Shown here in pieces: positions 1 through 64,000 of a stretch of 64,000 nucleotides of DNA. Positions within the stretch are counted from its first letter, which is position 1. Every line of letters begins with the position of its first letter. Both the position numbers and the translations under genes were made by a program. The notes under the pieces are model-generated. The model was not told where the DNA came from and ran no database searches. It saw nothing but the letters and a program-made list of their open reading frames with translations. The stretch is from positions 868,001 to 932,000 of the forward strand of contig NZ_NEVU01000003.1 in NCBI RefSeq assembly GCF_002261355.1, written 5' to 3'. The DNA is from Bordetella genomosp. 12 (GTDB taxonomy: Bacteria; Pseudomonadota; Gammaproteobacteria; Burkholderiales; Burkholderiaceae_B).

Positions 1-400
1 TTTGGTGCTCTATCTGTGCCACAGTAGTGCGGGTGGCCATTTCCCCACAACCCCTTGAAAACACAGCTCTTTCCCCACCCCTTCAGGGGTGCGTCATGTG
101 TGGGACTTTTAAGGCCACAAATGAGCGAAGGCGAATTTGGGGACGGAAAGTCCCAGCCAGACCGGGAACCGGGCTGGCATCGTCATCGGACAGGGGCCCA
201 GGCGCAGCCTGGGAACTGCACGACACCAGCAGCGCAAGCTGCTCCAATCAGCACACACGCATCCCTGAACACCAGTCAACGACAAGCAGCAAAACAGACA
301 GCAGCACTCACAAACACCAGATGGCACAAAGCCCGGACAATGCCGGGCTCAGGGTTTGAAAGTCAGGCCGGTCTCACCAGCCTGACTACTCAGCAGTCAA
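1..400. other. No confident gene; mobile-element intergenic DNA
   Basis: I see no convincing gene here. Short open frames on both strands lack family features. Two hairpins lie just downstream of the minus-strand ssb gene: an inverted repeat at 330-349 (AGCCCGG / CCGGGCT arms) and another at 362-386 (GTCAGGC / GCCTGAC arms). They could end the ssb transcript, but neither is followed by a good T-run on the minus strand. Confidence 0.4.
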
Positions 401-859
401 TCAAAAGGGAATATCCGAGGCATCTTCCTCTGCAGGCACTGCAGCAGGGGCCTTGCCTTTAACGTTGCGACCTTTGGCGCGGCTCGCTGGCGCAGCCGGG
501 GCAGCTTCGGCCTGCCCGCTGTCGCGGCTGCCCAGCATCTGCATTTGATCGGCGATGATCTCCGTGCTGTAACGGTCTGCGCCGGTTTCCGAATCCTGCC
601 ATTTACGGGTTTTGAGCCGTCCTTCTACAAACACCGTGCGGCCTTTGCGCAGGTACTCGCTCGCAATTTCAGCCAGACGGCCATAGAAAACGACGCGGTG
701 CCATTCGGTTTCCTCGCGGCGCTCGCCGCTGGCCTTGTCCTTCCATTGGTTCGTGGTGGCAATCGACACGTTGCACACGGCGGCACCGTCTGCGGTGTAG
801 CGGATTTCGGGGTCTTTGCCCAGGTTGCCAATCAGGGTAACGCGGTTCAATGATGCCAT
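401..859 (-). CDS. ssb: Single-stranded DNA-binding protein (element-borne SSB)
   Basis: The 152-residue product binds single-stranded DNA and protects it during replication, repair or conjugative transfer. The N-terminal OB fold opens with [18 protein letters not shown] and continues through NVSIATT, the [14 protein letters not shown] stretch and [10 protein letters not shown], all standard for bacterial SSB. A low-complexity Ala/Pro linker follows from about residue 115, and the acidic tip ends DASDIPF, which in this family recruits partner proteins. At 152 residues it is slightly shorter than a typical chromosomal SSB. It lies on a mobile element beside a DUF3560 gene, a common arrangement in ICEs and plasmids, so it is probably the element's own copy. 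The family call is near certain. Confidence 0.96.
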
Positions 860-923
860 GGTGATATCTCCCGTTTAGGTCGGAGTGAAGCCCCGGGCGC
901 TCTTTTGCCCGGAGCAAAAGGGG

Positions 924-1739
924 TTATTGCTGCGTGGCTGCTTCGTCAAGAAAGCGGATAACGTCGCGAGCGGCCCATTGGGCGTTACCCGTCAACTGCC
1001 GCACCCAGGCGCCGCGCGTCGGACTCCAGCGGAAACCGTGGCGCTTCAGCACGTCGCGGGTGTCCTTTGCCGGTTTGCCGTCAAACAAAAACAAGGCGCG
1101 GTTTTCCTGCGGATCCTCGCGGTAGGTGTAGCCGTCGCCGCTGCGTTCGGTTTCCGGGCGCTCTGCCACCTTCTCCAGTGCCTTGATGCGTTCGGCAATG
1201 CGGCGAATGTTGGCGTTGTTGTTCTGCAATTGATAGGCAGCAAAGCCTGCGCGGCCCGCATAGTCCGGTGTAATAAGCTGCCGGGCGCGTGCTTCATCAA
1301 TCAATCCAGTCGCCACCAGCATGACTACCCGGGTTTCGGTGTCGGACTTGGCATAACGCCGCACCAGGGCGTTTAACTTTTTCATGGTGTCCTGCGCGGC
1401 CTGCAGCTTCAACAGCTTGTGTTTCAACTTATCAATCGCCTCCGGGTCATCGCTGGAAATACCGCCCTTGCCCACTGAAGCGGCCTTGTCTGCGTAGTGT
1501 TCGGCCTTCTTCTGCAATTCATAGGATTTTTCATAGCTGCGGCTGACCCGCTCCCGATAGCGGCGGTCGCTGCGTTCGGAGTGATGGCCCACCAGAATCG
1601 GCTGACCAAACGGGATGGCCTGCGCCATAGTCTGCGCTTGCGCGTGGGTGGCGTCGGCCTGCCGCTGTGCCTGTGCTGCGCGGGTTTCATAGTTCGCCTT
1701 ACGGGCTGCCTGCTTCGCTTCATAGGTGTTCATGGTCAT
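924..1739 (-). CDS. DUF3560 domain-containing protein
   Basis: The 271-residue product resembles the DUF3560 proteins found widely on plasmids and ICEs; its biochemical role is unknown to me. The N-terminal half is rich in Ala, Gln, Arg and Lys and looks helical or coiled-coil. It contains the GHHSERSDRRYRERV stretch characteristic of the family (residues about 52-66), then a long charged helical region to about residue 210. The C-terminal part (about 215-265) has an FDGKPAKDTRDVLKRHGFRW stretch. The gene is on the minus strand 64 bases upstream of ssb, so the two are probably co-transcribed. ATG at 1739 follows a GGAGATCATGACC context. The family assignment is good; the function is unknown. 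Confidence 0.8.
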   Translation of the reverse strand: MTMNTYEAKQAARKANYETRAAQAQRQADATHAQAQTMAQAIPFGQPILVGHHSERSDRRYRERVSRSYEKSYELQKKAEHYADKAASVGKGGISSDDPEAIDKLKHKLLKLQAAQDTMKKLNALVRRYAKSDTETRVVMLVATGLIDEARARQLITPDYAGRAGFAAYQLQNNNANIRRIAERIKALEKVAERPETERSGDGYTYREDPQENRALFLFDGKPAKDTRDVLKRHGFRWSPTRGAWVRQLTGNAQWAARDVIRFLDEAATQQ

Positions 1740-2435
1740 GATCTCCAGATGAGGTTCGGGTTTTCAGCTGACCGGATTCGAAGATTCTTGAGCCGGAACG
1801 TAAATCCGCCGTTTGGGGTCTGCGCTGGCTCTCCGGTCTTTGCCGCCGTCTTTCGTGAGTTCCGTCGCCGTGCCGAACCGGATCAGGTAGCGCCGACCGG
1901 AAAGGGGCGGGCACGGAAGCCGCAGCCTGGAGCGCAGCGGAAGGACCGGGTGAGTACCCGGCGAAGCGAACCCCTTGCAGGAAGAAGCGCAGTGATACAG
2001 TCGGTGGTTTTGGCGGCGGGACTCACGAAAAACGGCATAGCGGCCCGCCCGAAGCGATGACCCCGCACGGCAGTCGCGCGGCGAGCGCGCCTAGCCGCGC
2101 CCCAGCGCGGCTCCAACCGGCCACGAGACCCATAGGCAAGCGAAGCGCGTAGCGCCGCTCGGCGCGAAGACGTGAGGGATGGAAACCCGAAGGGGCGAGA
2201 CACCGCGGGTGACTCGATGCGAAGCACGAGAGCCCGGCCCTAAGCCGACAGGCGCAGGGACACGCCCAACTCCGCATCAGGTGTGGTGATGATGATCTAT
2301 TCGACGGACTTACTGTTCGCGGCACCTGCATCGCGGTTCGCCAAGGATCGCGGCAAGGGATGCTGCCTCACCGACAGATACAAAAGAGGACGTACCGCTA
2401 CAATGACCCGTCAGTATTTATACGGTAGCTAGAAG
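1740..2435. other. Long intergenic leader with element-specific repeat
   Basis: About 700 bases without a credible gene separate the minus-strand DUF3560 gene from the plus-strand mod gene. Positions about 2165-2275 resemble 8170-8270 further along the element: both share GAGGGATG, GGGGCGAGACACC, ATGCGAAGCACGA and GCCGACAGGCGCAG blocks in the same order. The segment next to mod (about 2280-2435) is less GC-rich and probably holds the mod-res promoter. Small open frames such as 1720-1914 (minus) lack family features. Confidence 0.5.
2165..2275 (-). repeat. Element leader repeat, copy 1 (partial)
   Basis: This is a diverged partial copy of a sequence also found at about 8170-8270. The shared blocks (GAGGGATG, GGGGCGAGACACC, ATGCGAAGCACGA, GCCGACAGGCGCAG) occur in the same order. 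It lies roughly 430 bases upstream of the DUF3560 start codon, whereas the other copy lies about 190 bases upstream of the antirestriction gene. Its role is unknown; a shared upstream regulatory region is the simplest idea. Confidence 0.6.
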
Positions 2436-3956
2436 ATGCCTTTTTTGGACTGGGTGAACAAAAACAGCGCGAAGGACGCGGCAGGTGCCGTGCCCTATCA
2501 TCTGCTGCGCAAAGAAGCTGCCTATGGCGACGTAGACTCTGAGAACCTGATTATCCAAGGCGACAATCTGCTGGCTCTGAAAGCCTTGCTGCCGTTTTAT
2601 GCTGGCCGCGTAAAGTGCATCTTCATCGACCCGCCCTACAACACCAAAAGCGCCTTCGAGCACTACGACGACAGGCTGGAACACAGCCAGTGGCTATCCA
2701 TGATGTATCCGCGTCTGGTGTTGTTACGCGAGCTTCTTGCCGAAGACGGCAGCATCTGGGTCACCATTGATGACAATGAAGCACATTACCTCAAGGTGCT
2801 GATGGATGAGGTGTTTGGGCGGAAGAACTTCATAGCTAATGTAGCTTGGCAAAAAAAGTATGCCGTGAAAAGTGACTCGGAATTTCTCTCTGAGTCCCAT
2901 GATCATGTGCTTCTCTACGGAAAGAGCAGAGGATCCACGAGGATCTACCGCCTTCCCCGCACTGCGGCACAAGATGCTCGATACAAGAACCCCGATAATG
3001 ATCCGCGCGGGCCTTGGACATCCGGACCGTTACAGCGTAACGAGGCGAGAGACTACGCCATTTATCCAATTATCAGCCCAGCAACCGGCAAAGCGCATAT
3101 GCCTCCCAAAGGGACAAGCTGGCGCTTCACGAAGGAGAAAATGGAAGAACTGATAGCCGAGAACCGAATCTCTTTTGGTGCACATGGAAACAACGTACCG
3201 CGCCTCAAACGCTTTCTTTCAGAAGTAGCTGAAGCTGTGCCTGCAACGACATGGTGGGACTACTCCGATGCAGGTCACAACGACGAGGCCCGTCGTGAAG
3301 CCAAAATCCTTCAAGATGACGATGACCTTTTCGGTACTCCAAAGCCCGAGAGGCTGCTCCAAAAAATCCTCACTCTCTCCTCTCAACCAACAGACCTCGT
3401 CCTTGACTCCTTCCTGGGCTCCGGCACGACTGCTGCCGTGGCCCACAAAATGGGGCGGCGCTATATCGGCATAGAAATGGGCGAACACGCCCGCACGCAC
3501 TGCCTGCCCCGTCTGCAAAAAGTTATCGACGGCGAACAAGGCGGCATCAGTAAGGCTGAGAACTGGCAAGGCGGCGGCGGGTTCTCCTTCCTTACCGTGG
3601 GCGAACCCGCTTTTGACGAGAATGGTCGCCTGAACAAACAGATCAAATTCCCTACGCTCGCCGCCTATATCTGGCATGTGGAAACCGGCGTGCCCAGCCA
3701 ACAGGAGTTCAACAGTCCTTTCCTAGGCATCCACGACGGAAAAGCGTATTTCCTGCTTTACAACGGCATTCTTGGCGACCGGCGGCCTGATGGCGGCAAC
3801 GTGCTGACTAGCGCCGTACTCGCGCACTTACAGACGCTCTGCCCAGACCCTCTGTCTTCTGTCATTTATGGGGAAACGACACGACTGGGCCCTGCCCGCC
3901 TGGCTGCGGAGGACATCATCTTCAAACAGATTCCCTACGATGTGGCGATGCGGTAA
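2436..3956 (+). CDS. mod: Type III restriction-modification system methyltransferase (Mod)
   Basis: The product is a 506-residue site-specific adenine-N6 DNA methyltransferase of the beta group. Catalytic motif IV, DPPY, is at residues 65-68 (FIDPPYNTKS), and the AdoMet-binding motif I, FLGSGTT, is at 326-332 after VLDS, which is the beta-class order. The region between them (about 140-320) is the probable target-recognition segment. The C-terminal part matches Mod proteins that pair with a Res helicase-nuclease. The gene is immediately followed by res (9 bases from the stop to the chosen ATG). It is on the plus strand, against the flanking minus-strand element genes, and looks less GC-rich than the chromosome, which suggests a separately acquired cassette. 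The recognition site cannot be read from the sequence. Confidence 0.95.
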   Translation: MPFLDWVNKNSAKDAAGAVPYHLLRKEAAYGDVDSENLIIQGDNLLALKALLPFYAGRVKCIFIDPPYNTKSAFEHYDDRLEHSQWLSMMYPRLVLLRELLAEDGSIWVTIDDNEAHYLKVLMDEVFGRKNFIANVAWQKKYAVKSDSEFLSESHDHVLLYGKSRGSTRIYRLPRTAAQDARYKNPDNDPRGPWTSGPLQRNEARDYAIYPIISPATGKAHMPPKGTSWRFTKEKMEELIAENRISFGAHGNNVPRLKRFLSEVAEAVPATTWWDYSDAGHNDEARREAKILQDDDDLFGTPKPERLLQKILTLSSQPTDLVLDSFLGSGTTAAVAHKMGRRYIGIEMGEHARTHCLPRLQKVIDGEQGGISKAENWQGGGGFSFLTVGEPAFDENGRLNKQIKFPTLAAYIWHVETGVPSQQEFNSPFLGIHDGKAYFLLYNGILGDRRPDGGNVLTSAVLAHLQTLCPDPLSSVIYGETTRLGPARLAAEDIIFKQIPYDVAMR

Positions 3957-3965
3957 GGATTGACG

Positions 3966-6656
3966 ATGCTAACGTTAAAGCAATACCAGAATGACGTTCT
4001 CGCAGTGCTCACAGATTTCATGCAGCACTGCCGAACCGCATCCGTTTCCCAGGCTTGGGACAGCGCCATGCAGACCCAGGGGCGCGCAGGTGAGCCCTAT
4101 CATGACAGCTTTCCGGACACGCCCTGCGTCTGTCTGCGTGTGCCCACAGGCGGCGGCAAAACCCTGCTGGCCGCCCATACTGTCGCTAAGGTGGGTAAAA
4201 CGCTGCTTGATTCCGACGCCCCGGTCGTGCTCTGGCTGACGCCATCCGACACCATACGCAGCCAGACGCTGGAAGCGCTTTCTAATGTGCGCCACCCTTA
4301 CCGCCAGGCGCTGGCCCATTATTTCGGTGACAAGATCCGCATTGCTGATCTGGAGAGCCTACAAACCATAGGCACCCAGGATGTCGACAAGGCCTGCGTC
4401 ATTGTTGTGACGACGATTCAGTCACTGAACGTCACAGATACCAGGAAGCGGCATGTCTATTCCTTCTTTGAAGAACTACAGGAGCATTTTCGCGATTTAC
4501 CTCACCATGTAGAGGAAAGTCTGGAAAAAGTGACAGTGGCCGATCTGGAAAACCAAACCTACCTCACGAAAAAGGATATAGGCCGGGTCAAGTGGTCGGT
4601 CGCCAACTGGCTGCACCTGCACCGCCCTCTGATCATCGTCGATGAGGCCCACAACAACCGAACGCACCGCTTCTTCACGACCTTGGGCCGCCTGAACCCC
4701 GCCGGCATCGTGGAAATGACCGCTACGCCGGTGGCAGACAATAACGTCCTTTACCATGTCTCTGCCCAGGAACTACGGGCAGAAGAAATGATCAAGCTGC
4801 CAATTGTGCTGGCCGAGCACCCGGAAGGCTGGCGCGAATGCCTGCGTGACGCGATTCTGATCCGCAATCGGCTGGAACTGACCGCGCAGAAAGATACAGA
4901 CTATCTACGCCCCATCATGCTGGTGCAAGCCATGCCCAAAGGCGGCGAAGCCACGGTGGATGTGGTCAAACAGCATCTGATTGAACAAGAACAGATTGCC
5001 AGCGAACAGATTGCCGTTGCCACCGGCAGCCAGAAAGAACTGGATGGCATTGATCTTTTCGACCCTGCCTGCCCGATACGCTATGTCATTACGGTGGAAG
5101 CCTTGAAAGAGGGCTGGGACTGTTCTTTCGCCTACGTACTGGCGAGCCTGCAATCGGTCAATTCTGCCAAAGATGTGGAGCAACTGCTAGGTCGGGTATT
5201 GCGCATGCCCTACGCCCGCAACCGCAGCCAGGAAGCGTTGAACAAGGCCTACGCTCATATTGTCGCCAGCAACTTCGCGGAAGCGGCCAGCAACCTGCGC
5301 GACAGGTTGGTGCAAAACATGGGCTTCGAGCGCCTGGATACAGCCAGTTTGATCGTGCCTCAACCCTCGCTCGACCTTCAGGGCGGCACCGGCACACGGC
5401 CCAACACCCTGCGAGATTCGGCATCGCTGGACTTATACATTAACCTGCCCGCTCTACCCGACACGAGCCATTGGCCAGAGGAACTTACACAGCAGGTGGA
5501 GATCCGTCCGACCTCGCAAGGCGCAACGCTGATCGTAAAGGGAAGCATCGACAGCGATAGTCTCAGGCAAGCCGAAGCCTTTACGACCGCAGCCGTGCCT
5601 GCGCGAGCAAAGCAAAGCATCGCCGACCAGTTTGCTGAGCAGCGGGCCATACGCCAAGCCATGCGCGCACCGGCAGAGCTGGGCGCCAGTTTCTCGCCGA
5701 TCCCGCAACTGTGCCTGGAACTGGAGGGCCACCTGGAGGTAGTCGAAAAAGACACCTTGGCGCAACTGGGCGACTGGAGCTTGCTCGACAACCCCATCCA
5801 GTTGGCGAATTTTTCCATCAATGAAACGGTGAACTCTTTCGAGATCAACGTGAACGGCGAAAAAGTCAGCTATCGCCATGTAGACGTCTCGCAACTGAAG
5901 TTGAACGAGGTCGCCAGCCACATCAGCGAACAAGACCTGATACGCTGGCTGGATGGCCAGGTTCGCCAGGCTGACATTGCCCAACCCACCCTGCAAGCCT
6001 ATCTGGTCAAGCTGTTAAGTCATTTGCAACATGAACGCGGTTTCACTCTCACCGCCCTGGTGCGTGCCCGTTTTCAACTGGCTGCCGCCATCCATGCTGA
6101 AATCCGCCGACTTCGGCAACTTGCCATGCACAGCGGCTTCCAAGGGCGACTTTTGCACATGAGCGTTCCCGAACCCGATAGCTCGGCGCTGTACTATTTT
6201 CGATTTGAGCCTGGGAAGTATCCAGCGCGCAATCCATACAGGGGCGGCTACGAGTTCAACAAACACTTCTACCCCGCCATCCATGACCTGCGGGAAAAAA
6301 CCGGCGCAGGAGTGCCTTCCGAGGAATTTCGCTGCGCCCAGGCTATTGATGCACACCCAAAGGTCAAGCACTGGGTGCGCAATATTGAGCGCCAACCAAA
6401 AACCTCTTTCTGGTTGCCTACCTCATCAGACTATTTCTACCCTGACTTCGTCGCGGAGCTAGTCGACGGTAGGCTGCTTGCCGTTGAGTACAAAGGCGAG
6501 CCATACAAGACCAACGATGACTCCAAGGAAAAGCAGCAGGTAGGTCATCAATGGGAACAATCCAGTGAAGGGCGGTGTCTGTTTCTCTTCGCTGTCGCTG
6601 AAGATGACAACGGGCGCGACATATTCCAACAACTTGCTGCAAAGTTAGGTAACTGA
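3966..6656 (+). CDS. res: Type III restriction enzyme, helicase-nuclease subunit (Res)
   Basis: The 896-residue product is the DNA-translocating nuclease partner of Mod. Walker A, TGGGKT, is at residues 61-66, and the DEAH box (IIVDEAHNN) is at 226-229. A further helicase motif, QLLGRVLRMPYAR, lies at about 411-423. Near the C-terminus the YPDF and LLAVEYKG elements match the PD-(D/E)xK nuclease fold. I chose ATG 3966 because AAGGA lies 6 bases upstream at 3955-3959; an in-frame TTG at 3960 is the alternative. No frameshift or stop interrupts the frame, so the system looks intact. Cleavage would need two head-to-head unmethylated sites, as known for type III enzymes. Confidence 0.95.
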   Translation: MLTLKQYQNDVLAVLTDFMQHCRTASVSQAWDSAMQTQGRAGEPYHDSFPDTPCVCLRVPTGGGKTLLAAHTVAKVGKTLLDSDAPVVLWLTPSDTIRSQTLEALSNVRHPYRQALAHYFGDKIRIADLESLQTIGTQDVDKACVIVVTTIQSLNVTDTRKRHVYSFFEELQEHFRDLPHHVEESLEKVTVADLENQTYLTKKDIGRVKWSVANWLHLHRPLIIVDEAHNNRTHRFFTTLGRLNPAGIVEMTATPVADNNVLYHVSAQELRAEEMIKLPIVLAEHPEGWRECLRDAILIRNRLELTAQKDTDYLRPIMLVQAMPKGGEATVDVVKQHLIEQEQIASEQIAVATGSQKELDGIDLFDPACPIRYVITVEALKEGWDCSFAYVLASLQSVNSAKDVEQLLGRVLRMPYARNRSQEALNKAYAHIVASNFAEAASNLRDRLVQNMGFERLDTASLIVPQPSLDLQGGTGTRPNTLRDSASLDLYINLPALPDTSHWPEELTQQVEIRPTSQGATLIVKGSIDSDSLRQAEAFTTAAVPARAKQSIADQFAEQRAIRQAMRAPAELGASFSPIPQLCLELEGHLEVVEKDTLAQLGDWSLLDNPIQLANFSINETVNSFEINVNGEKVSYRHVDVSQLKLNEVASHISEQDLIRWLDGQVRQADIAQPTLQAYLVKLLSHLQHERGFTLTALVRARFQLAAAIHAEIRRLRQLAMHSGFQGRLLHMSVPEPDSSALYYFRFEPGKYPARNPYRGGYEFNKHFYPAIHDLREKTGAGVPSEEFRCAQAIDAHPKVKHWVRNIERQPKTSFWLPTSSDYFYPDFVAELVDGRLLAVEYKGEPYKTNDDSKEKQQVGHQWEQSSEGRCLFLFAVAEDDNGRDIFQQLAAKLGN

Positions 6657-6676
6657 TATCACAGGTGTCGATACGA

Positions 6677-6704
6677 GGGCAGGGCAGAACGCCCTGCCCT
6701 GCTT
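6677..6704 (+). terminator. Rho-independent terminator after res
   Basis: A 9-bp perfect stem (GGGCAGGGC / GCCCTGCCC) with an AGAAC loop is followed by TGCTTTTG. It lies 20 bases after the res stop and just before the end of the convergent radC-like gene, so it may serve both. Confidence 0.6.
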
Positions 6705-6712
6705 TTGAGGCT

Positions 6713-7240
6713 TTACATCTGCCCCTGCTCGGCCAGCGAAGTCGTGCCGGTAGCTGTCACGATGACATGATCGAGCAACCTCACATCAATCAGCATCAAT
6801 GCTTTCTTAAGATGCTGAGTCAGGTTCAGGTCCGCCGTGCTCGGCTCAGTGACGCCCGAGGGATGGTTATGCGCCATGAGGATCGCGGCAGCATTCAGCC
6901 GAAGCGCCGTTTTCACAATCTCGCGCGGATAGACGCTGGCCTGACTCAACGTGCCCGATCCCTGCTCAATGTAGCGGATAGGCTTGAAGCGCGAGTCCAG
7001 GTAGAGGAAGGCAGCGCACTCGTGACCCAGCCCGGCCAGCTTGGCCTGGAAAAACTGCTTTACCTTCGTCGGTTGATCAACCGGCGAGGATGAGGAAACC
7101 AGACTTTCTGCCGCCGTGCGGCCAGCAGCCAGAATCTGCTCGTCGCTCGCCAACTTGTAGCGGCCGGCAGGACTGCGCACATATAGGGCGCATGCCTCGT
7201 TCATATTGTCATAGCTCAGCGCGGCGATGTTGTTGTTCAT
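6713..7240 (-). CDS. radC: RadC/JAB-domain protein
   Basis: The 175-residue product carries the JAB1/MPN+ metalloprotease-like domain of RadC proteins. The metal-binding signature is present: HNHPSG at residues 124-129 followed by the downstream Asp in STADLNLT. An N-terminal stretch of about 55 residues precedes the domain; the HhH segment of full-length chromosomal RadC is absent, as in other element-encoded short forms. The true function is unsettled; such proteins are common on ICEs and prophages. The gene is followed convergently by res and preceded by a 310-base leader that is nearly duplicated upstream of the antirestriction gene. The start is ATG 7240. Confidence 0.9.
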   Translation of the reverse strand: MNNNIAALSYDNMNEACALYVRSPAGRYKLASDEQILAAGRTAAESLVSSSSPVDQPTKVKQFFQAKLAGLGHECAAFLYLDSRFKPIRYIEQGSGTLSQASVYPREIVKTALRLNAAAILMAHNHPSGVTEPSTADLNLTQHLKKALMLIDVRLLDHVIVTATGTTSLAEQGQM

Positions 7241-7550
7241 GATGCTCTCCAGTGTTCAGGGCGGGATTGCCCGGAACCCCAAAGGCATGGCGCAGCGCAG
7301 GTATCAAGGGTCGAAGACGGCCAGCGGCCGCGAGCGGTGCCCATGGCAACGCGACGCCCTTGAAACCGAGAACGGCATGACACAATGACCGGGAGCAAGA
7401 CAGCCATACAGTGTCACTTGGTTTTTCGTTGGAGACACCGCGTGAAACGCGGCCATATCTCAGTGCCTGCTTGCCAAACAAGCGAAAGGGCAAGGAAGCA
7501 TAGGAAGGCGACCGATACCCGCGCCGAAGCGCGGGTGAGGTTGGCAAGCG
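7241..7550 (-). repeat. Leader of the radC-like gene, duplicated element sequence (copy 2)
   Basis: This intergenic stretch has no convincing gene. Positions about 7241-7435 are nearly identical to about 7980-8165. The match runs from the GATGCTCTCC start-codon region through GGCATGGCGCAGCGCAGGTA, AAGACGGCCAGCGGCCGC, CCTTGAAACCGAGAACGGCA and CAGTGTCACTTGGTTTTTCG. The remainder (7436-7550) is not shared. Both copies lie directly upstream of minus-strand genes, so they are probably promoter or leader modules. Confidence 0.75.
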
Positions 7551-7979
7551 TCAGTCAATCGCATGCCAGATCAGACTCGCCTCCGGGTGCTGATCCGTAT
7601 AAGCGCGCAGTCCATAGTATCTGTCGACCAGCATCTCGTTAAAAGTGATGCTGGTCAGATGGTTGAGGCCGTAAAACGTAGCGACGATGCCGGCGGCATC
7701 AGCCGACATTTCACTGTCAAAGAAGTTGTTTGCCCAGACCAGGCGCAGTTTGGATGTGATGTCCGGCGCCATGTAGAAAGCCCCATTCGACAGCCAGTAG
7801 TAATGCCAGTAGCCGCCTTGGTAGTCGTCAGAAAGCTCGCGCAGCCAGCTGAAAACCAGGCGTTCCCCTTGCAAGTAATCTGCGCCAAAGGCTTTCGGCA
7901 GAAAGTCCATGCGCTTGTCATCTTCCACACGCTGCGCAGTGATGATGGGGGATTCGGTTTCGACATTGATGTTAGACAT
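7551..7979 (-). CDS. Antirestriction protein, KlcA/ArdB family
   Basis: The 142-residue product matches the KlcA/ArdB antirestriction family, which lets incoming mobile DNA escape host restriction, classically type I systems. The diagnostic stretches are GGYWHYYWLSNGAFYMAP (about residues 67-84) and ADAAGIVATFYGLNHL (about 104-119), and the C-terminal RYYGLRAYTDQHPEA segment is also typical. I chose ATG 7979, which gives MSNINVETES; the longer frame to 8027 would run into the repeated leader. The gene sits on the minus strand upstream of the radC-like gene, each with its own copy of the same leader. The same element also carries a type III restriction system. The family call is secure; activity is not shown. 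Confidence 0.9.
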   Translation of the reverse strand: MSNINVETESPIITAQRVEDDKRMDFLPKAFGADYLQGERLVFSWLRELSDDYQGGYWHYYWLSNGAFYMAPDITSKLRLVWANNFFDSEMSADAAGIVATFYGLNHLTSITFNEMLVDRYYGLRAYTDQHPEASLIWHAID

Positions 7980-8270
7980 GATGCTCTCCGGAATGCAGGG
8001 CGAGATTGCCCGGAATCCGAAGGGCATGGCGCAGCGCAGGTATCAAGGGTTGAAGACGGCCAGCGGCCGCAAGCGGTGCTCAAGGCAACGCGAAGCCCTT
8101 GAAACCGAGAACGGCATGACAGAATGACCCGGAGCAAGATAGCCACACAGTGTCACTTGGTTTTTCGTGAGGGATGAAAGCCCGGCAGGGGCGAGACACC
8201 AAAAGGGGGCTCAATGCGAAGCACGACAGCCTGACCCGGAGCCGACAGGCGCAGAGGCACGTCATGAATG
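7980..8270 (-). repeat. Leader of the antirestriction gene, duplicated element sequence (copy 3)
   Basis: This is the fullest copy of the element's leader repeat. The part next to the start codon (7980-8165) matches the radC leader at 7241-7435. The distal part (8170-8270) matches the segment upstream of the DUF3560 gene at 2165-2275. It therefore links all three minus-strand genes by shared upstream sequence. I see no gene inside it; short frames there repeat between copies only because the DNA does. Confidence 0.75.
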
Positions 8271-8469
8271 AGGCAGCTACTCTATGGCCTTACAATTCTT
8301 GTCCATTTGGCCGTACCGTTAAATGCCACAATGGTTCATTATGCTAGTTGCGCTAGTGTTTGAAGCATAAAGAATAATAGTTATCTATTTTTATGGATGG
8401 TTATATCTTGCATTACCTTTCTGTCATAATGTATCCAGCCACTAGAAACCATTCCGAATCCTGTTGACC
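8271..8469 (+). promoter_or_regulatory. AT-rich promoter region of the XRE regulator
   Basis: This AT-rich stretch separates the repeat from the plus-strand XRE gene. It contains a small inverted repeat, CTAG-TTGCG-CTAG, at 8344-8356, a possible operator. TTATAT (8401-8406) and CATAAT (8425-8430) could form a weak sigma-70 promoter with an 18-base spacer. No gene is visible. Confidence 0.35.
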
Positions 8470-8829
8470 ATGAGCAGCATCGGCGATCGCCTACGCATTG
8501 CGCGCAACAAGCGCGGTTTGACCCAGGAAGCCCTGGCCAGCTTGGTTCAGACGCCGCTGACCCAAGGAACCATTGCGCACATTGAAAATGGCCGAAGCGA
8601 ATCCTCACGTCATATCGTCTGGATCGCCGCCGCCCTTCGTATCCGCGCCGAATGGCTGGTCACCGGCAAGGGGGAAATGTTTGAAAGCGAGTGGCTTTGG
8701 CCGGGAATTCCCATGAAAACAGTGGCGGAGCTACCGGACCACACACTGGAAGACATCGGCGACTACATCCAGATGAAGCTGATCAAACACGCCAAGACCA
8801 GCAACGACAACAGGCAGCAGGAAGACTAA
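8470..8829 (+). CDS. XRE-family helix-turn-helix regulator
   Basis: The 119-residue product is a Cro/CI-type DNA-binding protein. The HTH domain covers about residues 5-60, with RGLTQEALASLV as helices 1-2 and GTIAHIENGRSESS as the recognition-helix region. The EWLVTGKGEMFE stretch (about 61-72) is usual in phage- and element-type repressors. The C-terminal 45 residues are charged and lack a recognisable peptidase domain, so it is probably not LexA-like. I chose ATG 8470; a TTG two codons upstream is the alternative and no strong ribosome site decides between them. It is on the plus strand, opposite the antirestriction and radC genes, and may regulate element functions. Confidence 0.85.
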   Translation: MSSIGDRLRIARNKRGLTQEALASLVQTPLTQGTIAHIENGRSESSRHIVWIAAALRIRAEWLVTGKGEMFESEWLWPGIPMKTVAELPDHTLEDIGDYIQMKLIKHAKTSNDNRQQED

Positions 8830-9507
8830 CCTCGCCTCCGGGGCAACACTTCGCCCCTGATACAAATAAACCACAAAAAAATGCACGCTAGCCCTGCGTC
8901 TCAGATTGAGTCAGGGCGGCCCTCCCTGTTTCACTCGCCCCCTTCACATCAGACTAAGCGGCAATTTGGCCTAACAATATGACTTTAAGATATTAGCTAG
9001 GTATTGACGTTGCTTAATAGATACGTAATGATTGCATCAACTCTGCTCTTTAACAACACAACACCGATAAATACCGTGCCCTGCTCGATTCCGAGCGGTG
9101 CGAGTGCACGGCTACCCGTGTCGTCAGCACCATGCGGGGCGACATGCACCTGGGTAGGAGCAAAGCAGGTGAAAAATCATCCATCTTTTGGACCGGTAGC
9201 GACTGGTGTCAACTGAGAGTGTGGATGACGATCCGTATCAACGGACGCCGGTGCTGCCAAAGGCAGACCAAATTTGACGGATGGCGCGTAATCCATCAAT
9301 GACAGCGGCAAAGACCGCAGTTCCTAGCACCCCGACGAACCGCACAGCGGGTCCAGCGGCGGGCACTACTGGGAATGATCCAAGCACCCAGCCCCCATCG
9401 CGGCACCTTGGCGGGCTGCTCACGACGGCGCGAACAGCGCCGGCTTTGGAAAGCATCCTCGCAGCACATCATTCAGGGTGCTTCCCAAGGTCCCAACGGA
9501 GGAAGAA
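8830..9507. other. Intergenic region, no confident gene
   Basis: Roughly 680 bases separate the XRE gene from the AlpA-like gene. Open frames exist (9004-9216 plus, 9281-9511 plus, 9238-9456 minus), but none has a recognisable domain. The minus-strand 72-codon frame 9238-9456 encodes an unusually even, hydrophobic product and is the best candidate if anything is coded. The segment 8940-9060 is AT-rich and could hold promoters. Confidence 0.4.
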
Positions 9508-9762
9508 ATGAAGGAACAACAGGCTCAGCCGACGGCATTCGGCTTCCCGTCAACCGGACATCACACCCCGGGTGCGCCCGACCAGGCACTTCTATACCGG
9601 ATTCATACGGCGGAAGCCAAGCTGGGAGTCTCCAGGTCGACGATTTACCGCCTCGTGAATGAAGGTGAGCTAGTGCTGATCAAGATCGGCAAACGATCCA
9701 GTGGGATCACTGCAGCGAGTCTTCACGCGCTAATCGAGCGCAACAAGGCGCTTGCTTGCTGA
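9508..9762 (+). CDS. AlpA-like excisionase/regulator (HTH_17)
   Basis: The 84-residue product has the MerR-like winged-helix fold of AlpA/excisionase proteins. The motif is in YRIHTAEAKLGVSRSTIYRLVNEGELVLIKIGKRSSG, about residues 29-66: a helix-turn-helix followed by a wing ending in Lys/Arg-Ser-Ser-Gly. Such proteins often activate or accompany the integrase of P4-like elements, acting as a directionality factor or transcription activator. ATG 9508 is preceded by a strong GGAGGAAG (9498-9505), which settles the start against an ATG at 9478. The gene is convergent with the integrase gene, with about 10 bases between them. The family is clear; its role in excision is inferred from context. Confidence 0.85.
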   Translation: MKEQQAQPTAFGFPSTGHHTPGAPDQALLYRIHTAEAKLGVSRSTIYRLVNEGELVLIKIGKRSSGITAASLHALIERNKALAC

Positions 9763-9771
9763 AGCAAAGCA

Positions 9772-11037
9772 CTATGCGCGCTTCATATGCAAAACCGTGG
9801 CGGAGTCAGCCTGCTCATGCAGGAAGTCCGCCCACACTTGCATAACAACACGACGCTCGTCCTCAAACCGCGCCCGGTCATAGGCGGCCTGAATATCATC
9901 CGCCTTCGCATGGGCCAATTGGGCTTCCAGCACATCAATATCGATTTTCAGCCTCTCACGCGCCACAGTACGCAGCATGGCCCTGAAGCCGTGAGTGGCA
10001 TGCTGACCCTGGAATCCCATGTCTCGCAACGCCTTGCTGAGCGCATCGCGGTGAAGGTGGGGGTTACCCCGCTTCCCCACCCCAGGAAACACATGTTCTC
10101 CCCCGCCATACTGGCGCATTTCGTTTAACATTTCGACAGCCTGCTTCGGCAGGCTCACCACATGCTCAATCCGGGTTTTCATCTTGTGGGCCGGAATGCA
10201 CCATTCGGCCCGGTCCAGATCCATCTCAGCCCAACGGGCGGACGCGACAACACCCGGCCGGGAAGCTGTGTAAGCGGCTAATAGAAGGCCGCCGCGAACA
10301 ACCCTGCCGTCGTACCCCATGATTGCCCTTATGAGCGGCCCTACGCCCTGTATTTTGGTGATCGCAGGTATATGACCCCCACGATGTCGTGGCAACGCTC
10401 GTTGCAACCGAAGAAGCTGATCGTCGCTGCGGATACCGCGCACAATGCAGTAATCGACGATACCGTTGAGACATTGACGTGCCTTCACGGCAATGGATGG
10501 GGTTGCGGTCGCGAGACTGATCAATACCGGCACAACGTCTTTACTCGCAAGTGTCCGCATGTCGGCACCACCAAGTAGTGGCTGCAGACGCTTCTGAACG
10601 ATGAAGGTTGATTTGCTGTAGGTTGCTGGCGCCCAACCAGGCTTACGGTCTTCAAGCCACGCATCAGACAAGACCGTAAAGGAATGCTTTCGCGCATCCT
10701 CCGCATCCTGCTGTTGTTTAATCTCTGCAAGCGACAGGGTTTCACGTTCCATCCTGAGGCGGTCATATAAGCCTTCAGGAGATTCGCCCATGCGAACTTT
10801 CTGATGCAACTGTGCAGCGGCTTGATGCGCAACTGCTATCCCCATATCGGGATAGATGCCGACGATCTTCTTACCTCGGCGACCGTCGGGTTCACGGTAC
10901 CTGACCTGCCATTGTTTCACACCGCTTGGCAGCACCACCAGAAACAAACCCTGACCTGAGGCGAGGGTGTATGCAGTATTACGTGGCTTCGCCTTACTGG
11001 CCGCCAATTCCGTCAGCTGTTTAGCAAGCTTGGGCAT
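9772..11037 (-). CDS. int: P4-type tyrosine integrase (site-specific recombinase)
   Basis: The 421-residue product is a tyrosine recombinase that would integrate the element at tRNA-Leu(GAG). The N-terminal DUF4102-like domain (about 1-100) includes LASGQGLFLVVLPSGVKQW and YREPDGRRGKKIVGIYP. The catalytic domain has the first Arg in AAYTASRPGVVASARW, the HGFRAMLRT box (His and second Arg), LAHAKADDIQAAYDRAR with the downstream His, and a candidate nucleophile Tyr in AAYDR. I chose ATG 11037 (MPKLAKQL) over the upstream frame to 11103, which runs into probable arm-site repeats. The gene lies 188 bases from the 3' end of the tRNA, the standard layout for P4-type integrases. Confidence 0.93.
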   Translation of the reverse strand: MPKLAKQLTELAASKAKPRNTAYTLASGQGLFLVVLPSGVKQWQVRYREPDGRRGKKIVGIYPDMGIAVAHQAAAQLHQKVRMGESPEGLYDRLRMERETLSLAEIKQQQDAEDARKHSFTVLSDAWLEDRKPGWAPATYSKSTFIVQKRLQPLLGGADMRTLASKDVVPVLISLATATPSIAVKARQCLNGIVDYCIVRGIRSDDQLLRLQRALPRHRGGHIPAITKIQGVGPLIRAIMGYDGRVVRGGLLLAAYTASRPGVVASARWAEMDLDRAEWCIPAHKMKTRIEHVVSLPKQAVEMLNEMRQYGGGEHVFPGVGKRGNPHLHRDALSKALRDMGFQGQHATHGFRAMLRTVARERLKIDIDVLEAQLAHAKADDIQAAYDRARFEDERRVVMQVWADFLHEQADSATVLHMKRA

Positions 11038-11054
11038 CGATTTAATCTCAAAGT

Positions 11055-11195
11055 GGGCATGATTTGGGTACCTGTATTCTAAGGTACCCAAACAAGTACC
11101 CAAAAACTCGGCATTTAACGAAACTCTCTGAGACGCACTGAACGCAAAAAACCCGCATGAAGCTAATGTTCATGCGGGTTTCGGGTACTTTACAA
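11055..11195. repeat. GGTAC-type repeats beside the integrase (candidate arm sites)
   Basis: Short repeats containing GGGTAC or its complement GTACCC recur between the integrase start and the tRNA: about 11065-11071, 11082-11089, 11094-11100 and 11183-11188. Their clustering at the element end suggests integrase arm-type binding sites. This is inference from position and repetition only. Confidence 0.35.
11149..11181 (-). terminator. Terminator downstream of tRNA-Leu(GAG)
   Basis: A 13-bp perfect inverted repeat (arms 11149-11161 and 11169-11181, core ACCCGCATGAA) encloses a 7-base loop. On the minus strand it is followed by a run of Ts, so it would stop transcription leaving the tRNA before it enters the integrase gene. 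Confidence 0.65.
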
Positions 11196-11225
11196 GCCGC
11201 TCTGGAACGACCTGATTTTTAACTG

Positions 11226-11310
11226 TGGTGCCGACGGCGAGACTCGAACTCGCACAGCTTTCGCCACTACCCCCTCAAGATAGCGTGTCTACCAATTTCA
11301 CCACGTCGGC
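11226..11310 (-). tRNA. leuU: tRNA-Leu(GAG), attachment site of the element
   Basis: The minus strand reads as a complete 85-nt type II tRNA. The acceptor stem is GCCGACG paired with CGTCGGC, with CCA encoded at 11226-11228. The D arm has GAAATTGGTAGACACG, the anticodon loop TTGAGGG gives GAG, and the T arm has GTTCGAGTC. Its 3' end faces the integrase, so the conserved 3' segment is the probable attB/attR core. I cannot see the matching repeat because the other end of the element lies outside the window. In many betaproteobacteria this tRNA lies between secG and nuoA. Confidence 0.95.
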
Positions 11311-11421
11311 TAAGACTTCACTCCCAAGTGCGTAAACCCAAAAAGCATTCACGTCCTAGGAAGTCGGGCATTCTAGCATGATTTTTTAGGCCATGCCAAG
11401 ATGCCCGATCAGCGATGCGCC

Positions 11422-13815
11422 TCAGTACTGGTAGCGCATCGTCAGCATGACGCTGCGCGGCTGGCCATAGTAGTTTTGACGCGATTCACCGCCCAGCTTC
11501 TCGTAATAGACCCGATCGAAAAGATTGTCGACCGTCAGGGTTGCCTCCAGATGCTTGTCGTAGCGGTAGCCAATCTGGGCCGACACGGTGGTGAAGCTGC
11601 CCTGCTTCCAACGCACGTCGTCTGACTCTTCGTAAAAGCCGCTGTTAAAGCGCACCCCCGCGCCCACCGAGAACCCTTGCAAGGCTGGCTGCCTGAAATG
11701 GTAGCGGGTCCAAAGGCTGATCGCGTGGCGCGGTGTGATCGCGCTGAAGGTCTGACCCTTGGTCGAGTCCGGCGCCTCCAGATACTTGGTGTCCGTATAA
11801 GCATACCCGGCAATGACATCCCAGCCCGGAAATGGTGAACCGCTCACCTCGGTTTCAAAACCCTGGCTGCGGACTTTACCGGCGGCCACCGAGAAGTAAG
11901 GATTATCCGGGTCGGTCATGGCCCGATTGCGATCGACGATCTGAAAGAGCGCCGCATGCGTATTCAGGCGGCCGTCGAGCAATTCGCCTTTGACACCCGT
12001 CTCGATCTGCCGGCCCGTACGCGGCTTCAATGTGCTGCCCTGAGCCGTCGTGTCCGTCTGCGGCTGGAAGATGCTGGTGTAGCTGACATAGGCCGACCAT
12101 TGCGGCGTGAAGTCATAGATCAAGCCCGCATAAGGCGAGGTGCGGGCATCGATGCGATCGATGTTCTGGCTGAAGTCGTCGAAATAGAAGTTGTTGTTGC
12201 GCGCATCATTCTTCCACCAGGACAAGCGGGCCCCGGCGATCAGTTTCCAGGCATCGGCCAGTTGCACATTCGCGCGCGTATACAGCCCGAACTGCGTCAC
12301 CCGCCCCAGGCTGCCATTGACGCGATCCATCTCGGGCTGGGGAAAACTGGTCACGGGGTTGTAGATATTGCTCGGATAAACCGTACCGCCGCCGTAACTG
12401 AAGTCCTTGATGGTGTGCCGGTAGTCGGCGCCGATCAGCAGGCTGTGCTCGCGCCCGAAGAGATCCACCGGCAAGTTGAGGTTCACATCCCCGCCGGTCG
12501 TCTTCCAATGGTTGCGGTACGACCAGGCGATGAGATTGGTATCGCCTGTCACCGGGTTGACCGCGCTGTTGCTCCAGGTGGTGTTGCGCACCGGGTTGTC
12601 GATGTCACGATGAAACACACTGGCCTTGATGCGTCCTCCGCCATCCAGGCGGTGCTCCAGATCGGCAAATATCTCGGTGGTTTCCTCTTCGATGCGATTC
12701 CAGTCCGCGCTCAGGTTGGTGGCGCGCTTGACGTCGAGCAGGCTGCCATCGGCATACGCGGGCAGGCCGAAGGACGGCGTGCTGCGATTGCGCTGCCAGG
12801 CAAAGCCCGCGGCCACGGTCGTGCGCGGGGCGATATCGGCTTCGACCACGCCATAGAACACGGGATGCTCGGATTTCACCCGGCTCATGAAGGAGCCGCG
12901 GTCATCGTAGCCCGCCACGAAACGCCCTCGCACCTTGCCTTCACTGTCAAAAGGCGTGCTCAGATCCGCCACGGCGCGGTAGTAATCCCAGGATCCCACG
13001 CTGGTTTGCGCGCTGAACGCAAAATCCTGCAGCGGCCGCTTGCGCACGAGGTTGATGGTGCCTCCCGGCTCTCCCGTGCCCTGATACAGGCCCGACGGGC
13101 CGCGCAGGACTTCGATGCGGTCGTACACGGCCAGATCGAGCCCGGTAGACAGGTCGCCCGACCCGGCCGGCATGGACATCCCGTCGACCTGGACGGTATC
13201 CATGGCATAGCCGCGCGAGATATAACCAGATATGCCGGCGCCTGCGCTTAAGGTCTCCACCGTGATGCCCGTCACATTGCGCATGGCATCGGACAAGCTG
13301 TTCATGTTCTGATCGTCCATCTGCTGGCGGGTGACCACGGACACCGACTGCGGGATCTCGCGCAGGGTCTGCGTGCCCTTGCCTAGCGTCAGGGCGTTGC
13401 TCGCATAGGATCCGCTGCCTTCCGTGACACCCGGCGCGGCCCGCCCCGTGACGGTGACGGCAGGCAACTCGCTCACGCTGCTCAATCGGCTGAGGACATA
13501 ACTGCCCGCGCCATCGGGCCGCGCCTGAAAACCGCTGCCGGCCAGGAGCCGGTTAAAGCCTTCCTGCGTGTCCACACTGCCCGTCAGCCCGCCACTGCTG
13601 CGCCCGGCCAGTTGCGCCGGATCGAAGATCAATTGCACGCCAACCGCCGCCGCGTAATTGGCGAGCACCGCCGCCAGCGGCCCCCCGGTGATCACGACTG
13701 AATGGGCCGACTGGGCATGCGCCGGGCCTGAGGCAGCCAGAATTAGCGCACTGCTCAGTGCCGAGCAGAGCATGGCCTTGCGCCGACCCGAGCGCGCGCG
13801 TTGACGTGCATTCAC
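11422..13815 (-). CDS. TonB-dependent siderophore receptor with signalling domain (set 1)
   Basis: The outer-membrane receptor imports a ferric siderophore using TonB energy and signals its presence to FecR. From GTG 13815 it has 797 residues: a signal peptide ending near PAHA-QS (about residue 34), an STN signalling domain (about 40-105, GPLAAVLANYAAAVGVQLIF), a PAVTVTG linker, a plug with TLREIPQSVSVVTRQQMDDQ, and a 22-strand barrel ending in an aromatic residue (MRYQY). I prefer GTG 13815 because AGGAAGG lies just upstream; ATG 13848 has no spaced ribosome site. It is the last gene of the minus-strand sigma-FecR-receptor set. The ligand is unknown; the type resembles Bordetella BfrZ-like receptors. 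Confidence 0.93.
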   Translation of the reverse strand: MNARQRARSGRRKAMLCSALSSALILAASGPAHAQSAHSVVITGGPLAAVLANYAAAVGVQLIFDPAQLAGRSSGGLTGSVDTQEGFNRLLAGSGFQARPDGAGSYVLSRLSSVSELPAVTVTGRAAPGVTEGSGSYASNALTLGKGTQTLREIPQSVSVVTRQQMDDQNMNSLSDAMRNVTGITVETLSAGAGISGYISRGYAMDTVQVDGMSMPAGSGDLSTGLDLAVYDRIEVLRGPSGLYQGTGEPGGTINLVRKRPLQDFAFSAQTSVGSWDYYRAVADLSTPFDSEGKVRGRFVAGYDDRGSFMSRVKSEHPVFYGVVEADIAPRTTVAAGFAWQRNRSTPSFGLPAYADGSLLDVKRATNLSADWNRIEEETTEIFADLEHRLDGGGRIKASVFHRDIDNPVRNTTWSNSAVNPVTGDTNLIAWSYRNHWKTTGGDVNLNLPVDLFGREHSLLIGADYRHTIKDFSYGGGTVYPSNIYNPVTSFPQPEMDRVNGSLGRVTQFGLYTRANVQLADAWKLIAGARLSWWKNDARNNNFYFDDFSQNIDRIDARTSPYAGLIYDFTPQWSAYVSYTSIFQPQTDTTAQGSTLKPRTGRQIETGVKGELLDGRLNTHAALFQIVDRNRAMTDPDNPYFSVAAGKVRSQGFETEVSGSPFPGWDVIAGYAYTDTKYLEAPDSTKGQTFSAITPRHAISLWTRYHFRQPALQGFSVGAGVRFNSGFYEESDDVRWKQGSFTTVSAQIGYRYDKHLEATLTVDNLFDRVYYEKLGGESRQNYYGQPRSVMLTMRYQY

Positions 13816-13917
13816 AATTTCATCCTTCCTGTGTGTGCGTGGCGGCATCCCCTCGATGCGGCTTCACTTCCATAGCCGGATGAAAAACAAAAAGTGATCA
13901 GGTCCAAGAGAAAAAAA

Positions 13918-14859
13918 TCAAACGCGGGGTCCGAGCGTGGTCCAGTAAGGCCCCAGCCGGGCAATGCGCAGATCAAGCCGCCTGACCAACAAGGCCAGGG
14001 CGGCATCGGTGTCGGCCACGGACAAGGCGCCCGATACCCGCATGGCGGCCACGCGCGGCTCGCAGCGCAACACGCCCCGGCGATAGCGCGACAGTTCGCT
14101 CAGCACCTCGCCCAGCGGCCAGTCGGTCACCACCAGCATGCCGTGCTCCCACGCGATGGCACTGGGTTGCACGGCCTGATAATCGCTCGCCCCATCGGCC
14201 AAGAGCGTCGCCTGCTGGCCGGCTGACAAACGCCGCGAGGCGGCGGCGCGTGGCCGCAGCTCCACCGCCTGCTCAAAGACAGCCACCTGGCTCGAGCCTT
14301 GCCCTTGACGCACGCTGAAGCGCGTGCCCAGCGCCTCGACCTCGCCCTGGGCGGTTTCCACCAGCAGCGGTCTGCCGGGCTGCGCCGGGCCGGATGTCAG
14401 CAAAATTTCGCCTGCGATCAAACGCAAGCGGCGCTGCCGGAAGGTGAACTGCTGCTCCACTGCGCTGTCGGTATTCAATACCAGCACCGAACCATCGTCC
14501 AGCGACCAGGCGCGGCGTTCGCCGACCCCGGTGCCGTAAGTCGCGCTCCAGCGCGGCGCCTGCTTCCAGGCCACCCAGCCGGCCGGCAACGCCACCGACG
14601 CCGCTACCACGGCCCGCAGCAGGCCGCGCCGGCGCTGCCCGCGCAAACGCAGCACTTCCCGGCCCAGATCGCCGGGCAATTGCGCAAAGCTGCCCATGAC
14701 GGCCTGCGCGCGCGCCCAGGCCTGGGCGTGCGACTCGCTTTGCGCAAGCCAGAGAGAAAACTCATGCCTTGCCTGCTCGTCCGGCGTTTCATAGCGCATA
14801 CGGATCGCCCAGTCCGCGGCCGCCTCCAGCAGGGCCGCATCCAGATGCTTTGCACTCAT
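13918..14859 (-). CDS. FecR-family anti-sigma/signal transducer (set 1)
   Basis: This 313-residue inner-membrane regulator carries the signal from the receptor's STN domain to the adjacent sigma factor. The N-terminal cytoplasmic FecR_N part (about 1-60) has AADWAIRMRYETPDEQARHEFSLWL in pieces typical of the family, ending HAQAWARAQ. One membrane segment lies at about 79-98 (VVAASVALPAGWVAW). The periplasmic FecR domain follows (GERRAWSLDDGSVLVLNTDS, about 113-132, and a GEVEALGTRFSV block). The start codon overlaps the sigma gene stop by four bases (ATGA, 14856-14859), so translation is probably coupled. The receptor gene starts about 100 bases downstream. Confidence 0.93.
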   Translation of the reverse strand: MSAKHLDAALLEAAADWAIRMRYETPDEQARHEFSLWLAQSESHAQAWARAQAVMGSFAQLPGDLGREVLRLRGQRRRGLLRAVVAASVALPAGWVAWKQAPRWSATYGTGVGERRAWSLDDGSVLVLNTDSAVEQQFTFRQRRLRLIAGEILLTSGPAQPGRPLLVETAQGEVEALGTRFSVRQGQGSSQVAVFEQAVELRPRAAASRRLSAGQQATLLADGASDYQAVQPSAIAWEHGMLVVTDWPLGEVLSELSRYRRGVLRCEPRVAAMRVSGALSVADTDAALALLVRRLDLRIARLGPYWTTLGPRV

Positions 14860-15362
14860 GCGGCGGCCATGCAGGTTACCAGCGCCTTATGCACATGCCG
14901 GCGCACCGTGATGACGGGCTTGCCGCAACGTTCGGCGATCTCGGCCAGCGTCAGGCCATCGAGCTGCGCGAGCAGAAACATCTCGCGAGTCAGACGGGGC
15001 AGGCGATCCAGCATGGCATCGATCTGAACCAGCGTCTGCACGATGATCAGTCCCGTCTCAGGCGACGGCACCTGCGGCTCGGGCAAATGGGCAATCGCTT
15101 CCAGATAGGCCTGCTGCACGGCCCGGCGGCGCCAGTGATCGATCAGCAAGCCTTTGGCGATATGGGTGATGAAGGCGCGCGGCTCTTCCCGCAACTCGAC
15201 GCCTTGCCGTCCGGCGATCAGGCGCACGAAGGTGTCTTGGGCCAGATCCGCAGCGTCGCCGGCATCGCCCAATTTGCGGCAAAGCCAGCCCTGCAACCAG
15301 CCATGATGACGGCGGTACAGGGTTTCGATGACAGGGAGGGTGAGCGGATCGGGGGCTGGCAA
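14856..15362 (-). CDS. FecI-like ECF sigma factor (set 1)
   Basis: This 168-residue iron-starvation sigma factor directs RNA polymerase to the neighbouring receptor promoter. Region 2 is at about residues 14-80 (YRRHHGWLQGWL, DAADLAQDTFVRLI, FITHIAKGLLIDHWRRR). Region 4 is at about 110-165 (LTREMFLLAQLDGLTLAEIAE then a VITVRRHVHKAL helix-turn-helix). The start at 15362 is a TTG; no better in-frame ATG exists. A Fur-like box lies just upstream at 15380-15398, so expression should rise under iron limitation. It overlaps fecR by four bases. The assignment is secure at family level. Confidence 0.93.
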   Translation of the reverse strand: MPAPDPLTLPVIETLYRRHHGWLQGWLCRKLGDAGDAADLAQDTFVRLIAGRQGVELREEPRAFITHIAKGLLIDHWRRRAVQQAYLEAIAHLPEPQVPSPETGLIIVQTLVQIDAMLDRLPRLTREMFLLAQLDGLTLAEIAERCGKPVITVRRHVHKALVTCMAAA

Positions 15363-15379
15363 AGTGCCAGCAGTCTAAC

Positions 15380-15398
15380 GAATAAGAATGAGAAATAC
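15380..15398 (-). promoter_or_regulatory. Fur-box-like sequence upstream of sigma gene, set 1
   Basis: The sequence AATAAGAATGAGAAATAC (plus strand) lies 18 bases before the TTG start of the sigma gene. It matches the repeated NATWAT-like pattern of Fur boxes and resembles boxes at five other iron genes in this window. Confidence 0.55.
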
Positions 15399-15495
15399 TA
15401 TTAACAAGATGGCGGCGCGGCGTTGACGCAACACTTGCCCGCCTCCCGCGCAAGCCTCCCCCGGGCGCCTGCTGCGCAGGCAGGCGCGAACGGGA

Positions 15496-17103
15496 TCACA
15501 GACCGGACACCGTCATATCGCCGGGATAATCGATGGAGAACTTCAAGCGAGCCTCGCGCGACTGCCCCGGCTTGAGTGTCCAGTTCCAGGTAAGTTTGCC
15601 CTCATCGCCCTTCTCGGCGTCGCTGGACGACAACAGTTTGACCACGATTTTTTCATGCCGCGAGACCGGCAGCCGGTCAGAGAATGCAACGTGGACCTCG
15701 CTGGCCTTGTTGTTCTTGACGCGGAATTCATATTCATAGGTCTGACGCCGGCCGTTGCCCGAGAAACCCGTGCTCTCTGTTTTGCGGTCCAGCAGGATTC
15801 GCTTGACCGACACCCCGTCGTCGGCACCCAGCGCCAGATCCAGCTTCTCGCCCGGCATGACGGTCGGAATGGTGCTGGTAGCCAGAAAGGCATCCCCCAG
15901 AAAGCTGTTCAACGCGCCCGCCAGCAAGGGATAGTCGGTGCCGTTATTGACCTTGGCGGTGAGGTACATGGTCTCGCGCAGGGCCGGCACGGCCTGGTAT
16001 TGCAGCTCGGCCGGCAGGCTGGCCGAGGTGATCGCGACCCGCTGCGTGGCGCTTCCGGAAGGCAGCGTCGCGGGGCTGTCTATGACGAAGGACGCGCTGG
16101 TCTGTTCGTTGCGCACACCGGCTTGCGCGATCTCCGCCGCTGCGACGGCCTCGTCCGCCGCCAGCCCGGCCTGCGGCCGGGCCTTGGCGTCATAGCGCAC
16201 GGCGGCCAGCGGCGCGGGCGGCACGAGCGCTGGCGGGGCGGCCGCGTCCAGCACCCAGGGAGTTTGCGTGGGCGCGGCTCCGCCCAGAGCCGGCCGCGCC
16301 GTGGACAGTGTCAGTTTGACCTTGTTCCAGTCCTCACCGGTGTTCTGCCGCACGACACCGAAATAGGCCAGGTCGACATGGCCGTCGTTTTTGCCCAGGC
16401 GCACATCGTAGGCGGGGGTCCAGCGCGCGCCCGGCACGGCATACGATAGCCCGATGTCCACCTTGCCTGCCCGCGCCAGCTTCAGGCGCAGGGTCACCGC
16501 CTTGCTCTGGCGGCCCAGCTCGCCACGCACCTGCTGCTGACTGGCCTGCAGGACCTCGAGCTCGCGCTGGCCGATCTCGCGCTGGGCAGCGATGCGCCGC
16601 AACCCCGCCAAGGCCCGGGCCAGCGTGTCCGCGCTGGCCGCCTGGATGTTGTTGAGCTGCTCGAGCGTCAGGCGGGAACCATCGCGCGCAGGCTCGGCCG
16701 CCCCCCGCTGCACCAGGCCCACCCATTCGCGCTGATTCTCCAGCACGGCGGCCTCGTCATCCAGGCTGGCCAACCTGGCCTGCAGCTGCCGCACCTGCTC
16801 GTCGATCGCCTTGAGGCGATCGTTGCTGCGCTCGGCCAGCAGGACCGTGCCGGTCTTGACGTCGAGCAGCGTGGCCTGACCGTTGCTGCGGGCCGCCACC
16901 TGCACCGAATTGTCCTGCAAGGTGGCGGGCAGCTTGTCCAACACCAGCTCGTGCTCGCCGGCCGGCAGCTCGACGCTGGCTTGGCGGGACACGACGGCGC
17001 GGTCCTGATAGACCGTGACCGCCTCGATCGCCGACGGCAGCGGGGCGGACTGGCCCAGGCCAGGCAGTGCAAGAGCAAACAGAACCGGGAGCAAATAGCG
17101 CAC
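15496..17103 (-). CDS. DUF4139 (mucoidy-inhibitor MuiA-like) exported protein
   Basis: The 535-residue product has the DUF4140 N-terminal and DUF4139 C-terminal domains of the MuiA-like family; its function is unknown. From GTG 17103 the protein begins with a signal peptide (MRYLLPVLFALALPGLG, cleavage near QSAP). DUF4140 follows (about 25-120, AVTVYQDRAVVSRQ and DVKTGTVLLA), then a coiled-coil stretch (about 90-220). DUF4139 (about 220-530) includes LSYAVPGARWTPAYDVRLG and ends FSIDYPGDMTVSGL. The frame continues upstream to a TTG at 17178, but GTG 17103 places the signal peptide correctly. It lies between the ABC transporter and sigma genes on the same strand; no functional link to iron is evident. 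Confidence 0.85.
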   Translation of the reverse strand: MRYLLPVLFALALPGLGQSAPLPSAIEAVTVYQDRAVVSRQASVELPAGEHELVLDKLPATLQDNSVQVAARSNGQATLLDVKTGTVLLAERSNDRLKAIDEQVRQLQARLASLDDEAAVLENQREWVGLVQRGAAEPARDGSRLTLEQLNNIQAASADTLARALAGLRRIAAQREIGQRELEVLQASQQQVRGELGRQSKAVTLRLKLARAGKVDIGLSYAVPGARWTPAYDVRLGKNDGHVDLAYFGVVRQNTGEDWNKVKLTLSTARPALGGAAPTQTPWVLDAAAPPALVPPAPLAAVRYDAKARPQAGLAADEAVAAAEIAQAGVRNEQTSASFVIDSPATLPSGSATQRVAITSASLPAELQYQAVPALRETMYLTAKVNNGTDYPLLAGALNSFLGDAFLATSTIPTVMPGEKLDLALGADDGVSVKRILLDRKTESTGFSGNGRRQTYEYEFRVKNNKASEVHVAFSDRLPVSRHEKIVVKLLSSSDAEKGDEGKLTWNWTLKPGQSREARLKFSIDYPGDMTVSGL

Positions 17104-17214
17104 AGCAGCACCTGAGAGAAAGGGGGTACGGCGCAATGTAGCCCGCGGCGCCGGCCGCCGGTTTACAGAACATGACAATGACGACAGGGCGCTACCGCGC
17201 TGCCGGCAGGCGCG

Positions 17215-17973
17215 CTAGCGGTAGTAGACGCAGATCCGCTGGCCGTCCCATTCGCGCACATCGATGGGCAGCGCGTAAAGGTCGCTGAGCAGGTCGGCGC
17301 GGATGATCTGCGCCGGCGGCCCCTGGTGCGCGACCCTGCCCTGCCGCATGGCCACGATGTGGTCCGCATAAGCCGACGCGAAATTCAGGTCGTGCAGCAC
17401 GATGACGACCGTCTTGCCCAACTCATCGGCGGCGCGGCGCAGGATGCGCATCATCGCCACCGCGTGCTTCATATCCAGGTTGTTCAGCGGTTCGTCGAGC
17501 AATACATAACGCGTATCCTGGCACAACACCATGGCCACGAACGCGCGCTGCCGCTGACCGCCCGACATCTCGTCGAGAAAGCGGTCGGCCAACGGCTCCA
17601 ACTCGAGATAGGAGATCGCCCGCTCGATATGTGTTTGATCCTCGGCATTGAGCCGCCCGCCGCTATGGGGATAGCGGCCGAAAGCCACCAGATCGCGCAC
17701 CGTCAGCCGTAAGGGCAGGTGGTTGTCCTGTCTCAGGATGGCCAGTCGCCGCGCCAACTCGCGGCTATCGGCGCGTGAGACGTCCAGTCCATCGATCAGG
17801 ACCTGCCCGGCCGACATGGGCAACAGACGGCTGACCATGGACAGCAGCGTGGACTTGCCCGCCCCGTTGGGGCCGACGATGGCGGTAATCCCCGCATCGG
17901 GCAATGCCAGGCTGACATCGTCAACCACCACGGTCTGGTCGTAGCGCTTGCTGAGCGATTGAAGTTCTATCAT
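17215..17973 (-). CDS. Iron-siderophore ABC transporter, ATP-binding protein
   Basis: This 252-residue ATPase powers import across the inner membrane. Walker A is GPNGAGKST (about residues 34-42), the Q-loop region is AILRQDNHLPL, the signature is DEMSGGQRQRAFVAM (about 134-148), Walker B is YVLLDEPLNNLD, and the switch His is in IVLHDLNFA. It groups by sequence with FecE/FepC-type ATPases, closest in feel to the YclP/CeuD/FatE subgroup used for catecholate or petrobactin-like siderophores. The start ATG overlaps the stop of the second permease by four bases (17970-17973), so the operon is tightly coupled. The substrate is not proven. Confidence 0.95.
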   Translation of the reverse strand: MIELQSLSKRYDQTVVVDDVSLALPDAGITAIVGPNGAGKSTLLSMVSRLLPMSAGQVLIDGLDVSRADSRELARRLAILRQDNHLPLRLTVRDLVAFGRYPHSGGRLNAEDQTHIERAISYLELEPLADRFLDEMSGGQRQRAFVAMVLCQDTRYVLLDEPLNNLDMKHAVAMMRILRRAADELGKTVVIVLHDLNFASAYADHIVAMRQGRVAHQGPPAQIIRADLLSDLYALPIDVREWDGQRICVYYR

Positions 17974-18932
17974 CGGCGCCTCTTGCGCAGGATCAGGATA
18001 AGAAACAGCAGGCCGCCCACGAACTCGATCACCACACTCACCGTCGTGCTCAGGCCGAGAACCCGTTCCAGCAGGGTCTGCCCCCCGACCAGAAAAACCA
18101 CGCCCCAGAGGATGGCCGCGGGCACCGTGCGGGCGTGCCGATCGCTGCCCATGCTCTGGTAAGCGAGATTACTGACCAGCAGGCCGAGGAAAGTCACCGG
18201 CCCCACCAGCGCGGTGGCCACGGCCACCAGCACCGCCACGCCGGATAAGGTGACCAGCAATGTACCGCGGTAGTTCACGCCCAGATTGATCGCGATCTCG
18301 CGGCCCAAGGCCACGACATCGTAACGGCGGCGCAGACGCCAGAACACGAGGCTCACCAACAGCGCCACACTGGCCGCCAGCGGCAGCAAGCCGGTGCGCA
18401 CGCTATTGAAACTGGCGAACATCCGGTCCTGCAGCACCAGGAACTCATTCGGATCGATCAGGCGCATGGCAAAGCTCGACAGGCTGCGAAACAACAAGCC
18501 AAAGACAATGCCCACCAGCATCATCAGATGCAGGCTTTGCGTGGCGCCCGTGAACAGCCAGCGAAACAGCAGGCAGGCAAACCCGGCCATGGCGCCGGCT
18601 TCCAGCAGAAACTGCCACACCGGCTCCTGACCGCTCAGGGCATTGAGCCCAAAACCGTAGACGATGGCGGCCTGGATGGCGACGTACAGCGCATCGAAGC
18701 CCATGATGGAGGGCGTGAGGATGCGGTTGTGCGTGATGGTCTGAAACAGCACTGACGACACAGCCACACAATAGGCCACCAACAGCATGACGAGCAGTTT
18801 GCCGCCCCGAAACGGAATGACGAACGACCATTGGCCGCGCGCATCCAGCGTCATGTAGGCAGTGCAGCACAGCACTGCCAATGCGGCCAACAATGACAGA
18901 CGCACGGACGGAGCGAGGACGCGTTCAATCAC
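17970..18932 (-). CDS. Iron-siderophore ABC transporter permease 2 (FecCD family)
   Basis: The 320-residue product is an integral membrane subunit with about eight to ten hydrophobic segments. Family landmarks are FRGGKLLVMLLVAYCVAVSS near the N-terminus, NHRILTPSIMGFDALY-like sequence (about 55-70) and the VGPVTFLGLLVSNLAY cytoplasmic coupling segment (about 245-260). I chose GTG 18932 (VIERVLAP); the frame extends further upstream only through the previous gene and has no ATG in the right place. It overlaps permease 1 by 8 bases and the ATPase gene by 4. It probably pairs with permease 1 as a heterodimer. Confidence 0.93.
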   Translation of the reverse strand: MIERVLAPSVRLSLLAALAVLCCTAYMTLDARGQWSFVIPFRGGKLLVMLLVAYCVAVSSVLFQTITHNRILTPSIMGFDALYVAIQAAIVYGFGLNALSGQEPVWQFLLEAGAMAGFACLLFRWLFTGATQSLHLMMLVGIVFGLLFRSLSSFAMRLIDPNEFLVLQDRMFASFNSVRTGLLPLAASVALLVSLVFWRLRRRYDVVALGREIAINLGVNYRGTLLVTLSGVAVLVAVATALVGPVTFLGLLVSNLAYQSMGSDRHARTVPAAILWGVVFLVGGQTLLERVLGLSTTVSVVIEFVGGLLFLILILRKRRR

Positions 18933-19914
18933 GGCGCCCCCTTCGGCTGAGCAGCAGCCACAGAAAGATCGCGCTGCCCACCACGCCCACCACCGTCCCG
19001 ATGGGCACTTCGTAGGGGTAGAGCAGCACACGGCCCAGAATGTCACAGGCTAGGACGAACACGCCGCCCAATAGCGCCACCCAGGGAATGGCGCGCCGCA
19101 TGTTGTCGCCCATGACCAGGCTGACGGCATTGGGCACGATCAGGCCCAGAAAAGGAATGCTGCCGGCCGTGACCACCACCACCGCGGAGATCGCCGAAAC
19201 GATCAACAGGCCCACGAAAGTCAGACGAGCATAATTCAGCCCAAGATTGGACGCGAAGTCCTTGCCCATGCCTGCCACGGTATAGCGGTCGGCGGCCAGA
19301 TAGGCCACACAGGTCAGCGCCGCGCCGATCCACAGCAACTCATAGCGCCCGCGCAACACTCCCGAGAAGTCGCCCGTCGTCCAGGCCTGCAGCGACTGCA
19401 GCAAATCATGCTGCAGGGCGACATAGGTGGTGACCGCATGGATGACCCCGCCCAGAATCAAGCCGATCAGGGGCACCAGAAAAGGGCTGCGCAGCGGCAC
19501 GCGGCGCAAGAGCGCGAGAAACACCAGGCTGCCCGCCAGCCCAAAGCCCGTGGCCGTCAGCATCTTGGCCACGACCGGCGCGCCGGGTGCCAGCAGCGTC
19601 ACCACCAGAATGCCCAGCGTGGCCGACTCGATGGTGCCCGCCGTCGATGGCTCGACATAGCGATTGCGCACCAGCATCTGCATGAGCAGGCCCGCCACCG
19701 CCAACGACATGCCGGCCAGCAGCAGCGCCAGGGTGCGCGGCACCCGGCTGACCAGCAACAACTGCCAGGCACGGGCGGCCCTGTCGCCGCCCAACAGATC
19801 CGCGAACGCGAACTGCCCCGCGCCCAAGCCCAAGCTGATCAGGCACAAGGCAAGCAAAAGCAGGCAGACGCCGGCCAGCGCCCACCCCGCCCCGCGCGGG
19901 ACGACCCTGGCCAC
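18925..19914 (-). CDS. Iron-siderophore ABC transporter permease 1 (FecCD family)
   Basis: The 329-residue product has multiple membrane segments typical of BtuC/FecCD permeases. Landmarks are VSRVPRTLALLLAGMSLAVAG (about 50-70), NRYVEPSTAGTIESA (about 78-92) and the AGSIPFLGLIVPNAVSLVMG coupling region (about 238-257). I chose GTG 19914 (VARVVPRG), two bases after the stop of the binding-protein gene; the longer upstream frame overlaps that gene and has no family similarity. The alternative start rules out a leading signal peptide. It forms an operon with the binding protein, second permease and ATPase. Confidence 0.93.
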   Translation of the reverse strand: MARVVPRGAGWALAGVCLLLLALCLISLGLGAGQFAFADLLGGDRAARAWQLLLVSRVPRTLALLLAGMSLAVAGLLMQMLVRNRYVEPSTAGTIESATLGILVVTLLAPGAPVVAKMLTATGFGLAGSLVFLALLRRVPLRSPFLVPLIGLILGGVIHAVTTYVALQHDLLQSLQAWTTGDFSGVLRGRYELLWIGAALTCVAYLAADRYTVAGMGKDFASNLGLNYARLTFVGLLIVSAISAVVVVTAGSIPFLGLIVPNAVSLVMGDNMRRAIPWVALLGGVFVLACDILGRVLLYPYEVPIGTVVGVVGSAIFLWLLLSRRGRRD

Positions 19915-19916
19915 GG

Positions 19917-20831
19917 TTACTTGGCGAGGGCTGTGTCGACTTCCTGCACGCTTTGCTGCAGCGAGGTCAGCCCGGCCGCGCCCAGCGAATACCAGTTGAA
20001 CGCATCCAGGTAGACCACGTGATTGTTCTTCCAGGCTTTGGTCTCGCGGATGAGCGCATTGTCGAGCAACTGGCGCGCCGACGTCCCTTCGCGGCCGATG
20101 GCGGCGTCGCGGTCGATGACGAACAGCCAATCGGGATCGACTTGCGAAATGAACTCGAAAGACACGGCCTGCCCGTGGTTGGAGACTTTCAGGTCGCGCG
20201 CGGCAGGCGCCACGCCGAAAGCGTCATGAATGACGCCAAACCGCGAGCCCGGGCCATAAGCGCTCATCTTGCCGCCCGTGGTCAACACGATGAGGCCGTT
20301 GCCGGCCTTGCCGGCGCGCGCCTGCAAGGCCGCGATGGAGGCGTTGAGCGCGGAGAGCTTCTCGTCGGCTTGTGGCTGGCGCCCGTAGATTCCGGCCAGC
20401 GCCTGCGCATTGCGCTGCACGCTGCCCACCAGATCCTTCGGGTCGACGGTCAGGTCGACGGTTGGCGCCAGGCGCGAGAGCTCGGCATATTTGGGCGCCG
20501 ACCGGCCTGCGACGAAGATCACGTCCGGCGCCAGGCGGTGAATGGCCTCGTAGTCGGGCTCGAACATCGACCCCACCTTGGGATAGCGCTTGTCCGCGTA
20601 CTGCGCCAAATGATCCGGCCATTTCGTGGCCGCGGGCACTCCCGCGACATCCACGCCCAGCGTATGCAAGGTGTCCAGGACCGCCAGGTCCATCACGACG
20701 GTCTTGGCCGGCTTGTCCGGCACCTGCGTGCTGCCTTGCGCGTGTTTGACCTCGGCGGCCGACGCCAGCACGGGCGTCAAGGCGAGCATGGCGCCGGCCA
20801 GCCAGCGGCGCACTCCTGAATATTGGGACAT
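19917..20831 (-). CDS. Iron-siderophore ABC transporter substrate-binding protein
   Basis: This 304-residue periplasmic binding protein delivers a ferric siderophore to the permeases. The signal peptide covers about 1-25 (LAGAMLALTPVLASAAE). The body is class III (TroA/FepB fold): VVMDLAVLDTLHTLGVDVAGVP at about 44-65, PKVGSMFEPDYEAIHRLAPDVIFVAGR at about 84-110, and a C-terminal lobe with VYLDAFNWYSLGAAGL. The sequence resembles YclQ/CeuE/FatB, which bind catecholate or mixed siderophores. It is the first gene of the operon; a clear Fur-box-like sequence lies about 45 bases upstream. The ligand is inferred only. Confidence 0.93.
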   Translation of the reverse strand: MSQYSGVRRWLAGAMLALTPVLASAAEVKHAQGSTQVPDKPAKTVVMDLAVLDTLHTLGVDVAGVPAATKWPDHLAQYADKRYPKVGSMFEPDYEAIHRLAPDVIFVAGRSAPKYAELSRLAPTVDLTVDPKDLVGSVQRNAQALAGIYGRQPQADEKLSALNASIAALQARAGKAGNGLIVLTTGGKMSAYGPGSRFGVIHDAFGVAPAARDLKVSNHGQAVSFEFISQVDPDWLFVIDRDAAIGREGTSARQLLDNALIRETKAWKNNHVVYLDAFNWYSLGAAGLTSLQQSVQEVDTALAK

Positions 20832-20877
20832 TTGCTTTCCTGGTTACTGCGGCCGCCGGCAAGCGGCCCACTCTACA

Positions 20878-20898
20878 AATAAGAATTATTCTCAATAT
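20878..20898 (-). promoter_or_regulatory. Fur-box-like sequence upstream of the siderophore ABC operon
   Basis: The dyad-rich AATAAGAATTATTCTCAATA lies 47 bases before the binding-protein start. AGAAT and ATTCT form an inverted repeat, and the site is the best Fur-box match in the window. Iron-dependent repression of the operon is the expected outcome. Confidence 0.65.
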
Positions 20899-21123
20899 AA
20901 CAGCATCTTCAGCTGGATGACAGCTATGCTCGCCGCCCTCCGGGGCATGGCGATGGATAATGTGTTTCGGGTGATTTCAGGATTTACGGCTTCCCTGGGA
21001 AGCCTGTTTTTTGCATTAATGGAAAACACATTTCCATTGCAAATGGAGCGGCAATTAGAAAGTAAGGTAAAGGACATTCAAGCCTGCGGCGGTCATAAAC
21101 CTACCGCCGCCATTTTTTTGCCG

Positions 21124-22275
21124 ATGTCCATTTCTCCCCTATTACCTTCCCTGCGCATACTTCATGCCGAAGCCGCTACTGGCCTGGGTGGCCAGGAACG
21201 GCGCATTCTCAAAGAGATGGCCGCCATGCGTGAGCGCGGCCACCACCTCGAACTCATTTGCCAGCCGCAAGCCCAGATGGCCGCCAAGGCGGCCGAACTG
21301 GGTTTCACCGTGCACCACCTGCCGATGGGCGGGATGGGCAATCTCCTGCGGGGATTGCCGCAGATCCGGCGCATTCTGAAAGAAGGCCGCTTTGACGTCC
21401 TGAATACGCACAGCCGCATCGATACCCTGCTGGCAGGCACGGGCGCACGGCTGGCGCGCACCCCCTTGGTGGTACGCACCCGTCACTTGAGCAACCGGGT
21501 CAATTCCATGCTGGCCTACACCTGGGTGCCGCATCGGATCAGCACGGTGAGCAATCACGTGCGTGACTACCTGATTGAGCGCGGCGTGCCCTCGGCCCGG
21601 GTGGAAACGATTTATTCGCCCATCAAATTGCCCCCTGCGGACCTGCAATCCACGCTGCGCACCGAGCTTGGCCTGTCGCCGCAAGACATCGTGATCTGCA
21701 GCGTGGCGGTCCTGCGGGCCACCAAAGGGCACCCCGAACTGATCGAGGCGCTGCACCCCCTGATCAAGGCGGACGCGCGCGTGCATCTGGTCATCGTCGG
21801 CAATGGCTCGCCCATGTTCGAGACCCTGCAGACGCAGATCCGCGAGCGGGGTCTGCAAGGGCGCATTCACATGCTGGGCTTTCGTGATGATGTCCCGAAC
21901 ATTATGGCTGGCAGCGATATTTTCGCCTTGCCCACCCGCAAGGAAGCCTCGGGCACGGTCTTCGTCGAGGCAGCCGCTTGCGGGCTGCCCGTGGTCGGCC
22001 TGGATGTCGGCGGCGTCAGCGAAATGCTGCATGACGGAGAAACCGGCATGCTGGTCCCGCCTGACGACATCACGGCGCTGCGCGCGGCCTTGCAGCGGCT
22101 CATCGATGAGCCCCAGCTGCGTCTGAGCATGGGACAGGCCGGGAAGCAGCGGGTGCGCGGTGAAGACAAATTCTCGCTGCGCCGCCTGGCCGAGCGCACC
22201 GAAAGCGTATATCGGCGTTGGCTCAATGAAGTCGCGCCCACGCGCTTTGCGAGCGCCAAGCACCAGACGCAATAA
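21124..22275 (+). CDS. Glycosyltransferase family 4 protein
   Basis: The 383-residue product is a GT-B fold retaining glycosyltransferase, probably acting on surface polysaccharide or LPS. The N-terminal lobe begins RILHAEAATGLGGQERRI (about 11-28), and DVLNTHSRIDTLLAG lies at about 92-106. The C-terminal donor-binding lobe includes VAVLRATKGHPELIEAL (about 196-212) and PTRKEASGTVFVEAAACGLP (about 276-295), the E-x7-E type motif of GT4. I chose ATG 21124 because the conserved fold starts there; the frame runs on upstream through non-coding, AT-rich sequence. There is no strong ribosome site. It stands alone between the iron operon and secG. Confidence 0.85.
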   Translation: MSISPLLPSLRILHAEAATGLGGQERRILKEMAAMRERGHHLELICQPQAQMAAKAAELGFTVHHLPMGGMGNLLRGLPQIRRILKEGRFDVLNTHSRIDTLLAGTGARLARTPLVVRTRHLSNRVNSMLAYTWVPHRISTVSNHVRDYLIERGVPSARVETIYSPIKLPPADLQSTLRTELGLSPQDIVICSVAVLRATKGHPELIEALHPLIKADARVHLVIVGNGSPMFETLQTQIRERGLQGRIHMLGFRDDVPNIMAGSDIFALPTRKEASGTVFVEAAACGLPVVGLDVGGVSEMLHDGETGMLVPPDDITALRAALQRLIDEPQLRLSMGQAGKQRVRGEDKFSLRRLAERTESVYRRWLNEVAPTRFASAKHQTQ

Positions 22276-22280
22276 AACAA

Positions 22281-22306
22281 CGGCGCCCCGAGGGGCGCCG
22301 TTATGT
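22281..22306. terminator. Bidirectional terminator between the glycosyltransferase and secG
   Basis: A perfect 9-bp stem CGGCGCCCC / GGGGCGCCG at 22281-22300 with an AG loop is flanked by AAAACAA and TTATGTT. It sits between two convergent genes. Confidence 0.65.
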
Positions 22307-22320
22307 TGCCTACCGGCCGA

Positions 22321-22761
22321 TTACTTGCTCTCGGCGGGCGGCGTGGCCGGCGCGGCCGGCGTTTGAGGCACGTCAGCCGGGGCGCTGGGCACGGTCGACG
22401 GCGCAGCAGGCGCCTGAGGAACCGAAGCAGCGCCACCGGTGGCCGGGGTACCCGGGGCCTGGGGCACGGAGCGATCCTGGAAGTTCTGCATCACGCCGCT
22501 TTCGACGGTGGTGGCGCTATTGCCCTTGTGCGACAGATAGGCCAGGCCGGCGGTCGTGGCGAAAAAGACCACGGCAGCCCATTTGGTGCTGCGCGACATG
22601 AAGTTGGCGGCGCCCGACGCGCCGAACAGGCTGCCGGCCGAACCGGAACCAAAAGAGGACCCCATGTCGGCGCCCTTGCCCTGTTGCAAAAGCACCAGGG
22701 CAATGATGGTGAGCGCCGAGATCACCTGGACGACCAGCAGGATGGTAAGCATCAAAGACAT
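22321..22761 (-). CDS. secG: Protein-export membrane protein SecG
   Basis: This 146-residue subunit of the SecYEG translocon has two membrane segments: about 3-22 (MLTILLVVQVISALTIIALV) and about 58-76 (KWAAVVFFATTAGLAYL). They are joined by the conserved loop LLQQGKGADMGSSFGSGSAG (about 24-43) and GASGAANFMSR. The C-terminal 60 residues form a Pro/Ala-rich tail, common in betaproteobacterial SecG. It lies 21 bases downstream of tpiA on the same strand, the usual tpiA-secG pair. In many relatives tRNA-Leu and the nuo operon come next; here about 11 kb of other genes intervene before the tRNA. Confidence 0.96.
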   Translation of the reverse strand: MSLMLTILLVVQVISALTIIALVLLQQGKGADMGSSFGSGSAGSLFGASGAANFMSRSTKWAAVVFFATTAGLAYLSHKGNSATTVESGVMQNFQDRSVPQAPGTPATGGAASVPQAPAAPSTVPSAPADVPQTPAAPATPPAESK

Positions 22762-22782
22762 TACAGACTCCGGACGGAAACT

Positions 22783-23535
22783 TTAGTTTGCGGCGATGCG
22801 CAAGAATTCTTCGGCCACCAGCGACGCGCCGCCAACCAGCGCGCCGTCGATATCGGCCATGGCAAAAAGGGTGGCGGCGTTGGCGGCCTTGACGCTGCCG
22901 CCATACAACACCTGCACCTGAGGCGCACCCAGTTTGGCCAGCGCCGCGCGAATCGCGGCATGGACCTCCTGAGCTTGCTCGGGCGTGGCCGACAAGCCGG
23001 TGCCGATGGCCCAGACGGGCTCATAAGCCAGCACCATGCCCGCGACCGCCTCGCGGCCCAAAGCCAGCACCGGGGCCAATTGGCGCTCGATGATGGCCAG
23101 CGTTTGACCGGCCTCGCGTTCGGCCAGCGACTCACCCACGCACACCACCGGCACCAGCCCGGCGGCCAGGGCGGCGCTGGCCTTCGCGGCGACCTGCTGG
23201 TCGGTCTCGCCGTGCAGGCTGCGGCGCTCGGAGTGACCCGCCAGGGCCCAACGGCTGCCGAAGTCCTTCAGCATGGCGGCCGAGACCTCGCCGGTAAACG
23301 CGCCCTTGGCCTGCGCGCTGACATCCTGGGCACCCCAGCTGATGGCGCTGCCCGACAATTCGGCGCTGGCCTGAGCCAGATAGGGAAAAGGCACACAGAC
23401 ACCGATCTCGCAATGCGAGGCGGGGTCGGCGGCGCGCAGGGCGGCAAGCAGGCTGGCGTTTTCGGCCAGGCTGCCATGCATCTTCCAGTTGCCCAGCACC
23501 AGGCGGGTACGGCGAGTGGCGGCGTTTTCGGTCAT
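22783..23535 (-). CDS. tpiA: Triosephosphate isomerase
   Basis: This 250-residue TIM-barrel enzyme interconverts dihydroxyacetone phosphate and glyceraldehyde 3-phosphate in glycolysis and gluconeogenesis. Catalytic landmarks are present: NWKMHG (substrate Asn/Lys, about 16-21), the GHSERR block (catalytic His, about 99-104), YEPVWAIGTG (catalytic Glu and the flexible loop, about 169-178), and YGGSVKAAN (phosphate binding, about 213-221). I chose ATG 23535 (MTENAATRR); the longer frame to 23595 has no support. It is followed closely by secG. Confidence 0.97.
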   Translation of the reverse strand: MTENAATRRTRLVLGNWKMHGSLAENASLLAALRAADPASHCEIGVCVPFPYLAQASAELSGSAISWGAQDVSAQAKGAFTGEVSAAMLKDFGSRWALAGHSERRSLHGETDQQVAAKASAALAAGLVPVVCVGESLAEREAGQTLAIIERQLAPVLALGREAVAGMVLAYEPVWAIGTGLSATPEQAQEVHAAIRAALAKLGAPQVQVLYGGSVKAANAATLFAMADIDGALVGGASLVAEEFLRIAAN

Positions 23536-23691
23536 GCGCTCAATGGGTTGAAGGCTATTCACAAATGGTGAAGCCCGGTCGGCCAGACAGCCCACCAGAC
23601 ACTCGCCAAGATGAGCCGCAAAAGCCTGCCAGGCGAGTCAGCGGAGCGCAGAAAACCCCCGCACCCCGGGTCAAACCCATGATTGTATCCT

Positions 23692-23717
23692 GTTGGGGCG
23701 GTTTCCGCCGCCCCAAC
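23692..23717. terminator. Hairpin downstream of the quinone oxidoreductase gene
   Basis: A 10-bp perfect stem GTTGGGGCGG / CCGCCCCAAC lies 5 bases after the minus-strand stop at 23722. No T-run follows, so its strength as a terminator is unclear. Confidence 0.4.
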
Positions 23718-23721
23718 GGTG

Positions 23722-24696
23722 TTACACGGTGAGGATGATCTTCCCGATCTGCTCGCCGGCTTCCATCATGGCGTGCCCCTTGGCGGCCTGCTCGAGCGGC
23801 AAGGTGGCATGGATGATGGGCTTGATCGCGCCTTGTTCCAGCAAAGGCCAGACTTTCTGGCGCAAGGCCTGGGCGATCGCGCCCTTGAACGCCACCGGCC
23901 GCGGGCGCAGCGTGGAACCGGTCACCGTCAGGCGGCGGCGCATCAGATCGGCCGTGTTGATGGTCGCCTTGGCGCCGCCCAACTGGGCGATGATCACGAC
24001 GCGGCCGTCATCGGCCAGGCAGCTCAGGTCACGGCCGATATACTCGCCCGCCACCATATCCAGCACCACGTCCACGCCCTTGCCACCCGTCAAGGTTTTG
24101 ATTTCCTGGACGAAATCCTGCGTCTTGTAGTTGATGCCCTTGGCGCCCAGGCGTTCGACGGCGGCCACCCGGTCATCGCTGCCGACGGTGGCATAAACCG
24201 TATGCCCCAAAGCGCGCGCGATCTGAATGGCCGTGGTCCCGATGCCGCTGGCCCCGCCATGCACCAGCAGGCTCTCGCCCGTGGCCAAGGCGCCCCGGTC
24301 GAAAACATTGCTCCAGACCGTGAAGTACGTCTCGGGCAGACCGGCCGCTTCGATATCGGACATGCCCTTGGGAATGGGCAGGCATTGCAGGGCCGGTGCC
24401 ACACAGTACTCGGCGTAGCCGCCACCGGCGAGCAAGGCGCAGACCTTGTCGCCCACCTTGAAGCCACCTGCCGCGGCGTCCCCGCCCACGATCTCGCCGG
24501 CCACTTCCAGGCCCGGCAGATCCGAGGCCCCCGGAGGCGGTGCGTAATTACCCAAGCGTTGGAACACATCCGGACGGTTGATGCCGGCCGCGGTCACTCT
24601 GATCAGAACCTCGCCGGGGCCGGGCTCGGGCGTGGGGCGCTGAGCCGGTACCAGGACATCGGGGCCGCCAGGCTGGCTGATTTCCACTGCGCGCAT
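23722..24696 (-). CDS. NAD(P)H:quinone oxidoreductase, zinc-independent MDR family
   Basis: This 324-residue medium-chain dehydrogenase/reductase of the quinone-oxidoreductase (PIG3-like) type reduces quinones using NADPH. It has the N-terminal substrate domain (GEVLIRVTAAGINRPDVFQR, about 31-50, and LPGLEVAGEIVGG, about 60-72). The Rossmann nucleotide-binding motif is LLVHGGASGIGTTAIQIA (about 142-159). No structural zinc-binding Cys cluster is seen, as expected for this branch. I chose ATG 24696 (MRAVEISQPG). It lies upstream of tpiA in the order qor-tpiA-secG, and the 186-base gap to tpiA has its own hairpin. Confidence 0.92.
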   Translation of the reverse strand: MRAVEISQPGGPDVLVPAQRPTPEPGPGEVLIRVTAAGINRPDVFQRLGNYAPPPGASDLPGLEVAGEIVGGDAAAGGFKVGDKVCALLAGGGYAEYCVAPALQCLPIPKGMSDIEAAGLPETYFTVWSNVFDRGALATGESLLVHGGASGIGTTAIQIARALGHTVYATVGSDDRVAAVERLGAKGINYKTQDFVQEIKTLTGGKGVDVVLDMVAGEYIGRDLSCLADDGRVVIIAQLGGAKATINTADLMRRRLTVTGSTLRPRPVAFKGAIAQALRQKVWPLLEQGAIKPIIHATLPLEQAAKGHAMMEAGEQIGKIILTV

Positions 24697-24814
24697 GAAT
24701 TGTCTCCGTCCTTCGTTGAGCAAATAGATTATTATGACGCCCTTTACGGAAACCCTGCGCCACGCCCCGGCGGACGACAGGGTCTCCCGACGCCCTGCAC
24801 GGCGTCAAAAACCA

Positions 24815-24904
24815 GGAAGCGTGGCCGAGCGGTTGAAGGCACCGGTCTTGAAAACCGGCAAGGGTTTATACCCTTCGTGGGTTCGAATCCCACCGCTTCC
24901 GCCA
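24815..24904 (+). tRNA. serT: tRNA-Ser(UGA)
   Basis: This is a complete 90-nt type II tRNA with CCA encoded. The acceptor is GGAAGCG with CGCTTCC, the anticodon loop CTTGAAA gives UGA, the long variable arm is AAGGGTTTATACCCTT, and the T loop is GTTCGAATC. It is transcribed divergently from the quinone oxidoreductase and lies 60 bases before the intron-containing tRNA-Leu. Confidence 0.96.
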
Positions 24905-24964
24905 CAAACTCTGTGAGCAGCCCTCCGGCTGCGCCTGACAGGTTTGCGGCATAGTGCGCACTCA

Positions 24965-25274
24965 GCCCGAGTGGTGAAATCGGTAGACACAAGGGACTTG
25001 AATAATTTGAGCCCTCCGGGGGAAACCCCAGAGGTGAAGCCCGTCAAATTCGGTGAACGCCCTGGATGCCCCGGCATCCGCGCCAACGCCGAGCCAAGCC
25101 CAGGCCCCGGCCCGGGAAGGTGTAGAGAGCAGACGGCGGGCACCTACGGCCACCAGGCTAGGGTGAAGGCGTGCTCCAGACCACGAACAGCCTCGGCGCT
25201 GGCGGCGAAAGCCGAAGTGGTAAGAAAATCCCTCGCCGCAAGGCGTGCCGGTTCGATTCCGGCCTCGGGCACCA
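24965..25274 (+). tRNA. leuZ: tRNA-Leu(UAA) interrupted by a group I intron
   Basis: The two exons are 24965-24999 and 25225-25274. Joined, they give an 85-nt type II leucine tRNA with acceptor GCCCGAG / CTCGGGC and CCA encoded at 25272-25274. The D arm has GAAATCGGTAGACAC, the anticodon stem is AGGGA / TCCCT, the anticodon loop CTTAAAA gives UAA, and the T loop is GTTCGATTC. The interruption falls after U34, the first base of the anticodon. This is the same site as the well-known cyanobacterial tRNA-Leu(UAA) intron. A simple tRNA scan may miss or truncate this gene. Confidence 0.9.
25000..25224 (+). ncRNA. Group I self-splicing intron in tRNA-Leu(UAA)
   Basis: This 225-nt intron carries group I landmarks. 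The 5' site has exon CUU ending in U; the internal guide GAG (25009-25011) gives a U-G wobble at the splice site. The Q element is GCCGAGCCAAGCC (about 25088-25100). The R element is GTGTAGAGAGCAGACGG (about 25120-25136), and the S element holds TGCTC (25172-25176), which pairs with GAGCA (25127-25131) to form P7. The intron ends in G at 25224. The start (AATAATTTGAGCC) and the GAGCCAAGCC block resemble the cyanobacterial tRNA-Leu intron as I remember it. No endonuclease gene is present. The exact fold and subgroup (probably IC3) are inferred. Confidence 0.88.
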
Positions 25275-25284
25275 TCAAACTGGC

Positions 25285-25312
25285 CAAGACCGCTGCATGA
25301 GAGCGGGTCTTG
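25285..25312 (+). terminator. Hairpin downstream of tRNA-Leu(UAA)
   Basis: Inverted repeat CAAGAC-CGCT / AGCG-GTCTTG with one bulged base lies 10 bases after the tRNA CCA. No long T-run follows, so termination is uncertain. Confidence 0.35.
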
Positions 25313-25462
25313 TGCCGCGTCATCGTCAGGCCCGCTTCGCCGCATTGCGCCATGGCGTGCAGGCCGCGTCGGCAGGCCGGGCCGGCCCAAGCCGGCACGA
25401 CCGAGGAGCCCTCGGCCGTCCCTGACATGACGGCCCGGCGTTATCAGGGCAGAGCGAAACGC

Positions 25463-28015
25463 TCAAAACCTGCCGCGCAGCGTCAATCGCACATTGCGCG
25501 GTTCGCCGTAGTAATTCCCCAGGGTGGAGCTGCCCACCGTGCGGTAGTACCACTTGTCAAAGAGGTTATCGACGTTCAGCGCCACGGTCCAGTTGCGATT
25601 GACGCGATACTCGGTCATCAGGTTCCACACGGCGTAGCCGCCCTGCGTATAGTCAAACGGCACATTGCCGCCCGTCCAGTTCTGCGCCGCCTCATTCCAG
25701 CTGGCTGCCGTCCCCGACACATACTGTTTGCTGTTGAGGGTGACACCGGCTCCGACTTTCCACGCCGACGCCTGGCCGGGCAATTGCCACGTACCGAAAA
25801 GCTTCAAAGAATGCTTGGGCGTGATCGTGCTGAACACCGCGTCCTGGGTTTTATCCTGATTATGGTTATAGGTATACCCGGCATAGATGTTCACGCCGCG
25901 GGCGATTTCGCCACTGACCTCGAGCTCCACCCCCTCGCTGACGACCTTGCCGGCATTGAGGTAGCAGCAAGCGCCTGCGAACAGGGTCTCACTTGCAGGA
26001 TAGCGGCTGTCACGCACGGCCCTATCCTTTTGAACGATGCGATAGAGCGCGACCGAGGTGCTCAATTTGCCGTCCAGCAAGTCGCCCTTCACACCCACTT
26101 CGGTGTTGCTGCCATGCATGGGGTCCAGACCGGTGCCGGGCGCCGGGCCCGACCGGTAATAGGCCTGCGGATTGAAGATTTCCGCATAGCTCGCGTAGCC
26201 CGTCCATTCCGGCGTGAAGTCATACAGCACGCCGCCAAAAGGCACGACCTGCGTAGGCTCACTGTATCGGGTGGCGCTCGCGACCCGCCAGGTATCGGTC
26301 ATCTGCCAGCTGTTATCCAGATAGGTGCTGTACACCTGATTGAACTTGTACTTGTTGGCGCGGGCTCCGACAATCACCTTGGTGTTGTCCGTGACTTCCA
26401 TCCTCAACGTGCCGTAGATGCCGTACTGTCTGGTGTCGTTGGGCTCATAACTGCGAAACAGCTGCCCACGGCTCAGATCGCCCGAGACATAAGGCGTCGA
26501 ACCAATGTCGAACAAGTCGGCCTGCTGTCCCGTGGCGCGTTGCACGACATAGCTCTGCCATTTGCTCTTGATGTCCTGCATGTCCGCGCCGATCAGGACC
26601 TCATGGGTACGCCCCCCCAGATCGAAGGCGCCGCTGAGGTTGATATCCAGCATGAGCTGACGATTCCAGCTGTGCTGATCGGAACCGACCCAGCGCGAGC
26701 CCTTGAGTGTCACCGGATTGACGGCGCCCGACACATAACCGCCATTGACGTCACGGTTTTCCTCCGTATAGCTGGCATTGGCGCGCAAGGTCCAGCGCGG
26801 GGCCAGATGCCAGCTCAGTTTCGCGAACACCTCGTCGGAGGTCGTGTCCTCAAATGCCCACGGCGCCGTCAATGCCGTATTACGCGACAACCCCAGGTCA
26901 GCGCCGTTGCTATATCGCGGAAAGCCTTGCGGCGTGCCTTGTTCCTTGATCCGCTGGTGCCGCCCCCCGACGGCCAGTACGGCGTCCGGGCCGAGGTCGG
27001 CCTCCAGCACGCCGTAGAAGGTGGGCTTCTCGCTGGCGCGGCGGTCGGTGAAATACTTGCGGTCTTCATAGACCACGACGCCTCGCCCCCGCAGCTTGCC
27101 CTCAAACGCCAGCGGGCCGGACGCATCGACTTCCGTGCGGTAGTTGTCCCAACGGCCGGCGCTCGCGGTGAAATTGAACTGGGGCGTGGCCGTCGGCATC
27201 TTGCGCACCAGATTCACCGCGCCGCCCGGGTTGCCCGTGCCGTTGATCAGGCCGGCCGCGCCACGCAGCACCTCGACACGGTCAAACTCCGCCATGTCAT
27301 AGGAAATGAAGGTGTAGTTTCCGCTGGAGGTCGACATCGGCGCGCCGCCGTCGAGCTGCACGCTGTCGATGGCAAAGCCGCGCGAATAGATATCCGTCAG
27401 GCGATGGCCCGAGTCCTGCACGGTCAAACCCGTCATCTGGCCCGCGGCCTGACCCAGGTCGGTGAGGTTCTGATCTTCCATGCGCTGCTTGGTCAGAACG
27501 GACACCGACTGCGGAATCTCGCGCAGGCCCTGCGCGGTTTTGCCTAAGGTGATGGCATCGCTGGTATAGGAGCCCGTGCCTTCGGTTTCTCCCACGCGTT
27601 GGGCCTCCACGCGCACCGCCCGCAGAGAATAGACGTCTTCCTGGCCCTGCGCTGACGGCAGCGACAAGGAGGCGGTCTTTCCATTCCAACGCACGGTAAT
27701 ACCCGTACCATGGAGCAACCGCGCCAGCGCCTGTTCCGGGGTCAGCGCACCCGACACCGCCGGAGCGTTCAGGCCGGCCACCGTCTCGGGGAGATAGTAG
27801 ATCTGGATGTCGGTCTGCTGGCCCAACTGCAGCAGGGCCGAGTTCAGGGACTGGGCCGGGATGTTGATGTGCACGGCATCCGTGCTTTGTGCGTAGCTGA
27901 TATCGGGCGAAAGGCCAAAGGTCAGCGCGAGCGAAATCGCCAATACATTCAGGTTCAAGCCGAACCGCTTGCCGCGCAAGGCAGGCGAAGTGTGCTTAGT
28001 GATGAGAGGGTTCAC
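25463..28015 (-). CDS. TonB-dependent siderophore receptor with signalling domain (set 2)
   Basis: This outer-membrane ferric-siderophore receptor has 850 residues from GTG 28015. The order is: signal peptide (about 1-43, ALTFGLSPDISYAQS), STN signalling domain (about 45-115, INIPAQSLNSALLQLGQQ), plug (about 170-290, with GLREIPQSVSVLTKQRMEDQ and a VEVLRGAAGLINGTGNPGG block), and barrel ending LTLRGRF. The frame extends to another GTG at 28096, but GTG 28015 places the signal peptide near the N-terminus; neither has a strong ribosome site. The FecR gene ends about 240 bases upstream; a Fur-like box lies between. Ligand unknown. Confidence 0.93.
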   Translation of the reverse strand: MNPLITKHTSPALRGKRFGLNLNVLAISLALTFGLSPDISYAQSTDAVHINIPAQSLNSALLQLGQQTDIQIYYLPETVAGLNAPAVSGALTPEQALARLLHGTGITVRWNGKTASLSLPSAQGQEDVYSLRAVRVEAQRVGETEGTGSYTSDAITLGKTAQGLREIPQSVSVLTKQRMEDQNLTDLGQAAGQMTGLTVQDSGHRLTDIYSRGFAIDSVQLDGGAPMSTSSGNYTFISYDMAEFDRVEVLRGAAGLINGTGNPGGAVNLVRKMPTATPQFNFTASAGRWDNYRTEVDASGPLAFEGKLRGRGVVVYEDRKYFTDRRASEKPTFYGVLEADLGPDAVLAVGGRHQRIKEQGTPQGFPRYSNGADLGLSRNTALTAPWAFEDTTSDEVFAKLSWHLAPRWTLRANASYTEENRDVNGGYVSGAVNPVTLKGSRWVGSDQHSWNRQLMLDINLSGAFDLGGRTHEVLIGADMQDIKSKWQSYVVQRATGQQADLFDIGSTPYVSGDLSRGQLFRSYEPNDTRQYGIYGTLRMEVTDNTKVIVGARANKYKFNQVYSTYLDNSWQMTDTWRVASATRYSEPTQVVPFGGVLYDFTPEWTGYASYAEIFNPQAYYRSGPAPGTGLDPMHGSNTEVGVKGDLLDGKLSTSVALYRIVQKDRAVRDSRYPASETLFAGACCYLNAGKVVSEGVELEVSGEIARGVNIYAGYTYNHNQDKTQDAVFSTITPKHSLKLFGTWQLPGQASAWKVGAGVTLNSKQYVSGTAASWNEAAQNWTGGNVPFDYTQGGYAVWNLMTEYRVNRNWTVALNVDNLFDKWYYRTVGSSTLGNYYGEPRNVRLTLRGRF

Positions 28016-28202
28016 CGGACGTTCTCTAGATAATGAAAGCGGCGCATGCGCGCCAAACCCTTTGGCCAAAGGTTCCTTGCAACCTGCATCACTCACGATG
28101 AAAGGCAGGCCGTCATTAATAAAGAGAGTTCTGCGCCCTCAACCCCGTAAAGAATCCGGCAGAAAATTTGAAATAAAATGTTTCTGCGATTAATGCTGAC
28201 AC

Positions 28203-28220
28203 GCATTCTTATTCGTAAAC
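28203..28220 (-). promoter_or_regulatory. Fur-box-like sequence upstream of receptor, set 2
   Basis: GCATTCTTATTCGTAAAC (plus strand) lies about 190 bases before the receptor start and after the FecR gene. It resembles the box in front of sigma gene 1 read on the other strand. It suggests the receptor also has its own iron-controlled promoter. Confidence 0.45.
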
Positions 28221-28254
28221 AAAGACATCGCCGCGGCGCGCCAGCGACGCATGC

Positions 28255-29250
28255 TCAACGGGGAACGATCTCGCTGCTGCCGTCGGGCAACCTTCGCACC
28301 GCGACATGGGCCAGGGCGGGCAGCACCTCGAGAATGGCCTCAGGATCATCGACACTGAACACCCCTGTCACGCGCAATGCCTGCAAGCCGGGATGATGCA
28401 GACGAACGGGCCGGACGCGATAGCGATTCATTTCGGTGACGATGGTTGCCAAAGGCGCAGCGTCAAAGACGATCTTGCCCTGCCGCCACGCGGTCAGCGC
28501 CCCGACATCCGCCTTGGACACCCCCGACACGCTATCCGTCCCGTCAACTTGCACGGACTGCAGTGCGACGAGCCGGCGTGTCTCGCGATGCCACCATGCC
28601 CCCCCCGTGACCTCTACCGATCCCGACTCCACGGCGACGGACACGCGCTCGGCGCTGCGCCGCACGTTGAATCGGGTCCCGGTGACCGTCACCGTGGCTG
28701 CAGCGGCCTGTACCACGAAGGGGCGCTGCGGTGCCGACGCAATGGCAAAGAAGGCCTCACCCTGCTCCAGCACCACGCGCCGTTCGGATGCATAGAACGC
28801 GACGACAACGACACTGTCCGTGTTGAGCGTGAGGAGGGAGCCGTCAGGCAATGCCACCTCGCGGCGCTCGCCGCGCTGGCTGGCGTAACGCTCGGAGAAT
28901 TGCGGAGCTCCGAACCAGCGCTCGGGCCCCAATGCGACGGTCGCCACGGCGGCGCAACAGGCCGCCCCGACGCCAAGCGCCAGTATCCGGCGGCGGCCCG
29001 CAAATGCCGCGGTTGGCCGTGCCTGCCCACGCGCCAGAATGCCCGCAAAAACCTGATCGGGCGTGGCCTCGGCCACGCGCCAGACACGCAGCATGCCCTG
29101 ATAGGCCTGTTCATGCCGAGGGTCGGCGGCCCGCCATGACTCGAAACGCTGGCGCTCATCCGGCGTCATGAGTCCCCCGCTTTCGCGGGTAAACCAATGC
29201 GCGGCGGCGGCGCCGGGATCCTCGGGAATGTTTGAGTCTTGGGTGGTCAT
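28255..29250 (-). CDS. FecR-family signal transducer (set 2)
   Basis: This 331-residue inner-membrane anti-sigma/activator protein has a cytoplasmic part with DPGAAAAHWFTRESGGLMTPDE in pieces (about 11-32) and WRAADPRHEQAYQGMLRVW (about 39-57). A membrane segment lies at about 87-107 (ILALGVGAACCAAVATVALG). The periplasmic FecR domain follows (GERREVALPDGSLLTLNTDS and TVTGTRFNV). It is on the same strand as the sigma gene, about 80 bases downstream of it. The order sigma-FecR-receptor matches the other three sets. The start is ATG 29250. Confidence 0.92.
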   Translation of the reverse strand: MTTQDSNIPEDPGAAAAHWFTRESGGLMTPDERQRFESWRAADPRHEQAYQGMLRVWRVAEATPDQVFAGILARGQARPTAAFAGRRRILALGVGAACCAAVATVALGPERWFGAPQFSERYASQRGERREVALPDGSLLTLNTDSVVVVAFYASERRVVLEQGEAFFAIASAPQRPFVVQAAAATVTVTGTRFNVRRSAERVSVAVESGSVEVTGGAWWHRETRRLVALQSVQVDGTDSVSGVSKADVGALTAWRQGKIVFDAAPLATIVTEMNRYRVRPVRLHHPGLQALRVTGVFSVDDPEAILEVLPALAHVAVRRLPDGSSEIVPR

Positions 29251-29329
29251 GCTGGACGCAGAAGCCGTCGGATGCGGATAACTGCTGCTCCTTAGTAAAA
29301 GACGCTCGATGGCAGCAAACCCCGTAATT

Positions 29330-29833
29330 CTACGAGGCGAATCTTTGTAACTTTTCGTGCAAGTGCCTCATTGCCCTGGTCAGGTTCTTCTCCACGGTGC
29401 TGACGGACAAGCCCATATGCCGGGCGATTTCCGGTACGGTCCAATGCTCCAACCGATGCCAGGCAAATATTTTCTGGCATACCTCGGGCAATTCGGCCAG
29501 CGACGCAGCCAGGGCCGCTGACAGTTCCGCCACGTAGGCGGCCGACTCGACCTCATCGACGACAGGATGGTCCCCCTCCGCCAGATCCTGCAACGGCACG
29601 CAGGGCAAGGCTTCGGTGCGCCGGTGGCGGCTGATCAGGCCATTGACGGCGCTGCGATGCAAATAGGCCCGCGTATCCTGGATGACCAGCATATTCGCGC
29701 CCAGCATACGTTCCGCCGCATCCTGCACCGCGTCCTCGGCGTCATGCGCATTGGCAGCGCCTTTCGCCCACGTCCCAACCAGCCTGCTGTAATGAGCAAG
29801 CCAGTTTCTTTTGGGTGCAGCGGGGGGAGACAT
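29330..29833 (-). CDS. FecI-like ECF sigma factor (set 2)
   Basis: This 167-residue ECF sigma factor has region 2 at about 10-75 (DAEDAVQDAAERMLG, then AYLHRSAVNGLISRHRR). Region 4 is at about 112-160 (LPEVCQKIFAWHRLEHWTVPEIARHMGLS with an STVEKNLTRAMRHL recognition helix). It is more diverged from the other three sigma factors here, which share YxxHHxWL near the N-terminus. That suggests a different ECF subgroup, possibly nearer the heme-type (HurI/RhuI) regulators, but I cannot place it firmly. ATG 29833 is a clear start. A Fur-box-like sequence lies about 45 bases upstream. Confidence 0.88.
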   Translation of the reverse strand: MSPPAAPKRNWLAHYSRLVGTWAKGAANAHDAEDAVQDAAERMLGANMLVIQDTRAYLHRSAVNGLISRHRRTEALPCVPLQDLAEGDHPVVDEVESAAYVAELSAALAASLAELPEVCQKIFAWHRLEHWTVPEIARHMGLSVSTVEKNLTRAMRHLHEKLQRFAS

Positions 29834-29874
29834 GACGCGAAGGACGGCGGACCAGAAAACGAATCGCGAAGTTT

Positions 29875-29893
29875 AACAATAATTCTCATTTGC
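29875..29893 (-). promoter_or_regulatory. Fur-box-like sequence upstream of sigma gene, set 2
   Basis: AACAATAATTCTCATTTGC lies about 40 bases before the sigma start at 29833. It shares AATTCTCATT with the boxes of the other iron genes and should confer iron repression. Confidence 0.55.
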
Positions 29894-30023
29894 AAGCCGG
29901 CCTGCCAGTGCCCGTATGCGCCGTGCTGCGCGCCTACGTCGGCACCTACTCCCGCGCGCCGGCTGGCCGAGCACGCGGGAGTGATATAAGAGAGGGGCCT
30001 TAGCAAGCGACTCCCGCCTCAGC

Positions 30024-30932
30024 ATGACCATCAGCAAAACTCTGGATCTGAATCTGCTCAAAGCCCTGGACGCCCTGCTCGAGGAGCGCAATGTCACGCG
30101 CGCGGCCGCGCGATTGGGCGTCACCCAGCCGGCCATGAGCGGCATGCTCACGCGGCTGCGCAACGCGTTCGGCGATCCGCTGTTCGTGCGTGCGCAACGC
30201 GGCATCGTGCCCACGCAACGAGCGCTGGCGCTGAGCATCCCGCTCAAGCAGGTCATGGGCGAGATTGGCGGCTTGCTGCAGCCCCCGGTATTCGATCCCG
30301 CCGCCGCCACGCTGACCTTCACCATCGCAGCGACCGACTATGCGCTGCGCGCCATCGCCGTGCCCTTTCTGGCGGCGCTCAAACCCCAGGCGCCCCATAT
30401 CCGCGTGGCCCTGGTGCCGGTCGACGACAAGCAGGTGCATGCGCAGCTCGAGCGCGGCGACATCGATCTGGCCTTGCTCACGCCCGACAACACGCCGACC
30501 GACCTGCATGCCCGGCCCCTGTTCGCCGAACGCTATGTCTGCGTACTGCGCGCGGATCACCCAGCGATACAAGGCCGCAAACGCCTGAGCGTCAAACAAC
30601 TGTGCGCCCTGGACCACGCCTTGGTGTCCTACACCGGAGGCGGCTTCCGGGGCGTGACGGACGACGCCCTGGAAAAACTGGGCAAACAGCGCCAGATCAC
30701 CCTGTCGGTAAAAAGCTTTCTCATCGTACCGGACATCCTGCGGGCCAGCGATATGGTGGCCATTTTGCCGTCACGACTGGTCTGCGGCATGCCGGGGCTG
30801 GCCGTCGTCGAGCCCCCTATCGACATCCCGGGCTTCACCAAAGTCGCCGCCTGGCATGAGCGCACCCATGGCGATACGGCCCACCGGTGGTTGCGCGACC
30901 TGTTGTTTCAGGCGTGTGCCGACACGCCCTGA
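30024..30932 (+). CDS. LysR-family transcriptional regulator
   Basis: The 302-residue product has an N-terminal winged HTH (about 8-66, NLLKALDALLEERNVTRAAARLGVTQ in the usual place, then PAMSGMLTRLR and DPLFVRAQRG). A periplasmic-binding-like effector domain covers about 92-295. The helix DLNLLKALDALLEE resembles the NodD/PcpR-type LysR branch. It is convergent with an Old Yellow Enzyme gene 33 bases downstream, so that is a neighbour but not an obvious divergent target. The target is unknown; the left flank is the sigma gene of iron set 2 with a Fur box between. Confidence 0.92.
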   Translation: MTISKTLDLNLLKALDALLEERNVTRAAARLGVTQPAMSGMLTRLRNAFGDPLFVRAQRGIVPTQRALALSIPLKQVMGEIGGLLQPPVFDPAAATLTFTIAATDYALRAIAVPFLAALKPQAPHIRVALVPVDDKQVHAQLERGDIDLALLTPDNTPTDLHARPLFAERYVCVLRADHPAIQGRKRLSVKQLCALDHALVSYTGGGFRGVTDDALEKLGKQRQITLSVKSFLIVPDILRASDMVAILPSRLVCGMPGLAVVEPPIDIPGFTKVAAWHERTHGDTAHRWLRDLLFQACADTP

Positions 30933-30965
30933 GGCCCACGGCAGGCCAACGGCCTGCCCTGGGCC

Positions 30966-32081
30966 TCAGGCGGCCGTTTTGGCTGCGCCGCGGTAACGCT
31001 CCAGCCAGTGAGCATAGGGCGCGGGCAGTATCCAATCCGGGCGCTCGAGCTTGAGCGCCTGCGCGAGCGCATACGGATAGTGCGGATTAGCCAGCATGGC
31101 GCGGCCCATCATCACCACATCCATCTGGCCCTCGGCCACCACACGCTCGGCGACCTGCGGGTCATCGATCCCCCAGCTCGAAGCCACCGGCAGACCCGCT
31201 TCGCGGCTGACGCGTGCGGTGATCGGCGCCAGAAAGGCCGGCGTGCCCCACGGGATCTTCACATCGGGGATGACAAAATTGACGCTGACATTGAGCATAT
31301 CCAAACCGCCCTGACGCATGCGCTTGACCAATTCAATCGACTCGGCGAGCGTTTGCTCGTCGTGCCCGTCGTATTCGATGACGCCAAAGCGCGCGGTCAA
31401 TGGCAGATGCTGCGGCCACACCTCACGCACCGCCGCCAGCGTCTCGAGCAGGAAACGGCCGCGGTTGTCGAAACTGCCGCCGTACTGATCGCTGCGCTGA
31501 TTGCTATGCGCAGAGAAAAAACTCTGCGCCAGATAACCATGGGCGAAATGCAGCTCGAGCCACTTAAAACCGGCGTCGCGCGCGCGGCGCGCCGCGGCCA
31601 CGAAATCCGCCGTGACGCGATGGATATCCTCCAGACTCATCTGCCTGGGCACGCGCGGCAAGCCTTCGCCATAAGCGATCGCCGACGGGCCGATGGGCTG
31701 CCAGGCTCGCGGATCGCTGGCCGGGATGTGATCGTCGCCCTCCCAAGGCTTATTGGCGCTGGCCTTGCGGCCGGCATGCGCGATCTGGATGCCGGGCACC
31801 GCGCCCGCGGCACCGATACTGGCGGCGATACGCGCCAACCCCTCGGCCTGCGCATCGTTCCACAGCCCCAGGCATCCCGGCGTGATGCGGCCCTCCGGCG
31901 ACACCCCAGTGGCTTCAACCACCACCAGCCCGGCACCGCCGCGGGCCAGAGAGGGATAGTGAACCTGGTGCCAATCGTTGGTCAAACCATCGACGGCGCT
32001 GTACTGGCACATCGGCGAGACCGCGATGCGATTGCGCAGCGTGACATCCTTGAGCTGGAAGGGGGTGAACAGTGCGGCCAT
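30966..32081 (-). CDS. NADH:flavin oxidoreductase, Old Yellow Enzyme family (YqjM-like)
   Basis: This 371-residue FMN-dependent ene-reductase acts on activated alkenes or nitro compounds, a role inferred from the family. TIM-barrel landmarks are FTPFQLKDVTLRNRIAVSPM (about 5-24), CQYSAVDG with the YqjM-type Cys that tunes the flavin, HAGRKAS (about 101-107), LELHFAHGYLAQSFFS with the active-site His, and VMMGRAMLANPHYPYALA in the phosphate-binding C-terminal region. I chose ATG 32081 because GGAG lies about 8 bases upstream; the frame runs on to 32126. It probably belongs to the xenobiotic-reductase branch. Confidence 0.93.
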   Translation of the reverse strand: MAALFTPFQLKDVTLRNRIAVSPMCQYSAVDGLTNDWHQVHYPSLARGGAGLVVVEATGVSPEGRITPGCLGLWNDAQAEGLARIAASIGAAGAVPGIQIAHAGRKASANKPWEGDDHIPASDPRAWQPIGPSAIAYGEGLPRVPRQMSLEDIHRVTADFVAAARRARDAGFKWLELHFAHGYLAQSFFSAHSNQRSDQYGGSFDNRGRFLLETLAAVREVWPQHLPLTARFGVIEYDGHDEQTLAESIELVKRMRQGGLDMLNVSVNFVIPDVKIPWGTPAFLAPITARVSREAGLPVASSWGIDDPQVAERVVAEGQMDVVMMGRAMLANPHYPYALAQALKLERPDWILPAPYAHWLERYRGAAKTAA

Positions 32082-32225
32082 GCGTTTCTCCACGACTTTC
32101 AAATACGAACAATCAAATAAATCCACCTCGCGCGCGGCAAGGCAGCCGGACCGACGATAGGCGTCAGCTCGCCGGCGCGGCAGGGGAAGCTTAGCAGCCG
32201 TGCCACGCGCCCGCCTTGGGCGGCA

Positions 32226-32741
32226 TCAGGGCCGGCCGTTGCGCGCGGCGCCCACCAGCCCATCCAGCCAATCCTGGTGGCCGTTGATCATGGGATTGGG
32301 CCGAGCCTGATGAAGCGCCCTGGCAGGCGCGCCCACCTGGGTTTCCTGCGTGAGGATGCGCACACGCTCGCCAGGAAGATCTTCGATCAGCCAGGCGTGA
32401 TGCACGTCCAGACGTTGCGGGCTGCCGGGCTCGCCAGCCCAGCCGTGCCAGGCCACCCGGCCGGGCTGGCCGGCCGCCGGCGCCGCGTACTCCACGCACT
32501 GCGCCTCGATCGGAAAGCCAAAGGTCTCAAAGTAGAAACGATCGTCACAGACCAGCTCAGGCCCCCGGCCCTCATGGAAGCGCACGTTGGCCGAATTGGC
32601 GTAATAGCCCGGCCAACGCGCGGGCGTGATCAGCCACGGCCACACGTCAATGGCGGCCAGACCCGCGACAATGACCTCGTTGGAAACAAAATTGTCGGTA
32701 AAGCCGGGCAGATAGCCGTCCGGCCAGATGATGGCGTGCAT
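32226..32741 (-). CDS. SRPBCC-family (START-like) protein
   Basis: The 171-residue product looks like a polyketide-cyclase/START-like (SRPBCC) domain: NEVIVAGLAAIDVWPWLITPARWPGYY-type start in pieces (about 21-46), a VRFHEGRGPELV strand and a DVHHAWLIEDLPGERVRILTQE strand pair (about 109-130). Such domains bind small hydrophobic ligands; no enzymatic role can be assigned. I chose ATG 32741 because GGAG lies 10 bases upstream; the longer frame to 32861 has no family similarity. It lies alone between OYE and a divergently transcribed PIN-domain gene. Confidence 0.7.
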   Translation of the reverse strand: MHAIIWPDGYLPGFTDNFVSNEVIVAGLAAIDVWPWLITPARWPGYYANSANVRFHEGRGPELVCDDRFYFETFGFPIEAQCVEYAAPAAGQPGRVAWHGWAGEPGSPQRLDVHHAWLIEDLPGERVRILTQETQVGAPARALHQARPNPMINGHQDWLDGLVGAARNGRP

Positions 32742-32979
32742 GGTCAAGAGACTCCAGAATGGGTCGCGGCCTGCGGCGGCCCTGTGTACCCACACAGCGG
32801 CAAGCACGCGGAAAGCGACAGGCATGACGTTATGGTCGGCCTCGCAGAGAAATAAATCCAATCCTATATTTTTATTTTTGCCATCATCTCAACTGATATC
32901 AGAGCCGCTAGGGGGCGGGTGCAGGCAAGGGGCGCCGGCTATACTTGCCCGCTTGCCTTCGTCCCGTGCCCTACCGATC

Positions 32980-33561
32980 TTGTCTGCACCTTCCCCTTAC
33001 ATCGTTCTTGACGCTTGCGTGCTCATGTCCAATATCGTGCGCAGGCTGATGTTGCGTCTGGCGGCCGCGGGGGTGTATCAGCCCGTCTGGACGGAGCGTA
33101 TCGGCCAGGAGTGGCGGCGCAATGCGGCGCGCATCTGGGAGGTCCCGCCCGAGTTTCTGGCGCAGCAATGGGCAGAGATGAACAGCCAGTTCCCGCAGGC
33201 GCTGGAAACGGATATCGAACCCTATGAACTGAGCCTGCGCTATAGCGACCCGAAGGACTTTCACGTCATCGCAGCGGGCCTGGCGCGCCGTGCGCGCTGC
33301 GGCCAACAGCTGCCGCCGGTCGTACAGATCGCCACCTGGAACCTGAAGGATTTCAATCGTTCGGAGCTGCGCCGTCAGGGGCTGGATGCCTTCAATCCCG
33401 ACACCTTGATCGCACGCTGGCATGCCGAACATCCGCAAGCGGTGCTCGATGCGCTGGCGCCGGTGCCGCAGGACTACCTCGCGCTGGGCCGGGAGGCTGA
33501 ACCCCTATCGGCCACACTGCATCGCGAACGGCTTTACCGGGTCAAGAATCTGGCTCAGTGA
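32980..33561 (+). CDS. PIN-domain protein (VapC-like nuclease fold), TTG start
   Basis: The 193-residue product starts with a PIN domain: YIVLDACVLMSNI (about 7-19, first acidic Asp in LDAC), an LSLRYSDPKDFHVIAAGLA segment (about 84-102, further acidic residues) and VQIATWNLKDFNRSEL (about 113-128, last acidic Asp). PIN domains are metal-dependent RNases. There is no adjacent small antitoxin gene, so it is a solitary PIN protein rather than a standard vapBC pair. No in-frame ATG exists near the domain; TTG 32980 is the best start, though TTG 32953 is possible. It overlaps the end of the convergent threonine dehydratase gene by 7 bases. Confidence 0.75.
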   Translation: MSAPSPYIVLDACVLMSNIVRRLMLRLAAAGVYQPVWTERIGQEWRRNAARIWEVPPEFLAQQWAEMNSQFPQALETDIEPYELSLRYSDPKDFHVIAAGLARRARCGQQLPPVVQIATWNLKDFNRSELRRQGLDAFNPDTLIARWHAEHPQAVLDALAPVPQDYLALGREAEPLSATLHRERLYRVKNLAQ

Positions 33562-34772
33562 TCGTGATTGCTGGCGGCAAAGCCGGCCTCGTTGAGGATG
33601 CGTATGACTTCCTCGATGTGCTCGGGCCCGCGGGTCTGCAGCACGAAATCCACCTCTACATTGCGCACCGGCAACGCGGTGAACGCCCGCTGGTGATGCA
33701 CCTCGGTGATATTGGCATGCGCATCGGCAATCAGGCGCGTGGCCTGGGCCAGCGCGCCAGGCAGGTCGCGCAAGTCCACGCGGATGCGGGCCAGCCGGCC
33801 TGCACGCACCATGCCGCGTTCGATGAGCTCGCCCAGCATCAAGGGATCGATATTGCCGCCCGTCAGCACCAGGCCGATGCGTTTGCCCTTGAAATAGCTG
33901 TTGCCGCGGGATTTTTCCAGCAGCAACGCCGCCAGGCCCGCCGCGCCAGCGCCTTCGACCACGGTTTTTTCAATTTCCAGCAGTACGACGATGGCGTGCT
34001 CGATATCGGCCTCGCTGACCAGCTCGATGCGATCGACCAAGCGGCCGACGATCTCCTGTGTCAGCGTGCCGGGCGATTTCACCGCGATCCCCTCGGCGAT
34101 GGTGTAGTTGCCGGTCTCCATCGTCAGGCCGCGAACCGCCGCATACATGGACGGAAAACGCTCGGTCTGCACGCCAATGATCTCTATCCCGGGCTTGATG
34201 GCCTTGGCCGCCGTGGCCACGCCTGAAATCAGGCCGCCGCCGCCGATGGCGATGACGATGGCGTCCAGCTCGGGCTGAGCCTGCAGCATCTCGATGCCGA
34301 TGGTGCCCTGCCCCGCGATCACCGCCTCATCGTCATAGGGATGGATCATGGTCAGCCCGCGCGCCTGGGCAAGCTCGAAGCCGTGCGCCTTGGCGTCGTC
34401 AAAGGTGTCGCCGGCCAGCACCACCTCGGCACCGAAACGCTTGGTGTTGGCCACTTTGACCGTGGGGGTGAAGCGCGGCATGACGATCACGGCGGGCACC
34501 TGCATGCGTTGCGCGTGATAGGCCACGCCCTGCGCATGGTTGCCTGCCGATACCGCGATGACGCCCTGCGCCCGTTCTTCGGGCGAGAGGGTCAGCATGC
34601 GGTTCAGGGCCCCGCGTTCCTTGAAAGACGCCGTGAATTGAAGATTTTCGAACTTCAGCCAGACCTCCGCGCCCAGAATGTCAGAAAGCGTGCGCGACAG
34701 CGTGAAAGGGGTGTTCTGCACCTGCCCGCGCAGGTTGTCGCGGGCGGCTTGGATGGCGGCGAAATCGATCAT
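33555..34772 (-). CDS. ilvA: Threonine dehydratase (threonine ammonia-lyase)
   Basis: This 405-residue PLP enzyme deaminates L-threonine to 2-oxobutyrate. The PLP Lys is in TASFKERGALNR (Lys51), the phosphate loop is IAIGGGGLISGVATA (about 173-187), and LVLTGGNIDP lies at about 310-319. A single ACT domain occupies the C-terminal 80 residues (RVDLRDLPGALAQATRLIADAHANI). The short one-ACT form is typical of the catabolic TdcB-like or the bacterial biosynthetic short IlvA group, so the name is provisional. ATG 34772 is chosen over upstream frames that have no family match. A LysR gene lies upstream on the same strand. Confidence 0.93.
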   Translation of the reverse strand: MIDFAAIQAARDNLRGQVQNTPFTLSRTLSDILGAEVWLKFENLQFTASFKERGALNRMLTLSPEERAQGVIAVSAGNHAQGVAYHAQRMQVPAVIVMPRFTPTVKVANTKRFGAEVVLAGDTFDDAKAHGFELAQARGLTMIHPYDDEAVIAGQGTIGIEMLQAQPELDAIVIAIGGGGLISGVATAAKAIKPGIEIIGVQTERFPSMYAAVRGLTMETGNYTIAEGIAVKSPGTLTQEIVGRLVDRIELVSEADIEHAIVVLLEIEKTVVEGAGAAGLAALLLEKSRGNSYFKGKRIGLVLTGGNIDPLMLGELIERGMVRAGRLARIRVDLRDLPGALAQATRLIADAHANITEVHHQRAFTALPVRNVEVDFVLQTRGPEHIEEVIRILNEAGFAASNHDH

Positions 34773-34926
34773 GGGAAGTCTGGTTTCAAGGTACGAGCGC
34801 CAAGGCTTGCGCCTGAGCGGCGGGGGCCGGGTTCCGCAGCCCGGATCGGGCTGGACGGCGCCGGCCGTAAAGGACATTGCCACTGAACGCGGCCGGGCGC
34901 AACCGCGGGCGGCGCCGGATCGGATG

Positions 34927-35832
34927 CTAGCGTCCGCCGGCATGCTCCTGCAGCAAGAATTCGGAGAAAGCCTGTACCCGGGCGCTGCGGCCCTTGCGTA
35001 CCGGCACCAAAAGCATCACCGGCGCGCTGTCGAACCGCCAGTCCGGCAGCACACGCACCAACGTGCCCTGGGCAATGCCAACGGCCGCGTCCCATTCCGA
35101 ACGCAATACCAGGCCCATGCCCGCCTCCGCCCACAGCCTTGCCACCGCACCGTCGTTGGTCACGTAGGCCGGCGTCACCCGCACGGACTCGGTGCGCCGC
35201 TTGCCCGCGGGCGCCGCCGGCCGGACATGCCAGAGTGTGACGTCTTCGTCGTTCTCGCGGATGCAAATGCAAGCGTGATGGGCCAGATCCCCCGGCGAAC
35301 CGGGCACACCGTGCGCCTGTAGATAGGCGGGGCTGGCACACAGCCATCGTTCATTGGGGGCTAGTTCGCGCGCAATCCAGGAAGAGTCGCGCACGCCGCC
35401 GATATGGATCACCGCGTCGACGTCGCGCCGGTCCGGCCAAGGTGTCTCGCAAAGTTCGAGCTGGACGCGCAAGTGCGGATGGCGGCGTGAAAACCGCGCC
35501 AACAGCGGCGCAATCCGGTGCCGCCCATAACCAAAAGGCGCAGCCACCCGCAACGTGCCGCCCAGGCGCTGGTCGTCATGGCGCAAAGACTCGCACAGCC
35601 CGTCGATCTTGGCGAGCAGTTCCTGCGCTTCACGGCCAAAGCGCTCGCCTTCCGGCGTCAGGCAGAGGCTGCGCGCATCCCGCTTGGCCAGGGCCAGGCC
35701 GAGCTCGTTTTCCAGCTTGCGCAGCCGTGTCGATAAGGCCGGCGGCGTGACGTCCAAGGCGCGCGCGGCCGCACTGAGCGAGGGCTCGCGCAGCAGGGTC
35801 GCCGCCAGCCGCAGGTCTTCGATCTGGATCAT
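34927..35832 (-). CDS. LysR-family regulator of the adjacent D-amino-acid operon
   Basis: The 301-residue product has an N-terminal HTH (IEDLRLAATLLREPSLSAAARALDVTP, about 4-30, followed by PALSTRLRKLENELG) and a C-terminal ligand-binding domain (about 90-295, GTLRVAAPFGYGRHRIAPLL). It is transcribed divergently from the HAD, aldolase/dehydratase and RidA genes across a 102-base gap, the classical layout in which LysR controls the neighbour. An AT-rich inverted repeat lies at 35832-35868. The effector is unknown; the operon suggests an amino acid. Confidence 0.92.
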   Translation of the reverse strand: MIQIEDLRLAATLLREPSLSAAARALDVTPPALSTRLRKLENELGLALAKRDARSLCLTPEGERFGREAQELLAKIDGLCESLRHDDQRLGGTLRVAAPFGYGRHRIAPLLARFSRRHPHLRVQLELCETPWPDRRDVDAVIHIGGVRDSSWIARELAPNERWLCASPAYLQAHGVPGSPGDLAHHACICIRENDEDVTLWHVRPAAPAGKRRTESVRVTPAYVTNDGAVARLWAEAGMGLVLRSEWDAAVGIAQGTLVRVLPDWRFDSAPVMLLVPVRKGRSARVQAFSEFLLQEHAGGR

Positions 35833-35868
35833 TAAATATAGATTAACGATTGATTATCAAATATTTAA
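35832..35868. promoter_or_regulatory. Inverted repeat operator between LysR and the D-amino-acid operon
   Basis: TTAAATAT (35832-35839) and ATATTTAA (35861-35868) form a perfect 8-bp inverted repeat in an AT-rich island within GC-rich DNA. The inner part (GATTAACGATTGATTATC) adds imperfect symmetry. It abuts the LysR start codon and lies about 70 bases before the HAD gene, as expected for a LysR site that also mediates autoregulation. Confidence 0.5.
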
Positions 35869-35934
35869 CCATGAATACACGCCTGCGCCACATAATCCTT
35901 CCTCGACACCGGATCACCCGTCCAAGGAGTCCAT

Positions 35935-36582
35935 ATGGCTGACGCCTATCCCAAAGCCGTCCTGTTCGACCTGCTCACCGCGCTGCTGGATTCATGGAGC
36001 ATCTGGAATGCCGCTGCCGGCTCCGCCGAGCGGGGCCGCCAATGGCGCGGCGAGTACCTGAAACTGACTTATGGTTGCGGCGCCTATCAACCCTATGAAC
36101 AACTGGTCCGCGACTCGGCTGCCGCGGTCGGCCTGCCGGCGGCCGCCGCCGCGTCGCTCACCGAACGCTGGAGCCAACTGCCGCCCTGGCCCGGCGCTCG
36201 CGAGCTGCTGCAAGCCCTTCGGCCCCACTGCAAGCTGGCCGTCGTGACCAATTGCTCGGAACACCTGGGTAAACAGGCCGCATCGTTACTAGGCGTGGAA
36301 TGGGACGCGGTGGTCACCTCGGAAGAGGCCGGCTACTACAAACCCGATCCCCGACCCTATCTGCTGGCCCTGGAGCGGCTCGACGTCCCGCCGGCCGAGG
36401 CGGCCTTCGTCGCCGGCTCCGGCTACGACATGTTCGGCACCGCTGCCGTGGGCTTGCGGACTTTCTGGCATAACCGCATCGGTCTGACGCTGCCCGCAGG
36501 CGCGGCCGCCCCCGAGCGCGAGGCGGCAGACCTGCAGCCGGCGCTGAGCTGGCTGCGTACATTCCAGACGCTACCTCATTGA
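35935..36582 (+). CDS. HAD-superfamily hydrolase (haloacid-dehalogenase-like)
   Basis: The 215-residue product has the HAD fold: motif I VLFDLLTALLDSW (nucleophile Asp at about 12; the usual second Asp is replaced, as in 2-haloacid dehalogenases), motif II VVTNCSEH (about 103-110), motif III Lys in GYYKPDPRPY (about 133-142), and motif IV in AFVAGSGYDMFGTAAVGLRT (about 158-177). The likely activity is dehalogenase or phosphatase and cannot be told apart from sequence. It is the first gene of a plus-strand operon with the aldolase/dehydratase-like and RidA genes, and is likely co-regulated by the divergent LysR. Confidence 0.88.
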   Translation: MADAYPKAVLFDLLTALLDSWSIWNAAAGSAERGRQWRGEYLKLTYGCGAYQPYEQLVRDSAAAVGLPAAAAASLTERWSQLPPWPGARELLQALRPHCKLAVVTNCSEHLGKQAASLLGVEWDAVVTSEEAGYYKPDPRPYLLALERLDVPPAEAAFVAGSGYDMFGTAAVGLRTFWHNRIGLTLPAGAAAPEREAADLQPALSWLRTFQTLPH

Positions 36583-36628
36583 GCACCGGCCGCGACACCG
36601 GATTTCCCCACTCCTCATCCACACCGCC

Positions 36629-37798
36629 ATGCACTCCCAGCACACCCGCGTCACGCCGCCCGAAGCCTCGGGCCTGGCAACCCTTGATACCCCGGCCGCA
36701 CTGATCTCGGTACCCCGGATGCAACACAACATCGCGCGTATGCAAGCCCAGGCCGATGCGCTGGGCGTCGGCCTGCGCCCGCACGTCAAAACCAGCAAGT
36801 GCACGCCGGTCACCCAGGCGCAACTGGCCGCTGGCGCACGCGGCATTACCGTGTCCACGCTCAAAGAGGCCGAGCACTTCTTCGCGGCGGGTATCACCGA
36901 TATTCTCTATGCCGTCTGTATTGCGCCCCACCGTCTACCGCAGGCGCTGACCTTGCGGCGGCGCGGCTGCCAACTCAAGCTCATCACCGACAGCGTCGAA
37001 GGCGCGCAGGCACTGGCCGACTATGGCCGCCAACAGGGCGAGGCCTTCGATGTCCTCATCGAGATCGACACCGACGGCCATCGCTCCGGCATCAAGCCGG
37101 ACTCGCCCGCAGTCCTGGCTGTTGCCGAGATACTGCGGCAAGCGGGCATGTCTTTGCTCGGGGTGCTCACCCATGCCGGCTCCAGCTACGAACTCAATAC
37201 CCCCGAGGCCTTGACCGCCCTGGCCGAACAAGAGCGCGCAGGCTGCGTGCTTGCCGCCGAGCGCCTGCGCAGCCAGGGCTTTGCCTGCCCGGTGGTCAGC
37301 GTGGGTTCGACGCCCACAGCGCTGGCGGCCGGACATCTGCACGGCGTGACCGAGCTGCGTGCCGGCGTCTATGTTTTCTTCGATCTCGTCATGCACAACA
37401 TCGGTGTGTGCGCGCAGGAAGACATCGCCTTGAGCGTACTGACCACGGTCATCGGACACCAACGCGACAAAGGCTGGGCCATTGTCGATGCCGGCTGGAT
37501 GGCCATGAGCCGCGACAGAGGCACGGCACGCCAACAGCAGGACTTCGGATACGGCCAGGCCTGCGACGAGGCTGGCCGACCGCTGCCGGGCTATGTGCTC
37601 ATCGGCGCAAACCAGGAGCATGGCATTCTGGCGTGCGCTGCCGAGCCCGATCCGGACATCGAAACGCGCTTTCCGATCGGCACTCGGCTGCGTATTCTGC
37701 CCAATCATGCCTGCGCCACCGGTGCGCAGTTTCCCGTCTATCACGCGCTTGCCGAAGATGGCCAGCCGCAACCCTGGAGCCGCTTTCATGGCTGGTGA
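36629..37798 (+). CDS. DSD1-family PLP enzyme (D-threonine aldolase / D-serine dehydratase-like)
   Basis: This 389-residue alanine-racemase-fold PLP enzyme has the PLP Lys in PHVKTSK (Lys54), VLIEIDTDGHRSGI at about 143-156, and THAGSSYE. A C-terminal domain carries the ILPNHACAT motif, whose His and Cys bind the metal in D-threonine aldolase and eukaryote-type D-serine dehydratase. The product is a D-amino-acid-degrading lyase; the substrate is not settled. Its 3' end overlaps the RidA gene by 11 bases. The HAD-aldolase/dehydratase-RidA order and the divergent LysR gene suggest a D-amino-acid catabolic unit. Confidence 0.9.
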   Translation: MHSQHTRVTPPEASGLATLDTPAALISVPRMQHNIARMQAQADALGVGLRPHVKTSKCTPVTQAQLAAGARGITVSTLKEAEHFFAAGITDILYAVCIAPHRLPQALTLRRRGCQLKLITDSVEGAQALADYGRQQGEAFDVLIEIDTDGHRSGIKPDSPAVLAVAEILRQAGMSLLGVLTHAGSSYELNTPEALTALAEQERAGCVLAAERLRSQGFACPVVSVGSTPTALAAGHLHGVTELRAGVYVFFDLVMHNIGVCAQEDIALSVLTTVIGHQRDKGWAIVDAGWMAMSRDRGTARQQQDFGYGQACDEAGRPLPGYVLIGANQEHGILACAAEPDPDIETRFPIGTRLRILPNHACATGAQFPVYHALAEDGQPQPWSRFHGW

Positions 37799-38186
37799 AT
37801 CCCTCACCCCCCAAGCGCAGCCTGCCGCCCTGGCGGCGCCGGCTGGCCATTACCGCCATTTCACGACGGGCGGCGGCCTGGTGTTCGTGTCGGGTCAGCT
37901 GCCGATCACCGCCGACGGCACCCGGCTGGCCGATGCCTCGTTCGAAGATCAGGCAAGACAGGCCTTGGCCAATGTCGGCGCCGCGCTGACCCTGGCCGGC
38001 AGCGGCATCGATCGCCTGCTTCAGGTACGTGTGTATCTCGATGACATCGGCAACTGGCCCGTTTTCGATCGTTTGTATGGCGCATGGCTGGGCGAGGCAC
38101 GGCCGGCCCGCGCGGTGGTGCCGACTCAGCCCTTGCACTACGGCTTCAAAGTCGAGATCGAGGCCGTCGCGGCCGCGGCCGGTTAA
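37788..38186 (+). CDS. RidA-family enamine/imine deaminase
   Basis: This 132-residue RidA/YjgF/UK114 protein hydrolyses reactive enamine or imine intermediates released by PLP lyases. The family start is GGGLVFVSGQLPITADG (about 28-44), then ARQALANVGAALTLAGSGIDRLLQVRVYL (about 58-86) and the C-terminal YGFKVEIEAVA. The conserved Arg that binds the substrate carboxylate, usually near TPARxxV, appears in RPARAVVPTQ. It begins inside the upstream gene (11-base overlap), implying translational coupling with the PLP enzyme whose by-products it would clear. Confidence 0.9.
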   Translation: MAGESLTPQAQPAALAAPAGHYRHFTTGGGLVFVSGQLPITADGTRLADASFEDQARQALANVGAALTLAGSGIDRLLQVRVYLDDIGNWPVFDRLYGAWLGEARPARAVVPTQPLHYGFKVEIEAVAAAAG

Positions 38187-38204
38187 GACCCCGGGCCAGC
38201 GCCC

Positions 38205-38933
38205 TCAGCGCACCGGCAGAAAATTGAAGAACATCAGGCCCTGGGCATAATTGATGCCCACGCGCCGGGAGTTTTCTCCCAGCAGATTGGCGATCAGGTC
38301 CAGGCGCCCGATGATGGCGCCGAACTCGCGCTCAAAGCTCAGGTTGGTCACGGTGCTGGACATTTCGTTGGCCAGCAGCAGCGGCTCACCCTGGGCGTTG
38401 CGGCGCGACGATAGCAGCCACGCTGCCGCCTCCACATTGCGGGCGGCGTTATAGATGCGCTGGCCGTCCAGGATGTCGGAGACATAAAAGCGGGTTTTGT
38501 CGTTGTGGGCAGCCAGAATGGTGTCGGCCAGGCCATAGATGAAGGCCGCCACCCGGTCGCCCTGGTAGTTGGGATCCAGCGAGACCGCCAGCACCTGGAC
38601 ATCGCGCAACCCGGCCAGACCGCTGGGCGCGCGGCGCTCTTCGATCAGGCGCTTGACGTAGGCCACTGCCGCGGCCTGGTCGGCCACTCCCGACTTGCGC
38701 CACTCGCGCGGATTGCGCCGGTAAAGCTTGTCCAGCAGGGAGTACAGGCTGTTGAAGTTGTCGCGCGCCGCGAGCGTGACCGTGCGATTGAAGTCCGTCT
38801 GGGCCAACTGATCGGCCGACATGGGCTCACTGCGCGGCACCCGCGCCGAGGAAGGGGTGGCCGCAGGCGACACACACCCCGACAGGGCCCAGCCTGTCAG
38901 CAGTAGTGTCGCGGCCAGCCTCCATCGCCTCAT
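38205..38933 (-). CDS. Conserved lipoprotein of unknown function
   Basis: The 242-residue product has a lipoprotein signal (MRRWRLAATLLLTGWALSGC, with the lipobox ALSGC at about 16-20) and then a Pro/Ser-rich linker. The body is helical and charged (LAARDNFNSLYSLLDKLYRRNPREWRK, about 55-82, in pieces) and contains VAAFIYGLADTILAAH and a C-terminal INYAQGLMFFNFLPVR. I do not recognise a named domain. It faces RidA convergently, 19 bases away, and stands alone upstream of the pnp terminator. A cell-envelope role is inferred only from the lipobox. Confidence 0.8.
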   Translation of the reverse strand: MRRWRLAATLLLTGWALSGCVSPAATPSSARVPRSEPMSADQLAQTDFNRTVTLAARDNFNSLYSLLDKLYRRNPREWRKSGVADQAAAVAYVKRLIEERRAPSGLAGLRDVQVLAVSLDPNYQGDRVAAFIYGLADTILAAHNDKTRFYVSDILDGQRIYNAARNVEAAAWLLSSRRNAQGEPLLLANEMSSTVTNLSFEREFGAIIGRLDLIANLLGENSRRVGINYAQGLMFFNFLPVR

Positions 38934-39045
38934 GCCAGATTCGCCAGTCCTCTGTCGCCATCCGCCGCCCGCGGAACTGCCAAGACTTTACCGGATTTGC
39001 CCGCCGGCGTAAGCAGGGAAGTTCCCGCTTTTGCAAGCGAAAGAA

Positions 39046-39069
39046 AAACGGCACCCGAAGGTGCCGTTT
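39046..39069 (-). terminator. Terminator after pnp
   Basis: A 9-bp stem AAACGGCAC / GTGCCGTTT (39046-39054 and 39061-39069) with a CCGAAG loop lies 19 bases after the pnp stop. A T-rich run follows on the minus strand, as expected for a rho-independent terminator. Confidence 0.75.
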
Positions 39070-39087
39070 CTCGACCTGGCGAACCGA

Positions 39088-41253
39088 TTACTCGGCTTGC
39101 GGCTCGGCGGGCGCGGCAGCCGGGGCGTCGGCAGCAGGCTGTTGCTGCTGTTCGATGCCACCGATGGCCTTGACCGACAGGCGCAGACGGCCCTTGTCGT
39201 CGGCCTCGATGACCTTGACGCGGACTTGCTGGCCGACCTTCAGCACATCGTTGATGTTGGCGATGCGGTAGTTGGCGATTTCCGAGATGTGCAGCAGACC
39301 GTCACGGCCCGGCAGCACTTGCACGATGGCGCCGAAGTCCAGCAGACGCAGCACGGAACCATCATAGACCTGGCCCACTTCGACATCGGCGGTGAGTTCG
39401 ACGATGCGGCGTTGCGCTTCCTTGGCCTGGCCCTCATCCACGCTGGCGATCACGATCGTGCCGTCATCGGAGATGTCGATCTGCGTGCCGGTCTCTTCGG
39501 TCAGCGCACGAATCGTCGCGCCGCCCTTGCCGATCACGTCACGGATCTTCTCGGGGTTGATCTTGATGGTCAGCATGCGCGGCGCGAACGCCGACAGCTC
39601 GGTGCGCGAACCGTCGAGCGAGTCACGCATCTTGCCGAGGATATGCAGACGGCCTTCGCGGGCCTGAGCCAGCGCGACCTGCATGATTTCCTTGGTGATG
39701 CCCTGGATCTTGATGTCCATCTGCAGCGCGGTGATACCGTTTTCGGTACCCGCCACCTTGAAGTCCATGTCGCCCAGGTGATCTTCGTCGCCCAGAATAT
39801 CCGTCAGCACGGCGAACTTGCCGTCTTCGAGGATCAGGCCCATGGCCACGCCAGCGACGTGATCCGTGGTCGGCACGCCGGCATCCATCATGGCCAGCGA
39901 ACCGCCGCAGACCGAAGCCATCGACGACGAGCCATTGGACTCGGTGATTTCCGAGACGATACGGATGGTGTACTGGAAGTCCTCGGGCTTGGGCAGCACG
40001 GGGATCAGCGAACGCTTGGCCAGACGGCCGTGGCCGATTTCACGCCGCTTGGGCACACCGATGCGGCCGGTTTCGCCGGTGGCGAACGGAGGCATGTTGT
40101 AGTGCAGCATGAAGCGATCACGGTACTCGCCCATCAGAGCGTCGATGATCTGCTCATCCTGCTTGGTGCCCAGCGTGGCCACGACCAGCGCCTGGGTTTC
40201 ACCACGGGTGAACAGGGCGCTGCCGTGCGCGCGCGGCAGCACGCCCAGGCGCACGCTGATGGGGCGCACGGTGCGGGTGTCGCGGCCGTCGATACGGGGC
40301 TCACCGTTGAGGATCTGGCTGCGCACCAGGCGGGCTTCCAGATCGAACAGGATGTTGTCCACGGTCACGCCATCCGGCGTGTCCTGACCGGCGGCGGCAG
40401 CCTGCTCGGCCAGCTTGGCCGACACGTCTGCGTAGACTTCACGCAGCTTGGTCGTACGCGCTTGCTTTTCGCGGATCTGATAGGCGGCGGTCAGGCCGTC
40501 CTGGGCAGCGGCGGTCACCGCGGCGATCAGGGCCTCGTTCTTGGGCGCGGGCGCCCAGGTCCACTCAGGCTTGCCAGCGTCGCGCACCAGGTCATGGATG
40601 GCGTTGATGGCGGCCTGCATCTGCTCATGGCCGAACACCACACCGCCGAGCATGATGTCTTCGGACAGCTGCTGAGCTTCGGATTCGACCATCAGCACGG
40701 CGTTTTCCGTGCCGGCGACCACCAGATCCATCTTGGAGGTCTTGAGCTGCGACGCCGTGGGGTTGATGACGTACTGGCCATCGACATAGCCCACGCGGGC
40801 CGCGCCGATGGGGCCGTTGAACGGGATGCCCGAGATGGCCAGTGCGGCCGAGGCGCCGATCATGGCGGGGATGTCGGGGTCGATTTCCGGATTGACCGAC
40901 AGCGTGTGGATCACCACCTGGACTTCGTTGTAGAAGCCTTCCGGGAAAAGCGGACGCAGGGGACGATCGATCAGGCGCGAGGTCAGCGTTTCCTTCTCGG
41001 AAGGCTTGCCTTCGCGCTTGAAGAAACCGCCGGGGATACGGCCGGCCGCATAGGTTTTTTCGATGTAGTCGACGGTCAGGGGGAAGAAATCCTGACCGGG
41101 TTTGGCCTTCTTGGCGGCGACGACCGTGGCCAGCACGACGGTGTCCTCAACGGACACAAGCACAGCGCCGGAGGCCTGGCGAGCGATCTCGCCGGTTTCC
41201 AGAACGACCGTGTGTTGGCCGTATTGGAAGGTCTTGGTCACTTTATTGAACAT
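39088..41253 (-). CDS. pnp: Polynucleotide phosphorylase
   Basis: This 721-residue exoribonuclease degrades RNA 3' to 5' using phosphate, part of the RNA degradosome. It has two RNase PH-type domains (about 10-230 and 310-545), with [27 protein letters not shown] (about 58-84, in pieces), a middle helical domain, a catalytic [19 protein letters not shown] block (about 430-450), a KH domain (about 550-610, [20 protein letters not shown]) and an S1 domain (about 620-690, [24 protein letters not shown]). ATG 41253 (MFNKVTKT) is preferred over 41271. It follows rpsO on the same strand with a hairpin between. Confidence 0.98.
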
Positions 41254-41277
41254 GACGATGGTTCCTTGCAAATGAAA

Positions 41278-41315
41278 AACCGTGGCCGTCGCGACAACGT
41301 CGCAGCGACCACGGT
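41278..41315 (-). terminator. Stem-loop between rpsO and pnp
   Basis: An extended inverted repeat with AACCGTGG / CCACGGTT arms encloses imperfectly paired GC-rich sequence. On the minus strand it ends in a T-run. In other bacteria the rpsO-pnp junction carries a terminator and an RNase III processing hairpin; this is probably the equivalent. Confidence 0.6.
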
Positions 41316-41342
41316 TGCGTCATGGGGAGCCAGCCCCGTCGA

Positions 41343-41612
41343 TCACTTGCGCAGACCGAGTTTTTCGATCAGAGCGCGGTACGAATCGGGATTGCGGCCC
41401 TTGAGATAGTCGAGCAGTTTACGGCGACGGCTGACCATGCGCAGCAGACCGCGGCGCGAGTGGTGGTCCTTCGCGTGTTCCTTGAAGTGACCGGTCAGTT
41501 CGTTGATGCGGGCGGTGAGCAGAGCCACCTGGACTTCGGGGGAACCGGTATCGCCTTGCGCGCGTTGAAACTGCGAAACGATTTCGGCTTTTTTGATGTC
41601 AGCAACAGACAT
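41343..41612 (-). CDS. rpsO: 30S ribosomal protein S15
   Basis: The 89-residue product is the primary 16S rRNA-binding protein S15. It has the full family pattern: [22 protein letters not shown] (about 21-42, in pieces), [30 protein letters not shown] (about 43-72) and a [14 protein letters not shown] tail. The length is exactly standard. It is the first gene of rpsO-pnp. Confidence 0.98.
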
Positions 41613-41882
41613 TTTTGACCTCTACGGACATGCGTCAGGGCCGAGGTGCCCGGACGTGGGTTGAGAAAAGACCTCGATATCATCACTACTGCGATGCGTT
41701 AAAGACGCTTGCGCGGCTTGGGCACGCATCGCCCGAACTGCTCTTTCTGTGGCTTTCCATACAAAGAAAGCGCAGATCGCCAGCGATTATAGCTGATTCG
41801 CTAAAATCCATGGCAAAGCCGCTGCCCGGTCTTTCCCGCGCGCACGGAAAAAATGGGGCCGGTCCCCAACAGGAGAAACCCT

Positions 41883-42401
41883 ATGTCCTGCCTGCACATT
41901 CTGGCCCGCGCCCTGGCCGTCGGCGCGGCCGCGTCGGCACTGGCCGCCTGCACACCCATGACCGAGGTGCCGCCCGGCTCGCCCTACGCCAGCGTCGTCA
42001 GCGCCTATGGCCAACCCAATTTCACCTGCCGCCTGCCGGACGGACGCGAACGTGTCATCTGGACCCAACAGCCCATGGGTCAGTTCGCCTGGGGCAGCAA
42101 TCTCACGGCCGACGGCCGCGTCGAACGCGTCGAGGCGCTGCTGACCGACGCCCAGTTCAAGCAATTGGGCGAAGGCACGTGGTCGGCCGAGCGGGTGCGC
42201 TGTGAATTCGGGCCGCCAGCGGAGATCCGCGAAACCGGCCTGCCCAGCGTGCGCCAGGTGGTCTGGGCCTACCGCTATCGGGAGTCTGGCGTCTGGAACT
42301 CCCTGATGTATGTCTACATGGGGCGCGGTGGGCAGCAGGTCACGCGCTTTCATCCCGGGCCAGACCCGATGTACGAAGAGCGCGACCACGGCTGGCGCTG
42401 A
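41883..42401 (+). CDS. Small outer-membrane lipoprotein, unknown function
   Basis: The 172-residue product has a lipoprotein signal: a hydrophobic stretch ending ALAAC (about 18-22, LAAC lipobox). The body has two related halves, each with a GxPxxxCRLPDGRERVIWTQQP-like segment; the second reads FGPPAEIRETGLPSVRQVVWAYRY. This resembles SmpA/OmlA- or BamE-like small lipoproteins but is not a firm match. ATG 41883 follows AGGAG with good spacing, so it is preferred over 41853. A strong terminator follows. Confidence 0.75.
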   Translation: MSCLHILARALAVGAAASALAACTPMTEVPPGSPYASVVSAYGQPNFTCRLPDGRERVIWTQQPMGQFAWGSNLTADGRVERVEALLTDAQFKQLGEGTWSAERVRCEFGPPAEIRETGLPSVRQVVWAYRYRESGVWNSLMYVYMGRGGQQVTRFHPGPDPMYEERDHGWR

Positions 42402-42415
42402 GCCCCGATAAAAAA

Positions 42416-42434
42416 TGCCACCTCGCAGGTGGCA
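42416..42434. terminator. Terminator between the lipoprotein and pssA
   Basis: An 8-bp stem TGCCACCT / AGGTGGCA with a CGC loop is followed by TTTTT on the plus strand and preceded by AAAAA. It lies between two convergent genes and can serve both. Confidence 0.8.
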
Positions 42435-42447
42435 TTTTTGCATTCGG

Positions 42448-43218
42448 CTAGGAATGGTTGCGGCGCTCTTGCTGCAACCTGCGCGCCCGGCTCCAGCGCC
42501 AGAACATGATCACCCAGCCCGAAAACCCATACAGCACGAACAGGCCGAAAAGCACGACCGGGGGATCGCTGGAGACGAAGACGAACACGGCCACGACCAC
42601 CAGAATGCCCCAGAACGGCACGCTGCGCCCCAGCGCGAAACTCTTGCCGCTGAAAAACGGCGCGTTCGACACCATGGCCACGCCCGCATAGGTCGTCAAG
42701 CCAAACGCCGCCCAGGCCATGACACTGTCATGAATGGGCAGTTTATTGTCGATGGCCAGCCACACAAAGCCCGCCACCAGGGCCGCGGCCGCTGGGCTGG
42801 GCAAACCCTGGAAGAACCGTTTGTCGACCACGGCGATATTGGTATTGAAGCGGGCCAGGCGCAATGCCGCCCCCGCCACATACACAAAAGCCGCCAGCCA
42901 GCCCCAGCGCCCGAGGTCCTGAAGTATCCACTCGTAAGCCACCAGTGCCGGCGCCACGCCGAAGGACGTCATGTCCGACAAGGAATCATATTGCTCGCCG
43001 AAGGCGGACTGCGTGTTGGTCAGCCGCGCCACGCGGCCATCCATGCCGTCGAGCACCATGGCCACGAAAATGGCGATGGCGGCGGTCTCGAAGCGGTCAT
43101 TCATGGCCTGCACCACGGCGTAGAAGCCCGCGAACAGGGCTGCCGTGGTGAAGGCATTGGGCAGCAGATAAATGCTGCGATGACGATTCTCGGAATCGCG
43201 CATGTTGAAATTGGGCAT
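42448..43218 (-). CDS. pssA: CDP-diacylglycerol-serine O-phosphatidyltransferase
   Basis: This 256-residue membrane enzyme makes phosphatidylserine, the precursor of phosphatidylethanolamine. The CDP-alcohol phosphotransferase motif is intact: DGMDGRVARLTNTQSAFGEQ then YDSLSD (about 56-84), giving the D-G-x2-A-R-x8-G-x3-D-x3-D spacing. Several membrane segments are visible (IYLLPNAFTTAALFAGFYAVV, about 16-36, and four or five more). I chose ATG 43218, with GGAAG 12 bases upstream; a TTG at 43239 is the alternative. It is separated from ilvC by a strong terminator, so it probably has its own promoter. Confidence 0.95.
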   Translation of the reverse strand: MPNFNMRDSENRHRSIYLLPNAFTTAALFAGFYAVVQAMNDRFETAAIAIFVAMVLDGMDGRVARLTNTQSAFGEQYDSLSDMTSFGVAPALVAYEWILQDLGRWGWLAAFVYVAGAALRLARFNTNIAVVDKRFFQGLPSPAAAALVAGFVWLAIDNKLPIHDSVMAWAAFGLTTYAGVAMVSNAPFFSGKSFALGRSVPFWGILVVVAVFVFVSSDPPVVLFGLFVLYGFSGWVIMFWRWSRARRLQQERRNHS

Positions 43219-43328
43219 GGCGTATAAAAACTTCCGCAAGCTTTGTGAGGTGAAAGGTTAACCCATCTGGCCCCGCTTGAGGGAAAGGCGGGCAAGCGCC
43301 GGGGCGCTCGTCCCCGCCCAAAAAACAA

Positions 43329-43374
43329 CGCCCCCCGCAAGATTGGAGGCGACTCCAACCCTGCGGGGGGCGTT
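43329..43374 (-). terminator. Terminator after ilvC
   Basis: A long stem ACGCCCCCCGCA / TGCGGGGGGCGT, with an inner TTGGAG / CTCCAA hairpin, is followed by a T-run (TTGTTTTTT) on the minus strand. It is a strong rho-independent terminator for ilvI-ilvH-ilvC. Confidence 0.85.
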
Positions 43375-43391
43375 TACCGAACTGAAATGAA

Positions 43392-44423
<1,032 letters not shown>

Positions 44424-44474
44424 TTATATTTTAAAAATCGTTGAATTCAGGGTGTAGGGTAAAGCGGATGCCGG

Positions 44475-44966
44475 TCAGAGCTTGAGAATACGTTCGCCGC
44501 GGCCGATGCCGGACACACCGGTGCGGACCGTCTCCAGGATGGCGCTGCGGTCCAGGGCCTCGATAAAGGCCTGCACCTTGTCCTGGTCGCCGGTCAGCTC
44601 GATGGTGTACGACTTGTCGGTCACGTCGATGATGCGGCCACGGAAGATATCCGCCATCCGCTTGACTTCGTCACGCTCCTTGCCGACCGCACGCACCTTG
44701 ATGAGCATGAGCTCGCGTTCGATGTGCGCGCCTTCGGTCAGATCGACCACCTTGACGACATCCACCAGGCGATTCAAATGCTTGGTGATCTGCTCGATGA
44801 CGTCCTCGGAACCGACGGTGACCACCGTCAGGCGCGACAGCGTCGCATCCTCGGTGGGCGCCACGGTGAGCGTTTCGATGTTGTAGCCGCGCGCGGAGAA
44901 CAGGCCGACGACGCGCGACAGCGCGCCAGGCTCGTTTTCCATGAGCACAGAAATCACGTGTTTCAT
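44475..44966 (-). CDS. ilvH: Acetolactate synthase small (regulatory) subunit
   Basis: The 163-residue regulatory subunit binds valine and confers feedback control on IlvI. An N-terminal ACT domain occupies about 2-75 (VISVLMENEPGALSRVVGLFSARGYNIETL, in pieces) and a C-terminal ACT-like domain about 80-160. The length is standard. It lies 10 bases downstream of ilvI, so the two form one translational unit. Confidence 0.97.
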   Translation of the reverse strand: MKHVISVLMENEPGALSRVVGLFSARGYNIETLTVAPTEDATLSRLTVVTVGSEDVIEQITKHLNRLVDVVKVVDLTEGAHIERELMLIKVRAVGKERDEVKRMADIFRGRIIDVTDKSYTIELTGDQDKVQAFIEALDRSAILETVRTGVSGIGRGERILKL

Positions 44967-44976
44967 GGTGGTTTCC

Positions 44977-46692
44977 TTAGAGATCCTCGGAGCCGAGCAG
45001 CATCTCGGTCAGACCGCGGCCAGCCTTGACCATCGGCCACACGTTTTCGGTGCGGTCGGTGATGAAGTCGAGAAACACCAGGCGATCCTTATGCTTTTTG
45101 AACGCCTCGCGCAGCGCCGGCTCGACGTCGGCCGGCCGCTCGATGCGCAGGCCGACATGCCCATAGGCCTCGGCGACCTTGACGAAGTCCGGCAGCGAGT
45201 CCATGTACGACTCGGAATAGCGCGAGCCATAATCGATCTGCTGCCACTGCCGGACCATGCCCAGAAAGCGGTTGTTCAGGCAGACGATCTTGGGCGTCAG
45301 GTGGTATTGCTGGCAGGTCGACAGCTCCTGGATGTTCATCTGGATCGAGGCCTCGCCGGTGATGACGGCGATGTCCGAACCCGGATTGGCCATCTGCACG
45401 CCCATGGCGTAAGGCAGCCCGACCCCCATGGTGCCCAGCCCGCCGGAGTTGATCCAGCGGCGCGGCTTGTCGAAGCGGTAGTACTGCGCAGCCCACATCT
45501 GATGCTGGCCCACATCGGAGGTGACGAAAGCGTCGCCGCCCGTCACTTCCCAGAGCTTCTCGACCACGAACTGCGGCTTGATGACCTCGTCGGACGGCGC
45601 ATACTTCAGGCATTCGCGCGCGCGCCATGCCTCGACCTGCTGCCACCACTTTTCCTGTGAAGCGGGTTTGCTTTCCTGGCGCGCCTGCTCGTATTGCGCG
45701 ATGAGCTCGGTCAGGACGTCCTTGACGTTGCCCACGATGGGCACATCCACGCGCACCCGTTTGGAGATCGAAGAAGGATCGATATCGATGTGGATGATCT
45801 TGCGGGCGTTCTGGGCGAAATGCTTGGGATTGCCGATCACGCGGTCGTCGAAACGCGCGCCGATGGCCAGCAGCACATCACAGTGCTGCATGGCCATATT
45901 GGCCTCATACGTGCCATGCATGCCCGGCATGCCCACGAAATGGCGATCCGACGCCGGCATGGCGCCCAACCCCATCAACGTGTTGGTGCAGGGCGCGCCC
46001 AGCAGGTCCACCAGTTTGCGCAGCTCATCGGATGCATCGGAGAGAATCACCCCGCCGCCGGAGTAGATCATCGGGCGCTCGGCGCCCAGCAGCATCTGCA
46101 CGGCCTTTTTGATCTGCCCTTGGTGGCCCTTGGTCACGGGCGCATAGGAGCGCATGGCAATTTCACCCTTTTTGGGCGTGTACTTGCACTGCGCGACCGT
46201 GATGTCCTTGGGGATGTCCACCAGCACCGGGCCCGGACGGCCCGTGCGCGCGATATAAAAAGCGCGGCGCATGGTTTCGGCCAGATCCTTGACGTCACGC
46301 ACTAGGAAGTTGTGCTTGACGCAGGGACGGGTAATGCCGACGGTGTCGCACTCCTGGAAGGCATCTTCGCCGATGGCGGCAGTGGGCACCTGCCCGCTGA
46401 TGATCACCATCGGAATCGAGTCCATATAGGCCGTGGCAATGCCGGTCACGGCATTGGTCACGCCCGGACCGCTGGTCACGATGCAGACACCGACCTTTTG
46501 CGACGCGCGCGAATAGGCATCGGCGGCGTGCACGGCAGCCTGCTCGTGGCGCACCAGGATGTGCTGAAATTTGTCTTGCTTGAAAATCGCGTCGTAGATG
46601 TAAAGCACCGCGCCGCCGGGATAGCCGAAAACGTGTTCCACGCCTTCTTCGGCCAGGCAGCGCACGACGATATCGGCGCCATTGAGTTCCAT
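44977..46692 (-). CDS. ilvI: Acetolactate synthase large (catalytic) subunit
   Basis: This 571-residue thiamine diphosphate- and FAD-dependent enzyme condenses pyruvate units in valine, leucine and isoleucine synthesis. The N-terminal TPP-binding block is EGVEHVFGYPGGAVLYIYD with the catalytic Glu in VRHEQAAVHAADAYSR. The central FAD region has AIGARFDDRVIGN, and the C-terminal TPP motif is near EASIQMNIQELSTCQQ. I chose ATG 46692, which has GGAAAG upstream; the frame continues far upstream without family similarity. It is first in ilvI-ilvH-ilvC. Confidence 0.97.
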   Translation of the reverse strand: MELNGADIVVRCLAEEGVEHVFGYPGGAVLYIYDAIFKQDKFQHILVRHEQAAVHAADAYSRASQKVGVCIVTSGPGVTNAVTGIATAYMDSIPMVIISGQVPTAAIGEDAFQECDTVGITRPCVKHNFLVRDVKDLAETMRRAFYIARTGRPGPVLVDIPKDITVAQCKYTPKKGEIAMRSYAPVTKGHQGQIKKAVQMLLGAERPMIYSGGGVILSDASDELRKLVDLLGAPCTNTLMGLGAMPASDRHFVGMPGMHGTYEANMAMQHCDVLLAIGARFDDRVIGNPKHFAQNARKIIHIDIDPSSISKRVRVDVPIVGNVKDVLTELIAQYEQARQESKPASQEKWWQQVEAWRARECLKYAPSDEVIKPQFVVEKLWEVTGGDAFVTSDVGQHQMWAAQYYRFDKPRRWINSGGLGTMGVGLPYAMGVQMANPGSDIAVITGEASIQMNIQELSTCQQYHLTPKIVCLNNRFLGMVRQWQQIDYGSRYSESYMDSLPDFVKVAEAYGHVGLRIERPADVEPALREAFKKHKDRLVFLDFITDRTENVWPMVKAGRGLTEMLLGSEDL

Positions 46693-47159
46693 GTTGTCTT
46701 TCCTTTCTGTGCCGGCCCTGTTCCCCTGGCTGCCGCTCGCCCGGATACGGCGGCGACTGAGCCCATGCCAAGCTCGGCAACATAATCCGGCGCTTTGCGG
46801 CTCACGGAGCCACGCCACCCGGACACCCTGCCGACCCGGCACACGCTCGTCAGAGACGCAGTGCAAACGCCCAAGAGGCGTCGGAGGTCGAAATGGAAGC
46901 CTTGGCAACACACGCTTGTGGCGCGGCCAACAGCAAGTCTTACTGGCGCAGCAGGCCGCGGAAGGTGGCCCGGGCCCTGCTCGCCCGCGCGCCGGATTCG
47001 GATAGCAGACCGGCGCAAGAGGGGGCAATTTACCGCGTTGCGGCATACTCCGCAAATCGCATCGTGGCCCTCTGGCCGCCGGCGCGGTTTTTTGGCGCCG
47101 CCGCAAGGCTTAATTACTCATCCGCCCCCAAAAAAACCAGGCGAATCTCTATACTTGGG
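46693..47159. promoter_or_regulatory. Divergent intergenic region between ilvI and the FUSC gene
   Basis: About 470 bases without a confident gene separate two divergent genes and must hold the ilvI-ilvH-ilvC promoter. A good ribosome site (GGAAAG) precedes the ilvI ATG. I did not find a convincing leader peptide with runs of branched-chain codons followed by an attenuator. Confidence 0.4.
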
Positions 47160-49391
47160 ATGTCGTCACTTGCCTTCGCCACCATGGACCTGCGCATCGC
47201 CAGCATCCGGCGCTTTCTCTACAGCCATTATTTCTTCGGCGGCGTGCGCCAGGCAGTCGGCATGCTGCTGCCCGTACTGGTGCTGGGCGGCATTTTCGGG
47301 CAATACAGCATAGGCCTGGTCGCCACGTTCGGCGCCCAATGCCTGGCCATCATCGATCAGCCGGGCGGGCCACAGCGCCATCGCAGCAACGAGATGCTGG
47401 GCGGCGCCCTGCTGGGTGTGTCCACGGTCACCATCACCGGCCTGGCCTCGACCTACCCGGTGCTGCTCTGGTTCATCGTAATAGGCCAGTGCTTTCTGTT
47501 TTCGATGTTTTCGGTCTTTGGCAAGCGCGGCGGGCTGATCGGCTTTGCCGGCCTCTTGCTCATGACGCTGACCATGCACTCGCCGATGGCGCCCGATCAG
47601 GTGGTATGGCACTCGCTGGCCACGTTGGGCGGCTCCTTGTTCTATCTGCTGTTCAGCCTGAGCTTTCGGCGCATTTTCTGGCTGCGCGAAGAGCGCCAGG
47701 CGATGTCGGTGGCCCTCTTCGCCACGGCCGACTACATGGCCACCCGCGCCAGCTTCTATGACGAAAACGCCGATCTGGACGAGTCATACCGCCTGCTGAT
47801 GCAGCGTCAGTCCACCATGACCGACACCCACCAGGCCGCGCGCGACCTGGTGCTGCGCGCGCTGCCGCGCGGCAAGGGCTTTCGCGAAAGCGACCGGGTC
47901 ATGCTGTGGAATATGTTTGTCGACATGCTGCAGCTGCTCGACACCCTGGTGGCCACCCACACCGACTATGCCTTGCTGCGCCGCGCGCTGGCGGGCAACG
48001 ACGCGCTGATCTTCATGCGCGACTCGCTGGTCAAAATGTCGCTGGAACTCAACCGCATCGCGCTGGATGTCTCGCGGGGCCGCACCACGCAGTACCGCAG
48101 CAGCGCCAAGGCCGAGTTGCGCGCCATCGAGTACGAGATCGAACAGCTCAAGCAGCAAGGCCTGGGCGAGCGCGAACCCGAAATACTGGCTCTGCTCATC
48201 CAGGTGCTGCGCCGGCTGCGCAATGCCGCACGCATTGTCGACCGCCTGGCCGACCATACGCAAGACCGCCCGGACGCCGTGCCCACCAGCGCCTTGCGCA
48301 TCAACAAGTCTCTGACGCGCTTCATGTCGCGCCAGGAAGTCCGCCTGGGCATGATCACCAGCAACCTGCGCCTGGACTCGCCGCACTGCCGCTACGCGCT
48401 GCGCGTGGCGCTGGCGGCGGCCATCGCCCTGGGCCTGATCGGCAGCTGGCTGCCCGCCAATATGGCCGCGCACAGCTATTGGGTGCTGCTGACCATCGTC
48501 ATCATCATGAAGCCCGGCTTCGCCCTGACGCGCCAGCGTAACGGCTGGCGCCTGATGGGCACGCTGATAGGCTGCATGCTGGCGCTGGCCCTGTTCATGG
48601 TGACCAGCAAGCCGGCCATTCTGTTTGCCGTGCTGCTTGGCGCCTGCATCATGGGCAACAGCCTGGTCCAGCTCAACTACATGGGCAGCGCGATTTTCAA
48701 TACCCTCTTCGTAGTGCTGGTGTTTCACTTCGTCGCGCCGGGCACGGTGTCGCTCGAAGTCATCGGCGAACGCGCCATCGACACCGTCCTGGGCTGCGTG
48801 CTGGCGCTGCTGTGCAGCTATATCCTGCCCTGGTGGGAGGCGCGCTACATGAAGCCCCTGGCCCAGGCCGCCTCGCGCGCCAATCTCGAATACCTGCGCG
48901 AGGGCATGAAATACATCCAGGTTGTGCGTCAGCACACGGGCACCTCGTCCCCGGACAGCGACAACGCCATCGCCGACGCCGATCTGGCCTGGCGCTTCGC
49001 GCGCAAGAACGTGCACATCGCCTTTAGCAACTACGCCGAAGCTTTCTATCGCATGATGAGCGAGCCGCAGCAGCACCAGGTCAACGTGCCGGAGTTCAAC
49101 AACCTGCTGATCCAGAACCACATCCTGGCCTCGCAGATCACCGCCGCCGTGCCCACCCTGGCCGCCATGCCGCAAACCCCGCCCGAGGTTCAGCAGGCGC
49201 TCGACGGCATCGAACAATGCTTGCAGACGGATGGACCCGAGCCCGCCGAGCTGCCGGCTCAGTTCGACACCAAGGGAGACGGGGCCACGCTGGCCTATCC
49301 GCTCAAGCAGATGGTGCGCGCGGCGGTCATGATCCGCCAGGAGCTGACCGCCGTGGCAGACCCGGACGAACCCGGGCTGGTCAGCGCTTAA
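47160..49391 (+). CDS. FUSC-family (YccS/YhfK-like) inner-membrane protein
   Basis: The 743-residue product has two membrane blocks: about 25-165 (VRQAVGMLLPVLVLGGIFG, LLWFIVIGQCFLFSMFSVF, and a GGSLFYLLFSLSFRRIFWLREERQ end) and about 415-560 (ALRVALAAAIALGLIGSWLP, SYWVLLTIVIIMKPGFALTRQRNGWR, then ILFAVLLGACIMGNS). A long cytoplasmic domain lies between and another at the C-terminus. The SYWVLLTxxxxxxPxxxxTxxR region is the FUSC signature. Members are linked to aromatic-acid or other efflux, but the substrate is unknown. ATG 47160 or 47184 could be the start; neither has a clear ribosome site. Confidence 0.85.
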   Translation: MSSLAFATMDLRIASIRRFLYSHYFFGGVRQAVGMLLPVLVLGGIFGQYSIGLVATFGAQCLAIIDQPGGPQRHRSNEMLGGALLGVSTVTITGLASTYPVLLWFIVIGQCFLFSMFSVFGKRGGLIGFAGLLLMTLTMHSPMAPDQVVWHSLATLGGSLFYLLFSLSFRRIFWLREERQAMSVALFATADYMATRASFYDENADLDESYRLLMQRQSTMTDTHQAARDLVLRALPRGKGFRESDRVMLWNMFVDMLQLLDTLVATHTDYALLRRALAGNDALIFMRDSLVKMSLELNRIALDVSRGRTTQYRSSAKAELRAIEYEIEQLKQQGLGEREPEILALLIQVLRRLRNAARIVDRLADHTQDRPDAVPTSALRINKSLTRFMSRQEVRLGMITSNLRLDSPHCRYALRVALAAAIALGLIGSWLPANMAAHSYWVLLTIVIIMKPGFALTRQRNGWRLMGTLIGCMLALALFMVTSKPAILFAVLLGACIMGNSLVQLNYMGSAIFNTLFVVLVFHFVAPGTVSLEVIGERAIDTVLGCVLALLCSYILPWWEARYMKPLAQAASRANLEYLREGMKYIQVVRQHTGTSSPDSDNAIADADLAWRFARKNVHIAFSNYAEAFYRMMSEPQQHQVNVPEFNNLLIQNHILASQITAAVPTLAAMPQTPPEVQQALDGIEQCLQTDGPEPAELPAQFDTKGDGATLAYPLKQMVRAAVMIRQELTAVADPDEPGLVSA

Positions 49392-50161
49392 TCCTGGCGG
49401 CGCCGGAAGACAAGCTTGTCGGCACTCGAGGCCGAGGCATCGTAGGCATAGCCTTCGCTGTCAAACCCCTGCAAGCCCTCCGGCTTGTTGACCTTGTGCT
49501 CGATGGCATAGCGCGCCATCAGGCCGCGCGCCCGCTTGGCATGAAAACTGATGATCTTCCAGGCGCCGTTCTTCCAGTCCTGGAACACGCATTGCACGAC
49601 CCGTGCCTGCAAGGTCTTGAGATCCACCGACTTGAAATACTCCTCGGAGGCCAGATTGACGATGACAGGCGCTTTTTCTCCCTCTTGCCGCTCGTTGAGA
49701 TAACTGGCAATGGTGCTGCCCCAGTACTCATAGAGATTTTTGCCTTTGGCAGTCTCCAGCCGCGTGCCCATTTCCAGACGATAAGGCTGCATCAGATCCA
49801 GCGGGCGCAACGCGCCGTACAGCCCGCTCAGGATGACGACATGCTCCTGGGCCCACTCCAATTGCCGCGCCGACAGGGCCGATGCCTCCAGACCCTCGTA
49901 GACATCCCCATTGAATGCCAGCACCGCCTGGCGCGCATTGTCCTGCGTGAAGGTCTTGGTCCAGGCGGCATAGCGGCCCACATTCAGCTCCGCCAGCGCC
50001 TGACTCAAGCTCATCAACGCCGCGATATCGTCGGCAGACTTGGTCTTGAGCACCTTGATGAGCGCCGCGGCCTGATCCACGAACAAAGGCTGCGTGTGCG
50101 TCTGCACCTGCAACGGAGAGTCGTAATCGAGCTTTTTGGCGGGAGAAAGCAAAAACAGCAT
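49388..50161 (-). CDS. yaaA: Peroxide stress protein YaaA
   Basis: The 257-residue product matches the DUF328/UPF0246 family, which lowers free iron during hydrogen peroxide stress in Escherichia coli. The N-terminus MLFLLSPAKKLDYDSP is diagnostic, as are FNGDVYEGLEASALS (about 83-97), LSGLYGALRPLDLMQPYRLEMGT (about 110-132) and the C-terminal ISFHAKRARGLMARY. ATG 50161 is preferred to upstream codons by family length. It overlaps the end of the convergent FUSC gene by 4 bases and follows the 3-hydroxybutyrate dehydrogenase gene by 19 bases. Confidence 0.95.
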   Translation of the reverse strand: MLFLLSPAKKLDYDSPLQVQTHTQPLFVDQAAALIKVLKTKSADDIAALMSLSQALAELNVGRYAAWTKTFTQDNARQAVLAFNGDVYEGLEASALSARQLEWAQEHVVILSGLYGALRPLDLMQPYRLEMGTRLETAKGKNLYEYWGSTIASYLNERQEGEKAPVIVNLASEEYFKSVDLKTLQARVVQCVFQDWKNGAWKIISFHAKRARGLMARYAIEHKVNKPEGLQGFDSEGYAYDASASSADKLVFRRRQD

Positions 50162-50180
50162 GAGGGAGAAATCCTTGTTA

Positions 50181-50963
50181 TCAGCGAGCGGTCCAGCCGC
50201 CATCGACAGAAATGGTCGTACCGGTGATCTGCTCAGCGGCATCCGAAGCCAGGAAGACGGCCGTGCCGCCCAGCTGCTCGGGTGTGACGAACTGCAGCGA
50301 AGGCTGCTTTTCGCTCAGCAGTTCGCGCGCGGCGGCCTCCTGGTCCACGCCGCCCTTGGCAGCCAGTGCAGAAATCTGCTTTTCGACCAGCGGAGTACGC
50401 ACCCAACCCGGGCAGATGGCATTGGCCGTCACCCCCGTGCCGGCCGTCTCGAGCGCGGTGACCTTGGTCAACCCCACCACGCCGTGCTTGGCCGCCACAT
50501 AGGCGGACTTCTGGGCCGAGCCCACCAGACCATGCGCCGACGCAATATTGATGATGCGGCCCCAACCCTGCTTTTTCATGTGGGGCAACGCCGCGGCCGA
50601 ACCATGAAAAACGGCCGACAGATTCAGCGCGAGAATGGCGTCCCACTTCTCGGCCGGAAAATCCTCGATCAGCGCGGTGTGCTGAATACCGGCGTTGTTG
50701 ACCAGAATGTCGATGCGGCCCAGCGCCTGTACGGTGTTGGCCACCAGTTGACGCACCGCCTCACCCTTGGACAGATCCGCGGCGTCATACAGCACCTGCA
50801 CCTTGCACTGCGCGGCCAGATCGGCACGCAACTTCTCGATTTCGGCAGCGTCGCCAAAACCATTGAGCACGACATCGGCGCCCTGCTGCGCGAATGCGCG
50901 GGCGATCCCCAGGCCTATGCCGCTGGTGGAACCGGTGACGACTGCAACTTTGCCTTTAAGCAT
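50181..50963 (-). CDS. bdhA: 3-hydroxybutyrate dehydrogenase (SDR family)
   Basis: This 260-residue NAD-dependent short-chain dehydrogenase oxidises D-3-hydroxybutyrate to acetoacetate, the entry to polyhydroxybutyrate and ketone-body use. The cofactor motif is TGSTSGIGLGIA (about 10-21), the structural NNAG is in ILVNNAGIQHTA (about 86-97), and the catalytic triad lies in NIASAHGLVGS with Ser and SAYVAAKHG with Tyr and Lys (about 153-161). The length and the FVTPEQLGGTAVFLASD-type C-terminus match the BdhA branch. It precedes yaaA on the same strand. Confidence 0.93.
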   Translation of the reverse strand: MLKGKVAVVTGSTSGIGLGIARAFAQQGADVVLNGFGDAAEIEKLRADLAAQCKVQVLYDAADLSKGEAVRQLVANTVQALGRIDILVNNAGIQHTALIEDFPAEKWDAILALNLSAVFHGSAAALPHMKKQGWGRIINIASAHGLVGSAQKSAYVAAKHGVVGLTKVTALETAGTGVTANAICPGWVRTPLVEKQISALAAKGGVDQEAAARELLSEKQPSLQFVTPEQLGGTAVFLASDAAEQITGTTISVDGGWTAR

Positions 50964-51299
50964 GAAGATACTCCGCTGGGTCTAGGGCCACTAAGTGTAT
51001 CCCTGCCGCGTCCGTTTGGCGTGCCGCCACACCGCGCAACACCTGCGACCGAGCCCGCGGCCGGCGGTCGATCCGCCCTCGTCCGCCGGCGTAGCCGGAT
51101 GGCACGACGCGGGCCGCATCGACCAGCCCAAAGAAAAATTTGCAGAATGCAAAATTTTGGGTAGAATAGCGGGCTTTCGTGCTTCGGCAACGCAGCGGGA
51201 AACAAACCGGTTTAAATCATCGATCTTTCCGGAGATCGGGATCGACGTTATCGGCTCTGACCACGGCCAAGCGTTGCAACAGGTTTGCGCAAGACACCA
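50964..51299. other. Intergenic region before tRNA-Ser(CGA)
   Basis: No gene is visible in these 336 bases. The stretch holds the divergent promoters of the dehydrogenase (minus) and of the tRNA (plus). An AT-richer segment at about 51130-51175 (AAAATTTTGGGTAGAATAG) may be the tRNA promoter. Confidence 0.4.
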
Positions 51300-51391
<92 letters not shown>

Positions 51392-51448
51392 ATCTTTTGC
51401 ATGAGGTTGTGCGCAACGGCTTTTACGTTTGCATCAACCTCTGCGATC

Positions 51449-51480
51449 AAAGGCCATCGACGCACATCGATGGCCTTTTT
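51449..51480 (+). terminator. Terminator downstream of tRNA-Ser(CGA)
   Basis: AAAGGCCATCGA and its near-perfect complement (TCGATGGCCTTT) enclose a short loop and are followed by T-residues on the plus strand. The stem is symmetrical, so it may also end the convergent esterase transcript. Confidence 0.7.
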
Positions 51481-51540
51481 GCTTTGGCTGCGCGTGAATT
51501 CCTTTGGAAGATCGCCGGGCCAGGCCGCAGCCGTTCCTCC

Positions 51541-52542
51541 TTACCGCAACGGCGTGACCGTGCGAAAGAACAGCGATGCGTCAAACGCTTGCTCGACGTG
51601 CATGGGGAGGTAGTGGGCAGTCCCGCCCCAGTAGCTGCCACGGACGCTGTTCGCCGATTTCACCCACGAACGAACGTCCTCTTTGCCAAAATCGAGAATG
51701 GCACACTCCACACCGGTGGCGGCGAGACGACCATCCAAGGAGTCGAGCTCGGGAGGCGCAAGATGCCTCGTGAGGTTGCCACCATCCTGAACTCGTCCTG
51801 TCGCATAGGCCGACCCCAACACAAACAACTGGGAGCCTAGTTCTTGACGCAATGTCTGCCCCAAGGTGGGCGTGCCAGCAGGCGGCTGCCGCGAGACATC
51901 GCTGCGCAGATGACCATGGTGAGCAAATACGAAGAGCTTTTTGTCTGCGGCAAGCGCCTGCAGATGGTGCAACAGCATCTCCGCCATCCCCCTCGCTTTT
52001 GGCGGCATGTGAGAGCCTTCAGCCAACGGATGCCGCCAGTCCATGCCGGCAAACCGAATCTGCTCATGCTCGGCAGCCTGCGCGTTGTAGTTCCGCATCC
52101 ATATCAGCAGCTCGCGGTTCTCGTCGAAAGGCTTGTCGCGCCATCGATAGCGGCGATTGGCGGTAAATACGCTTTCGACCAGCTCATCGCTCAATTCGCC
52201 CCGCCCCTGAATGTAGGCATCGACGCTTGCGGCGTTGACGGGATGAGTTTCGGCAACCAATAACCGTACGCCGTGATGCCGCACCAGGAAAGCGAAGAGC
52301 CGGTTGCGCGCCGCCAGAAACTCATGCACACCGTGCGAACCTTCACCGTACGCGATGACGCGCGCCCGCTCGGTCATATTGCCGATCCGCTGAAGATCAT
52401 TGCGGCTCAAACCCGGTGTGCACGTCTGCCACGGCACCTCGGCCGCTGCGATGGGCATATGCCATGGCAGCAGCACCCCCGCCCCCACCAAAAATCGACT
52501 CAGCCCCGCACGCAGAGATATCGGCAATTGCATACTCGCCAT
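51541..52542 (-). CDS. Secreted erythromycin-esterase-like protein, iron-regulated
   Basis: The 333-residue product has a signal peptide (about 1-34, AGVLLPWHMPIAAA) and then an erythromycin-esterase family domain. The active-site block is YGEGSHGVHEF (about 65-75; the family usually has GExTHGxxEF, with catalytic His and Glu), and later AHHGHL supplies another conserved His. Family members hydrolyse macrolactones. The start codon is chosen after the Fur-box region; ATG 52572 would put the start inside it, and ATG 52533 is possible. The gene is divergent from a FecI-like sigma factor and shares its Fur-like box. That context suggests iron starvation control and perhaps a siderophore ester as substrate. 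The latter is inference. Confidence 0.82.
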   Translation of the reverse strand: MASMQLPISLRAGLSRFLVGAGVLLPWHMPIAAAEVPWQTCTPGLSRNDLQRIGNMTERARVIAYGEGSHGVHEFLAARNRLFAFLVRHHGVRLLVAETHPVNAASVDAYIQGRGELSDELVESVFTANRRYRWRDKPFDENRELLIWMRNYNAQAAEHEQIRFAGMDWRHPLAEGSHMPPKARGMAEMLLHHLQALAADKKLFVFAHHGHLRSDVSRQPPAGTPTLGQTLRQELGSQLFVLGSAYATGRVQDGGNLTRHLAPPELDSLDGRLAATGVECAILDFGKEDVRSWVKSANSVRGSYWGGTAHYLPMHVEQAFDASLFFRTVTPLR

Positions 52543-52553
52543 TCTAGTGCGAA

Positions 52554-52576
52554 AATTGAGAGTGATTACCATTACC
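52554..52576. promoter_or_regulatory. Fur-box-like sequence shared by the esterase and sigma set 3
   Basis: AATTGAGAGTGATTACCATT with flanking bases lies in the short divergent gap (about 55 bases) between the esterase and sigma genes. It has the GATTA and AT-rich spacing of Fur boxes and probably controls both directions. Confidence 0.5.
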
Positions 52577-52596
52577 GTTTATTGGTTTTAGCCATT

Positions 52597-53100
52597 TTGT
52601 CTGCGCCTGCTCCCGCCCCCTCCACCACCGTCGAGAGTCTCTACTGCGAGCACCATGGGTGGCTGCAGGATTGGTTGCGACTCCGATTGGGAAATCGATT
52701 CGATGCTGCCGATCTGGCGCAGGATACCTTCTTGCGCTTGCTCAATCGCGGCGCGCACGTGTCGGCTCGAGAACCCCGTGCATTGCTCACCACGATTGCA
52801 AAGGGGGTAGTGGCCAACTTCTATAGGCGCCGGGATCTGGAGAATGCCTATCTGGAGGCGATCGCCCACCTGCCCGTCGCAGACGTTCCCGACGCCGAAA
52901 CCCGCGCCATATTGCTCGAGGCGCTGGTCGAGATCGACCGCCGACTGGAGTCCATCGGCCAGGTGGCCCGGCGCGCGTTTCTGCTGTCCCAGGTCGATGG
53001 CATGAAGCAAACCGATATTGCCCGCGAATTGGGCATCTCTTTGGCGACCGTGCAACGTCACATCGTTCGCGCCGCCCACCAATGTTTCTTCGGCTTGTGA
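52597..53100 (+). CDS. FecI-like ECF sigma factor (set 3)
   Basis: The 167-residue iron-starvation sigma factor resembles set 1: region 2 has LYCEHHGWLQDWLRLRLG and FDAADLAQDTFLRLL, with LLTTIAKGVVANFYRRR (about 55-85). Region 4 has LLSQVDGMKQTDIAREL then ISLATVQRHIVRAAHQCF (about 130-165). No ATG fits; TTG 52597 gives the family-length protein. The upstream frame passes through the esterase gene region on the other strand and is not coding. It is followed by fecR with a 37-base gap. Confidence 0.9.
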   Translation: MSAPAPAPSTTVESLYCEHHGWLQDWLRLRLGNRFDAADLAQDTFLRLLNRGAHVSAREPRALLTTIAKGVVANFYRRRDLENAYLEAIAHLPVADVPDAETRAILLEALVEIDRRLESIGQVARRAFLLSQVDGMKQTDIARELGISLATVQRHIVRAAHQCFFGL

Positions 53101-53137
53101 CCCCGTTCGACGCTCAAGCCCGCCGAACCCTCGCGCC

Positions 53138-54172
53138 ATGATGCCCGCCTCGCCCCATGACCGCCTGAGCGCGGGCAGCGGCAGCCCGAGCTTGCCCGAA
53201 AAAGTGACCATGCAAGCGGTCCGATGGCTGGTGGCACTGCAGGCCGCGGATGCAAATGAGCAGACGCACCGCGCGTGGATGCAGTGGCGCGGCGAGTGCG
53301 CCGACCATGAAATGGCATGGCGGCACATTGAGCGCGTTGGCGGCCAATTGCGCGGCAGCCATGCTCCACTGCTATCGGAGACCTTGGTTCGTGCCGGTCA
53401 AAAACGGACGAGCCGCCGTCAGGCGCTCAAGGTGCTGTCGATATCCATGCTATCCGCGACTGGCGCCTGGACCTTAGGGCAAACCGTGTTGTGGCAACGT
53501 TGGCGGGCCGACTACAGTGCTGACGTCGGCGAGCAACGCCGGATCGCGCTTCCAGATGGCACGGACATGCTGATCAATTCCGGCAGCGCTGTCGACGTGC
53601 AATTCAGTCAGGATGAGCGGCTGGTGCGACTGGTCGCAGGTGAGGTGTTCGTCTCGTCTGCCGTCGATCCACAGTCGGTTTCCACGGGCCGATCGCGCCC
53701 ACTGATTGTTCAAACCGATCAAGGACGGGTACAGGCTTTGGGCACGCAGTTCGCCGTGCGACAGCTGGAAGCAGAAACGGCGGTCAGCATTCTCGAGGGT
53801 GCGGTGGCCATTATGCCCGTGAACGCCACATCGGGGCGGCAGGTCTTTCAGCGCGGTGAACAAGTCCAGTTCGGTCGGACGGCTATCTCCAGCGTTACGG
53901 CGTTGCGCGCCACGGATCTTGCCTGGTCCACGGGGATGCTGATCGCCCGCGATATGCCTCTGCCGGCATTTCTTTCCGAGCTGTCCCGCTATCGACATGG
54001 CTGGCTTCAATGCGACCCTAGCCTTAACGAGCTGAAGATCTCCGGCATTTATCCGCTCCGCGACAGCGACCGTGTGCTCGAAATGGTCGCCGCCACCCAC
54101 CACCTCGAACTCCGCAGGCGCTCGAAGTATTGGGTATTGGTTGTGCCGCGCGCCGACCAGCCCTCGGCCTAG
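53138..54172 (+). CDS. FecR-family signal transducer (set 3)
   Basis: The 344-residue product has a cytoplasmic part with MQAVRWLVALQAADANEQ and HRAWMQWRGE (about 25-52), then MAWRHIERVGGQL. A membrane segment lies at about 102-122 (LSISMLSATGAWTLGQTVLW). The FecR domain follows (GEQRRIALPDGTDMLINSGS, about 131-150, and VQALGTQFAV), with a C-terminal AFLSELSRYRHGWLQCDPS. I chose ATG 53138; ATG 53141 is directly next to it. Between the sigma gene and the receptor, it follows the standard order. Confidence 0.9.
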   Translation: MMPASPHDRLSAGSGSPSLPEKVTMQAVRWLVALQAADANEQTHRAWMQWRGECADHEMAWRHIERVGGQLRGSHAPLLSETLVRAGQKRTSRRQALKVLSISMLSATGAWTLGQTVLWQRWRADYSADVGEQRRIALPDGTDMLINSGSAVDVQFSQDERLVRLVAGEVFVSSAVDPQSVSTGRSRPLIVQTDQGRVQALGTQFAVRQLEAETAVSILEGAVAIMPVNATSGRQVFQRGEQVQFGRTAISSVTALRATDLAWSTGMLIARDMPLPAFLSELSRYRHGWLQCDPSLNELKISGIYPLRDSDRVLEMVAATHHLELRRRSKYWVLVVPRADQPSA

Positions 54173-54277
54173 TTACAAAAAAACAGCGGACGATGCGCTC
54201 TTGGTGAGGGCTTTTTCGTTCTCGCGTGGCAACCCTAATAGAACTCATTCATTTGCTTTCCATTAGGGATCTTCATC

Positions 54278-56785
54278 ATGGGCAAGTTGCCTCGCCATGC
54301 CACGACGGAGGCCTTGACGCCTTCGGGTACTTTGCGCTTTCCAGCTCTGCTGACACGAGCCCGGTTGATCGGCATCGCTTCGATCATTGCCGCGGCGCCG
54401 ATCCTGGATGTCCAGGCGCAGCCCGCTGCTGCACGCACCACGCTTACCGTGCCGGCCGGAGATCTGGAGCGTGCGCTGACGGCCTTGGGACAGCAAGGGG
54501 GGTTGATGATTTCCTATCGGACCCAGGACGTCGGAGGGCAGCATAGCCCGGGAATCGATGGCGTCTACACGCCTGAAGAGGCATTGACTGCGCTGTTGTC
54601 CGGGACCGGACTGCAGGCCATCCGGCAGGACCACGGCGGCTACATCATTCGCCGCGTTCAGCCAGGCGCGCCGGTTGCGGAACTGGAAACCGTGACCGTC
54701 ACCGGAACCCGGGCTGTCCACGTGACGTCTGAAGACACGGGATCATATGCCGCCAGCGGCACCAGCATTTTCAAAGGCGCGAAATCCCTGCGCGAAATTC
54801 CGCAATCCGTGTCGGTACTGACGCGGCAGCAACTCGATGATCGCGACATCAACAGCCTGGAAGACGCGTTACGCGTCATGCCCGGGATCTCGGTTTCAAC
54901 TTATGGCGGCAATCCCGGAAACAATGGGCTGATCTGGTCGCGTGGCCAGCAAATCGACGCGTATCAATACGACGGCGTCGTGTCATCACTCTCCACGTCG
55001 ACCGGCGACGGCGGCGGAAGCCAGTCTGACATGGCGATTTATGATCGCGTCGAGCTATTGCGCGGCCCTGCCGGATTGCTGACCGGCGCCGGCCGTCCCA
55101 GCGGCACGGTGAATTTGGTGCGCAAACGGCCTCGCAAGGAGTTTGGCGGGTCAGCGGCAATATCGGCGGGATCGTGGGATAACTACCACAGCACGGTCGA
55201 TGTCACCGGCCCGCTGAATGAGGACGGCTCATTGCGTGGCAGAGCCGTGCTTGCCGGCCAGGACCGCAACTTCTCATACTCGCCCGCATGGAACACGAAC
55301 TGGACCGCCTATGGCGTGCTCGAGTACGACTTCACGCCCCATACGACTTTGGGCGTGTCCTACACTCGCAGTGAAAATCGCGGCAATAACTGGTGGACGG
55401 GGCAGCCCACTTACAGCGACGGCAGGTTTCTTGATATCTCTCGATCGAAGCGGATCGGTGTGGATTGGAACCGCCAGGCGAATCAAAACGATGAGTTTTC
55501 CGCAGACCTGACGCATACGTTCGAGAATGAATGGGTCGCCAAGGTAACAGGCCGGTATGCACAGCGGCATAGTCAGTATCTCGAGACCTATCCGACGTCG
55601 GCGGTGAATCCAAGCAACGACATGGCGACCTGGTACGCGCGCAAGGGGTCTGGTGAGGATGAGGCGATGGGCATTGATATCAGCCTCTCGGGTCCCTTCG
55701 AGCTATTTGGTGCACGGCACGATGCCGTCCTCGGCTACAGCGCCGAACGATACGAATACGATCGGAGTCTGCGCGGCGCCACGATCGGTAGCCGCAACGT
55801 GTTCGATCCGGCCATTTCCCGTGCCGACGCGCTGAACCGCCTGTCTTCGTTGACCGCCACTCGAAGTCGCTACAAGGCCGATCAATCAGGCTGGTATGGC
55901 ATGACGCGTTTTAGCTTGAGCGACTCAGTCAAGCTGATTACCGGCGCTCGCATCAGCGATTACAACGCCCATAGTTGGTCCGCAGCCAATGGATGGAGCA
56001 AAAGTCCGAATGAGGCGTCCGGCAGAGTTTCGCCCTATGGCGGCATCGTCTTCGATGTGACCAATCAGGTGTCGCTCTATACCAGCTACGCGGATATTTT
56101 CAGGCCGAACACAAACTACGGTAAAGATGGCGTGCTTGCGCCTCGTGTCGGCTGGCAAGTGGAAACCGGCGCGAAGGGAGAGTTCTTCGATGGCCGCCTG
56201 AATGCATCGCTCGCCGTGTTCCAGATCCGTGAAAAGAATCAACCGATGCTGGATGCCACCAGCACCGGTTGCGGCCCGACAGCGGGAAGTTGCTATACCT
56301 CCGCGGGCTTGACGCGCTCTCGCGGCTGGGAGATGGAAATAAGCGGCAGCCCGATGCCAAATCTGCAGCTCGTTGCAAGCTATACGAACAGCGATGCCAT
56401 CATTCTGAACGCCGCAAACAAAAGTACGATCGGTCAACGGGTACAGAATGAGTTGCCCAAGCAGACGGCAACATTCTGGGCCTACTACCGCCTGCCCGAA
56501 GGACCGCTGGCAGGTCTCAATCTCGGGCTGGGCGCACGCTGGCAGAGCAAGGTCTGGTACGGCACCTCTGCGGAAGAAGCGGCGGGCGTTGCCATACGTC
56601 GTCAGGCTCCCTATGTCGTCGTCGATGCGTTGGTCGGTTACCAGTTAACGCCGAGGACCGAGATCTCATTGAACGTCAGAAACCTCTTTGACAAGACGTA
56701 CTACAGCCGCCTTTCCTACACCTCCTACTACACCACTTATGGCGAGCCGCGTAGTGCGATGCTGACACTGCGCACCCGGTTCTAA
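54278..56785 (+). CDS. TonB-dependent siderophore receptor with signalling domain (set 3)
   Basis: The 835-residue outer-membrane receptor has a signal region (about 1-47, IGIASIIAAAPILDVQAQ), an STN domain (about 50-125, TVPAGDLERALTALGQQGGLMISY), and a plug (about 160-290, SLREIPQSVSVLTRQQLDDR, with VELLRGPAGLLTGAGRPSG). The barrel ends in LTLRTRF. It has two Cys (GCGPTAGSC) in one extracellular loop region (about 665-673), which is unusual for such receptors. It follows fecR by about 105 bases. Ligand unknown; a substrate linked to the divergent esterase is possible. Confidence 0.93.
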   Translation: MGKLPRHATTEALTPSGTLRFPALLTRARLIGIASIIAAAPILDVQAQPAAARTTLTVPAGDLERALTALGQQGGLMISYRTQDVGGQHSPGIDGVYTPEEALTALLSGTGLQAIRQDHGGYIIRRVQPGAPVAELETVTVTGTRAVHVTSEDTGSYAASGTSIFKGAKSLREIPQSVSVLTRQQLDDRDINSLEDALRVMPGISVSTYGGNPGNNGLIWSRGQQIDAYQYDGVVSSLSTSTGDGGGSQSDMAIYDRVELLRGPAGLLTGAGRPSGTVNLVRKRPRKEFGGSAAISAGSWDNYHSTVDVTGPLNEDGSLRGRAVLAGQDRNFSYSPAWNTNWTAYGVLEYDFTPHTTLGVSYTRSENRGNNWWTGQPTYSDGRFLDISRSKRIGVDWNRQANQNDEFSADLTHTFENEWVAKVTGRYAQRHSQYLETYPTSAVNPSNDMATWYARKGSGEDEAMGIDISLSGPFELFGARHDAVLGYSAERYEYDRSLRGATIGSRNVFDPAISRADALNRLSSLTATRSRYKADQSGWYGMTRFSLSDSVKLITGARISDYNAHSWSAANGWSKSPNEASGRVSPYGGIVFDVTNQVSLYTSYADIFRPNTNYGKDGVLAPRVGWQVETGAKGEFFDGRLNASLAVFQIREKNQPMLDATSTGCGPTAGSCYTSAGLTRSRGWEMEISGSPMPNLQLVASYTNSDAIILNAANKSTIGQRVQNELPKQTATFWAYYRLPEGPLAGLNLGLGARWQSKVWYGTSAEEAAGVAIRRQAPYVVVDALVGYQLTPRTEISLNVRNLFDKTYYSRLSYTSYYTTYGEPRSAMLTLRTRF

Positions 56786-57038
56786 ACGCAGGTAGTGGCA
56801 AGGTCTGCCCGCCCAGCTCATCGCGAAGGTATTGCCGGTGCGCAGGAAGATGCGGGCGCCCCCCCACGCGGGATGGCCAGGCGCAAGCGTGCGCTTGCGC
56901 CGTCTCCAAACCGAGAGCGCGAACCGCGGAACCAAGCCTCCTCGCAGCGGCTTGCGTTGGGCCGGCGGCAGGCGACCGCGGGGACCCTGCCGCCCATTGC
57001 CCTTGTACTTTTGGGCACTGAAGCGTCCGGCTCAACCC

Positions 57039-57974
57039 CTACGAAGCCGCAGTGGCCTCGAAAGACGGATCCTCGGCCGCGACGGCTCTTGCCGACTCGG
57101 TGGGTGCCGAGAAAAGCGCAATCTCTTTCTTGAAGGCATCCAAGGACAACGACCGATGCCCCGCCCGCCAGACGAGGTGCGTACGCGTGAGCGCGACGTC
57201 CGCAGGCAAGGGCAAGATTTTCACCTCAGTCTCCGTATGCACGGCTCGCAGCACGGACCGCGGCACGATGCCGACGCCAGATCCTGCCGCCACGCAGGCC
57301 ACGATAGCGTGATAAGAGCCCAGTTCCAGGATCCTCGTGGGCATCACCCCGATGGTGGTCAGCCAGCGCTCGAAGATTGTCCGGTAAGAGCAACCCGTAG
57401 CAAATGCCACGATAGTGCACCCTTGCAGGTCGCGTGCCGTCTCGACGTGTTTGGCATTTTTCGATGCAATAAGCACGAGGTCTTCCGTAAACATCGGCTG
57501 CGTCTCGACGTCGGCCAGCTGAAACGGCTCGGAGACAAACGCGGCTTCGATCTCGTAACGATGGATCCGTGCAATCAGTGCCGTGGACGTGCCGGTCACC
57601 ATCTCGATCTGGACGTCAGGATAGCGCTGGTGGAACGCTGCCAGCAACGGGGGAAGCCGGGCTGCCGCGGTGCTTTCCAGCGTCCCGATGCGCAGGACGC
57701 CTTGCGGCTTGGCTCGTCTCATCGCCAGCTCCGCCTCCGTCGCGATACGTAGCAGCCGGTCGGCATAACCCAGCAACAGCTCGCCTTCAGCTGACGGAGT
57801 GAGCTTGCCGCCGTACCGCTGAAATAGCTGGACGCCCAGACGCTCTTCCAGATTCTTGATCCGGGTCGTGACATTCGACGGCACCCGATTGAGATGTGCA
57901 GCCGCCTTGACCACGCTGCCGACATCCACGACCGCCTTGAATATCTCGAGTGAATCCAGGTCTATATTTCTCAT
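57039..57974 (-). CDS. LysR-family transcriptional regulator
   Basis: The 311-residue product has an N-terminal HTH (LDSLEIFKAVVDVGSVVKAAAHLNRVPS, about 6-33, in pieces, then NVTTRIKNLEERLG) and an effector domain (about 92-295, GVLRIGTLESTAAARLPPLL). The VPSNVTTRIKxLE helix is like the LrhA/PtxR-type LysR regulators. It is divergent from the amidotransferase-racemase pair across a 115-base gap that contains a palindrome at its start codon. The target is probably that pair; the effector is unknown. Confidence 0.92.
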   Translation of the reverse strand: MRNIDLDSLEIFKAVVDVGSVVKAAAHLNRVPSNVTTRIKNLEERLGVQLFQRYGGKLTPSAEGELLLGYADRLLRIATEAELAMRRAKPQGVLRIGTLESTAAARLPPLLAAFHQRYPDVQIEMVTGTSTALIARIHRYEIEAAFVSEPFQLADVETQPMFTEDLVLIASKNAKHVETARDLQGCTIVAFATGCSYRTIFERWLTTIGVMPTRILELGSYHAIVACVAAGSGVGIVPRSVLRAVHTETEVKILPLPADVALTRTHLVWRAGHRSLSLDAFKKEIALFSAPTESARAVAAEDPSFEATAAS

Positions 57975-57982
57975 TTTGAGAA
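57968..57982. promoter_or_regulatory. Palindrome at the LysR start, candidate operator
   Basis: TTCTCATTTTGAGAA is a 15-base inverted repeat overlapping the LysR start codon region, with a related TTCTCAGAA a few dozen bases downstream. It could be an autoregulatory site. It also resembles a Fur box, which cannot be excluded. Confidence 0.4.
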
Positions 57983-58089
57983 TTCGTTAACTCAATAATT
58001 CACTTCTCAGAATATCACACAGCGTTTAACGTACCGTCTGCCCAAGCCCAGGCCCAAGGCCGTGGCATTTTCTATTCGGTGACCCTACT

Positions 58090-58812
58090 TTGCTCATCAT
58101 CCAAGCTGGCACACCGCCTGACGATATCCGTGCCTCTCAGGGCGACCTGCCCGCGTGGTTTTGCCGTGCGCTGCGCACAACGACCGAAGACGTAGAAATT
58201 GTTCGCGTCTTCGAGGGTGAACGATTACCGGCACCACGCGCCGATGTACCGGCGGTGATCACTGGGTCATGGTCCCATGTGACCGAGCAACATCCCTGGA
58301 GCCTTGACGTTGCTGCCTGGATTCGCGAAGCCATGGCCATGAACGCCCCGATGTTCGGTGTCTGCTACGGCCACCAACTGATGGCGGCAGCGCTGGGCGG
58401 GGAAGTCGGCTTTCACCCGAACGGCCGCGAGATGGGCAGCCGTCGGGTGCGGCTACGCCCTGGCGCTGCCGCTGATCCGCTACTGACCCACTGCCCCGCC
58501 GAATTCGTAGCGCATCTGACACACCTGCAAACGGTGCTTCGACTTCCTCATGGCGCACAACTGCTGGCAAGCTCCGATCACGACCCGCACCAGGTCGTCC
58601 GCTACGGACCTCATGCCGTGTCTACCCAGTTCCATCCAGAGTTCACGCCAAGCATTGCACGCGCTTGCATCGAACTGCGCGCATCGACCTTGCGTGCCGA
58701 AGGTAAGGATCCCGAAGCGATGCTTAGAGGAATCGAAGACGCGCCAGTCGCTCGCGAGATTCTCGAGCGCTTCGTTTCGGTATGGCGATCAACACCAGCA
58801 GACGGGAAGTAG
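58090..58812 (+). CDS. Class I glutamine-amidotransferase-like protein
   Basis: The 240-residue product has a GATase1 domain: ADVPAVITGSWSHVTEQHPW near the oxyanion region, the nucleophile block FGVCYGHQLMAAALGG (Cys92, about 89-104), and QFHPEFTP (His182 and Glu184). This is a complete Cys-His-Glu triad, close to the GMP-synthase GATase and to YvrE-type stand-alone amidotransferases. It starts with TTG 58090, which I accept for lack of an ATG. It is one base upstream of the racemase-like gene in an operon divergent from LysR. The substrate is unknown. Confidence 0.85.
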   Translation: MLIIQAGTPPDDIRASQGDLPAWFCRALRTTTEDVEIVRVFEGERLPAPRADVPAVITGSWSHVTEQHPWSLDVAAWIREAMAMNAPMFGVCYGHQLMAAALGGEVGFHPNGREMGSRRVRLRPGAAADPLLTHCPAEFVAHLTHLQTVLRLPHGAQLLASSDHDPHQVVRYGPHAVSTQFHPEFTPSIARACIELRASTLRAEGKDPEAMLRGIEDAPVAREILERFVSVWRSTPADGK

Positions 58813-58813
58813 C

Positions 58814-59515
58814 ATGAAGATGAGGAAAATCGGCCTGATCGGCGGCATGAGTTTTGAAGGCTCTGCGGTGTACTACCGCAAGATCAACGAAAGCATTGCG
58901 AAGCAACTCGGCGGCCTGAACTCAGCGGAAATTCTGCTGGCGTCCGTCAACTTTCAAGACGTCGTCGCCATGCAGAAGTCGAACCGTTGGGAGGATGCGG
59001 GCCGACTGCTCGCCGGCGTGGCCCAAAACCTGCGCAATGGCGGAGCCGAATGTGTGATGATCTGTGCCGTGACCATGCATCTGGTAGCCGACGCCGTCGA
59101 AAGTGCCACGCCGCTGCCATTCATCCACATCGTGGACGAAGCGGCAAAACGCTTGCAGGCTGCAGGCTGCTCCAAGCCGCTCCTGTTGGCAACGAAATAC
59201 ACGATGGAGAATGGATTCTACCCAGCGCGTATGAAGTCTTACGGCATCGACGTTATCGTGCCCGACGAGACCGGCCGCGTAATGACGCACAACATTATTT
59301 TTGAAGAGCTGAGTCTTGGCAAAGTGCTGGACAGCTCTCGCGACATGCTGGTTTCTCTGATCGAGAAAGCCAAGGCACAGGGCGCTGATTCAGTGATTTT
59401 CGGCTGCACCGAAATATGCCTGATCCTCGAGACGGACACGTTGCCACTACCGGGTTTTGACTCGGTAGCGATCCATGTCGATGCCGCAGTCGATTTTTCC
59501 CTAGGCAAGCGCTAA
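58814..59515 (+). CDS. Aspartate/glutamate racemase-family protein
   Basis: The 233-residue PLP-independent racemase fold has IGLIGGMSFEGSAVYYRKIN (about 6-25), the first catalytic Cys in ICAVTMH (Cys84) and the second in FGCTEICLIL (Cys198). In the family, the first Cys is normally followed by an Asn as C-x-N-T-x-H; here that Asn position is Val (C-A-V-T-M-H), a notable change. The 58812/58814 junction implies translational coupling with the amidotransferase-like gene. The substrate is unknown; amino acid racemisation or a hydantoin- or malonate-type substrate is possible. Confidence 0.85.
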   Translation: MKMRKIGLIGGMSFEGSAVYYRKINESIAKQLGGLNSAEILLASVNFQDVVAMQKSNRWEDAGRLLAGVAQNLRNGGAECVMICAVTMHLVADAVESATPLPFIHIVDEAAKRLQAAGCSKPLLLATKYTMENGFYPARMKSYGIDVIVPDETGRVMTHNIIFEELSLGKVLDSSRDMLVSLIEKAKAQGADSVIFGCTEICLILETDTLPLPGFDSVAIHVDAAVDFSLGKR

Positions 59516-60036
59516 ACGACTGGGAAACTGGCCGCCCTTGGCCAGCCTGGCACGACACCAGCATGTGCCCGCCCGAGGTCATGACATCGCCCATGCCGAA
59601 CCGGTGTTGGCCCTGGTTCCGCGCTGCCCGCGCGCGGCGTGGCTAGGCTAAGCGCGCGCGCCCCACCGCCTTGCAGGAGCGGCACGTCACAAAAATGTCC
59701 AGGCACGCTGCCCCCTCTCTGCCATCGCGCGGGCATAGCGCTCACTTTCACCTCTGGGTGAGCCCGCCTGCGCACTACCGTCTCCGTCCTGGAGATTCCC
59801 ATGACGGAACGTAAGCGGCTCGGGATAAACCCCGGTGTGAGCAAAAATCGCCCTGGATGCCCAGACCAGACCGCTCGCCGACAACGCTTACGAGAGGGCG
59901 ATCGCCCGTGGTATTTGCCTGCTGCGGGGTTTTCAGGTTAAAAATCCACGTCCCTAAGAATAAAATTGATTCTCATTTTCTGCGCAACGCCCATGGCGGC
60001 TTTGCTGGCAGGGACGACTCTTGTTACGGTCAGATC
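59516..60036. other. Intergenic region with Fur-like box, no gene
   Basis: This region separates the racemase gene from sigma set 4. I see no coding sequence with family support; the stretch to 59950 is GC-rich and contains frames with no recognisable domain. The right part holds the Fur-like box of sigma set 4. Confidence 0.4.
59956..59979 (+). promoter_or_regulatory. Fur-box-like sequence upstream of sigma gene, set 4
   Basis: AAGAATAAAATTGATTCTCA with flanking TTTT lies about 60 bases before the sigma start. AGAAT and ATTCT are inverted relative to each other, as in the box at 20878-20898. It should give iron-dependent repression. Confidence 0.55.
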
Positions 60037-60564
60037 GTGGACGCGCCCCGTTATTCAACCCCTCCAACGCTGGATGTTCTCTACAGCGACCATCACGCAT
60101 GGCTCAAGGCTTGGTTGCACCGCCGCCTAGGCAGCGCCGCCGATGCCGCGGATCTGGCGCAAGACGCCTTCTTGCGTCTGCTGCGCAAGCCGGTGCGGCA
60201 GGGGTTCAATGGGTATTTCGAGGCACGCGCCTATTTGCGCGCCATGGCCAATGGCATGTGCATCGACCTGTGGCGCCGCCGCGAGGTCGAACAGGCCTGG
60301 CTGGATGCGCTGGCGGCGCAACCTCAGGCCTGCGAACCTTCGCCTGAACAACATGCCATCGTGATCGAGACGCTGATGGAGATCGGCGCCATGATGGGCC
60401 GTCTGCCACAGAAAGTCGCCGCGGCCTTTTTCATGGCGCAGATCGATGGCATGCCCTATCGCCAGATCGCCCAGGAACTCGCTGTCTCCGAACGCATGAT
60501 CAAGAAGTACATCGCCCAAGCCATGCTGGAGTGCGCGCTTCTGACGGCAGACCTGGAGCGCTGA
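60037..60564 (+). CDS. FecI-like ECF sigma factor (set 4)
   Basis: The 175-residue iron-starvation sigma factor has YSDHHAWLKAWLHRRLG (about 14-30) and AADAADLAQDAFLRLL (region 2). Region 4 is at about 118-170 (QIDGMPYRQIAQELAVSERMIKKYIAQAM). I chose GTG 60037 (VDAPRYST), which lies after the Fur-like box; the upstream frame passes through that box and is not coding. The fecR gene starts 24 bases downstream. The family call is secure. Confidence 0.9.
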   Translation: MDAPRYSTPPTLDVLYSDHHAWLKAWLHRRLGSAADAADLAQDAFLRLLRKPVRQGFNGYFEARAYLRAMANGMCIDLWRRREVEQAWLDALAAQPQACEPSPEQHAIVIETLMEIGAMMGRLPQKVAAAFFMAQIDGMPYRQIAQELAVSERMIKKYIAQAMLECALLTADLER

Positions 60565-60588
60565 GGCCCAGGCCGACCCGCAACGCCG

Positions 60589-61566
60589 ATGCCCCACCAC
60601 ACCGAGCAGACGCTCAAAACCGATTATGAAAGCCTGTCGCACGCGGCACAGTGGTACGCCACGCTGCAGGCTGAAGACGCCTCCGACGCAGATCGGCACG
60701 CGTGGCGCGCCTGGCTGGAAGCCTCCGCCAAACACGCTTTGGCCTGGCGCCATATCGAGCAGATCAGCCAGAAGTTCGACCCCTTGCGCACGCAAGGCGG
60801 GCGGCAGGCCGCCCTGACCAGCACCCGGATCGTGCGCCAGGCCGCCTCGGGTCGCCGCCGCGCAATGGGCCTGATCGTCACGGGCATCGGCCTGGGCATC
60901 ATCGGCTGGTCAAGCGGGCGCAACTGGTGGGCCGCCAATATGGCCGACTACCATACCTCGGTCGGGCAACAGCGCGAGCTGACGCTGCCCGATGGCACAC
61001 GCATCTGGCTCAATACCGACAGCGCCGTCAACGTCCACTACGACGACACCAGCCGCAGCCTGACGCTGGTTGCCGGCGAAATCCTCATCCAGACCGCGCC
61101 GGATGCGCGCGGCCGCCCCTTCTTCGTCAATACGTCCTCCGGCCGCCTGCAAGCCCTGGGCACGCGCTTCACGGTCCATCTGCTGGACAAGCAGGTGCAG
61201 GTGGATGTGTTTGAGGGTGCGGTGCAGATCCTGACTGCAGCGGGCGCCGAGCGCCGGGTGGATGCCGGCCAGCAGGCCCGCTTTGGCAACGAGAGCATCA
61301 GCCCGCCAGGCGAGGCCGCACAGGCACGCCAGGCCTGGAGCCGCGGCATCGTGGTCGCCGACAACGTTCCGCTGAGCCAGCTCATCGACGAACTGAGCCG
61401 CTATCGCCGCGGCCACATCAGTGTGGCGCCGGAAGTCGCCGACCTGCGCGTGATGGGCACCTACCCGGCGAATGACTCCGACCGGGCCCTGGCCCTGCTG
61501 GAGCAGACCTTGCCCCTGCGGATCCAGCACCCCCTGCCCTGGTGGACGACCGTCGGCCCACGCTAA
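60589..61566 (+). CDS. FecR-family signal transducer (set 4)
   Basis: The 325-residue product has a cytoplasmic part with AAQWYATLQAEDASDADRHAW and WLEASAKHALAWRHIEQ (about 19-58). A membrane segment lies at about 93-110 (MGLIVTGIGLGIIGWSSG). The FecR domain follows (GQQRELTLPDGTRIWLNTDS, about 126-145, then LQALGTRFTV), and the C-terminus is LIDELSRYRRGHISVAPEV. The start is ATG 60589. Between the sigma gene and the receptor, it follows the standard order. Confidence 0.92.
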   Translation: MPHHTEQTLKTDYESLSHAAQWYATLQAEDASDADRHAWRAWLEASAKHALAWRHIEQISQKFDPLRTQGGRQAALTSTRIVRQAASGRRRAMGLIVTGIGLGIIGWSSGRNWWAANMADYHTSVGQQRELTLPDGTRIWLNTDSAVNVHYDDTSRSLTLVAGEILIQTAPDARGRPFFVNTSSGRLQALGTRFTVHLLDKQVQVDVFEGAVQILTAAGAERRVDAGQQARFGNESISPPGEAAQARQAWSRGIVVADNVPLSQLIDELSRYRRGHISVAPEVADLRVMGTYPANDSDRALALLEQTLPLRIQHPLPWWTTVGPR

Positions 61567-61711
61567 AGCGTGGTCGCCGCAAAAAAAGTGCGGCGAGCGG
61601 TTCCCCTTTGGAAATCTCGTTCGATTTAGGGAGTGAAGAGGTTTCTTCGCTGGTTCGCGCCAGCGATGCGGCCTCATGTTTCTCAACGTTCACGTGAAAA
61701 GAACCGCTCCC

Positions 61712-64000
61712 ATGTCCCGCCTTCGTTCAGCCTCTGCTGTGCATGCCCCCCTGGACCGCCGCCGCGTCAGCCCCCCTTCGGCGTTGCGGCCCATGGCCTG
61801 CGCCATCCTGTGCGCGCTAGCCGCCACCAGCGCCACCTTTGCATGGGCGCCCCCCGCCGCCGCGCAAGCCGCGGGCTCGGCCGATGCCCCGGTGCGCCAC
61901 TTCGACATCGCCGCGAACTCCCTGACCGCCGTGTTGAATCAGTTTGGCGAACAGGCGGGCATCTTCCTCACCGGGTCCGCGGAACTGACGCAAGGCAAGA
62001 CCAGCGCGGGCTTGCGCGGTGCCTATCGCGTGCAGGAAGGCTTGGCCGAAATTCTGCGCGGCACCGGCCTGGACGCGTTCCGGCGCCCGGATGGCAGCTA
62101 CGGCCTGAATCCCTCGGCCGCGGGAACGGGCGGTGTGACGACGCTCGCCCCTGTGGCGGTTCAGGGCGGCAGTACGGCGGTGTCCGCGCCCTTGCCGCCG
62201 GCCTACGCCGGCGGACAGGTCGCGCGCGGCGGCAGGCTGGGCGTGCTGGGCAACAAAGATTTCATGGAAACCCCTTTTAATACGACCAGCTTCACGCAAA
62301 AGGCCATCGAGGATGCGCAGGCCCGCAGCCTGGCGGACATCGTGGCCAGCGCTGACCCCTCCGTGCGCACGGGCAGTGGGTCCAGCACCATCGGCGACGG
62401 CTTTTCCATCCGCGGATTCAGCTTCGAGAGCGCGGAAGTCGCCTTCAACGGCGTGCTGGGCATGGCCCCGATGTGGCGCGTCATGCCCGAATCGCTCGAA
62501 CGCATCGAAGTCCTGAAAGGCCCCAATGCCTTTCTGAACGGCGCCACACAGTCGGGCAGCGTGGGCGGGGCCATCAACATCATGCCCAAGCGCGCCGGCG
62601 ACAAGCCTAACGCCAGCGTGACGGCGGATTACGCGTCGGACAGCCTGGGCGGCGGACATGTCGACCTGGGCCGACGCTTCGGACAGGCCCATGAGTTTGG
62701 CATTCGGGTCAATGGCACCTATCGCAACGGCGACCGCGCGCGCGACAACATCGATGAAGAAAGCCATCACGTCGCCGTAGGCCTGGACTACACCGGTGAG
62801 CGCCTGCGCCTGGAGTTTGATGCCATCAATCAGCGCCAGGTGGTCCACGGCGCGCAATGGTCACAACCGGCGCTGGCGGCGTCGATCACGGAAGTCCCCT
62901 CCGTGCCCTCGGCCAAAAGCAACTGGAGCCAACCCTGGGAGCGCGCCGACGTCGAGGACAAGATCGTCACCGGCAAGGCCGAGTACGACATCACCGATAA
63001 CCTGACCGTCTACGCGGCGGCGGGCCACAACAAGAGCGATCAGTATTATGTGACCTCACGGGCCACCATCGAAGATCTCTCCGGCACGCTGACGCAGCTG
63101 TTCCGCACCCATGCCACGCCGTACGACACCAAGACGACCAACGCGGGTCTGCGCGGCCGCTTCACCACCGGCCCGGTCAGCCACGAGTGGAACTTCAGCC
63201 ACACCTATTTGCGCAATGAAGTCGGCAACAAGATCGGTACCGTGGTGCCCGGCTCCCTGACTTCCAATTTGTACGACCCGGTCACCGCCCCCGACCCGAC
63301 GGCGATCAACATGCCCGACGACATTCCCACCACTTCCGAGCGCCGCCTGTCCAGCTTCGCGGTCTCGGATACGCTGGGATTCATGCAGGATCGCGCCTTG
63401 CTGACGTTGGGCCTGCGTCGCCAACGCGTGCAGAACCGCAGTTTCGACGGCACCACCGGCGCGGAAACGGCCAACTACGATCAGTTCGCCGTCACGCCCA
63501 TGGCCGGGGCCCTGTTCAAGATCAACCCCACCGTCTCGGTGTACGCCAACTACATCGAGGGCCTGAGCCCGGGCAGCGCCGCGCCGGCCACCGCCGCCAA
63601 TGCGGGAGAAGTGTTCGCGCCGTTCAAGTCCCGACAGGTCGAAGCGGGCGTAAAGTTCGACCTGCAGAGCGTGGCCATCACCACCAGCGTGTTTCAGATC
63701 CGGCGGGCCAGCGGCGGCCTCGATCCGGTCTCGCTGATCTACGGCATCAACGGCCAGCAACGCAACCGGGGCATCGAGGTCAATGTCTTTGGTGAGCCCT
63801 GGCGTGGCCTGCGCGTGCTGGGCGGGGTGGCATACATCGACCCCAAACTCACCCGCGCGGTCAATGCCGCCGAAGAGGGCAATACGGCGCCCAACCAACC
63901 CAAGGCGCGCCTTAACCTGTTCGTGGAAAAGGATATCGACGCCCTGCCGGGCCTGGCCTTGAATGCGGGCATGGTGTACTCCAGCTCGCAATACCTGAAC
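61712..64000 (+). CDS. TonB-dependent siderophore receptor with signalling domain (set 4), 3' truncated by window
   Basis: The receptor reads without interruption from ATG 61712 (or in-frame ATG 61676) to the window end, giving at least 763 residues; the C-terminus lies outside. A signal region (about 1-60, CAILCALAATSATFAWA) is followed by an STN domain (about 68-135, IAANSLTAVLNQFGEQAGIF). The plug (about 185-300) has SFTQKAIEDAQARSLADIV and RIEVLKGPNAFLNGATQSG, and barrel strands include GLRRQRVQNRSFDG. The plug differs from receptors 1-3, which share the LREIPQSVSV block, so a different ligand class is likely. The fecR gene ends about 145 bases upstream. Confidence 0.92.
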   Translation, partial: MSRLRSASAVHAPLDRRRVSPPSALRPMACAILCALAATSATFAWAPPAAAQAAGSADAPVRHFDIAANSLTAVLNQFGEQAGIFLTGSAELTQGKTSAGLRGAYRVQEGLAEILRGTGLDAFRRPDGSYGLNPSAAGTGGVTTLAPVAVQGGSTAVSAPLPPAYAGGQVARGGRLGVLGNKDFMETPFNTTSFTQKAIEDAQARSLADIVASADPSVRTGSGSSTIGDGFSIRGFSFESAEVAFNGVLGMAPMWRVMPESLERIEVLKGPNAFLNGATQSGSVGGAINIMPKRAGDKPNASVTADYASDSLGGGHVDLGRRFGQAHEFGIRVNGTYRNGDRARDNIDEESHHVAVGLDYTGERLRLEFDAINQRQVVHGAQWSQPALAASITEVPSVPSAKSNWSQPWERADVEDKIVTGKAEYDITDNLTVYAAAGHNKSDQYYVTSRATIEDLSGTLTQLFRTHATPYDTKTTNAGLRGRFTTGPVSHEWNFSHTYLRNEVGNKIGTVVPGSLTSNLYDPVTAPDPTAINMPDDIPTTSERRLSSFAVSDTLGFMQDRALLTLGLRRQRVQNRSFDGTTGAETANYDQFAVTPMAGALFKINPTVSVYANYIEGLSPGSAAPATAANAGEVFAPFKSRQVEAGVKFDLQSVAITTSVFQIRRASGGLDPVSLIYGINGQQRNRGIEVNVFGEPWRGLRVLGGVAYIDPKLTRAVNAAEEGNTAPNQPKARLNLFVEKDIDALPGLALNAGMVYSSSQYLN

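Follow-up and report, generated by a model that had tools for sequence, protein, structure and literature searches.

The only tRNA-Leu(UAA) gene detected in a Bordetella genome carries a compact group I intron, with sister introns in tRNA-Leu(CAA) that have a C-G splice-site pair

The cyanobacterial tRNA-Leu(UAA) intron is inserted after U34, at the U34/A35 site, and its guide pairs with an exon CUU. The intron described here occupies the same site and pairs with the same exon triplet; it lies in a Bordetella chromosome, within the 64-kb stretch of DNA that we analysed (the window). Both introns are small and share their host tRNA, but they differ in the phylum of the host and in the triplet that forms helix P7. 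The Azoarcus intron is, like the one in the window, a proteobacterial tRNA intron, about 200 nt long and with a similar J6/7-P7-P3 block, but its host is a different tRNA, in which it follows base 36. In 2002 Vepritskiy et al. (J Bacteriol) reportedly described an intron in the tRNA-Leu(UAA) of a gammaproteobacterium from the deep subsurface. That intron is apparently of the same kind and in the same tRNA, in a host of another class, so that introns of the window's kind are already in print. The window gene thus belongs to a known kind of intron.

Bacterial group I introns occur mostly in tRNA and rRNA genes (PMC3984707). Those in tRNA genes are described, in the part of the source cited, as mostly cyanobacterial, with few in alpha- and betaproteobacteria and most of them at position 37/38 (PMC4033280), which is at odds with the 34/35 site of the window intron. 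Insertion in the UAA anticodon is given for the cyanobacterial tRNA-Leu intron (PMC5733544), the Azoarcus group IC3 intron sits in tRNA-Ile(CAU) (PMC3984707), and the tRNA-Ile2 genes of Acidovorax and Burkholderia carry group I introns (PMC8450103). The latter are betaproteobacterial and, like the window intron, were missed by tRNA finders, but they interrupt a different tRNA (PMC8450103). In titles and abstract openings of the openly licensed literature we found no account of a Bordetella tRNA group I intron, and in that literature none of betaproteobacterial tRNA-Leu group I introns.

The last exon base before a group I intron is stated to be virtually always U and exceptionally C (PMC4227781). 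A 2025 database required this U, rejecting 16,427 hits without it, and an excerpt of its description calls the U-G pair at the splice site completely conserved (PMC11835236). The Bacillus cereus group offers a natural exception in its group B IStrons, for which there is experimental evidence of splicing after G; these elements are transposon-linked and reside in other genes, and their U-G pair is shifted by one base pair, whereas the tRNA-Leu(CAA) introns described below have a C-G pair in place (PMC4227781).

As a whole, we consider the following reading very likely: a compact, presumably self-splicing group I intron interrupts, at the U34/A35 boundary, the only tRNA-Leu(UAA) gene found in this genome, and is of a kind that has probably spread sporadically as whole genes and has a sister lineage in tRNA-Leu(CAA) with a C-G splice-site pair.

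Anatomy and fold of the window intron

The features of the locus are collected in Table 1. A first-pass annotation, made from the letters of the window, had read 24965-25274 as a tRNA-Leu(UAA) gene from which 225 bases are removed after U34, and this reading held. The joined exons (24965-24999 and 25225-25274) form an 85-base tRNA with CCA that folds well (z -3.1). G025, a genome from the same family, has an intronless tRNA-Leu(UAA) with which they agree at 85/85 bases; with that of another genome (G024) they agree at 84/85. Because of the identity with the G025 gene, both splice sites are fixed without an intron model, and the group I-like ends noted earlier, U24999 before the intron and G25224 as its last base, agree with the exon match. 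The positions given there for the guide GAG and for the P7 strands also proved exact on reading the sequence. Recent derivation of the window gene from a tRNA-Leu(CAA) by one change was considered and rejected: the match to intronless CAA genes from this family is 78-80 of 85 bases, against 85 and 84 to the UAA genes of G025 and G024.

Table 1. Positions of the split tRNA-Leu(UAA) gene, its intron helices and its upstream neighbour in the window
Feature	Position	Strand	Remark
tRNA-Ser(UGA) gene, intronless here; upstream neighbour, marks the conserved locus	24815..24904	+	Ser-Leu order same in relatives
tRNA-Leu(UAA) 5' exon, 35 nt, ends CTT; U34 (first anticodon base) = 24999	24965..24999	+	
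Group I intron of 225 nt ending in G; no room for a homing endonuclease gene	25000..25224	+	
Internal guide sequence GAG; forms P1 with the exon triplet CUU, the 5' splice site lying at the U34-G25009 wobble	25009..25011	+	
P3 5' strand CCCGUC, partner 25135-25140	25040..25045	+	Paired in 53/53, invariant
P7 5' strand GAGCA (guanosine-binding helix)	25127..25131	+	GCA opposite TGC
P3 3' strand GGCGGG	25135..25140	+	
P8 5' strand CACC, partner 25162-25165	25141..25144	+	
P8 3' strand GGUG	25162..25165	+	
P7 3' strand UGCUC (TGCTC in DNA)	25172..25176	+	
Terminal intron guanosine (omega-G), 3' splice site	25224	+	Fixed by exon match
tRNA-Leu(UAA) 3' exon, 50 nt, begins A35, CCA encoded	25225..25274	+	

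To describe the fold, we aligned 53 of the 119 introns of the clade defined below (alignment A1; 31 UAA and 22 CAA, picked for diversity and with <91% likeness). RNAalifold on this alignment gave P1, P2, P3, P4, P5, P6, P8 and P9-type helices, the helix names being assigned by us. Before the pair test, two short RNAalifold helices that conflicted with P7 were removed and P7 was added by hand. Double-sided changes were present in 29 of the 63 pairs of the 53-row alignment, and paired cells reached 95.6%, versus 87.9% in shuffles (none of 500 as high) and 28-45% when the partners were slid. The double changes sit in P2, outer P5, P6, P8 and the P9-type helix, with one pair each in P4 and the anticodon stem. 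P3 is invariant, and the changes in P1 and P7 are confined to one strand, which leaves these three helices without covariation inside the clade.

For this reason P7 was tested across tRNA families, at 228 distinct sites (176 parsed and 52 not, the latter being 50 sites from viral contigs plus L038 and L097). The triplet faced its complementary partner at 118/119 sites with GCA/TGC, 55/56 with CTA/TAG and 40/42 with CTT/AAG. Rarer triplets behaved likewise (CTC/GAG 2/3, CTG/CAG 2/2, TCA/TGA 1/1), and one site had the wobble combination GTA/TGC. The partner motif was not found at four of the 228 sites with other triplets and at five misses.

The core columns are invariant across the 53 diverse sequences of A1, as are the guide GAG (53/53 rows), the GAAA loop of P2 and the terminal guanosine, for which the parser had required G. 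The splice-site pair is U-G in 31 rows and C-G in 22; in the window it is U-G (U24999-G25009). The window intron therefore has the conserved P3-P4-P5-P6-P7-P8 core with pseudoknotted P3/P7, the U-G wobble at the 5' splice site in P1 and the omega-G (G25224) by which group I introns are recognised. Its P5 and P6 are short. Subgroup IC3 comprises small tRNA introns with a GAAA-capped P2 and no P5abc, and by resemblance the window intron may belong there. Sequence comparison confirms it as a real group I intron, chance resemblance being excluded by full-length relatives in a DNA search (E 7e-139 and weaker) and by the covariation.

Once transcribed, the intron would fold into the P3-P8 core and a P2 capped by its GAAA loop. 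The guide GAG would pair with exon CUU and place U34 in the U-G wobble, and a free guanosine bound in P7 would then cut after U34. U34 would in turn attack after the omega-G (25224), joining the exons and completing the anticodon UAA. The sister lineage occupies the same site of tRNA-Leu(CAA), with C-G as the splice-site pair. Self-splicing of the window intron is what its conserved anatomy predicts.

Standard annotation misses this gene. ARAGORN found three tRNAs in the window, and Rfam at gathering thresholds returned the same three only; the tRNA-Leu(UAA) at 24965-25274 was absent from both, so the genome appears to be without a UUA-reading tRNA. An E-value search gave a match of the intron to RF00028 with 35.3 bits (E 1.8e-7 for 441 bases; E 4.3e-7 over the whole genome), below the gathering score of 50. 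The first-pass annotation had proposed a covariance search and named a score below group I thresholds as evidence against its reading; by that wording the 35.3 bits would count against it. As a control, RF00028 genome searches gave matches in 4 of 14 control genomes, two passing the cut-off. A single model such as RF00028 has been called unlikely to capture group I diversity, in the part of the source cited (PMC6125680). The window gene is an example of a tRNA invisible to these tools at their standard settings.

Copy number, distribution and history

The host genome (G000) comprises 4.5 Mb in 3 contigs, with a completeness of 99.99. A DNA search hit three places in it, one of them UAA, and an exact pattern for intronless tRNA-Leu(UAA) had no match anywhere in the genome. 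Among 59 RF00005 matches we fetched the 12 long ones outside the window locus and its Ser neighbour; the leucine tRNAs among these had the anticodons UAG (one), CAG (three), GAG (one) and CAA (one, intronless). The genome also carries one intron-bearing tRNA-Leu(CAA). A second UAA tRNA was thus sought by DNA search, intronless pattern and RF00005 inventory and rejected. To this extent the earlier suggestion of a sole tRNA-Leu(UAA) gene in a probable Alcaligenaceae chromosome, with a group I intron in its anticodon loop, is borne out.

Among 61 relatives, 11 had a full-length UAA intron match. Judged by a single exact pattern, intronless UAA genes that are intact were present in 0/11 of these, versus pattern matches in 45/50 of the others. 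Two pattern matches in intron genomes were discarded: that in G030 is a broken 5' half without a tRNA-Leu call by ARAGORN, and that in G043 is the intron gene itself, whose intron begins AAAATT. UUA makes up 40 of the 17,446 codons in 46 rough window ORFs and is present in 25 of them. Reading these codons would require splicing in this host. Among 50 named genomes with a UAA intron, 16 also matched the intronless UAA pattern, counting matches intact or not, and so the need for splicing is not general; this check covered 50 of the 63 listed loci.

How widely such introns occur was examined with an exact 20-base P7-P3 piece as query, which matched at least 118 stretches of named genomes. Parsing required a 5-bp anticodon stem, U33, C or U before the intron, G at the intron end, an ARAGORN tRNA with the anticodon in question and at least three exon-guide pairs. 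Under these rules 101 stretches were new loci (67 UAA, 34 CAA), and the rest of the 118 matches listed comprised 14 repeat loci, two off the script pattern (L067, L137) and one unparsed (L097). By record title, 48 of the 101 new loci among the matches listed were from Betaproteobacteria (16 Alcaligenaceae, 10 Burkholderiaceae, 10 Comamonadaceae and others) and 41 from Gammaproteobacteria (17 Lysobacterales, 5 Pseudomonadaceae and others). Ten more had no named class, one was from Sphingobium and one from a "Mycobacterium" on a 4.8 kb metagenome contig. In an even draw of 399 genomes of the order (completeness >=90), a joint exon-intron pattern matched 15, with the UAA type in 14, the CAA type in three and both in two. 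The expectation that a leucine-tRNA intron would be exceptional in such a chromosome, implied in the first-pass annotation, was not supported by the matches to the 20-base piece. One Burkholderiales locus (L154) holds two intron-bearing tRNA-Leu genes of different subfamilies, a CAA gene with P7 GCA and a UAA gene with P7 CTA.

In a tree of 161 introns, with long branches and unsettled bootstraps, the 119 introns with a GCA P7 formed one clade (100/97). Outside it lay the tRNA-Leu(UAA) introns whose P7 triplets differ, as well as those of tRNA-Ser(UGA) and Arg(CCU) and the CAU-type ones, of which two came from viral contigs. On this tree the window intron is a member of a clade of beta- and gammaproteobacterial introns; it groups with introns of G014, Stutzerimonas and Pseudomonas (95/80). 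The label "cyanobacterial-type" given to it earlier fits the insertion site; by sequence the intron sits in a proteobacterial clade of its own, in a tree of non-cyanobacterial introns.

At the locus itself, the upstream DNA and the tRNA-Ser(UGA) gene are common to G014, G002, G005, G001, G009 and others. Intron-bearing tRNA-Leu(UAA) genes follow the Ser gene after 60-83 bases in G000, G014 and G002, and intronless ones after 2-11 bases in G005, G001 and G009. Beyond the 3' end of the window gene, the first 2.2 kb had no match in the stretches of 18 relatives, over the length that these cover; tRNA genes that receive islands commonly have variable 3' flanks. Further downstream, the translations of 25463-28096 and 28255-29250 (minus strand) look by eye like a TonB-dependent receptor and a FecR-like regulator. 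In two relatives, G007 (L017/L364) and G027 (L037/L359), a separate group I intron interrupts the tRNA-Ser(UGA) after U34, and the tRNA-Leu(UAA) next to it is intronless.

Three other accounts of the window gene can be weighed against these data. Presence of the intron in the genus ancestor, with precise deletion in some of its descendants, would explain the Ser-Leu locus that G000, G014 and G002 share with the intronless G001, G005 and G009. We nevertheless regard such vertical inheritance as improbable: the intronless tRNA bodies of the latter three match the window's at only 70-72 of 85 bases, a difference that deletion of an intron could not make, and the introns of five species of the genus (UAA) are rejected as one clade (p-AU 0.008). 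Moreover, in G030 (L303, L362) a broken tRNA-Leu(UAA) 5' half, ending near the anticodon loop and resembling by eye the type of the intronless locus, lies 160 bases before the intron-bearing gene. Recent transfer from a cyanobacterium would account for the shared tRNA and the shared site, with the UAA anticodon as given in PMC5733544. We give it almost no credence, since the GCA introns form one clade (100/97, in a tree without cyanobacterial introns) and the nearest intron by identity, at 94%, is that of G014 in the same genus. That the copy is a decayed relic, no longer spliced while another tRNA reads UUA, would suit its score below the Rfam gathering threshold and the 16/50 UAA-intron genomes with an additional intronless match. 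It too is very hard to sustain, given perfect joined exons, a core invariant in 53 diverse sequences with covarying helices, UUA codons in use and no other UAA tRNA found in G000.

Because one conserved locus holds tRNA bodies that differ from each other, some with the intron and some lacking it, and the five-species clade is rejected, we favour exchange of whole genes: such genes were probably exchanged at this locus within the genus, and whole-gene replacement probably proceeded through integrating elements. On synteny and tree together, intron-bearing tRNA genes have probably spread sporadically among beta- and gammaproteobacteria, as whole genes. A swap of whole tRNA genes at the same locus in one genus would be clean material for studying how tRNA introns travel.

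Sister introns in tRNA-Leu(CAA)

The second intron of the host genome (L002 / L033 / L054) interrupts a tRNA-Leu(CAA) gene outside the window (C1:1476128-1476443, minus strand). It lies inside an island of about 9.8 kb with an integrase-like gene (by eye) and an att-like repeat near 1482194. An intact intronless tRNA-Leu(CAA) sits 3.6 kb away (C1:1472399-1472483), on the border of this island, which makes the intron-bearing copy redundant in this genome. In total we parsed 40 CAA introns, from 39 genomes. Their 5' exon ends CUC, and the script picked GAG as the guide in 40/40 of them and in 76/79 UAA introns (three UAA introns were read as GGG). Since base 34 is the anticodon's wobble position and also the base at the splice site, CAA introns face the guide GAG with C-G. 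This pair replaces U-G in all 40, where the parser rule forces G opposite C34, and the independent support is the invariance of GAG in 53/53 alignment rows. Among the 22 CAA introns that were aligned, the core does not vary.

These introns may be dying, or spliced elsewhere, a possibility that we rate as unlikely. It would agree with the coexistence of an intronless CAA match in G000, G016, G027 and G067, with the description of the U-G pair as completely conserved (PMC11835236) and with a further CAA-like locus (L097) whose anticodon stem is mismatched and which stayed unparsed. Against it stand the invariant guide and core, and the finding that joining after C34 gives an exact copy of one of 20 intronless CAA genes in 15/40. 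In addition, the exact intronless CAA pattern was matched in only 4/39 CAA-intron genomes (34 of the 39 without stated completeness), versus 48/56 relatives without the intron. With 35/39 hosts thus lacking an intronless match, C-G splicing probably works. Two other cutting sites were rejected by reasoning: a cut following A35 would either call for a 3' cut behind A instead of G or leave an 8-base loop, and one following U33 would leave a 6-base loop.

In the free tree, two UAA introns (L014, L149) were nested within the CAA clade. Constraining the 40 CAA introns to one clade was not rejected (p-AU 0.686) and raised the log-likelihood by 16, so that several independent U-to-C switches need not be invoked and one suffices. 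We lean towards the view that this lineage splices in living cells at C-G and arose from the UAA family through a change of base 34. A G:U pair at the P5 edge of J4/5 is present in 40/40 CAA introns versus 5/75 readable UAA introns (four were unreadable). J4/5 is the receptor of the splice-site wobble, and the added G-U suggests a remodelled receptor. If the CAA introns have a single origin, its association with C-G counts as one event, a lead and not a proof.

No description of the CAA-intron family, nor any account of an intron in the CAA isoacceptor, was found among the matches listed from the openly licensed literature, and the family is probably a new variant. As the U-G pair is treated as absolute, families with C-G are filtered out of databases by design. 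A C-G splice-site mutant has reportedly been made in the laboratory by ribozyme chemists; if our reading is true, nature runs that mutant, and one C/U change at base 34 alters both codon reading and splice-site chemistry. The CAA sisters therefore matter most here: if spliced, they are a natural test of the need for the wobble and of adaptation in J4/5. Protection of tRNA-Leu(CAA) by the intron against integrating islands was considered and rejected on account of G013 (L310), where an att-like 3' fragment (positions 33-75, 100%) lies about 28 kb downstream of the intron-bearing CAA gene.

Apparent introns on viral contigs and plasmids

Apparent group I introns in tRNA genes were also seen on IMG/VR contigs classed as viral (L179-L297; for example L232, L242, L231, L221 and L252). 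Their hosts are tRNA-Arg(UCU), Asn(GUU), Lys, Thr and Leu, and some of the splice-site parses are rough. A 2014 review places every phage intron observed in a protein gene (PMC3984707).

Among plasmids, 1287 records matched, 1266 of them with one place over >=80% of the query. Nearly all of these matches were at 60-80% identity, and they came mostly from Escherichia, Klebsiella, Salmonella and Acinetobacter. In one example, pCTX-M3 (L298, ~3001-3248), a complete but unannotated tRNA-Leu(UAA) gene contains a group I intron of 213 nt; it is flanked by a gene for a hypothetical protein and an AAA-ATPase gene next to aac(3)-IId.
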